A stretch of 54,972 nt of DNA from Flavobacteriales bacterium. Its GTDB lineage: Bacteria; Bacteroidota; Bacteroidia; Flavobacteriales_E; Vicingaceae. The position numbers and the translations under genes are program-made. Shown here one piece after another: positions 1-54,972 of this stretch (positions are counted from its first letter, which is position 1; every line of letters starts with the position of its first letter). The notes beneath the pieces were generated by a model. It was given only the letters and a program-made list of their open reading frames with translations. It searched no databases and had not been told where the DNA came from. The stretch spans positions 1-54,972 of the forward strand of contig JABWCF010000018.1 in assembly GCA_013359255.1 (NCBI GenBank), read 5' to 3'.

Positions 1-157
1 CGCCTACAAAACCTGTATCGGGCAGGGTATTGGGCAGGTTTTGGCTAATGGCCGAAAGGGTAAATATGCTCATAAAAAAGCATAATAAACTAATTTTTAG
101 ATAATTGGGGGGGGGGGGGGTAAATGTACCCTTACTAATTTTGATACGTGTAATCAT
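1..157 (-). CDS. N-terminus of a secreted protein with in-frame poly-C tract (partial)
   Basis: Reading leftward from the ATG at 157-155, an open frame runs off the left edge (52 codons visible). It begins MITRIKISKGTFT, continues with four prolines encoded by the C14 tract (plus strand G14, 107-120), then NYLKISLLCFF, a hydrophobic segment and SAISQN, which looks like a Sec signal peptide. A second in-frame Met is residue 29 (ATG at 73-71), but it would cut off the charged n-region of the signal peptide. With exactly 14 C the upstream ATG is in frame with the signal peptide; with 13 C the frame closes at a TAA just after the tract. The function of the mature protein cannot be told from about 15 residues. 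A promoter-like sequence lies just upstream. Confidence 0.6.
   Translation of the reverse strand, partial: MITRIKISKGTFTPPPPNYLKISLLCFFMSIFTLSAISQNLPNTLPDTGFVG
107..120. repeat. Homopolymer G14 (C14 on the coding minus strand)
   Basis: An uninterrupted run of 14 G sits between the probable start codon and the signal-peptide coding region of the minus-strand gene at the left edge. Long G/C homopolymers are rare in AT-rich DNA and are classic sites of slipped-strand phase variation. It could also be miscounted by sequencing. Confidence 0.9.
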
Positions 158-177
158 CCTGTAAGATTTTATGTAAG

Positions 178-209
178 TAAAGTTAAGGAAATATTTTTGA
201 GAATTCCAA
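178..209 (-). promoter_or_regulatory. Possible promoter of the left-edge gene
   Basis: On the minus strand there is TTG (209-207), 21 bases, then TAACTTTA (185-178), one mismatch from the Bacteroidota -7 box TAnnTTTG. This places a start of transcription roughly 14 bases before the ATG at 157. Confidence 0.35.
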
Positions 210-294
210 CTCATTTAATTAGAGACCGAAAGGGCGAACTGATGACCAACGAGTATTTTTCAAACAATACTTACTCCTCTTGCTTTTTGGGTAT

Positions 295-2184
295 TTACAA
301 GGCGTTCTTTTTTATTTCTTCTACCACTTTAGGGTCTAAAAGAGTAGAAGTATCGCCTAAATGAGAAGTATCGCCCTCGGCAATTTTTCTAAGAATTCTA
401 CGCATAATTTTTCCACTACGGGTTTTGGGCAACCCCGAAACAATTTGAACTTTATCGGGCTTAGCAATGGCACCAATTTCTTTATTTATCATATCTAAAA
501 TTTCGACTTTTAGTTTTTCATTATCGTAATTTGTATCCACAGAAATTACGTAGGCATAAATTCCTTGTCCTTTAATATTATGAGGGAAACCTACCACCGC
601 ACTTTCCACAATAATGGGGTGAAGGTTAATGGCACTCTCTACTTCGGCTGTTCCAATTCGATGTCCGCTTACATTTATTACATCATCAACCCTTCCGGTA
701 ATTCGGTACAAACCGTCTAAATCTCTTTTGCAACCATCACCGGTAAAGTACAAATTTTTGTATGTAGAAAAATACGTTTGCTTACATCTTTCGTGGTCGC
801 CATAGGTGGTGCGTATCATTCCCGGCCAAGGGAATTTTATACAAAGATTTCCTTCTACTCCGTTTCCTTTTATTTCGTTTCCTTTTTCGTCAATAAGAAT
901 GGGTTGTATGCCCGGCAAAGGTAAAGTTGCAAATCCTGGTTTTTGTGGTGTAATTCCTGCCAATGAAGAAATCATAATTCCTCCTGTTTCGGTTTGCCAC
1001 CAAGTATCTGCAATGGGGCATTTTTCTTTGCCAATATTTTTGTGATACCATTGCCAAGCTTCTTCATTAATAGGTTCTCCTACACTACCTAAAACCCTTA
1101 GTGAATCGAGTTTATAGGGCTTTACATAATCCAAACCAGCCGCTTCTAAAGCACGTATGGCAGTAGGTGCGGTATAAAAAATAGTTACTTTGTACCGATC
1201 AATTATTTGCCAAAAACGACCTGCATCCGGATATGTAGGAATTCCTTCAAAAATAACTTGTGTAGCCCCAGCAAGCAATGGTCCGTAAACAATGTACGAA
1301 TGGCCGGTAATCCAACCCACATCGGCTGTACACCAAAAAATTTCGTTTTCGTTGTACTGAAAAACATTCTGAAAAGTGTACTGAGAAAATACCATATACC
1401 CTCCGGTGGAATGAACCACCCCTTTGGGTTTGCCCGTAGATCCCGATGTGTAAAGTATAAACAGTATATCTTCGCTATCCATAGTTTCCGCTTCACAAAC
1501 GGCTGAAACATTTTGCATTTCTGCATGCCAAAACACATCTCTTTCGGCTACCATGTTAATGCTGTTTCCAATATGTTTTAAAACAATAACCCGTTTTATA
1601 CTTGAACAAGAAAGCAACGCTTCGTCTGCAATTTCTTTAAGCTGTACGGGTTTTGAGCCTCTGTAAACACTATCGGCAGTAATTAACAGAGTACATTCAC
1701 AGTCGTTTATTCTGCCTGCAAGGGCGTTGGCCGAAAATCCGCCAAAAACAACCGAGTGAATAGCTCCAATTCGTGCACAAGCTAGCATGGCCACTACAGC
1801 CTCAATGGTCATGGGCATATAAATACAAATGCGATCTCCTTTTTTTGCTCCGTTTTTTTTCAGCACATTGGCAAACTTACATACCTCGGTATAAAGCTCC
1901 TTATAGGTAATAGAACGTGATTGGTTTGCCGGATTGTTTGGCTCAAAATAAAAAGCAATTTTATTGGGGGTTTTCTCTGCATGCCTGTCCAGGCAATTTT
2001 CTGTAATATTTAATTTTCCGTTTACAAACCACTTTATGTTAGGTTCGGTAAAATTCCAGTCTAGCACCTTGTCCCACTTTTTTCTCCAACTAAATTGTTC
2101 TGCTATTTCTTCCCAAAAAATTTCAGGATTTTCAACGCTTTTTTTGTATGCTGCTTTGTATTGCTCATTACTTTGTATTCTCAT
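295..2184 (-). CDS. acs: Acetyl-CoA synthetase (AMP-forming)
   Basis: This 629-residue enzyme activates acetate with ATP and CoA to acetyl-CoA, in the cytosol. The AMP-binding P-loop YTSGSTGKPKG is at residues 245-255, the adenylate motif WWQTETGG at 395-402, and the C-terminal hinge domain contains RVDDVINVSGHRIG. The catalytic lysine is in KTRSGK (Lys592), the site acetylated by Pat-type enzymes in other bacteria. Length and N-terminus match the family, so the ATG at 2184 is credible. It stands alone, facing away from the SprB cluster. No regulatory gene is adjacent. Confidence 0.96.
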   Translation of the reverse strand: MRIQSNEQYKAAYKKSVENPEIFWEEIAEQFSWRKKWDKVLDWNFTEPNIKWFVNGKLNITENCLDRHAEKTPNKIAFYFEPNNPANQSRSITYKELYTEVCKFANVLKKNGAKKGDRICIYMPMTIEAVVAMLACARIGAIHSVVFGGFSANALAGRINDCECTLLITADSVYRGSKPVQLKEIADEALLSCSSIKRVIVLKHIGNSINMVAERDVFWHAEMQNVSAVCEAETMDSEDILFILYTSGSTGKPKGVVHSTGGYMVFSQYTFQNVFQYNENEIFWCTADVGWITGHSYIVYGPLLAGATQVIFEGIPTYPDAGRFWQIIDRYKVTIFYTAPTAIRALEAAGLDYVKPYKLDSLRVLGSVGEPINEEAWQWYHKNIGKEKCPIADTWWQTETGGIMISSLAGITPQKPGFATLPLPGIQPILIDEKGNEIKGNGVEGNLCIKFPWPGMIRTTYGDHERCKQTYFSTYKNLYFTGDGCKRDLDGLYRITGRVDDVINVSGHRIGTAEVESAINLHPIIVESAVVGFPHNIKGQGIYAYVISVDTNYDNEKLKVEILDMINKEIGAIAKPDKVQIVSGLPKTRSGKIMRRILRKIAEGDTSHLGDTSTLLDPKVVEEIKKNAL

Positions 2185-2310
2185 AAGTGCATCTATTTTA
2201 AGGCTGAAAAGTAAAAAAATTACTGCAATTTACAACATTAAGTAATTGGTAAGAAACAAAATTAGTGTATTGATTTTAGTAATTTCGTGTAATAAAACCC
2301 TTAGGGTATA

Positions 2311-3144
2311 ATGAATAAGCTATTTCTGTTTTTTACATTCGTTGTTTGTGCCGAAGTCGTAAGGTCTCAACCTTGTAATACCACCGTTTCTATAGTTGCC
2401 GATAAGCCAAATCCGATTTGTAAAGGCGATGTAGTTACTTTACAAGCTATAGTAACAGATGGAGGAAATAATCCATTTTTCTATTGGATTATTGGTGGAG
2501 ACACGCTGAGCTACACTTCCTCGTACACACAATCTTATTTTGCCGACCAGCCTGTAACCATTCATGTTTACTCTTCGGCACCCTGCGACCCCGATTCCGT
2601 TTTAACAACAGCCACATACACCGTTGATGTAGTTGAATTAACATTAACTCCACTATCCGGCATAGTAAAATGCAAAGATGCCACTACCGATGTAACCGTT
2701 ACAGCCAATGGAGGAACCGAAGATTATTCCTATACAATTAACGGAAAAGGTAATGGGAAAGACAATACCTTTAAAAATCTTTCACCGGGAACTTATCAAG
2801 TAATTGTTACAGATGCCAATGGCTGCAAAGACACTTTCGAAATAGTGGTTATAAAAGAAATTTGTAAAGACCCCGAACCCATTCCGGTTTTTTCTCCAAA
2901 TGGAGATGGATACAATGATGTTTGGCACATAAGAAATATTGACGACTGGGAAGATAATAAAGTATATGTTTTTGACCGTTGGGGACAACGGGTTTTTTAC
3001 AAAAAAAACTATACCAATGCCGAAGCTTGGGAAGGAAATTACTTAGGAATGTATATGCCCGCAGCGGCTTACTACTACATAATAGAATGGGAAGATAATG
3101 ACGAAAAAAAACGCATTAAAGGACCGGTAACATTAGTTCGATGA
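2311..3144 (+). CDS. Secreted SprB-repeat protein with T9SS type B (CHU_C) sorting domain
   Basis: A 277-residue exported protein. Residues 1-19 are a signal peptide ending near VVRSQ. An Ig-like segment follows to about residue 105. A single SprB-type repeat (about 110-185) contains NGGTEDYSYTI, NLSPGTYQVIVTDANGC and the usual two cysteines. The C-terminal domain from about residue 193 has FSPNGDGYNDVW, VFDRWGQRVF and GPVTLVR, the gliding-motility-associated CHU_C domain that directs T9SS export and surface attachment. It overlaps the following PorP/SprF gene by four bases (ATGA), so the two are translationally coupled: a small cargo with its dedicated partner. The cargo's role is probably adhesion, by inference from SprB proteins. 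Confidence 0.85.
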   Translation: MNKLFLFFTFVVCAEVVRSQPCNTTVSIVADKPNPICKGDVVTLQAIVTDGGNNPFFYWIIGGDTLSYTSSYTQSYFADQPVTIHVYSSAPCDPDSVLTTATYTVDVVELTLTPLSGIVKCKDATTDVTVTANGGTEDYSYTINGKGNGKDNTFKNLSPGTYQVIVTDANGCKDTFEIVVIKEICKDPEPIPVFSPNGDGYNDVWHIRNIDDWEDNKVYVFDRWGQRVFYKKNYTNAEAWEGNYLGMYMPAAAYYYIIEWEDNDEKKRIKGPVTLVR

Positions 3145-4049
3145 AGTTTTTTATAACATACTCTCTTTTACTGATTGCTATTACGCTGAACGCACAGCAA
3201 AATTCTCAGTATTCTCATTATGTACTGAATTATTATTCGGAAAACCCTGCCGTGGCTGGAAGCACAAAATGTGTTGATTTTAAAATGGGAGGGCGGTATC
3301 AATGGTTAGGGATGGAAGGAGCTCCCAGTTCCATTTTTGCCAGTATTCACGGGCCTATCGGAAACAAAAAAAAACCTTACAGAAAAGGAAGACATGGCGT
3401 TGGACTTTACATCGAACGAGACCGTATGCATATTATTACCGAAACTTATGTTAAAGGCTCTTATGCCTATCACCAGCGTTTAAGCAGAGGGCTAACCGGT
3501 GCCGCAGGAATATTTGTAGGCGTAAAACAATATTCTATTGATAATGTTACAAACGATCCGGCCGTTGGCGGTTCTGCTTTGCAATATCCCGATTTAATGC
3601 CAGGTGTAATGCTCTACAATAATAAAATGTACTTAGGTCTTGGCATAGAACACCTCTATCCCAACCGCATAAAAGCAACTGCCTCCAGTAAATTTAAAAA
3701 TCAATATTATTTTAGTGGGGGCTATCGTTTTCCGGGGGCCGGAAATTTTATGATTTTCCAGTCCTTCAATTTTAAATTCAATTTTATGGGACCTCCTTCT
3801 ATTGATTTATCTCAGGCCTGGGAACATAAAAAAATTACACTTGGAGCCAGCTATCGTGTAGGAGAAGCAATTGTGCTCTTTTTTAGATTACGATTATTTA
3901 AAACATTTAATGTAGCTTACGCTTTTGATTTTCCTTTGAATAAATTACGCACCGGGTTTGCCACTTCGCATGAAGTTATTTTAGGTGTTAGTAAATGCCG
4001 CACAGATTTAGGAAATCCTGAAATGCATGCATGTCCTGCATACCGCTAA
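3141..4049 (+). CDS. PorP/SprF family T9SS outer-membrane protein (first copy)
   Basis: A 302-residue protein with a signal peptide (about residues 1-18, ending NAQQ) and the family motif QYSHYVLNYYSENPAVAGS, followed by a region rich in beta strands consistent with an outer-membrane barrel. In known systems SprF is needed for export of the adjacent SprB, and PorP binds type B CTD cargo at the surface. It follows the small CHU_C protein with a four-base overlap. The tail KCRTDLGNPEMHACPAYR has two cysteines and extends past the point where the second copy (13671-14588) ends; this tail is unexplained. Confidence 0.88.
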   Translation: MKFFITYSLLLIAITLNAQQNSQYSHYVLNYYSENPAVAGSTKCVDFKMGGRYQWLGMEGAPSSIFASIHGPIGNKKKPYRKGRHGVGLYIERDRMHIITETYVKGSYAYHQRLSRGLTGAAGIFVGVKQYSIDNVTNDPAVGGSALQYPDLMPGVMLYNNKMYLGLGIEHLYPNRIKATASSKFKNQYYFSGGYRFPGAGNFMIFQSFNFKFNFMGPPSIDLSQAWEHKKITLGASYRVGEAIVLFFRLRLFKTFNVAYAFDFPLNKLRTGFATSHEVILGVSKCRTDLGNPEMHACPAYR

Positions 4050-4148
4050 AATTATTTATTTTTATTCTTTTCATTTCCTTTTTTTAAGCAACTAGTCGAC
4101 AGTTTTAATCGTCCCTAAACATATTGTTTGGAGATTATTCTTTTGGTT

Positions 4149-4180
4149 TTTGGTATTGATAAAAAAAATATTTATTTTGG
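4149..4180 (+). promoter_or_regulatory. Possible promoter of the giant SprB-like gene
   Basis: TTTG (4149-4152), 20 bases, then TATTTTGG (4173-4180), one mismatch from TAnnTTTG, in the 149-base gap before the adhesin ATG at 4199. It suggests the second adhesin-PorP pair is transcribed separately from the first. The rest of the gap is T-rich with no clear terminator. Confidence 0.4.
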
Positions 4181-4198
4181 TTACCTGATTTTTTATTT

Positions 4199-7100
4199 AT
4201 GTTTCCGTCTAACCTATTAAAAATGCTTGCGTTACTGTTTGTATCGTTGTTTTTTGCAGCAGAGTTTTCGTATGCAGGTAACTACTATTGGGTAGGAGGT
4301 TCAGGTAATTGGAACGATGCTACTCATTGGTCATTTATTTCAGGAGGAGTGGGAGGAGCTGGCATTCCACAACAACACGACAATGTTTACTTTGATTCAA
4401 AATCGAGAGGAACAAGCAAAAAAATAGATATTTTCCTCAGTTCTGATGCATATTGCAAAACATTTACTTCAACTCCGAGTACTTTTACAGCCTTTAAAGG
4501 AAAAAATAATACGGTTACCATATATGGTAGTGCCGAAATAAATGGTTTTTCTTCTTTCGAAGAAATAAATGAATTTCAATTTATTTCTAACCAAAACGAT
4601 AATTTTTTAAAATTTAAAACCGCTTCTCTTCCCTATAAAATAAGCATCAATGGTGGGGGAATATGGAATCTAAACGAACATTTAACTTCTTCGAACACCA
4701 TACTTTCAGTACAAAACGGGCAGTTTATTTCGGAAAATTACAACATTGTTTGTAAAAGTATTAATGTTGAAAAGGCGGGAGACCTAAAAGTGGAGAAGGC
4801 AAGCATCCTATCACAAAATGCTTCATCGCTTAAAGGAAAAAATATTAAACTGAAAAACGTAAGGGTACAGACCGTTAGTTTCTCAAACCTTATAAATCAA
4901 AAAGAAAACGAAGAACAGCCTGAAACCATTTTCAGTATAACTATACCTAACGATACGGTTTCTTGTGGCAATAATTGCGATGGAACGCTAACTGCTACCA
5001 TAAACCACAATTGCATTAATGGAGTAACCATAGACTGGCTTCCAGGAACCCCCAACGGAGACGGAACTCCCACTATATTTAATTTATGCCCCGGCACCTA
5101 TACTATTGTGGTTACCGATAATTGCTCCGGACAAGTAATGGCACAAAACGGACAAGTTTTTGGCCACCCGCAAATTGTTCCGCTCATTCAAACCATTACT
5201 CAGCCCAAATGCAATGGGGGCTGCGATGGCTCTCTTTTTGTTTTTGCATCAGGAGCTACCCCCTTTTTAACCTACAATTGGAGTACCGGATTTATAGACT
5301 ACAGCAACGGAGGTTCAACCATCTCCAACTTATGTGCGGGCACATACACTCTGTCTATAAGCGATAGTATTGGGTGCGATACCACCATTACATTGGTAGT
5401 AAATCAACCCGCACCTGTTTCTCCAAACGCAGTTGGCTCTATGGTTACTTGTGTGGGCAGTTGCGATGGAACAGCTACGGCAAACCCAAGCGGAGGAACT
5501 CCACCCTACGTGTCTTACCTTTGGAACCCCGGGGGACAAACTACTCAAACAGCTACCAATTTATGTCCAGGAAACTACACCGTTACTGTTACCGATGCGA
5601 ACGGGTGTACCGGACAACAAACGGTACAGGTTACCGAGCCTGCTCCCATAGCCTTTCAACTCACCACCACTAATGTGGTTTGCAACGGAGCTTGTAACGG
5701 AACAGGAACCGTATCAAATATAACCGGAGGAATTCCTCCTTACATTGTTACTTGGAATCCCGGAGGACAAACAGGGAACAATATCAATAATCTCTGTCCG
5801 GGAAATTACTCTGTTACGGTTATGGACGGTAACGGATGTACCACTACTCAAAGTTTTACCATTTCTGAACCGGCTGCAATCATTGTTACTCTCTCAAGCA
5901 CCAATGTTATTTGTTTTGGCGATTGTAACGGTACAGCAAGTGTAATCAACGTAAGCGGAGGATCCGGTGTTTATGTATCTTACAGTTGGTCGCCCAGCGG
6001 GCAAAATGGACCTAACGCCACCGGGCTTTGCCCTGGAACACATACCGTTACGGTTACCGATAACAAAGGCTGCACGGGCTCTGCAAGCATTGTTATAACA
6101 GAGCCTCCATTATTAGAGGTAATTGCATCAGGGATTCAACCTTCGTGCAACGGTTCTTGCGATGGTTCGGCAACCGTGGTAATTAATGGAGGTATTCCGG
6201 GATACAACATTTCATGGAATCCGGGAGGGCAAACCACACCCTCTATCACCAATTTGTGTGCAGGAACTTATATCGTTACTGTTACAGACCAGTCTGGATG
6301 CGTAAGAAAAGATACAGTAGTACTCATCGACCCTCTTCCCATCAACCCCAATGTACAAGTTACAAATGTTCTTTGCAACGGAGCATGTAACGGAAGTGCT
6401 ATTTCTCTTACCACGGGAGGTACTCCTCCGTATAGCTACAATTGGGTTCCCGGAGGGCAAACCACACCCGGAATAAACGGCTTGTGCCCCGGGAGCTATA
6501 CCGTTACCGTAACCGATGATAACGGTTGTACAGGCCAGCAAACCATAATCATAACACAACCTCAAGCCTTAACGGCAACCACCAACGCCATTGCAGCAAG
6601 TTGCGGAAGCATCTGTAATGGTATTGCTTCGGTAACACCCGCAGGGGGAACTCCTGGTTATACCTATTTGTGGATGCCCGGGGGACAAACTACTCAGGTG
6701 GCAACCAACCTATGTGCAGGCGTTTACACGGTTACTGTTACCGATGCAAATGGTTGTACCTACTCAACAACCGTTACGATTACCAACCTCATTCAAATAA
6801 ATATCGTTACTACTGCCGCAAGCGTTAGCTGCAACGGCATTTGTGATGGTACCGCTACAGCAACCCCTTCAGGAGGAACTCCCCCTTATACTTATTTATG
6901 GATGCCCGGGGGGCAAACCACTCAAACAGCCGTTAATTTATGCCCCGGAATTTATACCGTTACTGCTACCGATGCAAACGGGTGTGCTACTACTGTACAA
7001 GTAACAGTTCCCGCAGGTCCCTCCGCTCTTACAACCAATTTAACCTATACCGATGTAACTTGTTTCGGGTACTGTAACGGAACAGCTAGCTCTTTCCCAT

Positions 7101-10100
7101 CCGGAGGAACTCCTCCGTATTCATTGCTTTGGAGCCCCGGAGGGCAAACTACAAACACAATCAATGGACTTTGTGCAGGAACCTACAGTATTTCAGTTAC
7201 AGATGCTAATAATTGTACGGAAATAGATTCGTTCGTAATTATAGAACCCACACCCATTGCGATTAACCCTATTGTGGCAAACCCAACATGTAACGGAGCT
7301 TGTGATGGTTCAATTACACTAAACCCATCAGGAGGTACACCCGGATATACTGTTTCTTGGAATACCGGCTCCACTAGTATGACACTAAGTAACCTTTGTG
7401 CAGGAACTTATGTAGCCACCATTACCGATGCCAATGGCTGCCAAACAGCTCAAAGTTTTACTTTAATTGCTCCACCGGCAGTAGTAGCCAATATTATTAC
7501 CACAAATGCTTCTTGTAATGGGTTGTGTGATGGTACAGCCACCGCCATGGCCGGAGGAGGCACTCCTCCTTACACCTACTTCTGGAGTCCGGGAGGACAA
7601 ACTTCACAAACCATAACAAATCTTTGTGCCGGTAATTATTCTGTTTTAATAACCGACCAAAACGGATGTAACACTCAAATTAATTTCACTATTACTGCTC
7701 CTTCGCCTATTTCGGCTAATCTAAGCAGCACAGATGTAACTTGTAAAGATTACTGCAACGGTACTGCTACAGCTTCTCCAACCGGAGGCACAGCCCCCTA
7801 CACATACTTGTGGGCTCCCGGAGGGCAAACTACACAAACCATTTCAGGATTATGCCCAGGAGTGTACACCGTAACCATTACCGATGCCAGCGGCTGCAAC
7901 ACCACAGCACAAGTTACTATTACCGAACCCAACGTATTGGATGCCGTTCTTTCTTCTACCAATATTAATTGTAATGGTACATGCACCGGAACAGCTACTG
8001 CCATACCCAGTGGGGGCACTCCCCCATACACCTATTTATGGGTACCCGGTGGACAAACTACACAAACAGCCACAGGTCTTTGTTCGGGAGTTTATTCCGT
8101 TACTATTCTAGATGCCAACGGGTGTTTTTTTCAAAACTCTGTAGTGGTTAGTGAAAATCAGGCTATTGCAGATAATCCAAGTTTTGTGAATCCTAATTGC
8201 GGAGTTTGTAATGGAGTTATTTCCTTAGCTCCTACCGGAGGCTTACCACCTTATACCTATGCATGGTTACCGGGTGGACAAACTACAGCTTCCATCGGTA
8301 GTCTATGTGCCGGTATTTATAGTGTAACCATTACCGATGCCAATGGCTGCTCTCAGTCATTTACTTACGGATTAAGTAACAACAATGGTCCGGTAGGTGC
8401 CTCAGTAATATTAAACAACGCTTCTTGTAATGGTTCTTGCGATGGTTCGGCCAGCGTTATTCCAATTGGCGGCACTCCACCTTACACCTACTTGTGGGAT
8501 GACCCGGGTGCTACTACCACTTCCACTGCAAATAATTTATGTGCCGGGCTGTATAATGTTATCATTACCGATGCTAACGGATGCGTATATATTCAGCAAA
8601 TAACTATCGGGGAGACAAACCCGATTTTAGCAACCATAAACTCTATCGATGCTCTTTGTAGCGGAACTTGTAGTGGAGAAGCAATGGCTGTGCCAAGCGG
8701 TGGAACTTCCCCATATACTTATTTATGGTCAAATGGGGGCACGAACACTTCTACATCGGGCCTATGTGCCGGAAATCACAGTGTAACCATTACAGACGAT
8801 AATGGCTGTTCTAACACTTTCAACTTTACTATTAATGAACCTTCGGTTATTTTGCTGAATACATCTTCATCCACCATAAATTGTAATGGAAACTGTGATG
8901 GAACCGCCACCGTAACCGCTTCGGGAGGCACAAGCCCTTACACCTTTTTATGGAACAATGGGCAAGTAACTCCTACCGCTACTAATTTATGTGCGGGAAA
9001 CTATACGGTAGTGGTTACAGATGCTAACGGATGTACGACAATTGCAACTATTTCGGTAATTGAAAATCCTATACTTCAGGCAACTTATTCTTCTACCAAT
9101 GCTATTTGTGGTGTATGTGACGGAACTGCTTCGGTAAACCCCTCTGGAGGAACCGCACCATACACCTATTTGTGGAATTTTGGTGCTACTACTCAATCGG
9201 TTGTGGCTCTTTGTGCAGGAACATATACAGTAATTGTTACCGATGCGTTGGGATGCAGCATCACTCTTACTATTCCTGTTAGTAATGTAAACGGACCAAT
9301 TGTAAGCATAAGTTCTGTCAACGCTACTTGTAACGGAGGTTGCGATGGAACAGCCTCTGCTACAGTATCAGGGTTAAACCCTCCTTTTAGTTATTTATGG
9401 TTTCCAGGAGGACAAACAACTTCTAGCGTAGCAGGTCTTTGTGCAGGAGCCTATACTGTTCAAGTAACCGATAATGCGGGATGTATAACCGTTCAATCGG
9501 TTACCATTACCGATAATCCTTCTCTTTCTATTAACACAACTACAAATAACACCTCCTGCAATGGAGGTTGCGATGGTTCGGCAATTGCAATGCCTTCGGG
9601 GGGATCGCCTCCTTATACTTATCTGTGGAGCAATGGTTCTACCTTAAATGCGGTAGCAGGATTATGTGCAGGAAACTATACTGTTACAGTTACAGATGCA
9701 AAAGGCTGTAGTTTTCAAACCAATGTTACCATAGGCGAGCCCTTGTCTATTACATTAACTCCTAGCTTTATCAGTGCTACGTGTAATGGAGGTTGCGATG
9801 GTTCTGCAACAGTAAATGTAAGTGGAGGAACATTACCCTATACATACCTATGGAATAATGGAGCAACCACTCAAACCATCGTTAATCTTTGTGCAGGAAA
9901 CTATACTGTTAGTGTTACTGATGCAAAAGGTTGTTCTTCTACAGCCAATGTAACCATTGGAGAGGGGAACATCATAAATATTACCCCCTCTACTACCAAT
10001 GCAACTTGCGGACAATGTGATGGAACAGCCTCTGCCACGGTAAATGGGGGAAGCGGTCCGCCTTATACCTATCTTTGGATACCCGGAGGACAAACCACAC

Positions 10101-13100
10101 CAAGCGTTACAAATATGTGTCCGGGAGCCTATACTTTAATTATTACAGACAATGCAGGTTGTTCCGATTTTAAAAATATTTTGATTCAACAAACCAATGG
10201 ACCGAACATAAATGCTAGTTCTTCCAACACATCTTGTCCAGATGCTTGTGATGGAACAGCTACCGTAACGATAAACTCCGGAAATCCTCCCTATTCAGTA
10301 ATTTGGAATGATCCATTGTTTCAAACTACCAATACAGCTACCGGACTGTGTTCCGGTTTATATAACGTAGTAGTTCAAGATGTAAACGGATGTATTTCTG
10401 TAGATTCTATTACGGTAAACGACCCCCCTACTCTTTTAGCTAATTTAGCTCCTGCCAATCCTTTATGCGATGGAGTTTGCAATGGTTCTATTACCGCAAA
10501 CCCAAGCGGAGGAAACGGAGGTCCCTTTCAGTACAGTTGGAGCCCTGGAGGACAAACATCTCAAACTATTTCAGGCCTTTGTGCAGGAAAATATGTAGTT
10601 ACCATTACTGATATAAATGGATGTACTGCAAAAGACTCTGTTACGCTTGTAGCACCTTCTCCAATTTCCGTAACCATAAACTCTACTAATGCCAATTGTA
10701 ATGGAAGTTGCGATGGTACAGCTTTCGCTAACCCTTCCGGAGGAAATCCTCCATATACCTACTTATGGAGCAATGGACAAACCACGCAATTAGCAGTAGG
10801 TTTGTGTGCAGGAAATTACACAGTTACCCTTACCGATGCGAATGGTTGCACCGAAACACAAAATGTAACTATTAACAATCCTTCGGCTCTTACTGCCACA
10901 AGCAGTAGTACAAATGCAGTTTGTGATGGGGTATGTGATGGCTCGGCCACAGCTAACCCTGCGGGAGGAACCCCTCCTTATTCTTACATTTGGAGTAACG
11001 GACAAACCACGCAAACGGCAACAAATCTTTGCCCCGGAAATTATACTGTTGATGTAAGCGATTCCAAAGGCTGTGTAGTAACTTTAAATGTAAGTATTAG
11101 TGCCCCCCAACCATTATCCTCTAATACAAATGTGAGTCCTGCTACTTGTGGTCTTTGTGATGGAACTGCCACAGCAAATCCAAGCGGAGGCTCCGGTAAT
11201 TACAGCTATTTATGGGGCAATGGGCAAACTACACAAACCGCTACCAATTTATGTGCAGGTATTATCACTTTGCAAGTAACCGACAATATTACCGGATGTA
11301 TAGCTAACTTCAACGTAATTATAAATAGTATTGGTGGACCAACCATTAACTTAACCACAATAGATGAAACATGCTCCGGGTTATGCAATGGGTCAGCTTC
11401 AGTTAACCCTGTTGGCGGAAATCCTCCGTATTCTTACTTATGGAACAACGGACAAACTACACAAACGGCCACAGGCCTTTGTGCCGGAAATTATACCGTT
11501 ACTGTTACCGACAACTTAGGCTGCATAACCATTGAAGCATTTACAATAAACACTTTTGTATTAGACATTATAATAAGTAATTCGAACGACCCGCTTTGTA
11601 ATGGTGATTGTAATGGAACTGCCACCGTTACTCCGTTAAACGGAACTCCGGCATATTCATATAACTGGACACCTGGAGGACAAATTACACCAACGGCTAA
11701 TACGCTTTGTGCAGGCAATTACACAGTAACCGTTACCGACCAAACTGGTTGTTCCAACACTACAAGTGTAAGCCTAAATGAACCCATAGAACTAGCTGCA
11801 ATTGCCACCACTCTGCTAGAACCCGCTTGTAATGGATTTTGTGACGGTGCCGCAGAGATTATCGCATCGGGAGGAACAGCTCCTTACAGTTATTTATGGA
11901 GCAACGGGCAAACCTCTTCTATTGCCACCAACCTATGTGCAGGCACCTACTCTGTAATTGTTACTGATGCGAATGGTTGTACAGCCTCTGCCTCAGTTAC
12001 AGTTAATGAACCAACTCAAATACAGGCCAATGCAGTAAGTGTATTTCCACTTTGCGGAGTATGTGATGGACAAATTAACTTAAATCCATCTGGAGGAACA
12101 GGCCCTTACACTTTCCTTTGGAACGGAGGACAAGTAACCCAAATGATTAATAATTTATGTGCAGGTATTTATGTGGTTACTATTACCGATGCAAAAGGAT
12201 GTTCTGAAACCTTTACCATACCTCTAAGCAATACAAACGGACCTCAGATAAGTCTTAATTCAACTCAGATTTCCTGCTTCGGAATGTGTGATGGAAGTGC
12301 TCAGGTAACAGTACTAAACGGAAATGCTCCATTCTCTTACTTATGGAACCCAACACTAAATACAACTCCTTCTATTTCTAACTTATGTGCCGGAGTTTAC
12401 AGTATTTTAGTTACCGATAAAGATGGTTGCGTATCGGCCGATACTGTTACCATTATTGAACCTTCTCCTATTGATGTAAATGTAAGCTCAACCCCTGTAA
12501 CTTGTACAGGAGATTGTGATGGAACCGCAACTGCTAATGTATCGGGAGGTACCGGACCATATACCTATTTGTGGAACGACCCATCAACTCAAATTACACA
12601 AACTGCCGTAGGGTTGTGTGCTGGGAATTATACTGTTATCGTAACCGATTCAAAAGGATGTACCGGTACTGCAAACATTACTATTTCGTCTTCCAATAAC
12701 CTTAATATAGATAGTATTACAGCAATACCCGCCAGTTGCAATGCAAATTGCGATGGGATTGGCTCTGTTTTCGTTTCGGGTGGCATTCCACCTTATCAAT
12801 ACAGTTGGAACAACGGTGCAACTTCCGCTTCTACCAACACCCTTTGCATTGGGCTTGCTACTGTTACTGTTACCGATGCTGCCGGATGTACCGTTCAGGC
12901 TAGCATAAATATAATATCGCTTGTTACTGTTTTAGCTGATGCCGGAAACGACACTTCGTATTGCTCCGGAAATGGGCCTATTATTTTAAATGGAAATGTT
13001 ACGAACGCTAATTCTTTTGAATGGTTTGAACTTCCAAGCATGAATTCTCTAGGAAACAACCTCCTCATTACAGTAAACCCTCCTATTGGAACAAGTTGCT

Positions 13101-13669
13101 TTGTATTGGTTGCTTACAACGGCAACTGCATCTATTCCGATACGGTTTGTATTACCGTGCACCCATTACCCGTAGTGGATGCCGGTGCAGATGTAAAAAT
13201 TGTACAAGGAAAGAGTACTATTTTAACAGCAACGGGAGGAGGTAGTGGAGCAAGCTATAATTGGTCTCCTCCAAATTGGTTGAGCAATACCACCGGAAGT
13301 TCTACGGTAGCTACCCCTCCAACATCTACCCTATATTTTGTAACAGTAGTAGATGCCAACGGATGCGAGGGTAAAGACTCGGTATTGGTGGAAGTATTGC
13401 CTCCCATAAAATTCCCCGATGGCATTACTCCTAATGGCGATGGCAAAAACGATTACTGGATTATTGATTTTATTGACCAATACCCAAATAATGTAGTGGA
13501 AATTTATAATCGCTGGGGACAACTGTTATTCCGTGCCCAACCCTATAAAAACGACTGGGATGGCACTTTTGAAGGAAAACCATTGCCGGTTGGAACTTAT
13601 TACTTCGTAATTGAATTAAATGAAGAAGGAGCAAAACCATTTACCGGACCTATAACTATAATGAGGTAA
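4199..13669 (+). CDS. Giant SprB-like adhesin: 35 SprB repeats and CHU_C sorting domain
   Basis: A 3156-residue exported protein. Residues 1-26 form a signal peptide (MLALLFVSLFFAAEFSYAG). Next is a Bacteroidota surface domain starting NYYWVGGSGNWNDATHWS. Residues about 248-2907 are 35 tandem SprB repeats averaging 76 residues, each with GGTPPYTYLW, NLCAGTYTVTVTDANGC and usually four cysteines. Two Ig/PKD-like segments follow (LADAGNDTSYC, VDAGADVKIVQGK), then a CHU_C domain (ITPNGDGKNDYW, IYNRWGQLLF, GPITIMR) for T9SS export. SprB of Flavobacterium johnsoniae is a mobile surface adhesin in gliding; motility here is not shown, since no gld genes lie in the window. The paired PorP/SprF gene starts one base after this stop codon. 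Alternatives are biofilm or attachment adhesin. Confidence 0.93.
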   Translation: MFPSNLLKMLALLFVSLFFAAEFSYAGNYYWVGGSGNWNDATHWSFISGGVGGAGIPQQHDNVYFDSKSRGTSKKIDIFLSSDAYCKTFTSTPSTFTAFKGKNNTVTIYGSAEINGFSSFEEINEFQFISNQNDNFLKFKTASLPYKISINGGGIWNLNEHLTSSNTILSVQNGQFISENYNIVCKSINVEKAGDLKVEKASILSQNASSLKGKNIKLKNVRVQTVSFSNLINQKENEEQPETIFSITIPNDTVSCGNNCDGTLTATINHNCINGVTIDWLPGTPNGDGTPTIFNLCPGTYTIVVTDNCSGQVMAQNGQVFGHPQIVPLIQTITQPKCNGGCDGSLFVFASGATPFLTYNWSTGFIDYSNGGSTISNLCAGTYTLSISDSIGCDTTITLVVNQPAPVSPNAVGSMVTCVGSCDGTATANPSGGTPPYVSYLWNPGGQTTQTATNLCPGNYTVTVTDANGCTGQQTVQVTEPAPIAFQLTTTNVVCNGACNGTGTVSNITGGIPPYIVTWNPGGQTGNNINNLCPGNYSVTVMDGNGCTTTQSFTISEPAAIIVTLSSTNVICFGDCNGTASVINVSGGSGVYVSYSWSPSGQNGPNATGLCPGTHTVTVTDNKGCTGSASIVITEPPLLEVIASGIQPSCNGSCDGSATVVINGGIPGYNISWNPGGQTTPSITNLCAGTYIVTVTDQSGCVRKDTVVLIDPLPINPNVQVTNVLCNGACNGSAISLTTGGTPPYSYNWVPGGQTTPGINGLCPGSYTVTVTDDNGCTGQQTIIITQPQALTATTNAIAASCGSICNGIASVTPAGGTPGYTYLWMPGGQTTQVATNLCAGVYTVTVTDANGCTYSTTVTITNLIQINIVTTAASVSCNGICDGTATATPSGGTPPYTYLWMPGGQTTQTAVNLCPGIYTVTATDANGCATTVQVTVPAGPSALTTNLTYTDVTCFGYCNGTASSFPSGGTPPYSLLWSPGGQTTNTINGLCAGTYSISVTDANNCTEIDSFVIIEPTPIAINPIVANPTCNGACDGSITLNPSGGTPGYTVSWNTGSTSMTLSNLCAGTYVATITDANGCQTAQSFTLIAPPAVVANIITTNASCNGLCDGTATAMAGGGTPPYTYFWSPGGQTSQTITNLCAGNYSVLITDQNGCNTQINFTITAPSPISANLSSTDVTCKDYCNGTATASPTGGTAPYTYLWAPGGQTTQTISGLCPGVYTVTITDASGCNTTAQVTITEPNVLDAVLSSTNINCNGTCTGTATAIPSGGTPPYTYLWVPGGQTTQTATGLCSGVYSVTILDANGCFFQNSVVVSENQAIADNPSFVNPNCGVCNGVISLAPTGGLPPYTYAWLPGGQTTASIGSLCAGIYSVTITDANGCSQSFTYGLSNNNGPVGASVILNNASCNGSCDGSASVIPIGGTPPYTYLWDDPGATTTSTANNLCAGLYNVIITDANGCVYIQQITIGETNPILATINSIDALCSGTCSGEAMAVPSGGTSPYTYLWSNGGTNTSTSGLCAGNHSVTITDDNGCSNTFNFTINEPSVILLNTSSSTINCNGNCDGTATVTASGGTSPYTFLWNNGQVTPTATNLCAGNYTVVVTDANGCTTIATISVIENPILQATYSSTNAICGVCDGTASVNPSGGTAPYTYLWNFGATTQSVVALCAGTYTVIVTDALGCSITLTIPVSNVNGPIVSISSVNATCNGGCDGTASATVSGLNPPFSYLWFPGGQTTSSVAGLCAGAYTVQVTDNAGCITVQSVTITDNPSLSINTTTNNTSCNGGCDGSAIAMPSGGSPPYTYLWSNGSTLNAVAGLCAGNYTVTVTDAKGCSFQTNVTIGEPLSITLTPSFISATCNGGCDGSATVNVSGGTLPYTYLWNNGATTQTIVNLCAGNYTVSVTDAKGCSSTANVTIGEGNIINITPSTTNATCGQCDGTASATVNGGSGPPYTYLWIPGGQTTPSVTNMCPGAYTLIITDNAGCSDFKNILIQQTNGPNINASSSNTSCPDACDGTATVTINSGNPPYSVIWNDPLFQTTNTATGLCSGLYNVVVQDVNGCISVDSITVNDPPTLLANLAPANPLCDGVCNGSITANPSGGNGGPFQYSWSPGGQTSQTISGLCAGKYVVTITDINGCTAKDSVTLVAPSPISVTINSTNANCNGSCDGTAFANPSGGNPPYTYLWSNGQTTQLAVGLCAGNYTVTLTDANGCTETQNVTINNPSALTATSSSTNAVCDGVCDGSATANPAGGTPPYSYIWSNGQTTQTATNLCPGNYTVDVSDSKGCVVTLNVSISAPQPLSSNTNVSPATCGLCDGTATANPSGGSGNYSYLWGNGQTTQTATNLCAGIITLQVTDNITGCIANFNVIINSIGGPTINLTTIDETCSGLCNGSASVNPVGGNPPYSYLWNNGQTTQTATGLCAGNYTVTVTDNLGCITIEAFTINTFVLDIIISNSNDPLCNGDCNGTATVTPLNGTPAYSYNWTPGGQITPTANTLCAGNYTVTVTDQTGCSNTTSVSLNEPIELAAIATTLLEPACNGFCDGAAEIIASGGTAPYSYLWSNGQTSSIATNLCAGTYSVIVTDANGCTASASVTVNEPTQIQANAVSVFPLCGVCDGQINLNPSGGTGPYTFLWNGGQVTQMINNLCAGIYVVTITDAKGCSETFTIPLSNTNGPQISLNSTQISCFGMCDGSAQVTVLNGNAPFSYLWNPTLNTTPSISNLCAGVYSILVTDKDGCVSADTVTIIEPSPIDVNVSSTPVTCTGDCDGTATANVSGGTGPYTYLWNDPSTQITQTAVGLCAGNYTVIVTDSKGCTGTANITISSSNNLNIDSITAIPASCNANCDGIGSVFVSGGIPPYQYSWNNGATSASTNTLCIGLATVTVTDAAGCTVQASINIISLVTVLADAGNDTSYCSGNGPIILNGNVTNANSFEWFELPSMNSLGNNLLITVNPPIGTSCFVLVAYNGNCIYSDTVCITVHPLPVVDAGADVKIVQGKSTILTATGGGSGASYNWSPPNWLSNTTGSSTVATPPTSTLYFVTVVDANGCEGKDSVLVEVLPPIKFPDGITPNGDGKNDYWIIDFIDQYPNNVVEIYNRWGQLLFRAQPYKNDWDGTFEGKPLPVGTYYFVIELNEEGAKPFTGPITIMR
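4940..12919 (+). repeat. Coding tandem array of 35 SprB repeats (about 228 bp each)
   Basis: The array covers residues 248-2907 of the giant adhesin. Nucleotide identity between units is moderate, so the array is old. Units with C-x-x-C instead of C-x-x-x-C at the first cysteine pair are numbers 15, 19, 23, 28 and 32, with first Cys codons at 8198, 9107, 10007, 11147 and 12053. The same units end in an NGP or GGP linker instead of the usual EP-type ending. Confidence 0.92.
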
Positions 13670-13670
13670 T

Positions 13671-14588
13671 ATGAAAAAAGGCTTCATTACATCGATTATT
13701 TTTATGTTGCCAGTTTTGGTGTACTCCCAACAATTACCACAATACAGCCAATACCTGCTAAATGATTATGTGATTAATACAGGTGTGGCAGGCACCAAAC
13801 CCTATTGGGAAGGGAAATCGAATCACCGATATCAATGGGAGGGGATAACAGATGCACCTCGAACATACATCGTAAGTGCTTACGGTCCGTCTAAAAACAT
13901 GAAAATGGGTTACGGTGGTTATTTATTTACAGATATTGTTGGCCCTACAAGGCGATCGGGATTATATGGCTCCTATACATACCATGTTAAATTTTCGGAA
14001 GAGTGGAAATTAGGGCTAAGCTTAAGTGGAGGAATAATGCAGTTTATGATTGATGGATCTAAAATAACTTTACGCGAAGAAGACGATGCTATACTTACTA
14101 ATGGTGTACAATCAGCCATAATGCCCGATGCAGGTTTTAGTTTTTTTCTTCACTCAAAAAAATTCTATTTCGGAGGCTCTGCCCCTCAGATTATAGCGAA
14201 TAAGATAAATTTTTTTAAAGAAGGAATAAGTACTACCGGTCGGTTAGCTAGACACTATTTTGGAATAGTAGGGTACAAATTTGCCTTAGATGAAGACTTT
14301 GTTTTAGAGCCTTCGCTTTTAGTTAAATATGTGGAACCTGTTCCGGTACAATTTGAAACGGCACTAAAAATTATTTACAAAAATAAATTGTGGTTAGGCG
14401 GAAATTTTAGAACAGAAGATGCTATTTCGGCAACTATTGGCTATGACTATAAAAAGTCTATTCTGTTTGCTTATTCGTACGATTTTATTACGAGTAACCT
14501 TAAAAACTATAGTACCGGAACACACGAAATAATGATAGGAATACGTTTTGGAAAACTTCCCTCTGAAAAGATTTCTTCCTCTTTTTAA
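13671..14588 (+). CDS. PorP/SprF family T9SS outer-membrane protein (second copy)
   Basis: A 305-residue protein with a signal peptide (about residues 1-19, LPVLVYSQQ) and the family motif QYSQYLLNDYVINTGVAGT. It starts one base after the stop of the giant SprB-like adhesin, so it is almost certainly co-transcribed with it and serves as its SprF-type export or anchoring partner. It is clearly divergent in sequence from the first PorP/SprF copy at 3141-4049, which suggests each partner is specific to its own cargo. Beta-strand-rich with aromatic residues, as expected for an outer-membrane barrel. Confidence 0.9.
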   Translation: MKKGFITSIIFMLPVLVYSQQLPQYSQYLLNDYVINTGVAGTKPYWEGKSNHRYQWEGITDAPRTYIVSAYGPSKNMKMGYGGYLFTDIVGPTRRSGLYGSYTYHVKFSEEWKLGLSLSGGIMQFMIDGSKITLREEDDAILTNGVQSAIMPDAGFSFFLHSKKFYFGGSAPQIIANKINFFKEGISTTGRLARHYFGIVGYKFALDEDFVLEPSLLVKYVEPVPVQFETALKIIYKNKLWLGGNFRTEDAISATIGYDYKKSILFAYSYDFITSNLKNYSTGTHEIMIGIRFGKLPSEKISSSF

Positions 14589-14647
14589 GTTTTTAGGATT
14601 CTAATAATCTTTTTTATTTTATCTCTTTTTTAAATGATTTTCAACGA

Positions 14648-14674
14648 TTGAGAAATTTTTTATTATTATATTTG
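14648..14674 (+). promoter_or_regulatory. Promoter candidate for the Omp28-like gene
   Basis: TTG (14648-14650), 16 bases, then a perfect TAnnTTTG box, TATATTTG (14667-14674), 24 bases before the ATG at 14699. The spacer is a little short for the class. The upstream gap back to 14588 has a weak stem (GATT/AATC) before a T run but no convincing terminator. Confidence 0.5.
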
Positions 14675-14698
14675 GTAAAACTTTAAAAATTAATATAT

Positions 14699-15838
14699 AT
14701 GAAAAAGACTTTATTATCTTCGTTTGCCTTGTTTGCAGCAGGTGTTTTGCTTGCTCAACTTCCGGTAAGCACTCAGCAACAAAAAAGAAAGGTATTACTA
14801 GAAGAGTTTACCGGTTATACTTGCGGTTACTGCCCTGATGGACATAAAAAAGCCGACCAGCTTGTAGCCGGCAACCCGGGGAATGTATTTGTAATTAACA
14901 TCCATACCGGAAGTTATTCTACTCCCGCCTCAGGTAAAATTAACTTTCAAACATCTTTTGGAACTTCTTTAATGAATCAATCGGGATTGACAGGTTTTCC
15001 TGCCGGAACGATTAGCCGTGAGGTATTTCCAAGCTACAGTATGTCTTCCGGAAGCACAGCCATGAGCAGAGGCTACTGGACTTCTGCTGCAAATACTGTA
15101 ATGAATGAAGACTCGTACGTGAATGTTGCTTTACAGGCCACTATTAATTCAACCACCAGAGAACTAGTTGTTGATGTTGAAGTATATTATACCGGTAACA
15201 GCCCACAAGGAACCAACAAACTAAACGTAGCTCTTATACAAGACGGAATAATGGAGACACAATCGGGTGGCTCTACTTACTATCCTGAAATGATGGTAGG
15301 AAATCTTTATACACACAATAAAGTATTACGCCACCTTTTAACAGGGCAATACGGAGAGGCTATTTCGCCTACCACTCAAGGCACAAAAATTACTAAACAA
15401 TACACTTATACCTTACCTGCACAGCTTCCTTTAACTGTTACAGGTGGTGCACTAAAATCGGATGTAATTCTTACAAAACTTAAATTAATTGCGTTTGTTG
15501 CAGAAGGGAATCAATACGTAGTGTCTGCTAACAGCGGTCCTATAACTATTAACTGGCCTGCCGGTGTAGCTGATTTGTCAGAAGAACACGCGTTGCAAGT
15601 ATTTCCAAATCCATTTAACAACAATGCCACTTTTGGTTTAAACTTAAGCCAAAAAGAAAACGTAAACATTAAAGTTTATAACATTGCAGGAGCAGAAGTA
15701 TTTGCTTACAATGAAAGTTTAAATCCTGGTTTGCACCAAATCGATTTTGACGGTAGCAATCTTCAAGAAGGAATGTACATCGTTAAAGCTGTAATAGGAA
15801 ACAAAGTAAAAACAGAAAAAATAACTTTAGTAAAATAA
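14699..15838 (+). CDS. Omp28-related protein with T9SS type A sorting domain
   Basis: A 379-residue exported protein. Residues 1-19 are a signal peptide (LFAAGVLLAQ). A thioredoxin-like Omp28 region starts at KVLLEEFTGYTCGYCPDGHKK with a CGYC pair at about residues 41-44, so redox activity is possible though not established for the family. The C-terminal 80 residues are a type A sorting domain (VFPNPFNNNATF, VYNIAGAEVF, LQEGMYIVKAV, KTEKITLVK), removed or modified during T9SS export. A strong terminator follows directly, so it is the end of its transcript. Omp28-type proteins are described as surface adhesins in Porphyromonas; a role here is inferred. Confidence 0.87.
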   Translation: MKKTLLSSFALFAAGVLLAQLPVSTQQQKRKVLLEEFTGYTCGYCPDGHKKADQLVAGNPGNVFVINIHTGSYSTPASGKINFQTSFGTSLMNQSGLTGFPAGTISREVFPSYSMSSGSTAMSRGYWTSAANTVMNEDSYVNVALQATINSTTRELVVDVEVYYTGNSPQGTNKLNVALIQDGIMETQSGGSTYYPEMMVGNLYTHNKVLRHLLTGQYGEAISPTTQGTKITKQYTYTLPAQLPLTVTGGALKSDVILTKLKLIAFVAEGNQYVVSANSGPITINWPAGVADLSEEHALQVFPNPFNNNATFGLNLSQKENVNIKVYNIAGAEVFAYNESLNPGLHQIDFDGSNLQEGMYIVKAVIGNKVKTEKITLVK

Positions 15839-15860
15839 CTATTTCATCTTCTTTTTTAGA

Positions 15861-15892
15861 AAGCCCCACAACAATGTTGTGGGGCTTTTTTG
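15861..15892 (+). terminator. Intrinsic terminator after the Omp28-like gene
   Basis: AAGCCCCACAA (15861-15871) pairs with TTGTGGGGCTT (15877-15887) around a five-base loop, followed by more T. It is a textbook rho-independent terminator 22 bases after the stop codon at 15838. Confidence 0.92.
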
Positions 15893-15953
15893 TTTGCATT
15901 AAACCATTTGACTTATTTATTGTCGAACTCAACAAAACAAAAAACACTTTCAC

Positions 15954-16331
15954 ATGAAGAAAATAGGAATTATTGTGGGGCTTTTTATAGCCCTTTTTGC
16001 ATTTACCAATGCAAATGTGCAATTAGAAAAAAAAGGAGAATCTCCTGAAACAAAACACGAAAGAAGAATGGCTCATCTCAAAAAAGAACTTGGTTTAAAC
16101 GAGGAACAGGCAAAAGAAATTGATGCCATTGATACCGAGTACAAGCCTAAAGTGAAAGAAGTAAATTTACAGGTACAAACGGCTCGTCAACAAAAAGAAG
16201 ACTTATTGAAGGAGATAGATACAAAGGTAAAGGAAGTACTTTCCGAAGAACAAAAAGTAAAATTTGAAGAACTTAAAAAAAAGGAAAAAGAGAAAAGAAA
16301 AACTGAATATAAAACAAAAATAGAAGAGTAA
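15954..16331 (+). CDS. Small Spy/CpxP-like periplasmic helical protein
   Basis: A 125-residue protein with a signal peptide (about residues 1-20, GIIVGLFIALFAFTNAN). The remainder is almost entirely charged helix. It contains LGLNEEQAKEIDAID, which resembles the LTxxQ-type repeat of Spy/CpxP, and later LSEEQKVKFEEL, a second copy of the same pattern. Spy-type proteins are ATP-independent periplasmic chaperones; this function is inferred from pattern only. The gene lies alone between the terminator at 15861-15892 and a convergent amidohydrolase gene. The lysine/glutamate-rich tail looks like coiled coil. Confidence 0.75.
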   Translation: MKKIGIIVGLFIALFAFTNANVQLEKKGESPETKHERRMAHLKKELGLNEEQAKEIDAIDTEYKPKVKEVNLQVQTARQQKEDLLKEIDTKVKEVLSEEQKVKFEELKKKEKEKRKTEYKTKIEE

Positions 16332-16369
16332 TAATCAAATTTCCAGAAATGTAGCCAAGTCTATAAAAT

Positions 16370-17701
16370 TTACTCTGCGTATTTTTTCTTATACTTTTCG
16401 TACAATTCTTTTTGATGATTATTCAGGTCTATTTCTCTTCCCTGAATAAAGGCATGTTCTACGTTATTGGTTAGCATATCTAGTGCATCACCGGAGGAAA
16501 TAAACAGAGTAGCCTCTTTACCCAATTCCAAACTTCCGCACTGTTTATCTATTCCTAATATTTTAGCTGCATTTAAGGTAATAAGCATCAGAGCCTCTTC
16601 TTTAGGTATTCCGTAGGTCGAAGCAGTACCCGCTAAAAAAGGAAGGTTTCGGGTATGCATTTGCTCCATATCACCGCTGTTTTGTAAGCAAAATAATACT
16701 CCAGCCTTGTGAAGCAAATAGGGTATTTTAAAAGGCAAATCAGTATCTTCTTCGCTTCTTTCCGGTAATTCATGAAGGCGTTTCAACATTACAGAAACAT
16801 TATTTTCTTTCAGCATTTCCGAAATCATCCAGGAATCGTAGGCTCCTACAATGGTTAATTTAGAAAAATCAAAATCACGTTTAAAATAAACGATATCGGC
16901 CAACTCTTTCACATAGTTAGCATGAATGTAAATATTCTTTGTTCCATTAAACACGCCTCGCATTGATTCAAATCTCAAATTTTTTTCCAGATGAAATGAA
17001 ATGCTACAATAGGCCTTTGCATCATTAAAAAACTTTATTATTTCTTCTTTTTTGGCGGTATAGGAATCTTCTTTTTTGGTTTCTCCCGGCTCGGCCCACC
17101 AACCTGAAGTAGAATACATAGAGGGCCAGTTTATGTGAATACCATCGTCTTCTTTTACAATAGCATCTTCCCAGTTCCAAGCATCTAATTGCACTACCGA
17201 AGAAATGCCGGAAATGATGCCGCCTTTGGGAGTAATTTGTGCCATAAGCACTCCGTTCGACCTCACTGTTGGTATTATTTTCGAATCAGTATTGTAAGCA
17301 ATTACAGAACGCACATTAGGATTCAACGTACCCGTTTCGCTTTGGTCGTTACTGGCACGAACAGCTCCTATTTCAACCAAGCCCAGTGTTGAGTTAGTTG
17401 CTATAAAACCCGGATAAACATGCTTTCCTGTACCATCAATAACCCGATTGTAAGTACTCATATCCAATCGAACTACCCGAGCATCACCAATTAATGTAAT
17501 TTTTCCATCTTCAAAAGCTATTACAGAATTCTCAATAATATGTCCATTTCCAAGGTGTGCAGTAGCGTTTTTAATTAGAGTGTGTCCATTTTGCTTTGGT
17601 GCAGGAGTTAATTGTGATAATACACTTTCAGCCACACAAGTATAAAGAGTAATAAGAATTACACTTTTTAGGAAAGTATATTTTTTAACTTTTGGAATCA
17701 T
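16370..17701 (-). CDS. Secreted amidohydrolase-family protein lacking the HxH metal motif
   Basis: A 443-residue protein with a signal-like hydrophobic N-terminus (residues about 9-30). The fold signature of imidazolonepropionase-like amidohydrolases is present: an N-terminal small beta domain, YPGFI at 97-100 and a C-terminal block LITLNAAKILGI...GSLELGKEATLFI. Where active members have PGFIDxHxH, this protein has PGFIATNST, so both first metal-binding histidines are missing, and the region of the late aspartate has QNSGDMEQM. It is therefore likely catalytically dead or changed in function. It follows the 1031-residue paralogue by 14 bases and is probably in the same operon, perhaps as a structural partner. 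Substrate unknown. Confidence 0.85.
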   Translation of the reverse strand: MIPKVKKYTFLKSVILITLYTCVAESVLSQLTPAPKQNGHTLIKNATAHLGNGHIIENSVIAFEDGKITLIGDARVVRLDMSTYNRVIDGTGKHVYPGFIATNSTLGLVEIGAVRASNDQSETGTLNPNVRSVIAYNTDSKIIPTVRSNGVLMAQITPKGGIISGISSVVQLDAWNWEDAIVKEDDGIHINWPSMYSTSGWWAEPGETKKEDSYTAKKEEIIKFFNDAKAYCSISFHLEKNLRFESMRGVFNGTKNIYIHANYVKELADIVYFKRDFDFSKLTIVGAYDSWMISEMLKENNVSVMLKRLHELPERSEEDTDLPFKIPYLLHKAGVLFCLQNSGDMEQMHTRNLPFLAGTASTYGIPKEEALMLITLNAAKILGIDKQCGSLELGKEATLFISSGDALDMLTNNVEHAFIQGREIDLNNHQKELYEKYKKKYAE

Positions 17702-17715
17702 TTTAGTTCAAATTT

Positions 17716-20700
17716 TTAAAGTTCTTCATCATAGTTTATTTCATCATTCAGAGTATCGCAGTGGTATTGCCTTGGTTTACGACTTTTTGGTTTTTGCGTT
17801 TCTGCTCCTTTGTTTTTTGCTTCGTTCATTTTTTGAAGTATCCGAACTCTTTCGGCTTCATTTCTTTTACGCAACAAGACATCCGTTTCTATATCAAAAT
17901 AAATAATTCCGTCTATTAACGTTTTTTCTACTTTTGAATAGATGGATAAAGGATGTCCGCTCCATATAACTAAATCGGCATCTTTGCCCGATTTTATAGT
18001 CCCTATGCGATGGTCGAGATGAAGCAATTTTGCCGGATTGAGGGTTACCAATTTTAAAGCCTCTTCTTCCGAAATACCTCCGTATTTTACAGCTTTTGCG
18101 GCTTCCTGATTCAACCTTCTTCCCATCTCTGCATCATCGGAATTTATGGCCGTAACAATATCCATACTATGAAGTAGTGCAGCATTGTAGGGAATTGCAT
18201 CGTTTACTTCAAATTTATACGCCCACCAATCGGAAAAAGTAGAGCCCCCTACTCCGTGAGTTTTCATTTTATCGGCCACTTTATACCCCTCTAAAATATG
18301 TGTAAAAGTGTTTACTTTAAAGCCCATACTGTCGGCTACATGCATAAGCATATTTATTTCCGACTGCACATAGGAATGGCACGTTATAAATCGTTTTTGA
18401 TTTAAAATTTCAAGTAATACATCTAGTTCAATGTCTTTTCTTACTGGAATAAAGGGAGGCTGATAGGTATTTTTTTTTGATTGTTTTTTAGATAATGTTA
18501 CATTTTTAGGGGCAAGTATTTTAAGATTGGCTTCATATTCTTTTGCTCTAATAAAAGCGTTGTAATAAACTTGTTCCACGCCCATACGTGTTTGAGGGAA
18601 ACGAATGGTATTAAAATCGCCCCAATTGGATTGTTTTACATTTTCGCCTAATGCAAATTTTATAAATCCATCGGCATTTTCCACTTTCATTTCTTCGGGA
18701 ACTTTTCCCCATCGCAATTTAATAATGGCCGATTGGCCTCCAATACAATTTGCAGAGCCGTGCAGCAATTGGGCGGCTGTTACACCTCCTGCAAGTTGAC
18801 GATAAATATTTACATCATCGCTGTTTACTACATCGGCAATGCTTACCTCGGCTGTAACCGATTGTGCCCCTTCGTTTACTCCCGCACTAATGGCAATATG
18901 AGAATGTTCATCAATAATCCCCGGTGTAATATGTTTTCCGCTGGCATCAACTATTTTGGCATTAAGGGGTGGAAGAATGTTTTTGGCAACCTGTACAATT
19001 TTTCCGTTTTGTATCAGCACATCAGTCTCCTTTAAAACGCCTTCTTTTTCGTTCGTCCATACGGTAGCATTTTTAACTAGTAGAGTTTGTGCAGCCGGAA
19101 TAGAATCTAACCCATATGCTATATTTGGAAACCATACTTTTCCGGGTTGTGTAGAATCGGCACTATTGGTTTTAACTTTGGCGGTATCTGTGTTTTTTTC
19201 TTTCCCGTTCTGTTGCTTTATGGCTGTCCACTTTATCCATTCTCCATCGGGTAGTTGACCCATTCCCTCCCAGATACCACTTTTAAAATAAATATTTCCG
19301 TTTAGTTGAATAAGCCCTTTAAATTTTGCATCGTTGGCGGTAAATGAAAAAGCAATTTGTTTTTCGGTTTGTTTTATGGCAACCTCCGTTTTGTTAGTAT
19401 CTGTTTTTACTCCTTTTTCTACTAAAAAAACAGAACCTTTTAAGGCTTCAGCTTTTCCGCTAACAGAAAGTCTGTAGTAATTATTTTTTATGTTTACATC
19501 GTAAGTGCCTTCAATTTCTATGGGTTCAAAGGGCTTTATAATATTAGGTTTTCCGTTTATCCAGTTTTGGTAAATAATGGCTTTTTCAGAAAATACTACG
19601 GTATCGCAGAGTATAAAATTTGCCTTTTTTCCAACTTCTAAGGAGCCTATTTCGTTGTAAACATTTAATAGTTTTGCCGGAGTTTCGGTAAGGGCTTTTA
19701 AAGCGGCTTGTTCCGGAAGGCCTTTTTTTACGGCAAGTCTTAGGTTTTCCAAAAAGTTTTCGGGTTTTTCGAGACCAAAAGAAGTAATACAAAATTCTAT
19801 TCCAACATCATTTATATATTTCAGGTTATATGGAGCAAGCTCCCAATGTTTAAGATCTTTCAGTGATAAATTTCTTGTTTCGTAGGCATCTCCTGTTTCG
19901 TAGGCTTTCGGAAAATTAAGAGGTAAAATCAATGGTCGTCCGGTAATTTTAATTTCACTTACCCTTTGGTATTCGTCTCCGTTTCCTTTTAAAATAATGT
20001 TTAAATTAAACTCTTTCGCAATTTTGTCGGCTCTTAGTATCGATAATTTATCTCGCACATCGAAAACAACAGGCAGGTTTGCGTTATGGTTAAGGGCTTC
20101 TAAAGCAATGTTAAACTCTGTGTGATATCCGCCTTTTGCGTACCATTCAGCATCATAATAGGTTTGCCTAATCAGTGCAATGGTACCCATCAATGATGAT
20201 GGATAGGCTTGAGTAGAGCTACCTTTTGAAAAAGAAATTGCCTGAGCTGCTTTGTTATTAATTATTTCGATATTTTCTTTTTCGGAACCTAGCATAACTA
20301 ACGCTGCAGAACCCCGCATTATGCCATCGTGTTTATGTGTTAAAACAGCCCCAAATCCTTGTTTTTGCAGTTCTTTGGCTTTTTCGGGTTGTATTGAGAA
20401 TTTTTCAAATGCATTTTGTTCGGGAGTAATCGCCTGATTCCAATTGTAGGCTCCTTTGCGATTATTTTCGTACTGAGGTCCAAAAGAAGATGGGGTTTCT
20501 TTTTTATCGTCTGTTATTCCGTAATTGCTATATAAATCAATAAAAGAAGGATAAATATGTTTTCCGTTTAAGTTAACAACAACAGAATTTGCAGGTAGTG
20601 TTACTTGTTGACCGATTGCTTCTACTTTTCCATTTTTAATAAGCAATGTTGCATTTTCTATAGTAGTTAAGCTATTTACATGAAGCACCGCATTGATAAA

Positions 20701-20811
20701 TGCGTAATAATTATGGTTGGTATTTTGAACTCCATTTATGTGAAATGTTTGCTGTGCGTTTGCAAAAGATAAAATGATTAAACACAATACTCCTAAAAAT
20801 AAATTCCTCAT
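17716..20811 (-). CDS. Secreted tandem amidohydrolase-family protein, two domains
   Basis: A 1031-residue exported protein; residues 1-19 are a signal peptide (LFLGVLCLIILSFANAQ). It has two amidohydrolase domains. The N-terminal one (to about 430) has YPSFIDLYSN in place of the HxH motif and ends with LTETPAKLLNV...GSLEVGKKANFIL, so it is degenerate. A linker region of about 150 residues follows. The C-terminal domain keeps the ligands: HSH in PGIIDEHSHI (about 634), His in TCHSY (about 810), His in FTHILEG (about 836) and Asp in INSDDAEM (about 890), then LVTLNPAKLLHL. The active half should be a periplasmic metal-dependent hydrolase, of unknown substrate. It is first in an operon with the 443-residue paralogue and has a strong promoter upstream. 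Confidence 0.9.
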   Translation of the reverse strand: MRNLFLGVLCLIILSFANAQQTFHINGVQNTNHNYYAFINAVLHVNSLTTIENATLLIKNGKVEAIGQQVTLPANSVVVNLNGKHIYPSFIDLYSNYGITDDKKETPSSFGPQYENNRKGAYNWNQAITPEQNAFEKFSIQPEKAKELQKQGFGAVLTHKHDGIMRGSAALVMLGSEKENIEIINNKAAQAISFSKGSSTQAYPSSLMGTIALIRQTYYDAEWYAKGGYHTEFNIALEALNHNANLPVVFDVRDKLSILRADKIAKEFNLNIILKGNGDEYQRVSEIKITGRPLILPLNFPKAYETGDAYETRNLSLKDLKHWELAPYNLKYINDVGIEFCITSFGLEKPENFLENLRLAVKKGLPEQAALKALTETPAKLLNVYNEIGSLEVGKKANFILCDTVVFSEKAIIYQNWINGKPNIIKPFEPIEIEGTYDVNIKNNYYRLSVSGKAEALKGSVFLVEKGVKTDTNKTEVAIKQTEKQIAFSFTANDAKFKGLIQLNGNIYFKSGIWEGMGQLPDGEWIKWTAIKQQNGKEKNTDTAKVKTNSADSTQPGKVWFPNIAYGLDSIPAAQTLLVKNATVWTNEKEGVLKETDVLIQNGKIVQVAKNILPPLNAKIVDASGKHITPGIIDEHSHIAISAGVNEGAQSVTAEVSIADVVNSDDVNIYRQLAGGVTAAQLLHGSANCIGGQSAIIKLRWGKVPEEMKVENADGFIKFALGENVKQSNWGDFNTIRFPQTRMGVEQVYYNAFIRAKEYEANLKILAPKNVTLSKKQSKKNTYQPPFIPVRKDIELDVLLEILNQKRFITCHSYVQSEINMLMHVADSMGFKVNTFTHILEGYKVADKMKTHGVGGSTFSDWWAYKFEVNDAIPYNAALLHSMDIVTAINSDDAEMGRRLNQEAAKAVKYGGISEEEALKLVTLNPAKLLHLDHRIGTIKSGKDADLVIWSGHPLSIYSKVEKTLIDGIIYFDIETDVLLRKRNEAERVRILQKMNEAKNKGAETQKPKSRKPRQYHCDTLNDEINYDEEL

Positions 20812-20832
20812 AGTTTAAAAAAATTGAAAAGC

Positions 20833-20861
20833 CAAATTTAGCGAAAAAATAAGGGGGACAA
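20833..20861 (-). promoter_or_regulatory. Promoter of the amidohydrolase operon
   Basis: On the minus strand there is TTG (20861-20859), exactly 18 bases, then TAAATTTG (20840-20833), a perfect Bacteroidota -7 box, with the ATG 22 bases downstream at 20811. The rest of the 253-base gap (20812-21064) to the WYL regulator shows nothing else I can name. Confidence 0.7.
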
Positions 20862-21064
20862 GAATTTGGATTCTGAATTCGTTTTATGCTGAATTAAGGC
20901 AGTTTTTGGTGGTTTATATTGTTCAACACTAAAATTAATATATGTTTTTCATGCAGAAACCGTAGTTACTACAATGTTGAAATTTGTTTAGAAAACATTT
21001 TCTCTTTTTAATTTGCGTAATTCGACCTGAAGAGTGCATTAAAGCCTTTCATTCTATAAATTTA

Positions 21065-21967
21065 CTACTCGTAATTTTTTAAAGAATCTTTGTATATTTT
21101 TTTAAGTTTACCTTTTAACGAAAGGGGTTTTATTACTTTGATATGTTGCCCCCATGAAAGCAACTGTTGAATAAGTTCCACATTGGGAGTAACGAAAATA
21201 GAAAAAACCATTCCGTTCTTATCTTCATTTATTTTTTGTTGTGAATGATGGAGAGGTAAAGCCTCTAAGTATTTAGCTTGTATAGTATCTACTTTAAACA
21301 AAATTTCCTGAGGAGCAGGAACTGTGTATGTTAAGCCAATGGTGTGTTTAAAAAGCTCTTTCGCATTAAATTGCTTTGCGGGAGCATACCCTTGTGTTAA
21401 TACCTGTAAATTTTCGATACGATCTAGACCAAATGTGCGAATTTCTTTACTATAATCTAAAACCCCTACTACATACCATCGATATAAATACTCTTTAAGC
21501 AGGTAGGGGTGAATAGTATAGTCCTTTTTCGAATTAAAAGTATAATTGTGGTGTGCAAAAGAAATTTTTTTTCTATTTTTTATAGCCAATAAAACAGGTT
21601 TTATATGATCTGCTCCCTTTAAATTTCCGCTCGCTTCAAACATAATAATGGAATGGGGTAATTTTAAATTCACCACGCTATCAGAAAAAACAGAAGCGGT
21701 ATTTAATACCTCTAAAAAACGGGTAAAGTTATCTAGATTGATGCTCGTTTCTTTGTTTATAAAATACCCTTGCCTAACCTTACTGTATTCAATTTCTATT
21801 TGAAAGGTATTACGAATATGCTCAATATCCCGCTGCAATGTTCTGTCCGATATTTCATACCCTTCCCTCGCAAGTGTGGAGCTTATCTCTTGTAAAGAAG
21901 GGAATTGCCCCGAAGCCACTTTTTCAATAATTAAAAAATACCTTTTAATAATTGCATTATAACTCAT
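21065..21967 (-). CDS. YafY-type HTH transcriptional regulator with WYL domain
   Basis: A 300-residue protein. The N-terminal winged helix (residues about 5-60) includes DRTLQRDIEHIR, the typical recognition segment of DeoR-like WYL regulators. The WYL domain is in the middle (about 125-200), with YLYRWYVVGVLDYSKEIRTFGLDRIENL. A C-terminal WCX-like region follows. WYL proteins bind nucleic acid or nucleotide ligands and act as repressors or activators. It is divergent from the thiolase gene at 22045 with a 77-base gap, so it may control that operon or itself; this is inference from position only. Confidence 0.88.
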   Translation of the reverse strand: MSYNAIIKRYFLIIEKVASGQFPSLQEISSTLAREGYEISDRTLQRDIEHIRNTFQIEIEYSKVRQGYFINKETSINLDNFTRFLEVLNTASVFSDSVVNLKLPHSIIMFEASGNLKGADHIKPVLLAIKNRKKISFAHHNYTFNSKKDYTIHPYLLKEYLYRWYVVGVLDYSKEIRTFGLDRIENLQVLTQGYAPAKQFNAKELFKHTIGLTYTVPAPQEILFKVDTIQAKYLEALPLHHSQQKINEDKNGMVFSIFVTPNVELIQQLLSWGQHIKVIKPLSLKGKLKKIYKDSLKNYE

Positions 21968-22044
21968 TGTAAAAATTTAAAAATTCACAACGAATATAAG
22001 TAGTTTTACAAGCAGAAAAAAATAATAAAGTATAAAAATATGCT

Positions 22045-23250
22045 ATGGAAAATGCTTTTATAGTTGACGGAATAAGAACACCGATTGGAAATCTTGGCGG
22101 CTCACTTTCACCCATTCGAACTGATAATTTGGCTGCGCTTGTAATACAAACCCTGCTAAAACGCAATTTGAGTATAAACCCTGCCGAGTTGGAAGACGTT
22201 ATTTTAGGCTGTGCCAATCAGGCAGGTGAAGACAACCGAAATGTAGCCCGCATGGCTTTATTACTAGCTGGCTTGCCATGGAAAGTAGGAGGGGAAACCG
22301 TAAACCGTTTATGTGCTTCAGGAATGGCCGCAGTGATAAATGCATCAAACGCCATAATCATAGGCAACGGAGAGCTTTATATAGCAGGCGGAGTAGAACA
22401 CATGACCAGAGCCCCTTGGGTAATTTCCAAGGCAGGTTCGGCATTTGGCCGAGACCAACAACTATTCGACAGTAGTTTTGGCTGGCGTTTCATAAATCCT
22501 AAAATGAAAGAATTGTACGGCACCGAAGGTATGGGCGAAACAGCAGAAAACCTAGTTCATTTGTATAACATTAGCAGAGAACACCAAGATGTATTTGCTT
22601 TATGGAGCCAGCAAAAAGCTGCCGAAGCGAAACAAAACGGAAGACTGGCAGAAGAAATTGTTCCAGTTGAAATTCCACAAAAAAAAGGAGAATCTCTTAT
22701 TTTCTCTGAAGATGAATTTATAAAACCAGGAACAAATCTTGAAACACTCACAAAACTAAAACCAGCCTTTAGAAAAGATGGAACGGTAACTGCAGGCAAC
22801 TCATCCGGATTAAATGATGGTGCAGTAGCCCTTTTGCTTGCCTCCGAAAACGGACTTAAAAAACATAGTCTTAAACCACTGGCTCGCATTGTTTCTTCTG
22901 CCATTGCCGGAGTAGAGCCTCGCATTATGGGAATAGGCCCCGTATTTGCCACCGAAAAAGCATTAAATAGAGCAGGTTTAAAATTAGATGATATAGATAT
23001 TATAGAATTAAACGAAGCGTTTGCCGCTCAAGCATTGGCATGCACCCGCAAAATGGGCTTAGCTGATAATGATTCCCGTATTAACCCAAACGGAGGAGCC
23101 ATTGCTCTTGGTCACCCGCTGGGCATGAGTGGTGCTAGAATTATTTATACCGCTGCATTAGAACTGCATAAGCAAAATAAAAAATATGCCCTTGCCACAC
23201 TTTGCATTGGTGTGGGGCAAGGTTATGCCTGTATTTTGGAAAAAGTTTAA
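22045..23250 (+). CDS. Thiolase, 3-oxoadipyl-CoA/acetyl-CoA acyltransferase type
   Basis: A 401-residue thiolase. The acyl-accepting cysteine is in NRLCASGM (Cys90), the C-terminal histidine is in GGAIALGHPLGMSG (His357) and the second cysteine in CIGVGQG (Cys387), so it is complete. Segments such as ILGCANQAGEDNRNVARMA, GWRFINPKMK and RKDGTVTAGNSSGLNDG fit the 3-oxoadipyl-CoA thiolase group (PaaJ/PcaF) more closely than generic acetoacetyl-CoA thiolases. The presence of a PaaY-like gene 3 kb downstream on the same strand supports a phenylacetate or aromatic-acid degradation role, but no other paa genes are in the window, so a beta-oxidation role is still possible. Confidence 0.92.
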   Translation: MENAFIVDGIRTPIGNLGGSLSPIRTDNLAALVIQTLLKRNLSINPAELEDVILGCANQAGEDNRNVARMALLLAGLPWKVGGETVNRLCASGMAAVINASNAIIIGNGELYIAGGVEHMTRAPWVISKAGSAFGRDQQLFDSSFGWRFINPKMKELYGTEGMGETAENLVHLYNISREHQDVFALWSQQKAAEAKQNGRLAEEIVPVEIPQKKGESLIFSEDEFIKPGTNLETLTKLKPAFRKDGTVTAGNSSGLNDGAVALLLASENGLKKHSLKPLARIVSSAIAGVEPRIMGIGPVFATEKALNRAGLKLDDIDIIELNEAFAAQALACTRKMGLADNDSRINPNGGAIALGHPLGMSGARIIYTAALELHKQNKKYALATLCIGVGQGYACILEKV

Positions 23251-23265
23251 CGTCTCATTGCCCTT

Positions 23266-24606
23266 ATGAAAAATCAAGTATATTACTACATTCTTTATTT
23301 CCTACTTGTATTTTTCATTTTTATACCTCATGTATATTCAGAAAATAAAATAGACTCTCTTGAAAAACAACTACAGCACTTCTCCTCTAATGATACCAAC
23401 AAAATTAACCTGCAATTAGAACTCGCTAATGCAATTGGCTGGAACAATGCATCAAAAATGATTGAATATGCTACTGATGCTAAAGTTACCGCAGAAAAAT
23501 TAAATTACAAAAAGGGTTTATTTTATGCTTATCAAATATTAGCTATGGCCCGATATGTAACGGGAGAATACGATAAAGGGTTGGCCGATGCAAAAATGGC
23601 CTATCATATAGCTAATAAAGAAAAGCAAAATGATTGGAAATTTTCTATTCTAAACACAATAGGATTGCTTTACCAACAGCTAAAAAAATACAAAGAGTCT
23701 GTTGAATATTTTGAAGAAATTATAGTACTCCAAAAAAATAATCCTAATGCTGATTTATCAAGCACCTATAACAATATTGCCAATTCATACATGAGTATGA
23801 ATTTGTTCGAAAAATCTATGCAGTATAGGAACAAAGCATTAACGATAAGAAAAAATAAAAACGATATTTCAGGCATTGCCGATTGTTACAACGATATAGG
23901 AGAAAACTTTCTGTTAAAAAACGAAATCGACTCTGCTATATTGTATTTCAAAAGTTGCTACAAAATAAAAGAAGAAATAAATGACGAAGAAATGCTTTCT
24001 CTCTCGGCCCTTAACTTGGGCAAAGCTTTAATTGAAAAAAAGAGATTTGCCGAAGCCGAAAGATACCTCAATATAGCCTTGTTTTATGCAAATAAAATTG
24101 GGTCAAAATTATACAAACTAAATACATTTAATTATTTAGCTATTATTGCCAACAAACAATTCAACTACAAGTACGAAGCTGAATTACTGAATGAAATCAT
24201 TCGGTTAAAAGAAGATTTATTAAACGAAGAGAGTGTAAAACAAATGAATCGTTTACACTCGGAATTTGAAACCGAGAAAAAAGAATTAAAAATTACACAA
24301 CTGCTCAAAGAAAAAAAACAACAACAAATAATTGCATTCGAAAAAGAAAAAAGAAATAAATTAATCGGATTTTTCTTGACTGGCGGAGTATTACTTCTTT
24401 GTTCTTTTTTATTGATATTAAATAACCGTTTCAGAACAACCAAAAAACATAAATTAGAAATTGAAAAACAAATTGTAGAACAAAAACAAAAGGAAACTCT
24501 CGATAGTATATACTACGCCAAACGTATTCAGAACTGCATGCTACCCAACGAAAAGCATTTACAGAAAAAAATAAACGAATTAAAAAAAGCATACAACTCT
24601 ATTTAA
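23266..24606 (+). CDS. TPR membrane protein, ends at SpoIIE-linker motif (copy A)
   Basis: A 446-residue protein with a signal peptide (about 1-25), five or more TPR-like helical repeats (about 60-320, for example SSTYNNIANSYMSMNLFEKSMQY), a lysine/glutamate coiled coil, one transmembrane helix (about 366-386, LIGFFLTGGVLLLCSFLLIL) and a cytoplasmic tail ending ETLDSIYYAKRIQNCMLPNEKHL. In many Bacteroidota proteins the DSIxYAKRIQxxxLP element leads into a SpoIIE-type phosphatase domain; here the protein stops about 20 residues later, with no phosphatase. It starts 15 bases after the thiolase stop. Likely a signalling protein that has lost, or acts without, its output domain. Confidence 0.82.
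   Translation: MKNQVYYYILYFLLVFFIFIPHVYSENKIDSLEKQLQHFSSNDTNKINLQLELANAIGWNNASKMIEYATDAKVTAEKLNYKKGLFYAYQILAMARYVTGEYDKGLADAKMAYHIANKEKQNDWKFSILNTIGLLYQQLKKYKESVEYFEEIIVLQKNNPNADLSSTYNNIANSYMSMNLFEKSMQYRNKALTIRKNKNDISGIADCYNDIGENFLLKNEIDSAILYFKSCYKIKEEINDEEMLSLSALNLGKALIEKKRFAEAERYLNIALFYANKIGSKLYKLNTFNYLAIIANKQFNYKYEAELLNEIIRLKEDLLNEESVKQMNRLHSEFETEKKELKITQLLKEKKQQQIIAFEKEKRNKLIGFFLTGGVLLLCSFLLILNNRFRTTKKHKLEIEKQIVEQKQKETLDSIYYAKRIQNCMLPNEKHLQKKINELKKAYNSI
24481..24587 (+). repeat. 107-bp 3' module, copy A
   Basis: This segment of the first TPR gene matches 26016-26122 of the second with five mismatches in 107 bases by eye; four mismatches are synonymous and one changes Asn to His. The rest of the two genes is far more diverged. 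It encodes the tail QKQKETLDSIYYAKRIQ through INELK. Confidence 0.85.
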
Positions 24607-24617
24607 AATACAAACTA

Positions 24618-26135
24618 TTGTTTAAATATCCTATAAATAGTTCCATCTTAAAAGTAATTTCAATATTATTTGTGTTGACGTTTTGTTTATCAAAAACGTA
24701 TTCTCAAGAAGAGCTGAAAGTTGTGGATTCCTTGAAAAGAGAACTAAAAAAATTAAATGCTCTTCCTGAAAACATAAATAATGACACAATTAAACTGAAT
24801 ATTCTTGAAGCTTTAATTGAAAATATATATGAGGATGAAGTTTGGGGCAAATACAATGCAGAATATATTAGAATATCTAAAAAATTGCTTAAAAATGAGG
24901 ATAAAAAAATTAAAAGAAAAGCTCAACTCTCATTTGCTTTAGGGTTAAACGATGAAGGTTTATTAGAAAGCAATAGAGGAAACTATAAAATCGCTGAACA
25001 ACATTATCTTAAAAGTTTAAAAATTCTTACGCTTCTTAACGAAGAAGAAAATTTAGCCATGGCACTAAACAATATTGGATATAACTATAAAGCACAAGGT
25101 AATTTGGTAAAAGCTCTTGATTATTATTTGCAAAGCCTAAAAATTAGAGAAACAATAAACGATGAGAGTGGAATTGCAACATCTTTAAATAACATTGGTT
25201 TGATTTATGATGCCCAAAGAAATCAGAAATTGGCTAAAGAATACTTCTTGAGGTGTATTAAAATTTTAGAAAAACATGGAGATAAATACCAAATATCCGG
25301 CACCTTAAACAATCTTGCAAACATCTATTTAAAAGAGCTTTATTTTAATAAAGCCATAGAATTATATATCCGAAGCAAGGTGCTTCAACAAAGCATTGGC
25401 GATAAAAATGGAGAAGCTTATACGTATGTAAATTTAGGTACGGTATATATAAACATGAAAAAATATAATGAATCCATCAACTATTTCAAAAAAGGCTTAA
25501 ACATATTCACATCTATTGGCCTAAATGAGGGTCTTGCTTGGACATATATTAATCTTGGACAAATCCATTTACTTTTAAAAAATTATAAAGAATCGAACCG
25601 GTATTTAGATAGCGCTTCATTTTTTGCTTATAAAATAAATCAGCCTGAATTAATACAACGTGCTGAATTTTTTAATTACCAACTCGATTCAACATTAGGA
25701 AAATACAACGGAGCATTTGAACATTATAAAAAATATATCTTTTATAGAGATAGCATAACCAATAACGAAACAGAGAAAAAAAATATTCAGTTACAACTTA
25801 ATTATGAATTTGAAAAGAAAGAAGCCGTACTAAAAACTCAACAACATAAAGACAGATTAATTACTGAAGAAAAAAGCAAAAAACAACAACTTATTATTTG
25901 GATTACAGTCATTACATTAATATTGGTATTCTCCCTTTCTGTTTTTATTCTACGAACTCTAAACCTAACCAAAAAACAAAAAGCAATTATTGAAGCACAA
26001 AAAGATTTTGCAGAACAAAAACAAAAAGAAACCCTCGATAGTATATACTACGCTAAACGTATTCAGCACTGCATGCTACCCAACGAGAAGCATTTACAGA
26101 AAAAAATAAACGAATTAAAAAATCAACATACATGA
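24618..26135 (+). CDS. TPR membrane protein, ends at SpoIIE-linker motif (copy B)
   Basis: A 505-residue paralogue of the preceding gene, with a TTG start at 24618 chosen because it gives a signal peptide (ISILFVLTFCLSKTYSQ) 11 bases after the upstream stop. At least five TPRs run from about residue 110 to 340 (NNIGYNYKAQGNLVKALDYY, NNLANIYLKELYFNKAIEL, VNLGTVYINMKKYNESINYF). A coiled coil, one transmembrane helix (about 428-448, IWITVITLILVFSLSVFIL) and the tail ETLDSIYYAKRIQHCMLPNEKHL follow. It ends at nearly the same point as copy A. It overlaps the PaaY-like gene by four bases (ATGA). Extracytoplasmic TPR sensing with a short cytoplasmic tail is the likely layout. Confidence 0.82.
   Translation: MFKYPINSSILKVISILFVLTFCLSKTYSQEELKVVDSLKRELKKLNALPENINNDTIKLNILEALIENIYEDEVWGKYNAEYIRISKKLLKNEDKKIKRKAQLSFALGLNDEGLLESNRGNYKIAEQHYLKSLKILTLLNEEENLAMALNNIGYNYKAQGNLVKALDYYLQSLKIRETINDESGIATSLNNIGLIYDAQRNQKLAKEYFLRCIKILEKHGDKYQISGTLNNLANIYLKELYFNKAIELYIRSKVLQQSIGDKNGEAYTYVNLGTVYINMKKYNESINYFKKGLNIFTSIGLNEGLAWTYINLGQIHLLLKNYKESNRYLDSASFFAYKINQPELIQRAEFFNYQLDSTLGKYNGAFEHYKKYIFYRDSITNNETEKKNIQLQLNYEFEKKEAVLKTQQHKDRLITEEKSKKQQLIIWITVITLILVFSLSVFILRTLNLTKKQKAIIEAQKDFAEQKQKETLDSIYYAKRIQHCMLPNEKHLQKKINELKNQHT
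26016..26122 (+). repeat. 107-bp 3' module, copy B
   Basis: Partner of 24481-24587, with five differences by eye. The similarity breaks down abruptly on both sides: after the module copy A reads on to AYNSI and copy B to NQHT before their stops. Confidence 0.85.
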
Positions 26136-26740
26136 TTTACGAGTTTAAAGGATTTAAACCTGTTATACATAAATCGGCATTTGTGCACCCACAAGCAGCG
26201 GTTACAGGCAATGTAATTATTGGCAAAGATGTTTATATAGGGCCGGGAGCTGCCATACGTGCCGATTGGGGTAAAATTATCATTGAAGACGGATGCAATA
26301 TTCAAGAAAATTGCACCGTACACATGTTTCCCGGAATTACGGTTACGTTGCACCAAGAAGCACACATAGGCCACGGTGCCATTATACACGGTGCCAGCAT
26401 TGGAAAAAACTGTTTGATAGGAATGAACTCCGTAGTAATGGATCATGTAGAAATGGAAGAAGAATGCATTATCGGAGCACTTTGTTTTGTGCCACAGGGA
26501 ATGAAAATTCCTAAACGCAGCCTGCTGGTTGGAAACCCTGCAAAAATTATTAAACAAGTAACCAACGAAATGCTCGAATGGAAAACCATGGGCACCAAAC
26601 TATACCAAAGCTTACCTCAACAATGTTATAAAAGTTTAAAACCTTGTGCTCCTCTTCAGCGAGAACCCGCCTATACCCCGGAACAAGAAGCCCTTTACAA
26701 CACATGGAATGAAATTAAACACAAAAGCAAGAAAAAATAA
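26132..26740 (+). CDS. paaY: PaaY-type gamma-carbonic-anhydrase-like thioesterase
   Basis: A 202-residue left-handed beta-helix protein. Hexapeptide repeats run from about residue 15 to 145 (VIIGKDVYIGPGAAIRADWGKI, HIGHGAIIHGASIGKNCLIGMNSVVMD), with the histidines of the gamma-class zinc site (HMFP, HIGHGAIIHG). The C-terminal helix LEWKTMGTKLYQSLPQQC followed by PLQREP matches PaaY of phenylacetate catabolism, a thioesterase that relieves dead-end CoA adducts, better than plain carbonic anhydrases. It shares an ATGA overlap with the TPR gene upstream. The thiolase at 22045 is a plausible pathway partner. Confidence 0.82.
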   Translation: MIYEFKGFKPVIHKSAFVHPQAAVTGNVIIGKDVYIGPGAAIRADWGKIIIEDGCNIQENCTVHMFPGITVTLHQEAHIGHGAIIHGASIGKNCLIGMNSVVMDHVEMEEECIIGALCFVPQGMKIPKRSLLVGNPAKIIKQVTNEMLEWKTMGTKLYQSLPQQCYKSLKPCAPLQREPAYTPEQEALYNTWNEIKHKSKKK

Positions 26741-26807
26741 AAACTTCCTGATTTTATTCCTTCGAATAATAAATTACACAAAACACCATAAGAATAAAAA
26801 CCCCGCT

Positions 26808-26815
26808 TACCTTTG
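26808..26815 (+). promoter_or_regulatory. -7 box before the pseudouridine synthase gene
   Basis: TACCTTTG fits TAnnTTTG perfectly and lies 15 bases before the ATG at 26830. I do not see a good TTG at the -33 position. Confidence 0.4.
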
Positions 26816-26829
26816 CAAAAAATACAGCT

Positions 26830-27972
26830 ATGCCCCGTAAATTTAATAAACCTTTTACCAAAAGAAATTCCGATTCTAAAGAAAATAGAAAACCTTTTGG
26901 CGACAAACCTAAAAAATTCAACAAATCTGACAATAGCTCTTTCGGTAATAAAAAACGCTTCTTTAAAAATGATGACGGAAGTGGAATAGAAAAAAAATCG
27001 TTTGGTAACAAACCAAGCCGATTCAAAAAATCCGACCAACCTATCTTTGATCCAAAGAAAGGAGAAGATGGCAATACCGAAAGAAAGCCTTTCAAGAAAA
27101 AATATTTTAACGATAAAACCGATCGATTTAGTAAATCGGACAACAAAAACGATGATACACGAAAAAGAGGGTTTGGAGAAAAAAAAGAATTCTCCGGAAA
27201 AAAATTTAGCGACTTTACCAAAAAGAAAACATCGTTTTCTGCCAAGAAAAAAAATGATGATGGCACCATTCGGCTAAACAAATACATTGCCAATGCAGGA
27301 GTTTGCTCCAGAAGAGAAGCTGATGAGCTTATAAAAGCAGGCGTAGTTAAAGTAAACGGCAAAATTGTTACAGAACTTGGCACCAAAATAATGCCGGGAG
27401 ACGATGTAAACTACGGTGGACAAAAATTAAGCAACGAAAAACCGGTATATATTCTCTTAAACAAACCCAAAGATTATTTGTGTACAGCCGATGACCCATT
27501 TAGTCGCAAAACCGTTTTACAACTTATTCAAGGAGCTTGCAAAGAAAGAGTTTATCCCGTTGGCCGCTTAGATAGAAACACCACCGGTCTACTATTGCTA
27601 ACCAACGATGGCGATTTAACAAAGCGACTTACCCACCCCAAACATGGTGCAAAAAAAATATATCAAGTTACAACCGATAAAAATGTAAAACCGGGCGATT
27701 TAGAGAAGTTGCTCAATGGAATTGAATTAGAAGACGGGCCGGCCAAAGCAGATAACGTAAGCTACGTAAAAGATAGTAAAAACGAGGTGGGGATAGAAAT
27801 ACACATGGGAAGAAACCGCGTTATTCGTAGAATGTTTGAAGCACTTAATTACAAAGTAATAAAATTAGACCGTGTATACTTTGCCGGATTAACCAAAAAA
27901 GATTTACAACGAGGCAAATGGAGGTTTTTAACCAGTGAAGAATTAAACTACCTTAAAATGTCGGTAAAATAA
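26830..27972 (+). CDS. rluB: RluB/RsuA-family 23S rRNA pseudouridine synthase with charged N-terminal extension
   Basis: A 380-residue protein. Residues about 1-145 are a low-complexity, strongly basic extension with repeats of KPFG/KKSFG/RKPF type, probably disordered RNA-binding sequence common in Bacteroidota members. The S4 domain follows (IRLNKYIANAGVCSRREADELI, about 150-195), then the catalytic domain with the invariant aspartate in PVGRLDRNTTGLLLLTNDG and the RsuA/RluB-type MGRNRVIRRMFEAL. It isomerises a uridine in the large-subunit rRNA; RluB (position 2605 in E. coli numbering) is the likely group, but RluE/F-like activity cannot be excluded. Confidence 0.88.
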   Translation: MPRKFNKPFTKRNSDSKENRKPFGDKPKKFNKSDNSSFGNKKRFFKNDDGSGIEKKSFGNKPSRFKKSDQPIFDPKKGEDGNTERKPFKKKYFNDKTDRFSKSDNKNDDTRKRGFGEKKEFSGKKFSDFTKKKTSFSAKKKNDDGTIRLNKYIANAGVCSRREADELIKAGVVKVNGKIVTELGTKIMPGDDVNYGGQKLSNEKPVYILLNKPKDYLCTADDPFSRKTVLQLIQGACKERVYPVGRLDRNTTGLLLLTNDGDLTKRLTHPKHGAKKIYQVTTDKNVKPGDLEKLLNGIELEDGPAKADNVSYVKDSKNEVGIEIHMGRNRVIRRMFEALNYKVIKLDRVYFAGLTKKDLQRGKWRFLTSEELNYLKMSVK

Positions 27973-28005
27973 TACCATTTTTAACTTATCTTCGTTTATC
28001 TGTTA

Positions 28006-30654
28006 ATGGTAAGATTAAAAAAAATAACTCTCATTGTTGGCATTATCCTTACCCTGTTATTAAGCACAGGTATTACACTTGCTTATCTATACGAAGAAGA
28101 TGTAAAAGCCTATGTTATTTCCGAATTAAACAAACAGTTAGCGAGTGAAATAAAAATTAAAAACTACAATCTTTCCTTTATCAGAAAATTTCCCTATGCC
28201 TCGTTTGAATTTTCTGAAGTAAAAGCCAACGATGCTCCACCGTTTGCCCATAAAGAAACTCTTTTCGAAGTGCAATCTATCTATCTTCGATTTAATATTT
28301 TCGACTTACTACAAAAAAAATACATTATAAAAAAAATAGAAATCGAAAACGGAAAAATTCATCTTAAAATAGATGAAAAAGGCAACGATAACTGGCATTT
28401 TTGGAAAGAAAATTCCGATACTTCATCTAGCAATTTTCAATTACACCTCGATGATATATCCCTTTCAAATGTTTCGCTTACTGTTAGCAACGAAATAAAA
28501 AAACAATCTATTGCAATGCAAGTAAACCATGCAAAAATTACAGGAGATTTTTCCGAAAAACTTTTCGACATGCACACCCAATCCTCTATATTTTTAACCG
28601 AATGGAAAGAAAAAGACCTCATTGTAGCCGAAAACAGAAACCTTCAACTAAATGCCGTTACAAAAATAAACTTAGAAACCAACGAATACACTTTTCAAAA
28701 AGGAACTATTGAAGTTGAGAAATTAGCATTTTCTTTTTCCGGAAAAATTCGCCATGAAAACGAAAATGTAAAACTCGATATTTCTCTATCTGGCAACAAT
28801 CACAATATCTCTGATTTAGTTTCACTTCTCCCAAAAGAAGAAGAACAAAAAATAGTTGAATATAAATTTTCCGGAAGTATAAATTTTACAGGAAGCATAA
28901 AAGGAATAGCAAGCAAAAATGAAAATCCGGCATTTCGGTTTACCTATAATATTAGTCATGCAAAAATTACCGAACCTTCTTCATCTATATCTGTAGAAGA
29001 TATTAATATGCAGGGGATTTTTAATTACACCTACGAAAAAGGCACTCGATTCAGCTCAATAACCGTATCTGAATTAACCGCAGTATTTGCAGGAAACAGC
29101 ATAAAAGCGAGTTTTGAACTGAGAGATTTATGGAACCCATTTTTAGACATAGAATTTCATGGAAAAATCCCACTGAGCGAACTGACAAGTTTGCTAAAAC
29201 TAGATACTCTGCAAAATCCGGCAGGAAACATAGAGTTAAATATTCAATTGAGCGGTTTAACTCAAAGCATTGCAAACATCAGTGCCGAAGAATATAAAAA
29301 AATGAAAACAGGAGGAAACATTACCATTTCCGATATGGCCTTTGAAATAGAAAATAATCCCCGAAAATTTTCTGCTATAAATGGCAAATTAGTATTCAAT
29401 AACAACGATGTAAAAGTAAACGAACTTTCGGGTAATATCTCAGGAAGCGACTTTCTTGTGAGCGGATATTTCCGCAACTTACTCGGATTTATTTTTACCA
29501 AAAACGAAGTGTTGGAACTTTCTGCTACTCTTTATTCCGAAAATATTTTGTTAGATGAACTCTTACAATCTAATGAAAACCAAAGCGAGCCCTATCATGT
29601 AGAAATAAGCGAAAGAATAAAAGCAAGACTAAACACGGCCGTAAAAAATATTAGTTTTCGAAAATTCAAAGCAAGTAATTTTACCTCACAGGTCGTGTTG
29701 CAGAAAAAAATATTACAAATAAACAGCATTACCGCCAACACCATGCAAGGTATTATAAATGGCGATATTGAAGTAGATGCTACCCTCCCCGACACCATAC
29801 TGATAAGCAGTGAAGCAACACTACACGAAATAAACTTACGCGATATGTTTTTTCAGTTCGAAAATTTTACACAAAACTCTCTTCGCTCCGAACACATTAA
29901 CGGAGCTCTAAATGCCGATGTTCGGTTTGCTTCTGTTTTTAACGCTGCTCTAGAAATAGATGCTGCAAAAACCTACGCCTTTTCCAATATTCAAATTACA
30001 AACGGGGTGTTAAGCAACTATGAACCCATTATGGCTCTTTCCCGATTTATTTCGGTTGAAGAATTAAAAAACATCCATTTTTCTACTCTTAAAACAAGTG
30101 CAGAAATTAAAGACAAAAAAATATGGCTTCCTCTTACCGAAATCTCTTCTTCAGCTCTAAACCTTAGTGTTAGCGGAAGTCATAGCTTCGACAACCAAAT
30201 TGATTATCGCTTTCGTATTTTGTTTAGCGATTTACTTTGGAAAAAAGCTAAAAATGCAAAAAAAGAGAATTCCGAATTTGGCTACGAAGAAGATGATGGT
30301 ACCGGAAAAAGCATATTATTTCTTAAAATGACCGGCACGCCAGAAAAACCCGTTATTACATATGACACTCAGGGATTAAAACAAAAATGGAAAGAAGATG
30401 CAAAAACCGAAAAACAAACCTTAAAACAAATTTTAAATAAAGAGTTCGGATGGTTTAAAAAAGATACAACCCTTATAGAAACTCCTGCTACACAAAAAAA
30501 GCCTTTTGTTATAGAATGGGAAAACGAAGAACCAAAAGATAAAACAAATAGTAAAACCCCCGAAAACTCCTCACAACAACCAAAAGAAAAAAAAGGGGTT
30601 TTTAATAAATTAACACAACCCAACAAAGAAGAGTACGAAAAGTTTGAAGAGTAA
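28006..30654 (+). CDS. AsmA-like family membrane-anchored protein
   Basis: An 882-residue protein with one N-terminal transmembrane helix (about residues 7-30, ITLIVGIILTLLLSTGITLAYLY) and a long beta-rich periplasmic body of the AsmA/TamB-like type. The opening after the helix (VISELNKQLASEIKIKNYNLSFIRKFPYASFEFSEV) is typical of Bacteroidota AsmA-like proteins, and the C-terminal AsmA region is around 620-790. A lysine/proline-rich tail of about 80 residues ends it. Members are thought to bridge inner and outer membranes for phospholipid transport; this is family knowledge. It starts 33 bases after the pseudouridine synthase. Confidence 0.83.
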   Translation: MVRLKKITLIVGIILTLLLSTGITLAYLYEEDVKAYVISELNKQLASEIKIKNYNLSFIRKFPYASFEFSEVKANDAPPFAHKETLFEVQSIYLRFNIFDLLQKKYIIKKIEIENGKIHLKIDEKGNDNWHFWKENSDTSSSNFQLHLDDISLSNVSLTVSNEIKKQSIAMQVNHAKITGDFSEKLFDMHTQSSIFLTEWKEKDLIVAENRNLQLNAVTKINLETNEYTFQKGTIEVEKLAFSFSGKIRHENENVKLDISLSGNNHNISDLVSLLPKEEEQKIVEYKFSGSINFTGSIKGIASKNENPAFRFTYNISHAKITEPSSSISVEDINMQGIFNYTYEKGTRFSSITVSELTAVFAGNSIKASFELRDLWNPFLDIEFHGKIPLSELTSLLKLDTLQNPAGNIELNIQLSGLTQSIANISAEEYKKMKTGGNITISDMAFEIENNPRKFSAINGKLVFNNNDVKVNELSGNISGSDFLVSGYFRNLLGFIFTKNEVLELSATLYSENILLDELLQSNENQSEPYHVEISERIKARLNTAVKNISFRKFKASNFTSQVVLQKKILQINSITANTMQGIINGDIEVDATLPDTILISSEATLHEINLRDMFFQFENFTQNSLRSEHINGALNADVRFASVFNAALEIDAAKTYAFSNIQITNGVLSNYEPIMALSRFISVEELKNIHFSTLKTSAEIKDKKIWLPLTEISSSALNLSVSGSHSFDNQIDYRFRILFSDLLWKKAKNAKKENSEFGYEEDDGTGKSILFLKMTGTPEKPVITYDTQGLKQKWKEDAKTEKQTLKQILNKEFGWFKKDTTLIETPATQKKPFVIEWENEEPKDKTNSKTPENSSQQPKEKKGVFNKLTQPNKEEYEKFEE

Positions 30655-30675
30655 TTCCTTTCTTGAGTATGTTTG
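30643..30675 (+). promoter_or_regulatory. Promoter candidate for the sensor kinase, inside the AsmA gene end
   Basis: TTTG (30643-30646), 21 bases, then TATGTTTG (30668-30675), a perfect TAnnTTTG. A transcript from here would begin near 30682 and could only be translated from the TTG at 30695, not from the TTG at 30644. Confidence 0.5.
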
Positions 30676-30694
30676 TACATATAAATATCTATCA

Positions 30695-32194
30695 TTGAAT
30701 ATTTACTCTAAAAAACAACGCTGGAAACTTTTTTTGGCTATTGCAGCCATGTTTATTGTAATAGCCTCATTATGGTACACCAATAAACTGGCTCAAAATA
30801 TTGCTAACGAAGAAAAACAACAAGTAAAAATTTGGGCAGAAGCCATACAACGAAGAGTGCAAATAGTAAATTTTACAAACGATCTTTTTAAAAAAATTGC
30901 CGATGAAGAACGTAAAAAAATTGAAATATGGGCCGAAGCAAATAAACGAATTGCCACAGCCGAACTCGAAAGCGAATTAAATTTCTATTTGAATATTCTA
31001 TCTAGCAATACCACCATTCCGGTTATTGCCATTAACGATAAAAACCAAATTATCGCTTATAGAAACATAGAGGCAGAAAAAGATACTACCTCTATTAGAC
31101 AACGTCTTGAAGAAATGAAAAAAAAATACGCTCCCATAGAAATTGTAATTTGGGGAAGCAAAAAACAATATTTGTACTATGACGACTCTCAAATCTTTAC
31201 CTCATTAAAAGACGTACTAGATAAACAAGTAAAAAACTTTATTTCCGAACTGGTACTAAACTCTTCATCAGTTCCTGTTATTTTTACAGACAGCTTAAAA
31301 CAACAGGTATTAGCCTTCGGAAATGTAGACAGTACCCTCATAACAGATAAAAACTATCTAAAAAGAACATTAGATGAAATGAATGCTCAACACCCACCTA
31401 TAATAATAAAACTAGGTGAAAACGAAAGGCACTACATCTTTTATAAAGACTCCCAACTACTCACTCGCTTGCGTTATTACCCCTATCTACTGCTGGGAAT
31501 AATTACACTCTTTCTTTTCATCAGTTATTCGCTCTTTAGTACCGCACGAAAATCAGAACAAAATCAGGTATGGGTTGGCATGAGCAAAGAAACCGCACAC
31601 CAGTTAGGCACTCCACTTTCTTCGCTAATGGCGTGGATAGAAATACTCTCTGAAAAAGGAGTAGACGAAAAAACGCTTTCCGAAATGCAAAAAGACTTGC
31701 AAAGACTAGAAACCATTACCGACCGATTTTCTAAAATTGGAGCAGCTCCCAAACTCAACAAAGAAAATATTACCGAAATTATAGAGAATGGAATAGCCTA
31801 TTTACGCCCCAGAATTTCCAATAAAGTGTCTGTAGAAATACATTCAAATGATAAAGAAATAAAGGCACAAGTAAATGCCTCGTTATTTAACTGGGTTATG
31901 GAAAACTTAATTAAAAACGCGGTAGATGCCATGGAAGGCAAAGGTTTTATATCCATTTCCGTTACCGACCAAATGCAGTTTATTTACATTGATGTAAGCG
32001 ATACAGGAAAAGGCATTCCTCGCAATAAACAAAAAACTATTTTCGAACCCGGATACACTACCAAACAAAGAGGGTGGGGATTAGGCCTTTCGCTTACAAA
32101 ACGCATTATAGAAAATTACCACAAGGGCAAAATTTTTGTAAAACAATCTGCTCCCGATTCGGGAACTACTTTTCGAATTGTTTTAAATAAATAA
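30695..32194 (+). CDS. Sensor histidine kinase with duplicated extracytoplasmic domain
   Basis: A 499-residue kinase from the TTG at 30695 (MNIYSKKQRW); an alternative TTG at 30644 would add 17 residues and overlap the AsmA gene. One transmembrane helix is near residues 12-30 and another about 266-288 (LLGIITLFLFISYSLF). Between them lie two similar modules, each containing a (S/T)xPVI strand and a Y(D/K)DSQ(I/L)xTxL motif (first about 85-178, second about 182-265). The H-box ETAHQLGTPLSSL has the phosphorylated histidine at about 302, and the ATPase domain has NLIKNAVDAMEG, DTGKGIP and GWGLGLSL. No response regulator is adjacent, so its partner is elsewhere. The signal sensed is unknown. Confidence 0.86.
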   Translation: MNIYSKKQRWKLFLAIAAMFIVIASLWYTNKLAQNIANEEKQQVKIWAEAIQRRVQIVNFTNDLFKKIADEERKKIEIWAEANKRIATAELESELNFYLNILSSNTTIPVIAINDKNQIIAYRNIEAEKDTTSIRQRLEEMKKKYAPIEIVIWGSKKQYLYYDDSQIFTSLKDVLDKQVKNFISELVLNSSSVPVIFTDSLKQQVLAFGNVDSTLITDKNYLKRTLDEMNAQHPPIIIKLGENERHYIFYKDSQLLTRLRYYPYLLLGIITLFLFISYSLFSTARKSEQNQVWVGMSKETAHQLGTPLSSLMAWIEILSEKGVDEKTLSEMQKDLQRLETITDRFSKIGAAPKLNKENITEIIENGIAYLRPRISNKVSVEIHSNDKEIKAQVNASLFNWVMENLIKNAVDAMEGKGFISISVTDQMQFIYIDVSDTGKGIPRNKQKTIFEPGYTTKQRGWGLGLSLTKRIIENYHKGKIFVKQSAPDSGTTFRIVLNK

Positions 32195-32207
32195 ATAAAT
32201 ACACATT

Positions 32208-33332
32208 TTGCCAGGCATTTATATTCATATTCCTTTTTGCAAAAAAGCCTGTTATTACTGCGATTTTCACTTTTCTACTTCGCAAAAAAACAAACAAGAA
32301 ATGGTAGATGCCCTCATAAAAGAAATTCAACAGAGAAAGGATTATTTACCCGATAAAAAAATTCAAAGTATTTATTTCGGTGGCGGTACCCCCTCTTTAC
32401 TTTCTGCTACTCAAATACATTCTGTTTTAAACGAAATTCAAAAACACTTTATCCTTTCTGAAAATTGCGAAATAACCCTAGAGGCAAATCCAGATGATCT
32501 TTCAATTTCTAAATTAAAAGAATTAAAAAACTGCGGCATAAACAGGTTAAGCATAGGTGTTCAGTCATTTTTCGATGAAGATTTGAAATACTTAAATCGT
32601 TCTCATTCTGCTAAAAATGCTCTTGAATCCATTCAAATAGCACAACAAGAAGGTTTTGAAAATATTACAATTGATTTTATATACGGATTTCCACTTCTTA
32701 GCACAAAAAAATGGAAGCAGAATATTCAAAAGGCTCTTGAATTAAAAATACCCCACATTTCAGCCTATTCGCTTACCACAGAGAAAGGAACCGCCCTGCA
32801 TCACTTTATAAGTAAAGGAAAATACGCGGCTCTGAACGAAGAAACAGCAGTGAAACATTTTCGAATACTTTGCAAAATGTTGAAAACAGAAAGTTTTGAG
32901 CATTATGAAATTTCTAACTTCGCATTACCTGGTTTTTATTCTGCACACAATACCTCCTATTGGCAACAAAAAAATTATTTAGGGGTTGGTCCATCGGCAC
33001 ATTCGTTTAACGGAACCAGTCGTCAATGGAATGTAGCAAACAATATTCAATACATAAAAAAAATAAATACCCATCAGCCTTTTTTTGAAAAAGAACAACT
33101 TTCGGAAGCCACACATTACAATGAGTATATATTAACTTCTTTTCGTACCATGTGGGGAGTAGAAAAAAAATATCTGCAAAAAAAATTTGCTAACTTTCTG
33201 CCCTTATTTACCAAGCAAAAAGAAAAATATTTAACCGAAAAATATTTAACCGAAAACCAAACACGAATTGTTTTAACTGAAAAAGGAAAACTTTTTGCCG
33301 ACCAAATTGCGTCCGATTTTTTTATTGTATAA
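32208..33332 (+). CDS. hemW: HemW-type radical SAM heme chaperone
   Basis: A 374-residue radical SAM protein starting with TTG at 32208 (MPGIYIHIPFC). The iron-sulfur cysteines are C11, C15 and C18 in CKKACYYC, with the SAM glycine-rich motif in YFGGGTPSLL and the HemW block INRLSIGVQSFFDEDLKYLNRSH. The extra cysteine in CYYCDFHF, absent in true coproporphyrinogen dehydrogenase HemN, supports the heme-chaperone HemW call. It inserts heme into respiratory proteins. It follows the kinase gene by 13 bases. Near the C-terminus a 15-bp segment is perfectly duplicated in frame (33222-33251), giving EKYLT twice. Confidence 0.93.
   Translation: MPGIYIHIPFCKKACYYCDFHFSTSQKNKQEMVDALIKEIQQRKDYLPDKKIQSIYFGGGTPSLLSATQIHSVLNEIQKHFILSENCEITLEANPDDLSISKLKELKNCGINRLSIGVQSFFDEDLKYLNRSHSAKNALESIQIAQQEGFENITIDFIYGFPLLSTKKWKQNIQKALELKIPHISAYSLTTEKGTALHHFISKGKYAALNEETAVKHFRILCKMLKTESFEHYEISNFALPGFYSAHNTSYWQQKNYLGVGPSAHSFNGTSRQWNVANNIQYIKKINTHQPFFEKEQLSEATHYNEYILTSFRTMWGVEKKYLQKKFANFLPLFTKQKEKYLTEKYLTENQTRIVLTEKGKLFADQIASDFFIV
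33222..33251 (+). repeat. Perfect 15-bp tandem duplication inside hemW
   Basis: GAAAAATATTTAACC occurs twice back to back (33222-33236 and 33237-33251), in frame, adding five residues (EKYLT) in a non-catalytic C-terminal helix. Confidence 0.9.
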
Positions 33333-33344
33333 ATAACAGATACT

Positions 33345-34094
33345 ATGCATTGCGAAATAAACATAAACCATACTATTTATAAAACCGATTTATCTAAGCC
33401 TATAGATATTTCCATTCCCTTATCGGCTTCGGTTAATAATATTAGTGCTTGGTATGTGCCCCCCCCGCGTTTTGAGCCTGTAAAAACCAATGATTTTATA
33501 GGAAATGTCAACGAAGGAGGTTCTGTAAATTTTCGCAATATTTTTTTTAACCCACACGGACATGGCACCCACACCGAATGCGTAGGACATATTAGTAAAG
33601 AAAATTTTACCATAAACCAATGTTTGAAAAACTTTTTTGCTTTGGCCGAAGTAGTAAGCATAGAACCCGAAATCATTGCAAATGGCGACAAGGTAATTAC
33701 CGCCCAACAAATCGTGAATCTTTGTCAATTTCAAACTCAGGCACTAATTGTAAGAACTCTGCCAAATGCTACCAATAAGTTGAACCGACAGTATTCCAAC
33801 ACAAACCCTCCCTATTTTTTAAAAGAAGCCATCGAAGTACTTTTGCAAAAAAACATTATTCATTTACTTACCGACCTGCCATCGGTAGATAAAGAAAAAG
33901 ACGAAGGAAAACTTTTGGCTCACCATACTTTTTGGAATTACCCAACCAATGCACAAACTCATAAAACTATTACCGAAATGGTTTTTGTACCCGATGCTGT
34001 TTTAGACGGGTTGTATCTACTTAATTTAATGATAGCCCCTTTTGAAAACGATGCCAGCCCTTCCAAACCCGTTTTGTATAAAATAATATTTTGA
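33345..34094 (+). CDS. Cyclase-family (kynurenine-formamidase-like) hydrolase
   Basis: A 249-residue protein of the cyclase family (KynB-like). The metal motif is HGHGTHTECVGHI at about residues 69-81, against the usual HxGTHxDxPxH: the histidines are kept, but D is E and P is G. IDISIPLS near the N-terminus is typical. The family includes arylformamidases in tryptophan degradation and other amide or lactone hydrolases; with the altered motif I do not assign a substrate. It starts 12 bases after hemW and is likely co-transcribed. The gap that follows (34095-34271) holds only a promoter. Confidence 0.8.
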   Translation: MHCEININHTIYKTDLSKPIDISIPLSASVNNISAWYVPPPRFEPVKTNDFIGNVNEGGSVNFRNIFFNPHGHGTHTECVGHISKENFTINQCLKNFFALAEVVSIEPEIIANGDKVITAQQIVNLCQFQTQALIVRTLPNATNKLNRQYSNTNPPYFLKEAIEVLLQKNIIHLLTDLPSVDKEKDEGKLLAHHTFWNYPTNAQTHKTITEMVFVPDAVLDGLYLLNLMIAPFENDASPSKPVLYKIIF

Positions 34095-34124
34095 GTCTCT
34101 AAATTTATTTGTTCGATAAACTAG

Positions 34125-34132
34125 TATATTTG
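34125..34132 (+). promoter_or_regulatory. -7 box for the Lrp/AsnC gene
   Basis: TATATTTG, a perfect TAnnTTTG, lies 139 bases before the ATG at 34272. The -33 region is not clear. A transcript from here would have a 5' leader of about 130 bases, AT-rich, with no riboswitch structure that I recognise. Confidence 0.45.
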
Positions 34133-34271
34133 CACGATTAATATGCATCATTTTATGACGAAAAATTAATTAAAATGATTTAGAAGTCCTATATTACTAC
34201 GTTTTTGATATAAAAAAGATTATTAATAGAATTAACTTCGGCTGTTAGCTTACTTTATAAAATTATGTTTT

Positions 34272-34763
34272 ATGGCAAATAAAAATCCCATTGAAAAATT
34301 AGACAGTATTGATTTAAAAATTTTGAAAATACTGCAAGAAGACGGAAAAATCACAAATCTTCAACTATCAAAAGACATCGGGCTTTCTCCTGCTCCCACT
34401 TTAGAACGTGTTAAAAAATTAGAAAGCAGTGGTTTTGTAAAAAGCTATCATGCATTAGTTGATGAAAAGATGCTAAATATTGGTATTACAGCCTTTATGC
34501 AAATCCATGTTAATGCACAAAGCGGCTTAAACGATAAAAATTTTTCGAAAGAAATTGAAAAAATACCCGAAATAGTAGAATGTTATCAGGTAACCGGAAA
34601 TGCCGATTATTTATTAAAAATTATGGTGTGCGATATGTCAGCTTTCGACTTACTGGTTAGAGAACGCCTAAGCCGAATACAAAGTATAAGACAAATGCAA
34701 ACCATGGTAGTGATTAGTACTGAAAAAAATAAAAAAGTGCTCCCCTATCATTACGGCAAATAA
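34272..34763 (+). CDS. Lrp/AsnC-family transcriptional regulator
   Basis: A 163-residue protein. The N-terminal helix-turn-helix (IDLKILKILQEDGKI, SKDIGLSPAPTLERVKKLE, residues about 12-55) and the C-terminal RAM ligand-binding domain (VTGNADYLLKIMV, ERLSRIQSIRQMQTMVV, about 75-155) are complete. Such proteins form octamers and respond to amino acids. The start ATG at 34272 is preceded in frame by no better start. The stop overlaps the start of the next gene by one base (TAATG), so the two form an operon. Confidence 0.93.
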   Translation: MANKNPIEKLDSIDLKILKILQEDGKITNLQLSKDIGLSPAPTLERVKKLESSGFVKSYHALVDEKMLNIGITAFMQIHVNAQSGLNDKNFSKEIEKIPEIVECYQVTGNADYLLKIMVCDMSAFDLLVRERLSRIQSIRQMQTMVVISTEKNKKVLPYHYGK

Positions 34764-35107
34764 TGAATATTGAAGAGTTTCGCAATTATTGCATTAGCAA
34801 AAAAAATGTAAGCGAAGATTTCCCTTTTGATAAACAAACATTGGTTTTTAAAGTAATGGGCAAAATGTTTGCTCTTTGCGATATTCATTTTTTTATACGT
34901 ATTAATCTAAAATGCGAACCTACGTTTTCCGATGAATTGAGAGAGCAATATAAGGGCATTACGCCCGGTTACCACATGAATAAAAAACACTGGAATACGG
35001 TTTCTGTATGTAGCGATGTGCCCGACTCTTTAATTTATAAATTAATAGACCATTCATACCATTTAGTAATAAAATCGCTTCCGCAGAAAATACAGAAAAC
35101 ACTGTAA
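34763..35107 (+). CDS. MmcQ/YjbR-family DNA-binding-like protein
   Basis: A 114-residue protein of the MmcQ/YjbR fold (CyaY-like, double wing). Diagnostic pieces are FRNYCISKKNVSEDFPFD near the start, the central KVMGKMFALCD, and TPGYHMNKKHWNTV with the conserved HxNKxHW, followed by LIDHSYHLVIKSL. Full length for the family. Its biochemical role is not established. It is coupled to the Lrp/AsnC gene by the TAATG overlap. Confidence 0.9.
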   Translation: MNIEEFRNYCISKKNVSEDFPFDKQTLVFKVMGKMFALCDIHFFIRINLKCEPTFSDELREQYKGITPGYHMNKKHWNTVSVCSDVPDSLIYKLIDHSYHLVIKSLPQKIQKTL

Positions 35108-35131
35108 AACCGTTTTCAAATTCTAATTGCA

Positions 35132-35139
35132 TATTTTTG
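35132..35139 (+). promoter_or_regulatory. -7 box before the DUF502 gene; decides its start
   Basis: TATTTTTG is a perfect TAnnTTTG. It overlaps the in-frame TTG at 35137, so that TTG cannot be the start if the box is used; the ATG at 35155 is then first. Confidence 0.45.
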
Positions 35140-35154
35140 ACTTTAATTTTTTTT

Positions 35155-35712
35155 ATGCGAAATCTATTAAAATACTTTTTACAGGGTTTGTTCTTGTTGG
35201 CTCCGGTTGTTATTACCCTTTATATTTTGTATCGCTCCCTGCTATTTGTTGAAAATATTATTCCAACAAAAATACCTGGACTTGGCATTCTAATTCTTAT
35301 TTCCGTTTTAACTCTTACAGGATATTTAGGCTCTACCATTCTTTCTCAGCTCTTTAAATATTTTGGAGAAATAATGGAAAAAATTCCTTTTGTAAAACTC
35401 ATATACTCATCATTGAAAGATATTTTTGAAGCCTTTGTTGGACAGAAAAAAAAGTTTGATAAGCCCGTGCTGGTAAAAATGAGCCGAACACAAGAAATAG
35501 AACGCATTGGTTTTATTACCCAAAAAAACCTTTCTCAAATAGGCATTGAGGGCAATAAAGTAGCCGTTTATTTTCCTTTTTCTTACGCCATTACAGGAGA
35601 ATTACTTATTGTTCCTGCTGAAAATGTTTCTATTATCAATGCATCGTCAACAGAAGTAATGCGATTTATTGTTTCGGGTGGAGTAACACAATTAGAAGAC
35701 GACAAACCATAA
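35155..35712 (+). CDS. DUF502-family membrane protein
   Basis: A 185-residue protein from the ATG at 35155 (MRNLLKYFLQG), the usual DUF502 N-terminus; an in-frame TTG at 35137 would add six residues but lies in a promoter box. Two transmembrane helices (about 9-28 and 45-70) flank a short loop with NIIPTKIPGLG, then IPFVKLIYSSLKDIFEAFVG and a soluble beta domain (VAVYFPFSYAITGELLIVP). Function of the family is not known; plant homologues (COV) affect vascular patterning. It is followed three bases later by an EamA transporter. Confidence 0.88.
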   Translation: MRNLLKYFLQGLFLLAPVVITLYILYRSLLFVENIIPTKIPGLGILILISVLTLTGYLGSTILSQLFKYFGEIMEKIPFVKLIYSSLKDIFEAFVGQKKKFDKPVLVKMSRTQEIERIGFITQKNLSQIGIEGNKVAVYFPFSYAITGELLIVPAENVSIINASSTEVMRFIVSGGVTQLEDDKP

Positions 35713-35715
35713 AGC

Positions 35716-36588
35716 ATGTACAAAAAAAATAAAAAGTATTTTTTGCTACACTTTATTGTTTTTATTTTTGGTTTTACAGCCATTTTAGGAAAATTGATTA
35801 CCCTACCCTCTGAAGTATTAGTTTGGTATAGAGTATTAATTGGCACAATAGGAATATTGGCAATATTGGTATTTAGCCGTATTTCTCTTACAATAAGTAA
35901 ACATCAACTGTTCAGTTATTTATCGGTAGGCGTTTTAATTGCCATTCATTGGGTAACATTTTTCGAATCGGTAAAACAATCGAATGTATCGGTTGCCTTA
36001 GCGGCCATCTCATCAGCAACATTATTTACCTCTTTACTAGAACCTCTTTTTTTTAAGCGAAAATTTAGGTTATACGAAATAGTGTTTGGAGTGTTTATTA
36101 TGATTGGCTTGTATCTGATTTTTAATTTTGAAACCCACTATCAGTTAGGCCTAATATTGGGAATTACTTCCGCTTTTTTTGCTTCTTCGTTTACTGTACT
36201 TAATGGTATTTTAGTAAAAACTAATGACGCTAAAATTATTTCTATTTATGAACTTACAGGTGCTTTTATTGTATTAAGTATTTATCTGTTTTTAAATTCA
36301 TCTATTCGGCTTGAAAGCTTTTCTTTAACTTACAGCAACTTTTTTTATTTGCTTGTTCTGGGTTTGGTTTGTACTACATTCGCTTTTGTGGCAAGTGTGG
36401 AAGTGATGAAAGAATTATCGCCATTTACGGTAAGTTTAACCATTAATTTAGAGCCGGTGTACGGCATTATTATTGCCGTAATTCTGTTTGGAGAATCTGA
36501 AAAAATGACCAACGGTTTTTATTTAGGAACCCTGCTGATATTAGGCACTTTGTTTGCCAATGCATGGTTTAAGAAAAAAAAGGCATAA
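35716..36588 (+). CDS. EamA/DMT-family transporter
   Basis: A 290-residue protein with ten predicted membrane helices in two five-helix halves (EamA repeats at about 8-135 and 145-285). LVWYRVLIGTIGI, ISSATLFTSLLEPLFFKRK and the matching LTINLEPVYGIIIAVILFGE are typical of the drug/metabolite transporter superfamily. Substrate cannot be assigned. It runs convergently into the LytTR regulator gene, with one base between the two stop codons. Confidence 0.9.
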   Translation: MYKKNKKYFLLHFIVFIFGFTAILGKLITLPSEVLVWYRVLIGTIGILAILVFSRISLTISKHQLFSYLSVGVLIAIHWVTFFESVKQSNVSVALAAISSATLFTSLLEPLFFKRKFRLYEIVFGVFIMIGLYLIFNFETHYQLGLILGITSAFFASSFTVLNGILVKTNDAKIISIYELTGAFIVLSIYLFLNSSIRLESFSLTYSNFFYLLVLGLVCTTFAFVASVEVMKELSPFTVSLTINLEPVYGIIIAVILFGESEKMTNGFYLGTLLILGTLFANAWFKKKKA

Positions 36589-36589
36589 C

Positions 36590-37345
36590 CTATTTTTTGT
36601 TTAACATTATCTCTACAAATTCGTTTTTCTTTCTTCGCGAAATCTCTACTTCTGCACCATCAGCCATCAATACGTAACCCCCCTCTCCTTTAATATATTT
36701 TTTTATATGATTCAAATTGATAAGATGAGAACGATGAACTCTGAAAAAATTTTCTTCGTTCAATAATTCCTCGTATTCACCAATAGGTTTAGATACCACC
36801 ATTTTCTTCCCATCAAATAAATAAATAGTAGTATAACTTCCATCGGAATGGCATCTTACAATTTCGTTTACGTTTAAAAATACCAATCCATCACTATCGG
36901 AAATTGCTATTTTTTTGTTTTTATTTTCTTGATTTAAATTACCCAGCAAGGTTTTTAATTTTGAGTTTATTAAATTCTCGTCATGCTTTTTTAAAATAAA
37001 TTTTTGAACAGATTCCTTTAATTCATCTGGATCTATGGGTTTTAATAAATAATCGAGAGCACTAAAACGTATGGCCTTAATAGCATAATGATCATAAGCC
37101 GTTGTAAAAATAATATCGAACGATGTGTTTTTAATTTTTTCGAGTAAATCGAAAGCTGTATTTTTTCCCATTTCTATATCAAGAAAAACAATATTCGGTT
37201 GATGTTTTTCTATCTCATCGTATGCTGAATCAACTGAATTTGCGGTAGCCACCACTTCTAACTGGGGGCAATAATTCTGCAGCATGCTTTGTAAACTATT
37301 TAATGCCCCTTTTTCATCATCGGCTATTATTGCTTTGTATTTCAT
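36590..37345 (-). CDS. LytTR-family response regulator
   Basis: A 251-residue protein. The receiver domain (1-120) has the acidic pair in IADDEKG, the phosphorylated aspartate in IVFLDIEMG (Asp55 or so) and the lysine in LLKPIDPDE. The LytTR DNA-binding domain (about 145-250) has IVRCHSDGSYTTIYL, FRVHRSHLINLNHIKKY and GAEVEISRRKK. It is the partner of the sensor just upstream in the same operon (24-base gap), which together make a LytS/LytR-type two-component system common in Bacteroidota. Confidence 0.94.
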   Translation of the reverse strand: MKYKAIIADDEKGALNSLQSMLQNYCPQLEVVATANSVDSAYDEIEKHQPNIVFLDIEMGKNTAFDLLEKIKNTSFDIIFTTAYDHYAIKAIRFSALDYLLKPIDPDELKESVQKFILKKHDENLINSKLKTLLGNLNQENKNKKIAISDSDGLVFLNVNEIVRCHSDGSYTTIYLFDGKKMVVSKPIGEYEELLNEENFFRVHRSHLINLNHIKKYIKGEGGYVLMADGAEVEISRRKKNEFVEIMLNKK

Positions 37346-37369
37346 AATGCTTGTTTTATAGTTATAAAT

Positions 37370-39562
37370 TTAATTTTCAATAGGAATGAATATTTTTACA
37401 CTGGTACCTATTACTTGTTTTTCATCATTTAATATATCTGCCATTTCTACACTAAGCTGGCTTTTTTGCATGGCATTTAATATTTCCAGTCGCTCTTTTG
37501 TAATGCTCATTCCGTATGATTTGTGCTTATTTTTTTGACGATTAATTTTTTCTGATGCCACACGCCCAACACCATTATCATTTATTGTGCACTGCAAGGT
37601 ATGGTTTCTGTTTACAATATGTATAGTTATCTTTCCTTTTCCTTCTTTATGGGTTATTCCGTGCCATATCGCATTCTCCACGTATGGTTGTATAAGCAAG
37701 GGAGGGATTTCATCGTGGATAGGATCAATATTTTTATCTAGTATTATTTCATAATCAAACTTATATTCTAAACGTAGTTGTTCTAATTGCATGTACAGTT
37801 CTAATGCTTCTAACTCTTCTTTTAAATTTACCCTAGATTTTTTGCTGTTTTCCATAATGCTCCGCATCAGTTTGGCAAATTTCGAAAGATATTTTACCGC
37901 TTCATCGGAGTTTTTTGAGTTAATAAAATTCTGTATAGAACTTAGCGTATTAAACATGAAATGAGGATTCATTTGAGCTCTCAACGCTTGTAATTCCGAT
38001 TGCATAATTTTTTTTTGTACTTCGTTTTTTTTCTCTTTTTCTTTTTTATTTCTTATACGATAAATATATATTACCAAAACAAAAATGAAAACAAGAAATA
38101 AAAAGATGACCAGTAAAAACCATTTCGTTTTCCAAATAGGTTCATCGATAATAAAAGTAACTTGTGCCGGATTAACATTCCAAATACCTGCATTATTCAT
38201 CGCATAAACCTCAAACACATATTCGCCTGGAGGTAACGCATTAAAAGTAGCTGTTTGAGAGCTTGTATAAATCCATTCGCTGAGATTTAAAAGGCGATAT
38301 TTGTATTGCAAAGAACTAGGGTTATTATTTAAGAAACTTACAAAGTTTATTTTAAGGTTATTCTGAAAATATTTTAAACGATAAATATTTTGTAAAACGG
38401 TATCGTGGTTGTTAATTTCTATTCCGCTTATAAAAACAAGAGGAGTAATACTATCGTTATTCCTTTGTAGGGTAGCAATAATTTTTTTTCCAAAAATGTC
38501 TACACTTTCGGTTTGATGATTAATTGGAAATGTTTTTTCTACTTTTTCTGTTTTTGGGTTGTTTACACTCGAAAATATTTTTGGAGAAATATAGCTGACT
38601 GTAGGAGATGCCGGCAACATAAACAAACCATCTTCCATGGTGGCCACCCAAATATTGCCCTTAGAATCTTCATCTATTCCACTCACACTTTTACTTCCTA
38701 AATAATATACCATACCTTGTGAAGCCGGTTTGCCGGAGGGTATGCAAATAATCCCACCGCTGTTAAGTCCTATCCAAATTTTTAGTTCATTATCTTGAAA
38801 TAAACAGGTAATGCTTTTTTCAAGGAAAATTCGTTGTAAAACCAAGGAATCATTAAAGTAAATGAGCTCATGTTCTTTGGCAAAAAGAAAGGTATGGTCT
38901 TCCAACTTTACAAAAGAAGACTTTGAATACCCTGATTTTACAGACAAATTAATGGAAAGAGGGGGTTTATTAATTCTTTGAAAAATAAATTTATTATTAG
39001 CCGGAAAAATATTATTCGACCCATAAACATATTCTTCGTTAGTTATTTCTAAGCAGAAAAAAGAAAAATTTCGTATGTTATCTTCTTTAGAAAAAAGATA
39101 GTTTACCTCTCCGTTTATTACACTATATAAACCACCCCCAATAACCGTAGCGATGTATATTTTGTTTTCTTTATACGCTATTGTATTAATGATTCTGTTC
39201 GAAAACTCCTCCTGCCCTTGATTTGAGACAGGTAAAAGTTCTAATTGTTTATTGTTGCATTCATAGATTTTGCCCGAAAGAGTATATAAATAAAGTTTGT
39301 TATTAATTGTATAGAAGCCTATTCCATCGCTTACATCCTCTCCGTAAGCATTTTTTATGATGATAAAATTTTTATGATTGTATTTGCAAATTGCTTTAGA
39401 TGTGGCCAACCAAAGCTGGCCCTCTTTATCTTTTTTTATCGCTTGTACTGTATTTGAAGGCAAGCCCTGTTGAACTGAAAAATGCTCGAATAAGGAGTTT
39501 TGTGCCTTGGTAAAAAGCGAAATAAAAAGTAAAAAAGTAAAGAATAAATATCGGTTACTCAA
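37370..39562 (-). CDS. LytS-type sensor kinase with beta-propeller and Y_Y_Y domain
   Basis: A 730-residue sensor. Signal peptide (about 1-20, FLLFISLFTKAQ); a two-component-regulator-type beta-propeller (about 25-320, with LPSNTVQAIKKDKEGQLWLAT and SGIDEDSKGNIWVATMEDGLF); a Y_Y_Y domain (about 390-470); one transmembrane helix (about 480-502); then the His_kinase domain with QMNPHFMFNTLSSIQNFI (phosphorylated His) and HATPase motifs LLIQPYVENAIWHG and NDNGVG. It starts with TTG at 39562 (MSNRYLFFTF). The design resembles polysaccharide-sensing systems, but the ligand is unknown. Confidence 0.91.
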   Translation of the reverse strand: MSNRYLFFTFLLFISLFTKAQNSLFEHFSVQQGLPSNTVQAIKKDKEGQLWLATSKAICKYNHKNFIIIKNAYGEDVSDGIGFYTINNKLYLYTLSGKIYECNNKQLELLPVSNQGQEEFSNRIINTIAYKENKIYIATVIGGGLYSVINGEVNYLFSKEDNIRNFSFFCLEITNEEYVYGSNNIFPANNKFIFQRINKPPLSINLSVKSGYSKSSFVKLEDHTFLFAKEHELIYFNDSLVLQRIFLEKSITCLFQDNELKIWIGLNSGGIICIPSGKPASQGMVYYLGSKSVSGIDEDSKGNIWVATMEDGLFMLPASPTVSYISPKIFSSVNNPKTEKVEKTFPINHQTESVDIFGKKIIATLQRNNDSITPLVFISGIEINNHDTVLQNIYRLKYFQNNLKINFVSFLNNNPSSLQYKYRLLNLSEWIYTSSQTATFNALPPGEYVFEVYAMNNAGIWNVNPAQVTFIIDEPIWKTKWFLLVIFLFLVFIFVLVIYIYRIRNKKEKEKKNEVQKKIMQSELQALRAQMNPHFMFNTLSSIQNFINSKNSDEAVKYLSKFAKLMRSIMENSKKSRVNLKEELEALELYMQLEQLRLEYKFDYEIILDKNIDPIHDEIPPLLIQPYVENAIWHGITHKEGKGKITIHIVNRNHTLQCTINDNGVGRVASEKINRQKNKHKSYGMSITKERLEILNAMQKSQLSVEMADILNDEKQVIGTSVKIFIPIEN

Positions 39563-39574
39563 GCAATTTTTTCC

Positions 39575-39605
39575 GAAATATAGTAGTTCTTAAACACTCT
39601 TGCAA
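39575..39605 (-). promoter_or_regulatory. Promoter of the LytS/LytTR operon
   Basis: On the minus strand there is TTG (39605-39603), 20 bases, then TATATTTC (39582-39575), one mismatch from TAnnTTTG. The transcript would begin about 39568, only some six bases before the TTG start codon, so the mRNA has a very short leader. Confidence 0.5.
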
Positions 39606-39685
39606 CTAACAACCTATAAAAGGCATGTACTACATAATAAACGGTAAAATAAAAAGCAAAAATGGTTTTGTGCGAGAAGCAGCTG

Positions 39686-40105
39686 CTACTTTACCGAAAA
39701 ATAAGCAAGTACCTTAGCCTTTAATTGGTTTTCTGTCATACTATCGGCTGTTTCAATAGCTACTACTTTTTTAAAAAGTTCTTTATTGCTTTCAAGATGG
39801 TTTTTAAAATCGATTTTTGTTTCTGCCGGACCAAAGATGTAGATATTGTCGGCATTTATGATTTCAGCTGTTAAGCGATGGAAGTATTCTTTTTTTTGGT
39901 TATTTAATCTTGCCTCTTTAGTTCTTTCATGGTCAACAAACTGGGTGCCAAATCCCCCTTTAAATCGTGTTTGGTCATCTCCTTCTCCGGGTATTCTTTC
40001 TCTCGTTTCCACTTCAGAATCTATGCGTTCAATAGTTACTTCCAACCCGGTTAAGGTTATTAAATACGCCTTATGGGTATCTAACCACAGTCCTACATTT
40101 TTCAT
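39686..40105 (-). CDS. Conserved hypothetical protein, possibly eRF1-domain-like
   Basis: A 139-residue cytosolic protein with no signal peptide. It begins MKNVGLWLDTHKAYLITL, has a middle region FKGGFGTQFVDHERTKEARL rich in charged residues, and ends IYIFGPAETKIDFKNHLES...ADSMTENQLKAKVLAYF. The order of a short beta start, GPAE turn and the final xADxMTxNQ helix recalls the release-factor eRF1-like (baeRF) proteins in bacteria, but I cannot confirm this from memory alone. It is single, 74 bases downstream of the thiL stop, and has a -7 box before it. Function unknown. Confidence 0.7.
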   Translation of the reverse strand: MKNVGLWLDTHKAYLITLTGLEVTIERIDSEVETRERIPGEGDDQTRFKGGFGTQFVDHERTKEARLNNQKKEYFHRLTAEIINADNIYIFGPAETKIDFKNHLESNKELFKKVVAIETADSMTENQLKAKVLAYFSVK

Positions 40106-40127
40106 TTAAAATAAATTTGATGAAGAA

Positions 40128-40135
40128 CAAATGTA
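40128..40135 (-). promoter_or_regulatory. -7 box for the 139-residue protein gene
   Basis: TACATTTG on the minus strand (40135-40128), a perfect TAnnTTTG, 22 bases before the ATG at 40105. No TTG is evident at -33. Confidence 0.4.
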
Positions 40136-40179
40136 GGGGCACTCCTAAAAAATAAATATGATAATTATCACTTCTTACA

Positions 40180-41229
40180 CTATTTAAAACTATTCCAACC
40201 TTGAGCGGTAAGGGGTATGTATTCTCCAGATTTTGAAAGCATGTGGCATCCGGAATTTTTTTCGGTAATATGCCCAATAATTGAAATTTGGGGGTTTTGT
40301 TTTAATTTTTCAAAATCGTTGATACTGGCCGTAAAGAGCAGCTCATAATCTTCGCCTCCGTTTAATGCACATGTTATGGGGTGTAAATTAAAATCGGATG
40401 CAGCTGTTTCGGTAGCTATATCAATGGGAATTTTTTCTTCGTATATCTGACAGCCTTTTTCTGACTGTTTGCAAATATGATTTAATTCGGAGGAAAGGCC
40501 ATCTGATATATCAATCATAGACGTGGGCTGAATGTTATTTTCGTTTAACCAATTAATGATCTCTTTTCTGGCTTCGGGTTTTAGTTGTCTTTCCAGCACG
40601 TAATCAAACCCCGATAAATCGGGTTGAACAGAAGGGGTCTCTTTAAATATTTTTTTTTCTCGTTCTAATACCTGAAGCCCGAGGTAGGCGGCTCCTAGAT
40701 CTCCACTTACACAAATTAAATCCGTTTCTTTTGCTCCGTTTCGATACACTATTTTTTCTTTTTTTACTTCTCCAATGAGTGTTATGGAAATAATCATTCC
40801 CGATAGCGAGGAGGAGGTGTCGCCACCCACCAAATCCACATGATAGGTTTTACAGGCATGCAATAATCCTTCATAAAATTCTTCTAGTGCTTCTACCGAT
40901 ATTTTACTTGAAACGGCAACAGATACCAGCATTTGAAGTGGTATACCATTCATGGCATATATATCGGAAAAATTTACTACAGCAGCCTTATAGCCTAAGT
41001 GGCGATATGGGGTGTACATTAGGTCGAAATGTATGCCCTCCACCAACATATCGGTGGTATAAAGACTTAACATTCCATTTCCTTTTTCGGCCACAGCGGC
41101 ATCATCTCCAACTCCCTTAATGGTTGAAGGTTGTGTAGGAAGTATTCCAGAAGTAAGGTGTTCTATCAGGCCGAATTCTCCTAGTTTGGAAATTTCGGTA
41201 GCCGGGGTTTTGTTTATATCTTCAAACAT
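40180..41229 (-). CDS. thiL: Thiamine-monophosphate kinase
   Basis: A 349-residue ATP-dependent kinase that converts thiamine phosphate to thiamine diphosphate. Motifs are ISKLGEFGLIEHL, IKGVGDDAAV (metal and nucleotide site), TTDMLVEGIHFD, LVGGDTSSS, and the second-domain MIDISDGLSSEL and LNGGEDYELLFTAS. Length is typical. No TPP riboswitch is visible upstream, where a strong bidirectional terminator stands instead. No other thiamine genes are in the window. Confidence 0.95.
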   Translation of the reverse strand: MFEDINKTPATEISKLGEFGLIEHLTSGILPTQPSTIKGVGDDAAVAEKGNGMLSLYTTDMLVEGIHFDLMYTPYRHLGYKAAVVNFSDIYAMNGIPLQMLVSVAVSSKISVEALEEFYEGLLHACKTYHVDLVGGDTSSSLSGMIISITLIGEVKKEKIVYRNGAKETDLICVSGDLGAAYLGLQVLEREKKIFKETPSVQPDLSGFDYVLERQLKPEARKEIINWLNENNIQPTSMIDISDGLSSELNHICKQSEKGCQIYEEKIPIDIATETAASDFNLHPITCALNGGEDYELLFTASINDFEKLKQNPQISIIGHITEKNSGCHMLSKSGEYIPLTAQGWNSFK

Positions 41230-41245
41230 GGTGCGAAGTTAAAAT

Positions 41246-41275
41246 AAAAAAGGGCAGAAAATTCTGCCCTTTTTT
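41246..41275. terminator. Bidirectional terminator between the glycine-rich gene and thiL
   Basis: A near-perfect palindrome: AGGGCAGAA, two-base centre, TTCTGCCCT, flanked by A tract on the left and T tract on the right. On the minus strand it ends the glycine-rich gene (stop at 41297), upstream of the thiL start at 41229. Confidence 0.9.
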
Positions 41276-41296
41276 ATTACTATTCGTTTTTAATAA

Positions 41297-42934
41297 TTAC
41301 TCTATAATCAACTTAGATTTTGCAAGTATGTTATTGTCTTCTTTAATAACTAAACTATAAATACCTGCCGTTTTTCCATTTTTTCTTAATGTGAAATTGT
41401 TTCCATTGAATTTTCCTTTTTCAATCAGTTTTCCGGAATAATCGAATAATTCAAAGATTCCGGAATGAACTGTATTTCCTGAGAGTTGAATAGTTGTTTC
41501 ATTGCTGAAAGGGTTAGGAAAAATTTGAAGATGAACACTATTATTTAACTCATTAATTCCCGCACAAACATGAACCACAATATTGTCAGTAGCAGTATTC
41601 GTACAGCTATTACCATCGGTATAAGTATATGTAATTACATGTGTTCCGATGCCTGCAGTAATGGGATTAAAATTTCCACCGCTTACTCCATTACCACTAT
41701 ACACACCTCCATTAGGTGTGCCACCGCCTAAAGCAACAGGAGAGGCACTAGAGCAAACTGAATCGGGTGTAACATTTAACGTTACCACTGGAAGTGCATT
41801 TACTGTAACTGCCAATTGAACTGCAGGACTTGAACCACACTGATTATCGGCTGTAACGCTAACATTTCCTGAAGTGTTTCCAAAAGTTACCATGATGCTG
41901 GTTGTATTTTGTCCGCTATTAATGGTTGCACCAGAAGGCACAGACCATGTGTAACCGGTGGTATTAGGCACAGGTGAAATTGAGTAAACGGCTGAATCTC
42001 CTTCACAAACGGTATTTGGACCATTTATTACAGAAGGAGAAGAAGGAATTCCCTGATTGGGTATAATTACTACCATACCATTTCCGCTGCGAACACCGGG
42101 TAGTGTAGCTCCATTGATTACGCCAACTATGTATGATGAACCTCCGGCACCACCGCCACCACCTACACCGCTTCCATTTTGGGCACCGCCACCTCCGCCT
42201 CCGCCATAATAGCCGCCTCCGCCTCCGCCTCCGGCAACATCTTGTGTTCCTCCGGCTCCATTCCCTCCAACACCAATGGCTCCTACTGTTCCTACATTTG
42301 GACCAGAATTATCGCATGGTCCGGCAGTTCCACCTGCTCCTTGAGTTCCACCTCCTCCAAAGTTGATTCCTTGTCCCGGATAGCTAAATCCGCAATTATA
42401 TGCTGCGTTTCCATTTACTCCTGTATTTCCTCCTGAATCGCCCCCGCTACCCCCACAACCGCAAGGCTGACATGAACCGTTGCAATAGTCGCGTCCGGAA
42501 CCGCCACCACCTCCGGCTACAAGAATTCTGTTATTTAACAATTTTCCATTTACTCGAATATCCGATGCTCCTCCTCCGCCTCCTGCATTACCTCCAAAAC
42601 AAGAACCTCCTGGAGAGCCATATCCTCCATTTCCTCCACCGTTCCATCCTCCATTTCCGTTTATGTTTCCTTGTCCACCCACAAACACCCAAATAGAATC
42701 TCCGGGAGAAACAGCTAATTTACCCGAAGCATACCCGCCTTTTCCGGCAACCGTATTGTTTGGCAGCTTGTCCACCGCATTGGCTCCTTCTGCTCCCCAA
42801 GAGTGAATGGTTATTGTGTCTACACATTGTGGTACCACATAATATTGCATGGAACCTGTGTAATTTAAAGTGTCTTGAGCTTGTAGTGTAGCAAACGAGA
42901 CAATACTAGCGATTAATAATGTAGTTTTTTTCAT
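41297..42934 (-). CDS. Glycine-rich T9SS type A cargo protein
   Basis: A 545-residue exported protein. I start it at the ATG at 42934 (MKKTTLLIASIVSFATLQAQ, a clean signal peptide); an upstream in-frame ATG at 43030 would place a terminator inside the coding region. Residues about 20-275 are a glycine-rich domain of the type also found in ALK/LTK receptors (VAGKGGYASGKL, GDSIWVFVGGQG, GGGGASDIRVNG, RILVAGGGGGSG, long Gly runs). A PKD/Ig-like domain follows (NTVCEGDSAVYSI), then HYR/Ig sequence, and a type A sorting domain (IFPNPFSNETTIQL, ELFDYSGKLIEKG, AGIYSLVIKED). It follows infB but is separated from it by a terminator. Function unknown; surface-exposed by inference. Confidence 0.86.
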   Translation of the reverse strand: MKKTTLLIASIVSFATLQAQDTLNYTGSMQYYVVPQCVDTITIHSWGAEGANAVDKLPNNTVAGKGGYASGKLAVSPGDSIWVFVGGQGNINGNGGWNGGGNGGYGSPGGSCFGGNAGGGGGASDIRVNGKLLNNRILVAGGGGGSGRDYCNGSCQPCGCGGSGGDSGGNTGVNGNAAYNCGFSYPGQGINFGGGGTQGAGGTAGPCDNSGPNVGTVGAIGVGGNGAGGTQDVAGGGGGGGYYGGGGGGGAQNGSGVGGGGGAGGSSYIVGVINGATLPGVRSGNGMVVIIPNQGIPSSPSVINGPNTVCEGDSAVYSISPVPNTTGYTWSVPSGATINSGQNTTSIMVTFGNTSGNVSVTADNQCGSSPAVQLAVTVNALPVVTLNVTPDSVCSSASPVALGGGTPNGGVYSGNGVSGGNFNPITAGIGTHVITYTYTDGNSCTNTATDNIVVHVCAGINELNNSVHLQIFPNPFSNETTIQLSGNTVHSGIFELFDYSGKLIEKGKFNGNNFTLRKNGKTAGIYSLVIKEDNNILAKSKLIIE

Positions 42935-42960
42935 ACTCTTTAATTTTGAGCTAAGGTAAC

Positions 42961-42988
42961 AAAAAAGGTAGTATCTCTCTACTACCTT
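42961..42988 (-). terminator. Terminator after infB
   Basis: On the minus strand AAGGTAGTA (42988-42980), a six-base loop, TACTACCTT, then more T. It ends the rimP-nusA-infB transcript and argues that the glycine-rich gene begins at 42934. Confidence 0.85.
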
Positions 42989-43032
42989 ACAATTTTTTTT
43001 GACAACACTGGTTTTTCTATTTTCAACCACAC

Positions 43033-45714
43033 TTATAGTTTTTGTTTTACCTCTATTTCTTCGTAGGCTTCTATGATATCACCTGTTTTAATGTCATTGA
43101 AATTAGCCACATTTAGCCCGCAATCGTAACCGGAACTTACTTCTTTTACATCATCTTTAAAGCGTTTTAAGGAACCTAATTCTCCGCTGTATACCACAAT
43201 ACCGTCTCGTATTACACGTATTTTATTTGAGCGTACAATTTTTCCATCTAACACCATACAGCCTGCAACGGTGCCTACTTTGGTTATTTTGAATACCTCT
43301 CTTATTTCGGCCGTACCGGTAATTTTTTCTTCAATTTTTGCTTCTAACATTCCTTCCATTGCCAGTTTTATTTCTTCAATGGCATCGTAGATAATCGAAT
43401 ATAACCGAATTTCAATTTCTTCGGTTTCGGCTATTTTTCTGGCACCGGTAGAGGGGCGAACCTGAAAGCCCACAATAATGGCATCGGAGGCTGCGGCAAG
43501 CATTACATCGGATTCGCTGATTTGACCAACCGATTTATGAATGATATTTACGATGATTTGTTCGGTAGAAAGTTTCTGCAAGGAGTCTGCAAGTGCTTCG
43601 ATAGATCCGTCCACATCACCTTTTACAATTATATTCAGTTCTTTGAAACTACCTATCGCAATACGTCTTCCTATTTCATCGAGAGTAATATGTTTTTTAG
43701 TTCTGAGGCCTTGTTCGCGTTGTAGTTGCAACCTGCGGGTAGCAATATTTCGGGCTTCTTTTTCGTCTTCAAACACATTAAATTTATCTCCTGCATTGGG
43801 TGCGCCATCTAAACCTAAAATGGAAACGGGTGTAGCAGGTCCTGCCTGTGTAATTTTTTGTCCTCTTTCGTTAAACATGGCTTTTACTTTACCGCTGTAA
43901 CATCCGGCAAGGAGCACATCTCCCATTTTAAGGGTTCCTGTTTGTACGAGAATAGTAGACACATAACCTCTTCCTTTGTCGAGGGCTGATTCTATAACGG
44001 TTCCTTCTGCTTTTTTGTTTGGGTTTGCTTTTAACTCTAGTAGTTCTGCTTCTAACAATACTTTTTCCAGTAATAAATCTACATTTAATCCTGATTTAGC
44101 TGCTACTTCTTGCGATTGGTATTTTCCACCCCACTCTTCAACTAATAAGTTCATTCCGGCCAGTTTTTCTCTAATTTTTTCGGGGTTTGCTCCGGGTTTA
44201 TCAATTTTATTGATGGCAAAAATCATAGGTACTCCTGCAGCCTGAGCGTGGTTAATGGCTTCAACGGTTTGGGGCATTACGTTATCATCGGCCGCAATTA
44301 CAATGATGGCAATATCGGTAACTTGTGCTCCTCTGGCACGCATTGCGGTGAATGCTTCATGTCCGGGGGTATCTAAAAAGGTTATTTTTTTGCCGTTTTC
44401 CAATACCACACTGTATGCTCCTATATGCTGTGTAATTCCGCCTGCTTCGCCTGCAATTACATTTGCTTTTCTGATATAGTCTAACAATGATGTTTTTCCG
44501 TGGTCTACGTGCCCCATAACGGTAACAATGGGAGGGCGTGGCAACAAGTCTTCGGGTTTATCGAGTTCTTCAGTTTTAATAGTTTCCTGTGCATCGGCCG
44601 ATACAAATTCTACTTCAAAACCAAATTCGTTGGCAATCAGCACCATGTTTTCTGCATCGAGACGTTGGTTAATGGAGACAAATAAACCCACCGACATACA
44701 TGCTGATATTACATCATTTACGTTTACACTCATCATGGTGGCAAGTTGACTAACGGTAGCAAATTCGGTAACCTTAAGCACTTTACTTTGTGCTTCCAGA
44801 TTTTCCATATCTTTTTGCATTTGCTCGTTAAAAGCTTGCCTTTTCAGTTTGCGGTGTTTAGAACCTAATGATTTTCCGGTTCCGGATAACTTAGATAATG
44901 TTTCTTTTATTTGACTTTCAACTTCGTGCTCACTTACTTCCGGCTTATGTGATTTTTTATCGAATTTTTTGCCTTTAGGTGCTACTTTACCAGCTTCTTT
45001 TTTAACTTCAACAAAGTCTTTAACGGCATCAACGGCTTCAAAACGCTTAGTAATTCTGGCTCTTTTCTTTTTATCGTTCGATGATTGGTTTTGTTCCGGT
45101 CTTTTTTTCTTTTCTTTTTCTTGTTTAACTGGTAATTCTATTTTTCCCAGCACTTTGGGGCCTTCTAGTTTATCTGCTTCCACTTTCATTTCTTCAATTA
45201 TACGCGGAGCTTCTTCGTTTTTATTTTTATCCTTCTTTTCTTCATGAGAAACAGCTTCCTGTGATGCTTTTTCTTTTACCGTGTCTGTTTTTTTGCTCTT
45301 TTTATCAGGTCTCGATTTCAGATTCATGGAATCTAAATCAATTTTACCGACTACTTTTATGCTATCTTCTGTTGTTGTTTCTTTTTCTTTTTCGGAAGTC
45401 TCTTTTTCCGTAATGGGACTTTCTTCCTTTGCAAAAGCGGGCTCTGCTTCTTCTTCTTGTTTACTTTCTTCGATGCTTACGGTTTGACGAGATTCTTTTT
45501 GTTGAATCGTTATTAGATTCGATTGTTCTTTTTCTTTCTTTTCTGAACGAAATTCTTCTAATAAAACCCGATAAAGATTTTCATCAATTTTCGTATTTGG
45601 GTTTGCCTCCACTACAAAACCTTTTGCCGCCAACGATTCTACAATGGTATGTAAACCCACGTTAAATTCTTTGGCAACTTTGCTTAACCTATTTGTTTTA
45701 CCCGTTTCTGACAT
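43033..45714 (-). CDS. infB: Translation initiation factor IF-2
   Basis: An 893-residue GTPase that places fMet-tRNA on the 30S subunit. The N-terminal IF2_N module ([24 protein letters not shown]) comes first, then a long charged low-complexity linker (about 55-280), a second IF2_N-like module, and the G domain from about 400 with [20 protein letters not shown] and NKIDKPGAN, then domains II-IV. It lies 47 bases after nusA on the same strand, the classic bacterial order rimP-nusA-infB, and is terminated by a hairpin. Confidence 0.97.
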
Positions 45715-45761
45715 ATTCTAACCCTTCGGTTTTTATGGTTTATTTAATTTAGACACAATTT

Positions 45762-47042
45762 TTATTCAAACTCTGATTTTAGCACGTTTCTCACCTCTAT
45801 AATGGTTTCTTCTTCTAAATCGGTACGTTTCACTAAATCCTCTACCGAAAGTTCCAATACGCTTTTGGCGGTATCACAACCTATGGCTTTTAATTCATCT
45901 AATATCCAACCCTCAATTTCGTCTGTAAATTCATCTAATTCAACGTCTTCAATATCTTGTTCCGATTCGCGGAAAACATCAATTTCGTATCCGGTAAGTT
46001 TGCCGGCCAGTTTAATATTATGGCCTCCTTTGCCAATAGCAAGTGAAACTTGGTCGGGTTTAAGAAATACTTCTGCTCTTTTGTTTTCTTCGTCTATGCT
46101 TATAGACGTAATTTTTGCAGGACTTAAAGAACGCTGTATAAATAATTGTGAATTATTGGTATAGTTAATTACATCAATGTTTTCGTTTTTCAACTCGCGA
46201 ACAATTCCGTGTATTCTGGAACCTTTCATCCCTACACATGCTCCAACAGGGTCTATCCGGTCATCGTAAGATTCTACGGCAACTTTTGCTCTTTCGCCTG
46301 GCTCACGAACTATTTTTTTGATGGTAATGAGTCCGTCAAAAATTTCAGGAACTTCTTGCTCAAACAATCTTTCTAAGAATAATGGCGAGGTACGGGAAAG
46401 AGTAATAAGAGGTTTACTGTTTTTCATTTCTACTTTAACCACCACGGCTCTTACGCTATCGCCTTTTTTAAAAAAGTCTGATGAAATTTGTTCGGTTCGA
46501 GGTAATATCAATTCATTTCCTTCATCATCATGAATCAGAATTTCTTTTTTCCATACTTGATATACTTCACCTGTAACTATTTCTCCTACTCTGTCTTTAT
46601 AGAAATTAAAAATATGGTCTTTTTCCAATTCCATAATTTTCGACATTAGGTTTTGGCGCAATGCTAACACGGCACGTCTTCCAAAATCTTCTATTCGAAC
46701 GGGAGTGGTTACTTCTTCGCCTATTTCAAAATCGGGTTCAATTTTGCGGGCATCAGTAAGACTTATATGCTTTGAAGGGTTGAAATCAAAACTATCTTCT
46801 GCGAACTCATCGTCAACTATTTCGCGGTTGTGCCAAATTTCCAAGTCGCCTTTGTCTACGTTTATAATAAAGTCGAAATTGTCGTCATCACCATGAATTT
46901 TTTTTATGGTATTTCTGAAAACCGTTTCCAAAATACTCATCAGAGTGGGTCGATCTATATTTTTGAATTCTTTGAATTCTGAAAACGATTCGGTAAGACT
47001 TATTTTATCTATACCAACGGGTTTGGGAGCTAGCTTTGCCAT
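45762..47042 (-). CDS. nusA: Transcription termination/antitermination factor NusA
   Basis: A 426-residue NusA. N-terminal RNA-polymerase-binding domain (about 1-130), S1 domain (GEIVTGEVYQVWKKEILIH, about 140-200), then KH1 and KH2 (RIDPVGACVGMKGSRI and VSLAIGKGGHNIKLAGKLTGYEIDV). The C-terminal region after 350 is acidic with one helix-hairpin-helix-like segment. It begins eight bases after rimP, in the standard rimP-nusA-infB operon. NusA autoregulation of this operon by leader termination is known in E. coli, which makes the leader hairpin upstream of rimP noteworthy. Confidence 0.97.
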   Translation of the reverse strand: MAKLAPKPVGIDKISLTESFSEFKEFKNIDRPTLMSILETVFRNTIKKIHGDDDNFDFIINVDKGDLEIWHNREIVDDEFAEDSFDFNPSKHISLTDARKIEPDFEIGEEVTTPVRIEDFGRRAVLALRQNLMSKIMELEKDHIFNFYKDRVGEIVTGEVYQVWKKEILIHDDEGNELILPRTEQISSDFFKKGDSVRAVVVKVEMKNSKPLITLSRTSPLFLERLFEQEVPEIFDGLITIKKIVREPGERAKVAVESYDDRIDPVGACVGMKGSRIHGIVRELKNENIDVINYTNNSQLFIQRSLSPAKITSISIDEENKRAEVFLKPDQVSLAIGKGGHNIKLAGKLTGYEIDVFRESEQDIEDVELDEFTDEIEGWILDELKAIGCDTAKSVLELSVEDLVKRTDLEEETIIEVRNVLKSEFE

Positions 47043-47050
47043 ACTTTATT

Positions 47051-47518
47051 TTATTTAAACGATATTATTCTTTTGGTTTGTTTTACCTCTGCAAGAGGTA
47101 TTTTTTTTTGTTCTGTGATTTTATATTTCTTTTTTGTTTCAGGATTTTTTTCGGTTCTCTCAATTTCTAATTGCACTTCGTTTTCGTTGGCATCTAATAG
47201 TTTTCCTTCTGTTTTTATTCCGTTTTTTTGTAATACGGATACTTCCTTCCCTATGGCTTTTTGATATTGTTTAAAAACCTTAAAGGGACTTTCTAAACCT
47301 GGCGAAGAAACTTCTAATTCAAAATCTTCTGATTCTCTGTCTAAATTCGATTCTATGAAACGACTTACGGTTACACAATCGTTAATGCAAATGTTATTAA
47401 AGCTATCTATTTCTACTATTATTTTATTTGAAGCCGTGATGGCTACATCTACCAAATAAGCATTGAGTTCGGAAATCTTATCTTCGGCCAGTTTTTGTAT
47501 GTACAATTTGTCTAACAT
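47051..47518 (-). CDS. rimP: Ribosome maturation factor RimP
   Basis: A 155-residue protein needed for 30S maturation. It contains the family segments IDSFNNICINDCVTVSRFIESNLD and DFELEVSSPGLESPFKVFKQYQKAIGKEVSV. It is the first gene of the rimP-nusA-infB operon. Start ATG at 47518 follows directly after a terminator-like hairpin (47528-47553). Confidence 0.95.
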   Translation of the reverse strand: MLDKLYIQKLAEDKISELNAYLVDVAITASNKIIVEIDSFNNICINDCVTVSRFIESNLDRESEDFELEVSSPGLESPFKVFKQYQKAIGKEVSVLQKNGIKTEGKLLDANENEVQLEIERTEKNPETKKKYKITEQKKIPLAEVKQTKRIISFK

Positions 47519-47527
47519 TTTTTACAT

Positions 47528-47553
47528 AAAAAGAGGGGACATTCCGTCCCCTC
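47528..47553 (-). terminator. Terminator-like hairpin in the rimP leader
   Basis: On the minus strand GAGGGGAC (47553-47546), a five-base loop, GTCCCCTC (47540-47533), then five T (47532-47528). It stands between a good promoter and the rimP ATG nine bases on, so it could be a leader attenuator, or simply the terminator of yraN. Confidence 0.75.
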
Positions 47554-47568
47554 ATCAAATTTTCGTTG

Positions 47569-47597
47569 CAAATGTACTACTTTTTTTTAATCTGCAA
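47569..47597 (-). promoter_or_regulatory. Promoter of rimP-nusA-infB
   Basis: On the minus strand TTG (47597-47595), 18 bases, then a perfect TAnnTTTG box, TACATTTG (47576-47569). Predicted transcription start near 47562, upstream of the hairpin at 47528-47553. Confidence 0.6.
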
Positions 47598-47623
47598 ATA
47601 CTAAGTGTTTTTATTTCTATTGA

Positions 47624-47983
47624 TTACCATTGTGGGCCGAATGCATTTTCAAAGTGTTCTACACGGTTATTTTCATTAGGATAAATACTAATGATATCAA
47701 ATCGGCAAGGGAGTTCAATCTGATAGGCTTCGATGTACGCCTGAGCTCCGTTAACAAGGTGTTGTTGTTTCTTTTCGGAAACCATTAACTGGGCATCTCC
47801 AAAATGGCGTGTTGAGCGTGTTTTTACTTCAACGACTACCAATTCATTCATGTATTCGGCCACAATATCTAATTCAAATTTTTGCAAACGCCAGTTTGTG
47901 GCAAGAATATTGTAACCTTTGCCCATTAAAAAGCGTTGAGCAAGTATTTCGCCTCGTAAACCTAGAGTATTATGCTTTGCCAA
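47624..47983 (-). CDS. yraN: YraN/UPF0102-family nuclease-like protein
   Basis: A 119-residue protein with the UPF0102 signature: LGLRGEILAQRFLMGKGYNILATNWR, then the restriction-endonuclease-like core ELDIVAEYMNELVVVEVKTRS (Asp, Glu-x-Lys). Full length. The fold suggests a small nuclease, possibly linked to recombination or replication in other bacteria, but the role is unsettled. It is divergent from the DUF4412 gene at 48028 with a 44-base gap. Confidence 0.92.
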   Translation of the reverse strand: MAKHNTLGLRGEILAQRFLMGKGYNILATNWRLQKFELDIVAEYMNELVVVEVKTRSTRHFGDAQLMVSEKKQQHLVNGAQAYIEAYQIELPCRFDIISIYPNENNRVEHFENAFGPQW

Positions 47984-48027
47984 TTATTTTTTTTAACGCT
48001 AATTTAGCATTTTTAAACCGATGTAGT

Positions 48028-48666
48028 ATGTATAAATTTTTAATTGCCGTAAGTTCTCTTTTTCTATTGTATGCTGTAAACGGTTTTTCTCAATCGTTTG
48101 AAGGAAGTATTACATTTAAAAGAATTACCTTCAAAGACACTACCGATTATATTTATTCGGTAAAAGGAGATATGGTGCGGATAGACGAAAAAAATAAAAA
48201 AGGCCGCATTCAGGGAACCATGCTGGTAGATACTAAAAATAAAAAAATAACTACCGTTAGCCATGACCGGAAAGTGTTTATGAGCGTAGAAACTAAGCCG
48301 GCATCACTAGATATGTCGAAAACCGAAGTAGAAAAAACGAAAGAAGCTAAAGATATTTTAGGATTAAAATGCGAAAAGTGGATTGTTAAAAATACCGAGC
48401 AAAACACCATTGCAGAATTTTGGGTACACAAGGGGAACTACGATTTTTTTCTGCCTTTGCTAGGAGTATTAAACCGAAAAGATAAAATTTCGCTTCTATA
48501 CCAACAAATACCCGATGCCAGCGGTTATTTTTCTTTATATGGAGAAGAGCGTAGTTTAGATGACTCTTTAAAAGAGCAGTTGCAGGTTATAAAAGTTGAG
48601 AAGAAAAAGATGCCCGATGCAAGTTTTAAAATTCCGGCAGGGTACACTAAATTTGAAACTAAATAG
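48028..48666 (+). CDS. DUF4412-type exported protein
   Basis: A 212-residue protein from the ATG at 48028, which begins a clear signal peptide (MYKFLIAVSSLFLLYAVNGFSQ); the frame is open further upstream to 47809 but that part lies antisense to yraN and has no signal sequence. The mature part, with SFEGSITFKRITFKDTT, GTMLVDTKNKKITTV, ILGLKCEKWIVKN and TIAEFWVHKG, matches the DUF4412 pattern in Bacteroidota. Function unknown. Its 3' end overlaps the convergent LD-carboxypeptidase gene by eight bases. Confidence 0.85.
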   Translation: MYKFLIAVSSLFLLYAVNGFSQSFEGSITFKRITFKDTTDYIYSVKGDMVRIDEKNKKGRIQGTMLVDTKNKKITTVSHDRKVFMSVETKPASLDMSKTEVEKTKEAKDILGLKCEKWIVKNTEQNTIAEFWVHKGNYDFFLPLLGVLNRKDKISLLYQQIPDASGYFSLYGEERSLDDSLKEQLQVIKVEKKKMPDASFKIPAGYTKFETK

Positions 48667-49555
48667 ACAAAACGGTAACCGAATCCGTAACTTCTAATTT
48701 TACTTCTTTTCCAAAAATTAATGCTACGTTTTTACGATCATGCCCGGCAGGAAAATTAAAGCAAACCGGATAGTTGTACTTTTTAACTTTTTCTAATATA
48801 ATTTCTTCGGCTGTTTTTCCAAAAGGTACCGCATTGTCTTTCATATCGTTCATTCCTCCTACTATAAGGCCGGCAAGGTTTTTTAATTTACCGCTGCGTT
48901 CTAGGCTCATCATCATTCGGTCTATGTGATACAAATATTCGTCTAAGTCTTCTATAAAAAGGATTTTGCCATCGGTATGTATATCAGAAACACTACCATT
49001 TAAAGCGTAAAGAATAGAGAGATTTCCTCCCACTAGTATTTCGGTTGCTTGCCCTTTTTTGTTTAACTCATTTTTTTCCACCTCGTATTTCAGCGATTCC
49101 CCAAATAAAGCCCTCCTAAGACTTTGAGTAGACTCTTCGTCTTTTGTAAAATTTATGGGCATGGTGGCATGTAAAGTAGCTACTTTGTATTGGGAATGAA
49201 TATGTGAATGTAACACCGTAATATCGCTATAGCCCACAATCCATTTCGGATTTTTTTGAAACAATGAAAAATCGAGTTCATCAATAATTTGTAATGTACC
49301 ATACCCCCCACGTGCTGCAATAATAGCTTTTATAGAGGGGTTGTTTAACATTTGCTGAAAATCGGAAACCCTTTCCTGCTGCGTGCCGGAAAACTGATGA
49401 AATTGTTTATATAAATTATCTCCCAATACCGGCACAAGATTCCAATGAATGAGCGTTTGTATGGCATACTCCATTTCGGAAGCTATTACCTTACGTGCAG
49501 GAGCTACAATGCCTACTTTATCGCCTGGTTTTAAATAGGGGGGAACGATGTTCAT
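48659..49555 (-). CDS. LD-carboxypeptidase (S66 family)
   Basis: A 298-residue serine peptidase of the LdcA/MccF family. YLKPGDKVGIVAPAR at the start, ARGGYGTLQIIDELDF, the nucleophile in VGYSDITVLHSHI (Ser about 112), the glutamate in LFIEDLDEYLYHIDRM and the histidine in FNFPAGHDRKN. LD-carboxypeptidases trim murein tetrapeptides during cell-wall recycling in the cytosol; MccF-type members cleave microcin. The recycling role is the default. It is divergent from metG with a 59-base gap. Confidence 0.92.
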   Translation of the reverse strand: MNIVPPYLKPGDKVGIVAPARKVIASEMEYAIQTLIHWNLVPVLGDNLYKQFHQFSGTQQERVSDFQQMLNNPSIKAIIAARGGYGTLQIIDELDFSLFQKNPKWIVGYSDITVLHSHIHSQYKVATLHATMPINFTKDEESTQSLRRALFGESLKYEVEKNELNKKGQATEILVGGNLSILYALNGSVSDIHTDGKILFIEDLDEYLYHIDRMMMSLERSGKLKNLAGLIVGGMNDMKDNAVPFGKTAEEIILEKVKKYNYPVCFNFPAGHDRKNVALIFGKEVKLEVTDSVTVLSI

Positions 49556-49577
49556 GCTTATAACACTAACTAATTAC

Positions 49578-49585
49578 TATCTTTG
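49578..49585 (+). promoter_or_regulatory. -7 box before metG
   Basis: TATCTTTG, a perfect TAnnTTTG, 29 bases before the TTG start at 49615. The -33 site is weak. Confidence 0.4.
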
Positions 49586-49614
49586 CTGCAAATTACAGAA
49601 ATACTTTTTAACCG

Positions 49615-51639
49615 TTGAAAACACCCGAAAGATATTTAATAACAGCAGCCCTGCCATACGCCAATGGACCCTTACATATTGGTCATATTGCCGGCTGTTA
49701 CCTCCCTGCCGATACCTACGTTCGTTATCTAAGATTGCACGGAAAAGATGTAAAATTCATTTGCGGTTCGGACGAGCACGGAGTACCTATTACCATCAAA
49801 GCCAAAAAAGAAAACATCACACCTCAGCAAGTGGTAAATACCTACCACGAAATAATGAAAAATGCGTTTACCGATTTTGGAATTTCTTTCGATATTTACT
49901 CCCGTACCTCTAATAAAATACATCACCAAACCGCAGCCGATTTTTTTAAAACTCTTTACGATAAAAGAGTGTTTTCGGAAGAATTTACCGAACAGTATTT
50001 TGACGAAAAAGCCAATCAATTTTTAGCCGACCGATACATTACAGGCACCTGCCCAAAATGCGGCAACCCTTCGGCTTATGGCGACCAATGCGAAAAATGC
50101 GGGGTTTCTCTTAATCCCACCGATTTAATAAACCCTACTTCGGTGCTGAGTGGTGAAAAACCAATTCTTAAAAAAACGAAAAATTGGTTTTTACCTTTAA
50201 ACCAATTACAAGCACAAATAGAAAAATACATCGATTCGCATAAAGCCGACTGGAAAAGCAATGTGTATGGCCAATGTAAAAGTTGGCTCAACCAAGGCTT
50301 ACAACCCCGTGCCATGACACGCGATTTAGACTGGGGCGTAAAAGTACCCCTGCAAGATGCCGAAGGAAAAGTACTTTACGTTTGGTTTGATGCTCCCATT
50401 GGATATATTTCGGCTACCAAAGAACTATTACCCGATACTTGGGAACAATACTGGAAAAACGAAAACACCCATCTTATTCATTTTATTGGAAAAGATAACA
50501 TTGTTTTTCACTGTATTATTTTTCCGGCCATGCTTATGGCTCATGGCCAATACGTATTACCCGAAAATGTTCCGGCCAATGAATTTTTAAATTTAGAAGG
50601 CGATAAAATTTCTACTTCACGAAACTGGGCCGTTTGGCTGCACGAATACCTAAACGAATTTCCGAACAAGCAAGATGAATTACGCTATGTGCTTACCTCT
50701 ATTGCCCCCGAAACCAGCGATAGTGAATTTACATGGAAAGATTACCAAAACAGAGTAAACAACGAGATGGTTGCCGTATTGGGTAATTTTATAAACCGTA
50801 TTGCCGTTCTCATGCAAAAATATTTCGATGGCACAATTCCCGGTAATGGCGAAATACCTATACACAACAACAGCGTTGAAACCGTTATAAAAAACACTTA
50901 CGATGCTTTAGCTAAAAATATAGAGAATTATAAATTTCGGCAAGGTTTGTTTGAGGTGATGGAACTGGCTCGTTTCGGAAATAAATTTTTAACTGATGCA
51001 GAACCTTGGAAAACCATACACACCGATACCGAAAAAGCTACACAAGTATTAACCGATTGCCTACACATTATTGCACATTTGGGAGTTTGTTTACAACCGT
51101 TTTTACCCTTTACCTCTAAAAAAATATTTCAGCAACTAAACTTAAAAGAAGAATATTTTTGGAAAGACCCCATAAGCATTTATGCAGGAAACCGCATGAA
51201 TAAACCAGACTTATTATTTCAAAAAATTGAAGACGAAGCGATACAATTTCAGATAAATAAATTACAGCACCCCATTTCCGAAGCTTCTGCTAATATACAA
51301 GCACAGAAAGAGAGTATAAGCTACGATGACTTTACTAAAATGGATATTCGAGTAGGTGAAATTTTAACTGCCGAAAAAGTAGAAAAAGCCGATAAACTAC
51401 TTAAACTTACCATTGATACAGGAATAGACAAAAGAACCGTTGTTTCCGGAATAGCCGAATATTATTCTCCCGAAAAAATTATTGGAAAAAAAGTAAGTAT
51501 TTTGGTAAACCTTGCCCCACGTAAAATTAAAGGAATAGAATCTTGTGGAATGATTTTAATGGCCGAAAACAGTGAAGGAAAGTTGGCGTTTGTACAACCC
51601 GAAAAAAACGACTTCGAAAACGGCAGCATTATCCGATAA
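49615..51639 (+). CDS. metG: Methionyl-tRNA synthetase
   Basis: A 674-residue class I synthetase starting with TTG at 49615 (MKTPERYLITAALPYANGPLHIGH). HIGH is at residues 21-24, the zinc knuckles are CPKCGNPSAYGDQCEKC (about 145-161), and the KMSKS element is KISTS at about 331. The anticodon-binding helical domain follows, then a C-terminal EMAP/Trbp111-like tRNA-binding domain (about 570-674, YDDFTKMDIRVGEILTAE, KLTIDTG, RKIKGIESCGMILMA), giving the long dimeric form. The frame has no nearer ATG, so the TTG start looks real. Confidence 0.96.
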   Translation: MKTPERYLITAALPYANGPLHIGHIAGCYLPADTYVRYLRLHGKDVKFICGSDEHGVPITIKAKKENITPQQVVNTYHEIMKNAFTDFGISFDIYSRTSNKIHHQTAADFFKTLYDKRVFSEEFTEQYFDEKANQFLADRYITGTCPKCGNPSAYGDQCEKCGVSLNPTDLINPTSVLSGEKPILKKTKNWFLPLNQLQAQIEKYIDSHKADWKSNVYGQCKSWLNQGLQPRAMTRDLDWGVKVPLQDAEGKVLYVWFDAPIGYISATKELLPDTWEQYWKNENTHLIHFIGKDNIVFHCIIFPAMLMAHGQYVLPENVPANEFLNLEGDKISTSRNWAVWLHEYLNEFPNKQDELRYVLTSIAPETSDSEFTWKDYQNRVNNEMVAVLGNFINRIAVLMQKYFDGTIPGNGEIPIHNNSVETVIKNTYDALAKNIENYKFRQGLFEVMELARFGNKFLTDAEPWKTIHTDTEKATQVLTDCLHIIAHLGVCLQPFLPFTSKKIFQQLNLKEEYFWKDPISIYAGNRMNKPDLLFQKIEDEAIQFQINKLQHPISEASANIQAQKESISYDDFTKMDIRVGEILTAEKVEKADKLLKLTIDTGIDKRTVVSGIAEYYSPEKIIGKKVSILVNLAPRKIKGIESCGMILMAENSEGKLAFVQPEKNDFENGSIIR

Positions 51640-51733
51640 AATTTCCTTACAAAGTTCCATTGAATGCATTAATGAAAAAATTAACACCCAACTTTTTTCA
51701 ATAACCTATAACTATTTTTTTACCACAAAAAAA

Positions 51734-52195
51734 TTACTCCACCATTACTTTTTGGCTGTATGTTCCAATTTTAATAAAGTACATTCCTTTGGCATACCCG
51801 CTTAAATTTAGGGTTAAGGCATTGGCCTTTTGGTTTATGATTGGCTGTACGCGTTTGCCGAAAATATCGTACACCTCTATTTGTTGTGGGTTGATGGGTT
51901 CTTCGCCTTCTATGGTAAAAAGGCCGGTAGAGGGATTGGGGTTTATTAAAATATTGTTATTATCTGTTTTTGTTCTTTCTTCTTCAATTAAATTCTCAGT
52001 TTCATTTTCAACAGAGTCTTTTCCTATACGCAAATTACCACAAAATGGGTCTATTCTTGCACGAAAATAGCTCCCGGCCTTGGCATGAAAACCAGGTTTT
52101 AGATAAATTCGTTCTTGTGCTTTTGCATTTACTTTGGTGTTTGGTTCAAGTATTACATTGCCTAGTGAAGCAAAGGTTATGTTTTTTCCTCCCAA
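51734..52195 (-). pseudogene. T9SS type A sorting tail of the GH16 protein, out of frame
   Basis: This open frame has no signal peptide. It holds NITFASLGNVILEPNTKV, the spacer LKPGFHAKAGSYF and a full type A sorting domain (ILINPNPSTGLFTIEG, EVYDIFGKRVQPI, AKGMYFIKIGTYSQKVMVE). Such a tail is useless without a secreted N-terminus. It overlaps the end of the GH16 frame by 19 bases, one base out of frame; adding one base to the A6 tract (T6 on the plus strand, 52182-52187) joins EEK to NITFASLGN. It is therefore the 3' part of the upstream gene. Confidence 0.8.
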
Positions 52196-53295
52196 GTATT
52201 CATAAATAAATCTTTACCACAATAATCTTTTTTATAAATCTTTACCCAATCAACTAACATGTATTTTGGCAAATCGCTTCCTCCAGGAGCTTCATCGGGT
52301 TGTAATTCGGGATGCCACTCTTTACCTTTATATTTATCCATAATATGTTTTGGAAGAGAAGGCAGGGAATAGTTTAAATATTCTTGAGGATGATAGTACG
52401 AATGTTGTACACCGAGCGTAAGATATAGCCACATATTTTCTGTCGGGAAAATCTTATTTTCTAATACGAGCATATTCGGAAAGAGACTCTCGCAATCTAA
52501 TCCAACACCATTAACATTATGATATCTATATATTATTCTTTTTGTATTCCCATTTACCTTCCATATTATTTTATACGGATCCCACTCTATGCTAAAAATA
52601 TAAAAAGACTGGGAATAATCGGGATTTTTATATTTAGCATGGTCAAATTCCGATTTGCCATCGCCATTAATATCCTTATGCACCGACATATGATGGATTC
52701 TCGGTTGATCTTTTTCATTTTTATTTTTAATCGAGTTTTTATTAAATGGATTCTCGCAACCCAATGGACAAAATTCTTCATGGTTATGAGTCCAAAACTC
52801 AAATACATCTATTTCATTCCATTCGGGTTTACTATTGTACAGCCAAAAAGATGGCCATAAGCCATATAATCCTGGTATTTTTATCCTCGCTTCAAATTTT
52901 CCGTATGCCCATGAAGATTGCTCGTAAGAATACACAAACCCGCCAGAATACTTAAAAGTTTTCGGATATAATACCCCATTGTAATCTACATCTTTTGTAA
53001 TAGGACTTGGAAGTTTCTTCGCCCGTATTCTCATATATCCTCCGCTCAACTCAATATTATTCGGGTCGTTTAGTGTACCCCCTCCTTCTTCATTATGGCT
53101 TGTGTGAATTTTCCATTTAGTGTTATCTATTGTTGTGCCGTCAAATTGGTCTTCGTATACTTTTACCCACGGAGAAGCATCTCCACATGGAGGTTTTATA
53201 TTCGGAAATACAGTTGTAACAAATTGCTGTTGTGCAATAATTTTTAAAGACAATAATTGAAAAAGTGTGTACAAAATATAACTGCTTAGTTTCAT
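52177..53295 (-). CDS. Glycoside hydrolase family 16 enzyme, cut short by a frameshift
   Basis: A 372-residue secreted enzyme. Signal peptide about 1-22 (LFQLLSLKIIAQ). The GH16 catalytic motif is EIDVFE at residues 161-166 (nucleophile E161, acid/base E166), preceded by GKFEARIKIPGLYGLWPSFW and followed by a beta-jelly-roll ending WVKIYKKDYCGKDLF. Family members cleave beta-1,3 or beta-1,3-1,4-glucans, laminarin or agar; the substrate is not resolved. The frame ends EEKT where an A6 tract shifts it off the T9SS tail encoded at 51734-52195. As written it would be secreted to the periplasm but not exported through T9SS. It starts eight bases after the glycosyltransferase stop. Confidence 0.85.
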   Translation of the reverse strand: MKLSSYILYTLFQLLSLKIIAQQQFVTTVFPNIKPPCGDASPWVKVYEDQFDGTTIDNTKWKIHTSHNEEGGGTLNDPNNIELSGGYMRIRAKKLPSPITKDVDYNGVLYPKTFKYSGGFVYSYEQSSWAYGKFEARIKIPGLYGLWPSFWLYNSKPEWNEIDVFEFWTHNHEEFCPLGCENPFNKNSIKNKNEKDQPRIHHMSVHKDINGDGKSEFDHAKYKNPDYSQSFYIFSIEWDPYKIIWKVNGNTKRIIYRYHNVNGVGLDCESLFPNMLVLENKIFPTENMWLYLTLGVQHSYYHPQEYLNYSLPSLPKHIMDKYKGKEWHPELQPDEAPGGSDLPKYMLVDWVKIYKKDYCGKDLFMNTWEEKT

Positions 53296-53303
53296 GTAGT
53301 GTA

Positions 53304-54797
53304 TTATTTGTTCAAACTAATAAAGATGTAATTATTTTTATCGTGCATAAGATTTTCCGGAAGATTTGCTGTGTTATTTATCATTATTTGATACCCTTCG
53401 GCAATTAAACTATCTAAATAAAATTTGTTGGGAAGTTGAGAGTATACTATCAGATCGGTATAAAACATCGCTTCTATAGGTCGTTCATAGTTAAATAGAA
53501 CGCCATTAGTAATTTCAAATTTATTTAGTTGTTTTAATTGAATCGTCCATAAAGGAAAAGTATTTTTTTTGCTAAATGGCTTTAACCGTTCTACAGAGTA
53601 CCGTATCGGAAGGGCCAGTATTAGAAATAGGGTAATACGGATAAGCACCTTGTATATTCTTTTTTCAACTTTTTTTAATACGTTCACTAAGTAAAAAAAG
53701 AAAAAAGAAGTAAGGATAAAAAAAGCAGGGGCAGAGATTAATATATAGGTAAAACGCTTTGTAGAAGATAGAGAAAAAATAACCAAAGGAATTATAATCC
53801 ACGATAAAAGTAAAATATTTTGAAGAGCAATTTTCTTTTTATAGAAAATGGTATATACCAACCAAATTAAAGGAATATAAATTAACTCTCCAAAGATTAT
53901 TCGAATCTGTTCTATGTAGTACCACCAGGGTCCAGAATGGTTTTGTACAATATTTTTCATAGGAAAAATTAAAGAATACATAATCGTTTGTGATTCTTTT
54001 GGAAAAGCATTAAAACAATAAATAAACCAAGGTAAACAAACCATACTTGTAGAGAGTATTATAAATAAATAAGTTAGAATAACAGTACTAAAAGAATTTT
54101 TATTGTAAGAAAAAGCCAGTATGGGATAGAGTAATAAGACTAGTAAGCCCGGAAGATATTTTGACATTACGGCTAACCCAATAGCCATGCCGCAAAAAAT
54201 GGCATATAAATGATTTTTTTTCCCATTTTTAATAGTCAATAAGGCAAAAAATACCGATGCTTCAGTAAAAAATAAAAATGCTGTTTCAATATGGTCGGAA
54301 GAAATTTTTCCGGAAGCCACTTCTATTAATAAACCATGTATAGCGTGAAATAAAGAAGCTAACCAAGCTATTTTGGTGTTATTAAATACGCTTCTTGCAA
54401 TTAGAAAAGTTAATCCAACAGATAATACGGATAAAATTAAAGAGGGAATACGTACTGACCATTCTGAATTTCCAAACAAATAAATGGTAGCAGATAGAAA
54501 CCATAACGGTAAAACGGGTTTTGATAACCATATATGATTTTCAATCCAGTTTTCGTTGTTGTAAGGTAAGATTGGATTTTCATACAATGTTGGTTGCAAC
54601 GGATGTTTAATTAAATTTTTTGCTACTAAGGCATGGTAACGCTCATCCCACGTACCAAGAGGAACAAAAGAAGAGCTGTGAATTCTTAATAGTAACGCTC
54701 CAAGCAAGATTAAAAATACGGAGATATATAGCTTGTTAATAAAGCGGTAGGATAGTACAAAAAGTAATACAGAAATAAAAAGTATTGTAAACAGCAT
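53304..54797 (-). CDS. PMT/ArnT-like membrane glycosyltransferase
   Basis: A 497-residue protein with about ten or more membrane helices and a first periplasmic loop holding WDERYHALVAKN, the acidic motif typical of GT39/GT83 enzymes (dolichyl-phosphate-mannose protein mannosyltransferase and ArnT). WLSKPVLPLWFLSATIYLFGNSEWSVRIPS and SGKISSDHIETAF follow the family pattern. Uses a lipid-linked sugar donor; acceptor may be protein or lipid. It ends eight bases before the GH16 gene and starts four bases after the upstream gene on the same strand, so they form an operon. Confidence 0.87.
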   Translation of the reverse strand: MLFTILFISVLLFVLSYRFINKLYISVFLILLGALLLRIHSSSFVPLGTWDERYHALVAKNLIKHPLQPTLYENPILPYNNENWIENHIWLSKPVLPLWFLSATIYLFGNSEWSVRIPSLILSVLSVGLTFLIARSVFNNTKIAWLASLFHAIHGLLIEVASGKISSDHIETAFLFFTEASVFFALLTIKNGKKNHLYAIFCGMAIGLAVMSKYLPGLLVLLLYPILAFSYNKNSFSTVILTYLFIILSTSMVCLPWFIYCFNAFPKESQTIMYSLIFPMKNIVQNHSGPWWYYIEQIRIIFGELIYIPLIWLVYTIFYKKKIALQNILLLSWIIIPLVIFSLSSTKRFTYILISAPAFFILTSFFFFYLVNVLKKVEKRIYKVLIRITLFLILALPIRYSVERLKPFSKKNTFPLWTIQLKQLNKFEITNGVLFNYERPIEAMFYTDLIVYSQLPNKFYLDSLIAEGYQIMINNTANLPENLMHDKNNYIFISLNK

Positions 54798-54801
54798 TTT
54801 A

Positions 54802-54972
54802 TTAATTGTTTAATTTTTCTATCTCCTGTTTTAGAATATTAAGTTTATGGCTTAACTCAATAATATATAAGCTTTGTTCTTCAATTTTTTCGAGTAGTTT
54901 GGCTTGCATCTCACCTAAACGAATACCCGTTTCTTCCACTTCTTTTGCAGAAGGAACACCCGGCAAATGCTT
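54802..54972 (-). CDS. C-terminus of a protein with coiled-coil tail (partial)
   Basis: The last 56 codons of a minus-strand gene that enters from the right edge: [16 protein letters not shown], then [25 protein letters not shown] and KQEIEKLNN. The [11 protein letters not shown]...[18 protein letters not shown] pattern is familiar from the ends of Bacteroidota tail-fibre-domain (S74-like) surface proteins; the domain itself lies outside the window. It ends four bases before the glycosyltransferase start. Confidence 0.75.

Follow-up and report, generated by a model that had tools for sequence, protein, structure and literature searches.

Does a run of 14 cytosines near the start of a secreted-protein gene, at the end of a contig from a Flavobacteriales bacterium, act as an ON/OFF switch of that gene? 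Contingency genes driven by slippage have been described mostly in host-adapted pathogens, with host immunity as the usual explanation, and the phylum Bacteroidota is known mainly for inversion switches. Here, we report the analysis of this locus in the source genome (G000; GenBank assembly GCA_013359255.1), of its relatives in a second species of the genus (G001; record prefix CAJPFH), and of similar tracts across the class scanned, presumably Bacteroidia. The genus is known here from draft genomes only. The window, meaning the whole stretch of DNA analyzed (54,972 nt), is the entire contig G000:C24 (JABWCF010000018.1), and because its position 1 is a contig end, the body of the gene lies outside it. 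Gene copies are labeled in the style of copy C18 (G000) or copy g1C45 (G001), and tracts by their bases (a C14 tract).

We put a probability of roughly 0.84 on the reading that the tract is a slipped-strand phase-variation switch of a surface-protein contingency gene, one that would switch within the population.

Results

Read on the + strand, the tract is exactly 14 consecutive G (C14 on the − strand). The preliminary description had placed the switch at positions 1 to 157; a C14 tract is present there, the tract proper being confined to the positions given in Table 1. The window has six C9 matches, every one of them within this tract (mean of 0.16 in 100 shuffles, never 6), and about 4e-6 C/G runs of 14 or longer are expected by chance under an independent-base model (window GC content, 36.6%).

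From the ATG at 157, the frame passes through the tract as PPPP into the hydrophobic segment NYLKISLLCFFMSIFTLSAISQ and meets no stop before the window edge, so that the 5′ end comprises, in order, an N-terminal segment, the poly-C, the signal peptide, and the start of a fiber-like stalk. A C13 version of the tract closes the frame at a TAA (99-97) and a C15 version at a TAG (92-90), both alternative frames stopping in no more than 5 codons. Translation thus bears out what had been claimed for the C14 and C13 frames, as it does the internal ATG at 73. A further in-frame ATG of this gene lies at 214. The segment upstream of the start, which is common to the copies, is by eye a probable promoter; it holds a Bacteroidetes-like −7 element, TTAACTTTAC. 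The + strand row of genes at 2311-13669 resembles type IX or gliding adhesin clusters.

Table 1. Features located in the window
Feature	Position	Strand	Basis
Family A gene, 5′ end, start at ATG 157	1..157	−	Open frame and relatives
Signal-peptide hydrophobic segment, adjoining the tract	47..106	−	Translation, judged by eye
Internal ATG in the body frame	73-71 (listed 73..75)	−	Translation
Poly-C tract, 14 C on the coding strand	107..120	−	Sequence read directly
Upstream segment common to copies, probable promoter	158..220	−	Read by eye
Acetyl-CoA synthetase, upstream gene, same direction	295..2184	−	Pfam; synteny with G001:C101
CHU_C type IX signal protein	2311..3144	+	
PorP/SprF	3141..4049	+	
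Repeat protein, 3156 codons	4199..13669	+	
Family A C-terminal tail, 56 aa, cut by the edge	54802..54972	−	Profile match (E 2.6e-13), ORF

Where a single element had been described, we found a multi-gene, multi-family set. With the 52-residue start as a query, G000 gave 9 matches and G001 gave 8, one of the latter re-reading a place already matched; 19 other relatives searched gave no match. The resulting family, termed family A, has 15 heads, 8 in G000 and 7 in G001. Each consists of about 60 nt of common upstream sequence, an ATG, a short basic stretch of one of three types (MITR/MIIR, MMQV/MIQV, or MHTP/MHTQ/MQTP), the C tract, the signal peptide, and the stalk, the last two being almost invariant across heads. 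The longest C run measures 8 to 15 in 14 of the 15 heads, and copy C16 has a degenerate tract, its longest run being 5.

The ATG is in frame with the signal peptide in 4 of the 15 heads: the window, C27, C7, and C3 among the 8 G000 copies, and none of the 7 in G001. Five of the 11 out-of-frame heads have open bodies of 249 to 434 codons, three reach contig ends, and three (C16, g1C3, and g1C8) stop early, after 61, 41, and 28 codons. One frameshift each was found within the bodies C26a and C26b and near the starts of g1C3 and g1C8. Copies C18 and g1C45 are orthologous by their flanks, and both bodies are out of frame with the ATG; dN/dS between them is 0.081 over 350 codons, with 20, 15, and 88 differences at codon positions 1, 2, and 3. 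Comparison of C26b, which is probably the body of head C22 to judge from its match to g1C8 and a common contig-end sequence, with g1C8 gave dN/dS values of 0.087 and 0.061 in their two pieces. The out-of-frame genes of family A are not dead, and their bodies are under purifying selection.

Two G001 loci, on C101 (L121, G001:C101:1-137) and C6 (L122, G001:C6:1-158), lack what normally lies between the promoter region and the C-terminal tail, so that the two abut. The one deletion common to both suggests gene conversion or recombination between copies. G001:C101 is the orthologous site of the window locus with its head gone, and identity is 92% over 2.2 kb up to the junction. The tail at the right end of the window has the same orientation as the head at the other contig end, and its matching locus is G001:C84. 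A circular replicon, with head and tail at the two ends of one contig, was considered and dropped; in G001 the right-end tail (C84) and the left-end site (C101) sit apart, which makes two separate loci the simpler reading.

Of the 9 orthologous pairs, 8 have tracts of unequal length in G000 and G001. For five family A loci, the G001 flanks are orthologous (90 to 95% identity in the main segments, over 2.5 to 3.4 kb), and their tracts are C11/C11, C4TC12/C10, C8TC6/C11, C11TC4/C15, and C9/C10; the sole equal pair, copies C27/g1C51 with C11 on both sides, carries one head type in G000 and another in G001. The tracts of four further orthologous pairs, from other families, are C9/C8, C9/C8, C6/C8, and C9/C12, and in two pairs a C9 tract in frame faces a C8 tract out of frame. 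As a control for local error and drift, runs were compared in the aligned flanks of these loci and of the window locus, where 1 of 12 A/T runs of 8, 8 of 29 runs of 7, and 13 of 83 runs of 6 (any base) had changed. This control is not length-matched, the C runs of 9 to 15 exceeding the 6- to 8-base runs compared, and since long C runs mutate more easily than A/T runs of 6 to 8 bases, the contrast shows instability and not function.

Family A bodies have a conserved N-terminal stalk, a variable middle, and a coiled-coil-like C-terminal end. PHROGs matches to tail-fiber families were weak (best named, 8.4e-6), as was a profile match to the Bdellovibrio MAT fiber 8ojn (E 3.4e-4, over the GVGT stalk motif), and the predicted structure of one body had a mean pLDDT of 35 and was unusable. 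Five bodies contained no family above cut-off in Pfam and NCBIfam, including no type IX C-terminal sorting domain, and no S74 domain; a search of viral contigs with one body gave no relative. The product may be a fiber-like surface adhesin, a description kept conditional because the tail-fiber and MAT matches are weak and the model unusable.

All other C runs of 9 or longer in G000 and G001 were inspected, together with a pattern for MK[HY]-x-P starts. Tracts of C8 to C12 were found directly after the ATG in unrelated secreted families of the same genomes. These proteins, families B and C, begin ATGAA[AG][CT]A[CT]TT[AC] and pass at once into the C run; families A, B, and C are unrelated in sequence and carry the tract at the same place. 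Family B (MKHLPPPIFGTLKTLVFAVFVNVTSMLHAQ) has C9 in frame in L066, L072, and L081 and C8 out of frame in L095, L097, and L098; two of the out-of-frame C8 copies retain 1338 and 1310 open codons, and in L083 and L099 ATA or ATAA replaces the start. Two orthologous pairs of family B have C9 in frame in G000 and C8 out of frame in G001. L097 ends in a type IX sorting domain (PF18962, 5e-14; TIGR04183, 1e-12), L095 has PKD domains, and the paralogues L095 and L081 give a dN/dS of 0.175 over 771 codons. Family C (L065 and L086) has a glycine-rich ALK/LTK-like domain and tracts of C9 and C12, both out of frame, with a body dN/dS of 0.25 over 184 codons.

Heads and bodies also recombine: at one orthologous family B locus a 272-codon body faces a 1310-codon body without end-to-end similarity, and the C26a/g1C32 bodies are 57% identical over their first 189 residues against 90% in the flanks. 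The remaining C runs of the two genomes are intergenic or within genes, and no switch role is claimed for them. Matches to a family-B-like pattern in G002, G009, and G001 (C34) were rejected as short non-secreted frames. In two related proteins of about 1040 codons (CPPPPPIPNMNGPTTVCEG), C runs lie in frame near codon 185 (L069, 2298-2309, C12; L073, 2117-2125, C9) and are possibly truncation switches or plain proline codons. L087 (G001:C107, 2169-2180) has an in-frame C12 in a 412-codon frame that by eye is like an ABC transporter permease.

Distinct C/G runs of 10 or longer, counted by hand, number 8 in G000 and 11 in G001 against 21 across 44 other genomes of the family; among these, 5 of the G000 runs and 6 of the G001 runs are family A tracts. 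Elsewhere in the same family, the layout was found at none of 14 fetched places chosen for C runs or B-like starts, among them L112, a C run near the ATG of a 406-codon frame that has no signal-peptide-like segment. Across the class, ATGAAR with C9 within 33 nt occurs in 62 of 395 genomes and the reversed pattern in 35 (a hand count), so many single matches are due to chance.

Outside the own family, 80 of 82 listed places were fetched and tested; to pass, a place needed a body of 60 codons or more and, close to where that body begins, a strongly hydrophobic segment. Of the 80 tract loci 26 passed, as did 29 of 307 ATGAAR sites without a tract taken from the same DNA. An out-of-frame layout was found at 23 of the 80 tract loci against 11 of the 307 controls (Fisher p 5e-10, with sites that are not independent and a control with one fixed spacing). 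The 23 loci (range, L131 to L206) come from 17 further genomes in 12 other families of the class and have unrelated bodies. A start such as MKNTFTPPP or MKILPPPP is frequent among their heads, with a hydrophobic core that ends in AQ coming next in another frame, and G317 has three such heads, each on a different body. A scan of 20 bodies identified SprB repeats (L131 and L136), subtilase (L143), GH16 (L169), PKD (L186), an S74 chaperone with a YadA head (L200), and DUF6973 (L157); 12 of the 20 had no domain at E 0.001, L168 giving a sub-cut-off Ig match only. At L190 (G307:C2:126093), a C23 run follows ATGAAGTATATCTA, and the next frame, of 42 codons, has a signal-peptide-like look.

Of the 26 loci that passed class-wide, only 3 have the ATG in frame (P 0.011 under random frames), and two of these three, L174 and L191, are by eye chance cases in GC-richer DNA. 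The out-of-frame offsets split 16 to 7 between the two kinds, an ill fit to a single programmed slip or a constant undercount. The shortage of in-frame copies, here and in family A of G001 (0/7), lies outside the prediction of random switching: either copies are mostly kept OFF, or transcription slippage gives some expression, or the assemblies are biased.

Discussion

In the proposed switch, a gene of a dispersed, secreted, tail-fiber-like family would start at ATG 157, and its signal peptide would be read only if the tract length kept the body in the frame of the ATG. A C gained or lost as the DNA replicates would end translation within a few codons, export and body being lost together, and later slips at the tract would bring the gene back ON. 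With each copy switching independently, a population would hold many surface-protein combinations, and unrelated secreted families of the genus would use the same poly-C device. As in known contingency loci, the tract lies inside the 5′ coding region (in the window and the family A heads), a change of length brings frame loss and a translation stop (window frames; 11 of 15 family A heads out of frame), length varies between species at one locus, and OFF alleles keep a selected body (C18/g1C45, 0.081; paralogues L095/L081, 0.175). The ON/OFF switch before the signal peptide put forward in the preliminary description is supported by the 8 of 9 orthologous pairs that differ in length and by purifying selection on out-of-frame bodies. 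Slippage within the population and display at the surface as adhesin-like fibers would follow from this reading, with phage, grazers, or surface attachment as the probable selecting force.

The same tracts could be of fixed genomic length, with the polymerase or ribosome slipping so that an out-of-frame gene yields a small, steady amount of protein. Such slippage in expression would fit body selection that persists with both species out of frame, and also the 23 of 26 class-wide loci that are out of frame, as if that length were the normal one. However, at 8 of 9 orthologous sites the genomic length is not the same in the two species, with shifts both ways relative to the frame, in-frame copies are present (4 of 15 in family A and 3 in family B), and offsets are mixed (16/7) where a programmed slip would favor one; we regard this explanation as unlikely. 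That the copies form a decaying gene family, in which the C run grew by mutation pressure and has no switch role, is suggested by the extra lesions in C16, g1C3, g1C8, C26a, and C26b and by the head-removing deletion common to two G001 loci. Against it, a dN/dS of 0.08 with intact 350-codon bodies already makes decay unlikely, and the tract stands at the same place in three sequence-unrelated families, with the layout found again in 12 other families of the class; taken together, decay is very improbable.

True lengths might also be constant and in frame, and the C runs miscounted by short-read assembly: both genomes are fragmented drafts with heads mostly at contig ends, and homopolymers are error-prone. 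Yet internal T differences accompany the length differences (C8TC6, C11TC4), lengths range from 8 to 15 without a constant offset, and A/T runs of 8 agree in 11 of 12 cases in the same assemblies, so that we hold miscounting to be highly improbable. Least probable of all is that the tract is an untranslated leader and the protein begins at ATG 73, an ATG that shares the body frame in every copy that aligns there. A start there leaves MSIFTLSAISQ only, too short for a signal peptide, with half a hydrophobic core and lacking a charged n-region; families B and C have no such ATG, their tract coming a few codons past their own start. The homologues speak against a start at ATG 73 with the tract untranslated, the upstream ATG being present in 15 of 15 family A heads and leading directly into the signal peptide in 4 of them.

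A broader claim is that poly-C between the start codon and the signal-peptide core is a general, repeatedly evolved, class-wide contingency device, with copies mostly OFF at any time; it is tentative, and we give it slightly under an even chance. If true, environmental bacteria would possess a large, slippage-driven switchboard of surface proteins, placed on SprB-repeat proteins, S74/YadA-head fibers, a subtilase, a GH16-like enzyme, and type IX cargo. Together, the set of several families in one Flavobacteriales genus and the layout in 17 further genomes would suggest that forces other than host immunity (phage, grazers, or attachment to surfaces) select for such genes, and that the phylum has a second way of varying its surface. 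Since the assembly shows most of these surface genes out of frame, annotation pipelines will overlook many of them or call them broken.

Several known systems bear comparison. In the opa genes of Neisseria, the repeat sits in the signal-peptide region. There are about 11 unlinked opa paralogues per strain, each with its own repeat near the 5′ coding end (PMC5320596, available in part), and family A is proposed to work in the same way, as unlinked copies each with its own 5′ repeat. The differences are that opa has a CTTCT pentamer and encodes outer-membrane barrels, whereas the proteins here are fiber-like or type IX proteins behind a poly-C tract; with poly-C in place of a CTTCT repeat, and no Pfam family such as an Opa barrel above cut-off in five bodies, family A stands outside the opa family, and no relation is expected. 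Phase variation in Bacteroides is driven by invertases and acts on surface structures (2025 review, PMC11868660, available in part). Phylum and surface structures are shared, but that switching uses inverted repeats and a recombinase, and at positions 1-700 of the window a search for inverted repeats flanking the promoter gave one weak 21-nt pair only (76%, 388 nt apart). The words Flavobacteri and homopolymeric are absent from the available part of that review.

Homopolymers near gene starts have been proposed as a general device, the accessible part of the source giving no Bacteroidetes name (PMC2831843), and no report of poly-C before a signal peptide was found in the literature on homopolymer phase variation and on Bacteroidetes/Flavobacteria, as covered in part and without subscription papers. 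The mosaic adhesive trimer (MAT) fibers of Bdellovibrio are likewise many tail-fiber-like secreted paralogues with differing outer parts (PMC10769870; PDB 8ojn); the family A match to them is a weak one in sequence, and the available part of that paper reports no poly-C switch. The nearest precedent in Flavobacteriales, to judge from the part of the source available, is the set of FSD adhesins of Ornithobacterium hominis, with at least 20 genes and a phase variation mechanism that its authors term putative (PMC13183296) and do not describe further in that part; the domain differs from that here. The poly-G/poly-C loci of Neisseria, Campylobacter, and Helicobacter, mostly of surface proteins (PMC5084427 and PMC5320596, each available in part), have in common with the present genes a coding homopolymer of about 8 to 15 bases and frame-dependent ON/OFF states; here, by contrast, the tract sits between the start codon and the hydrophobic core, in unrelated families, and in an environmental genus of Bacteroidota.
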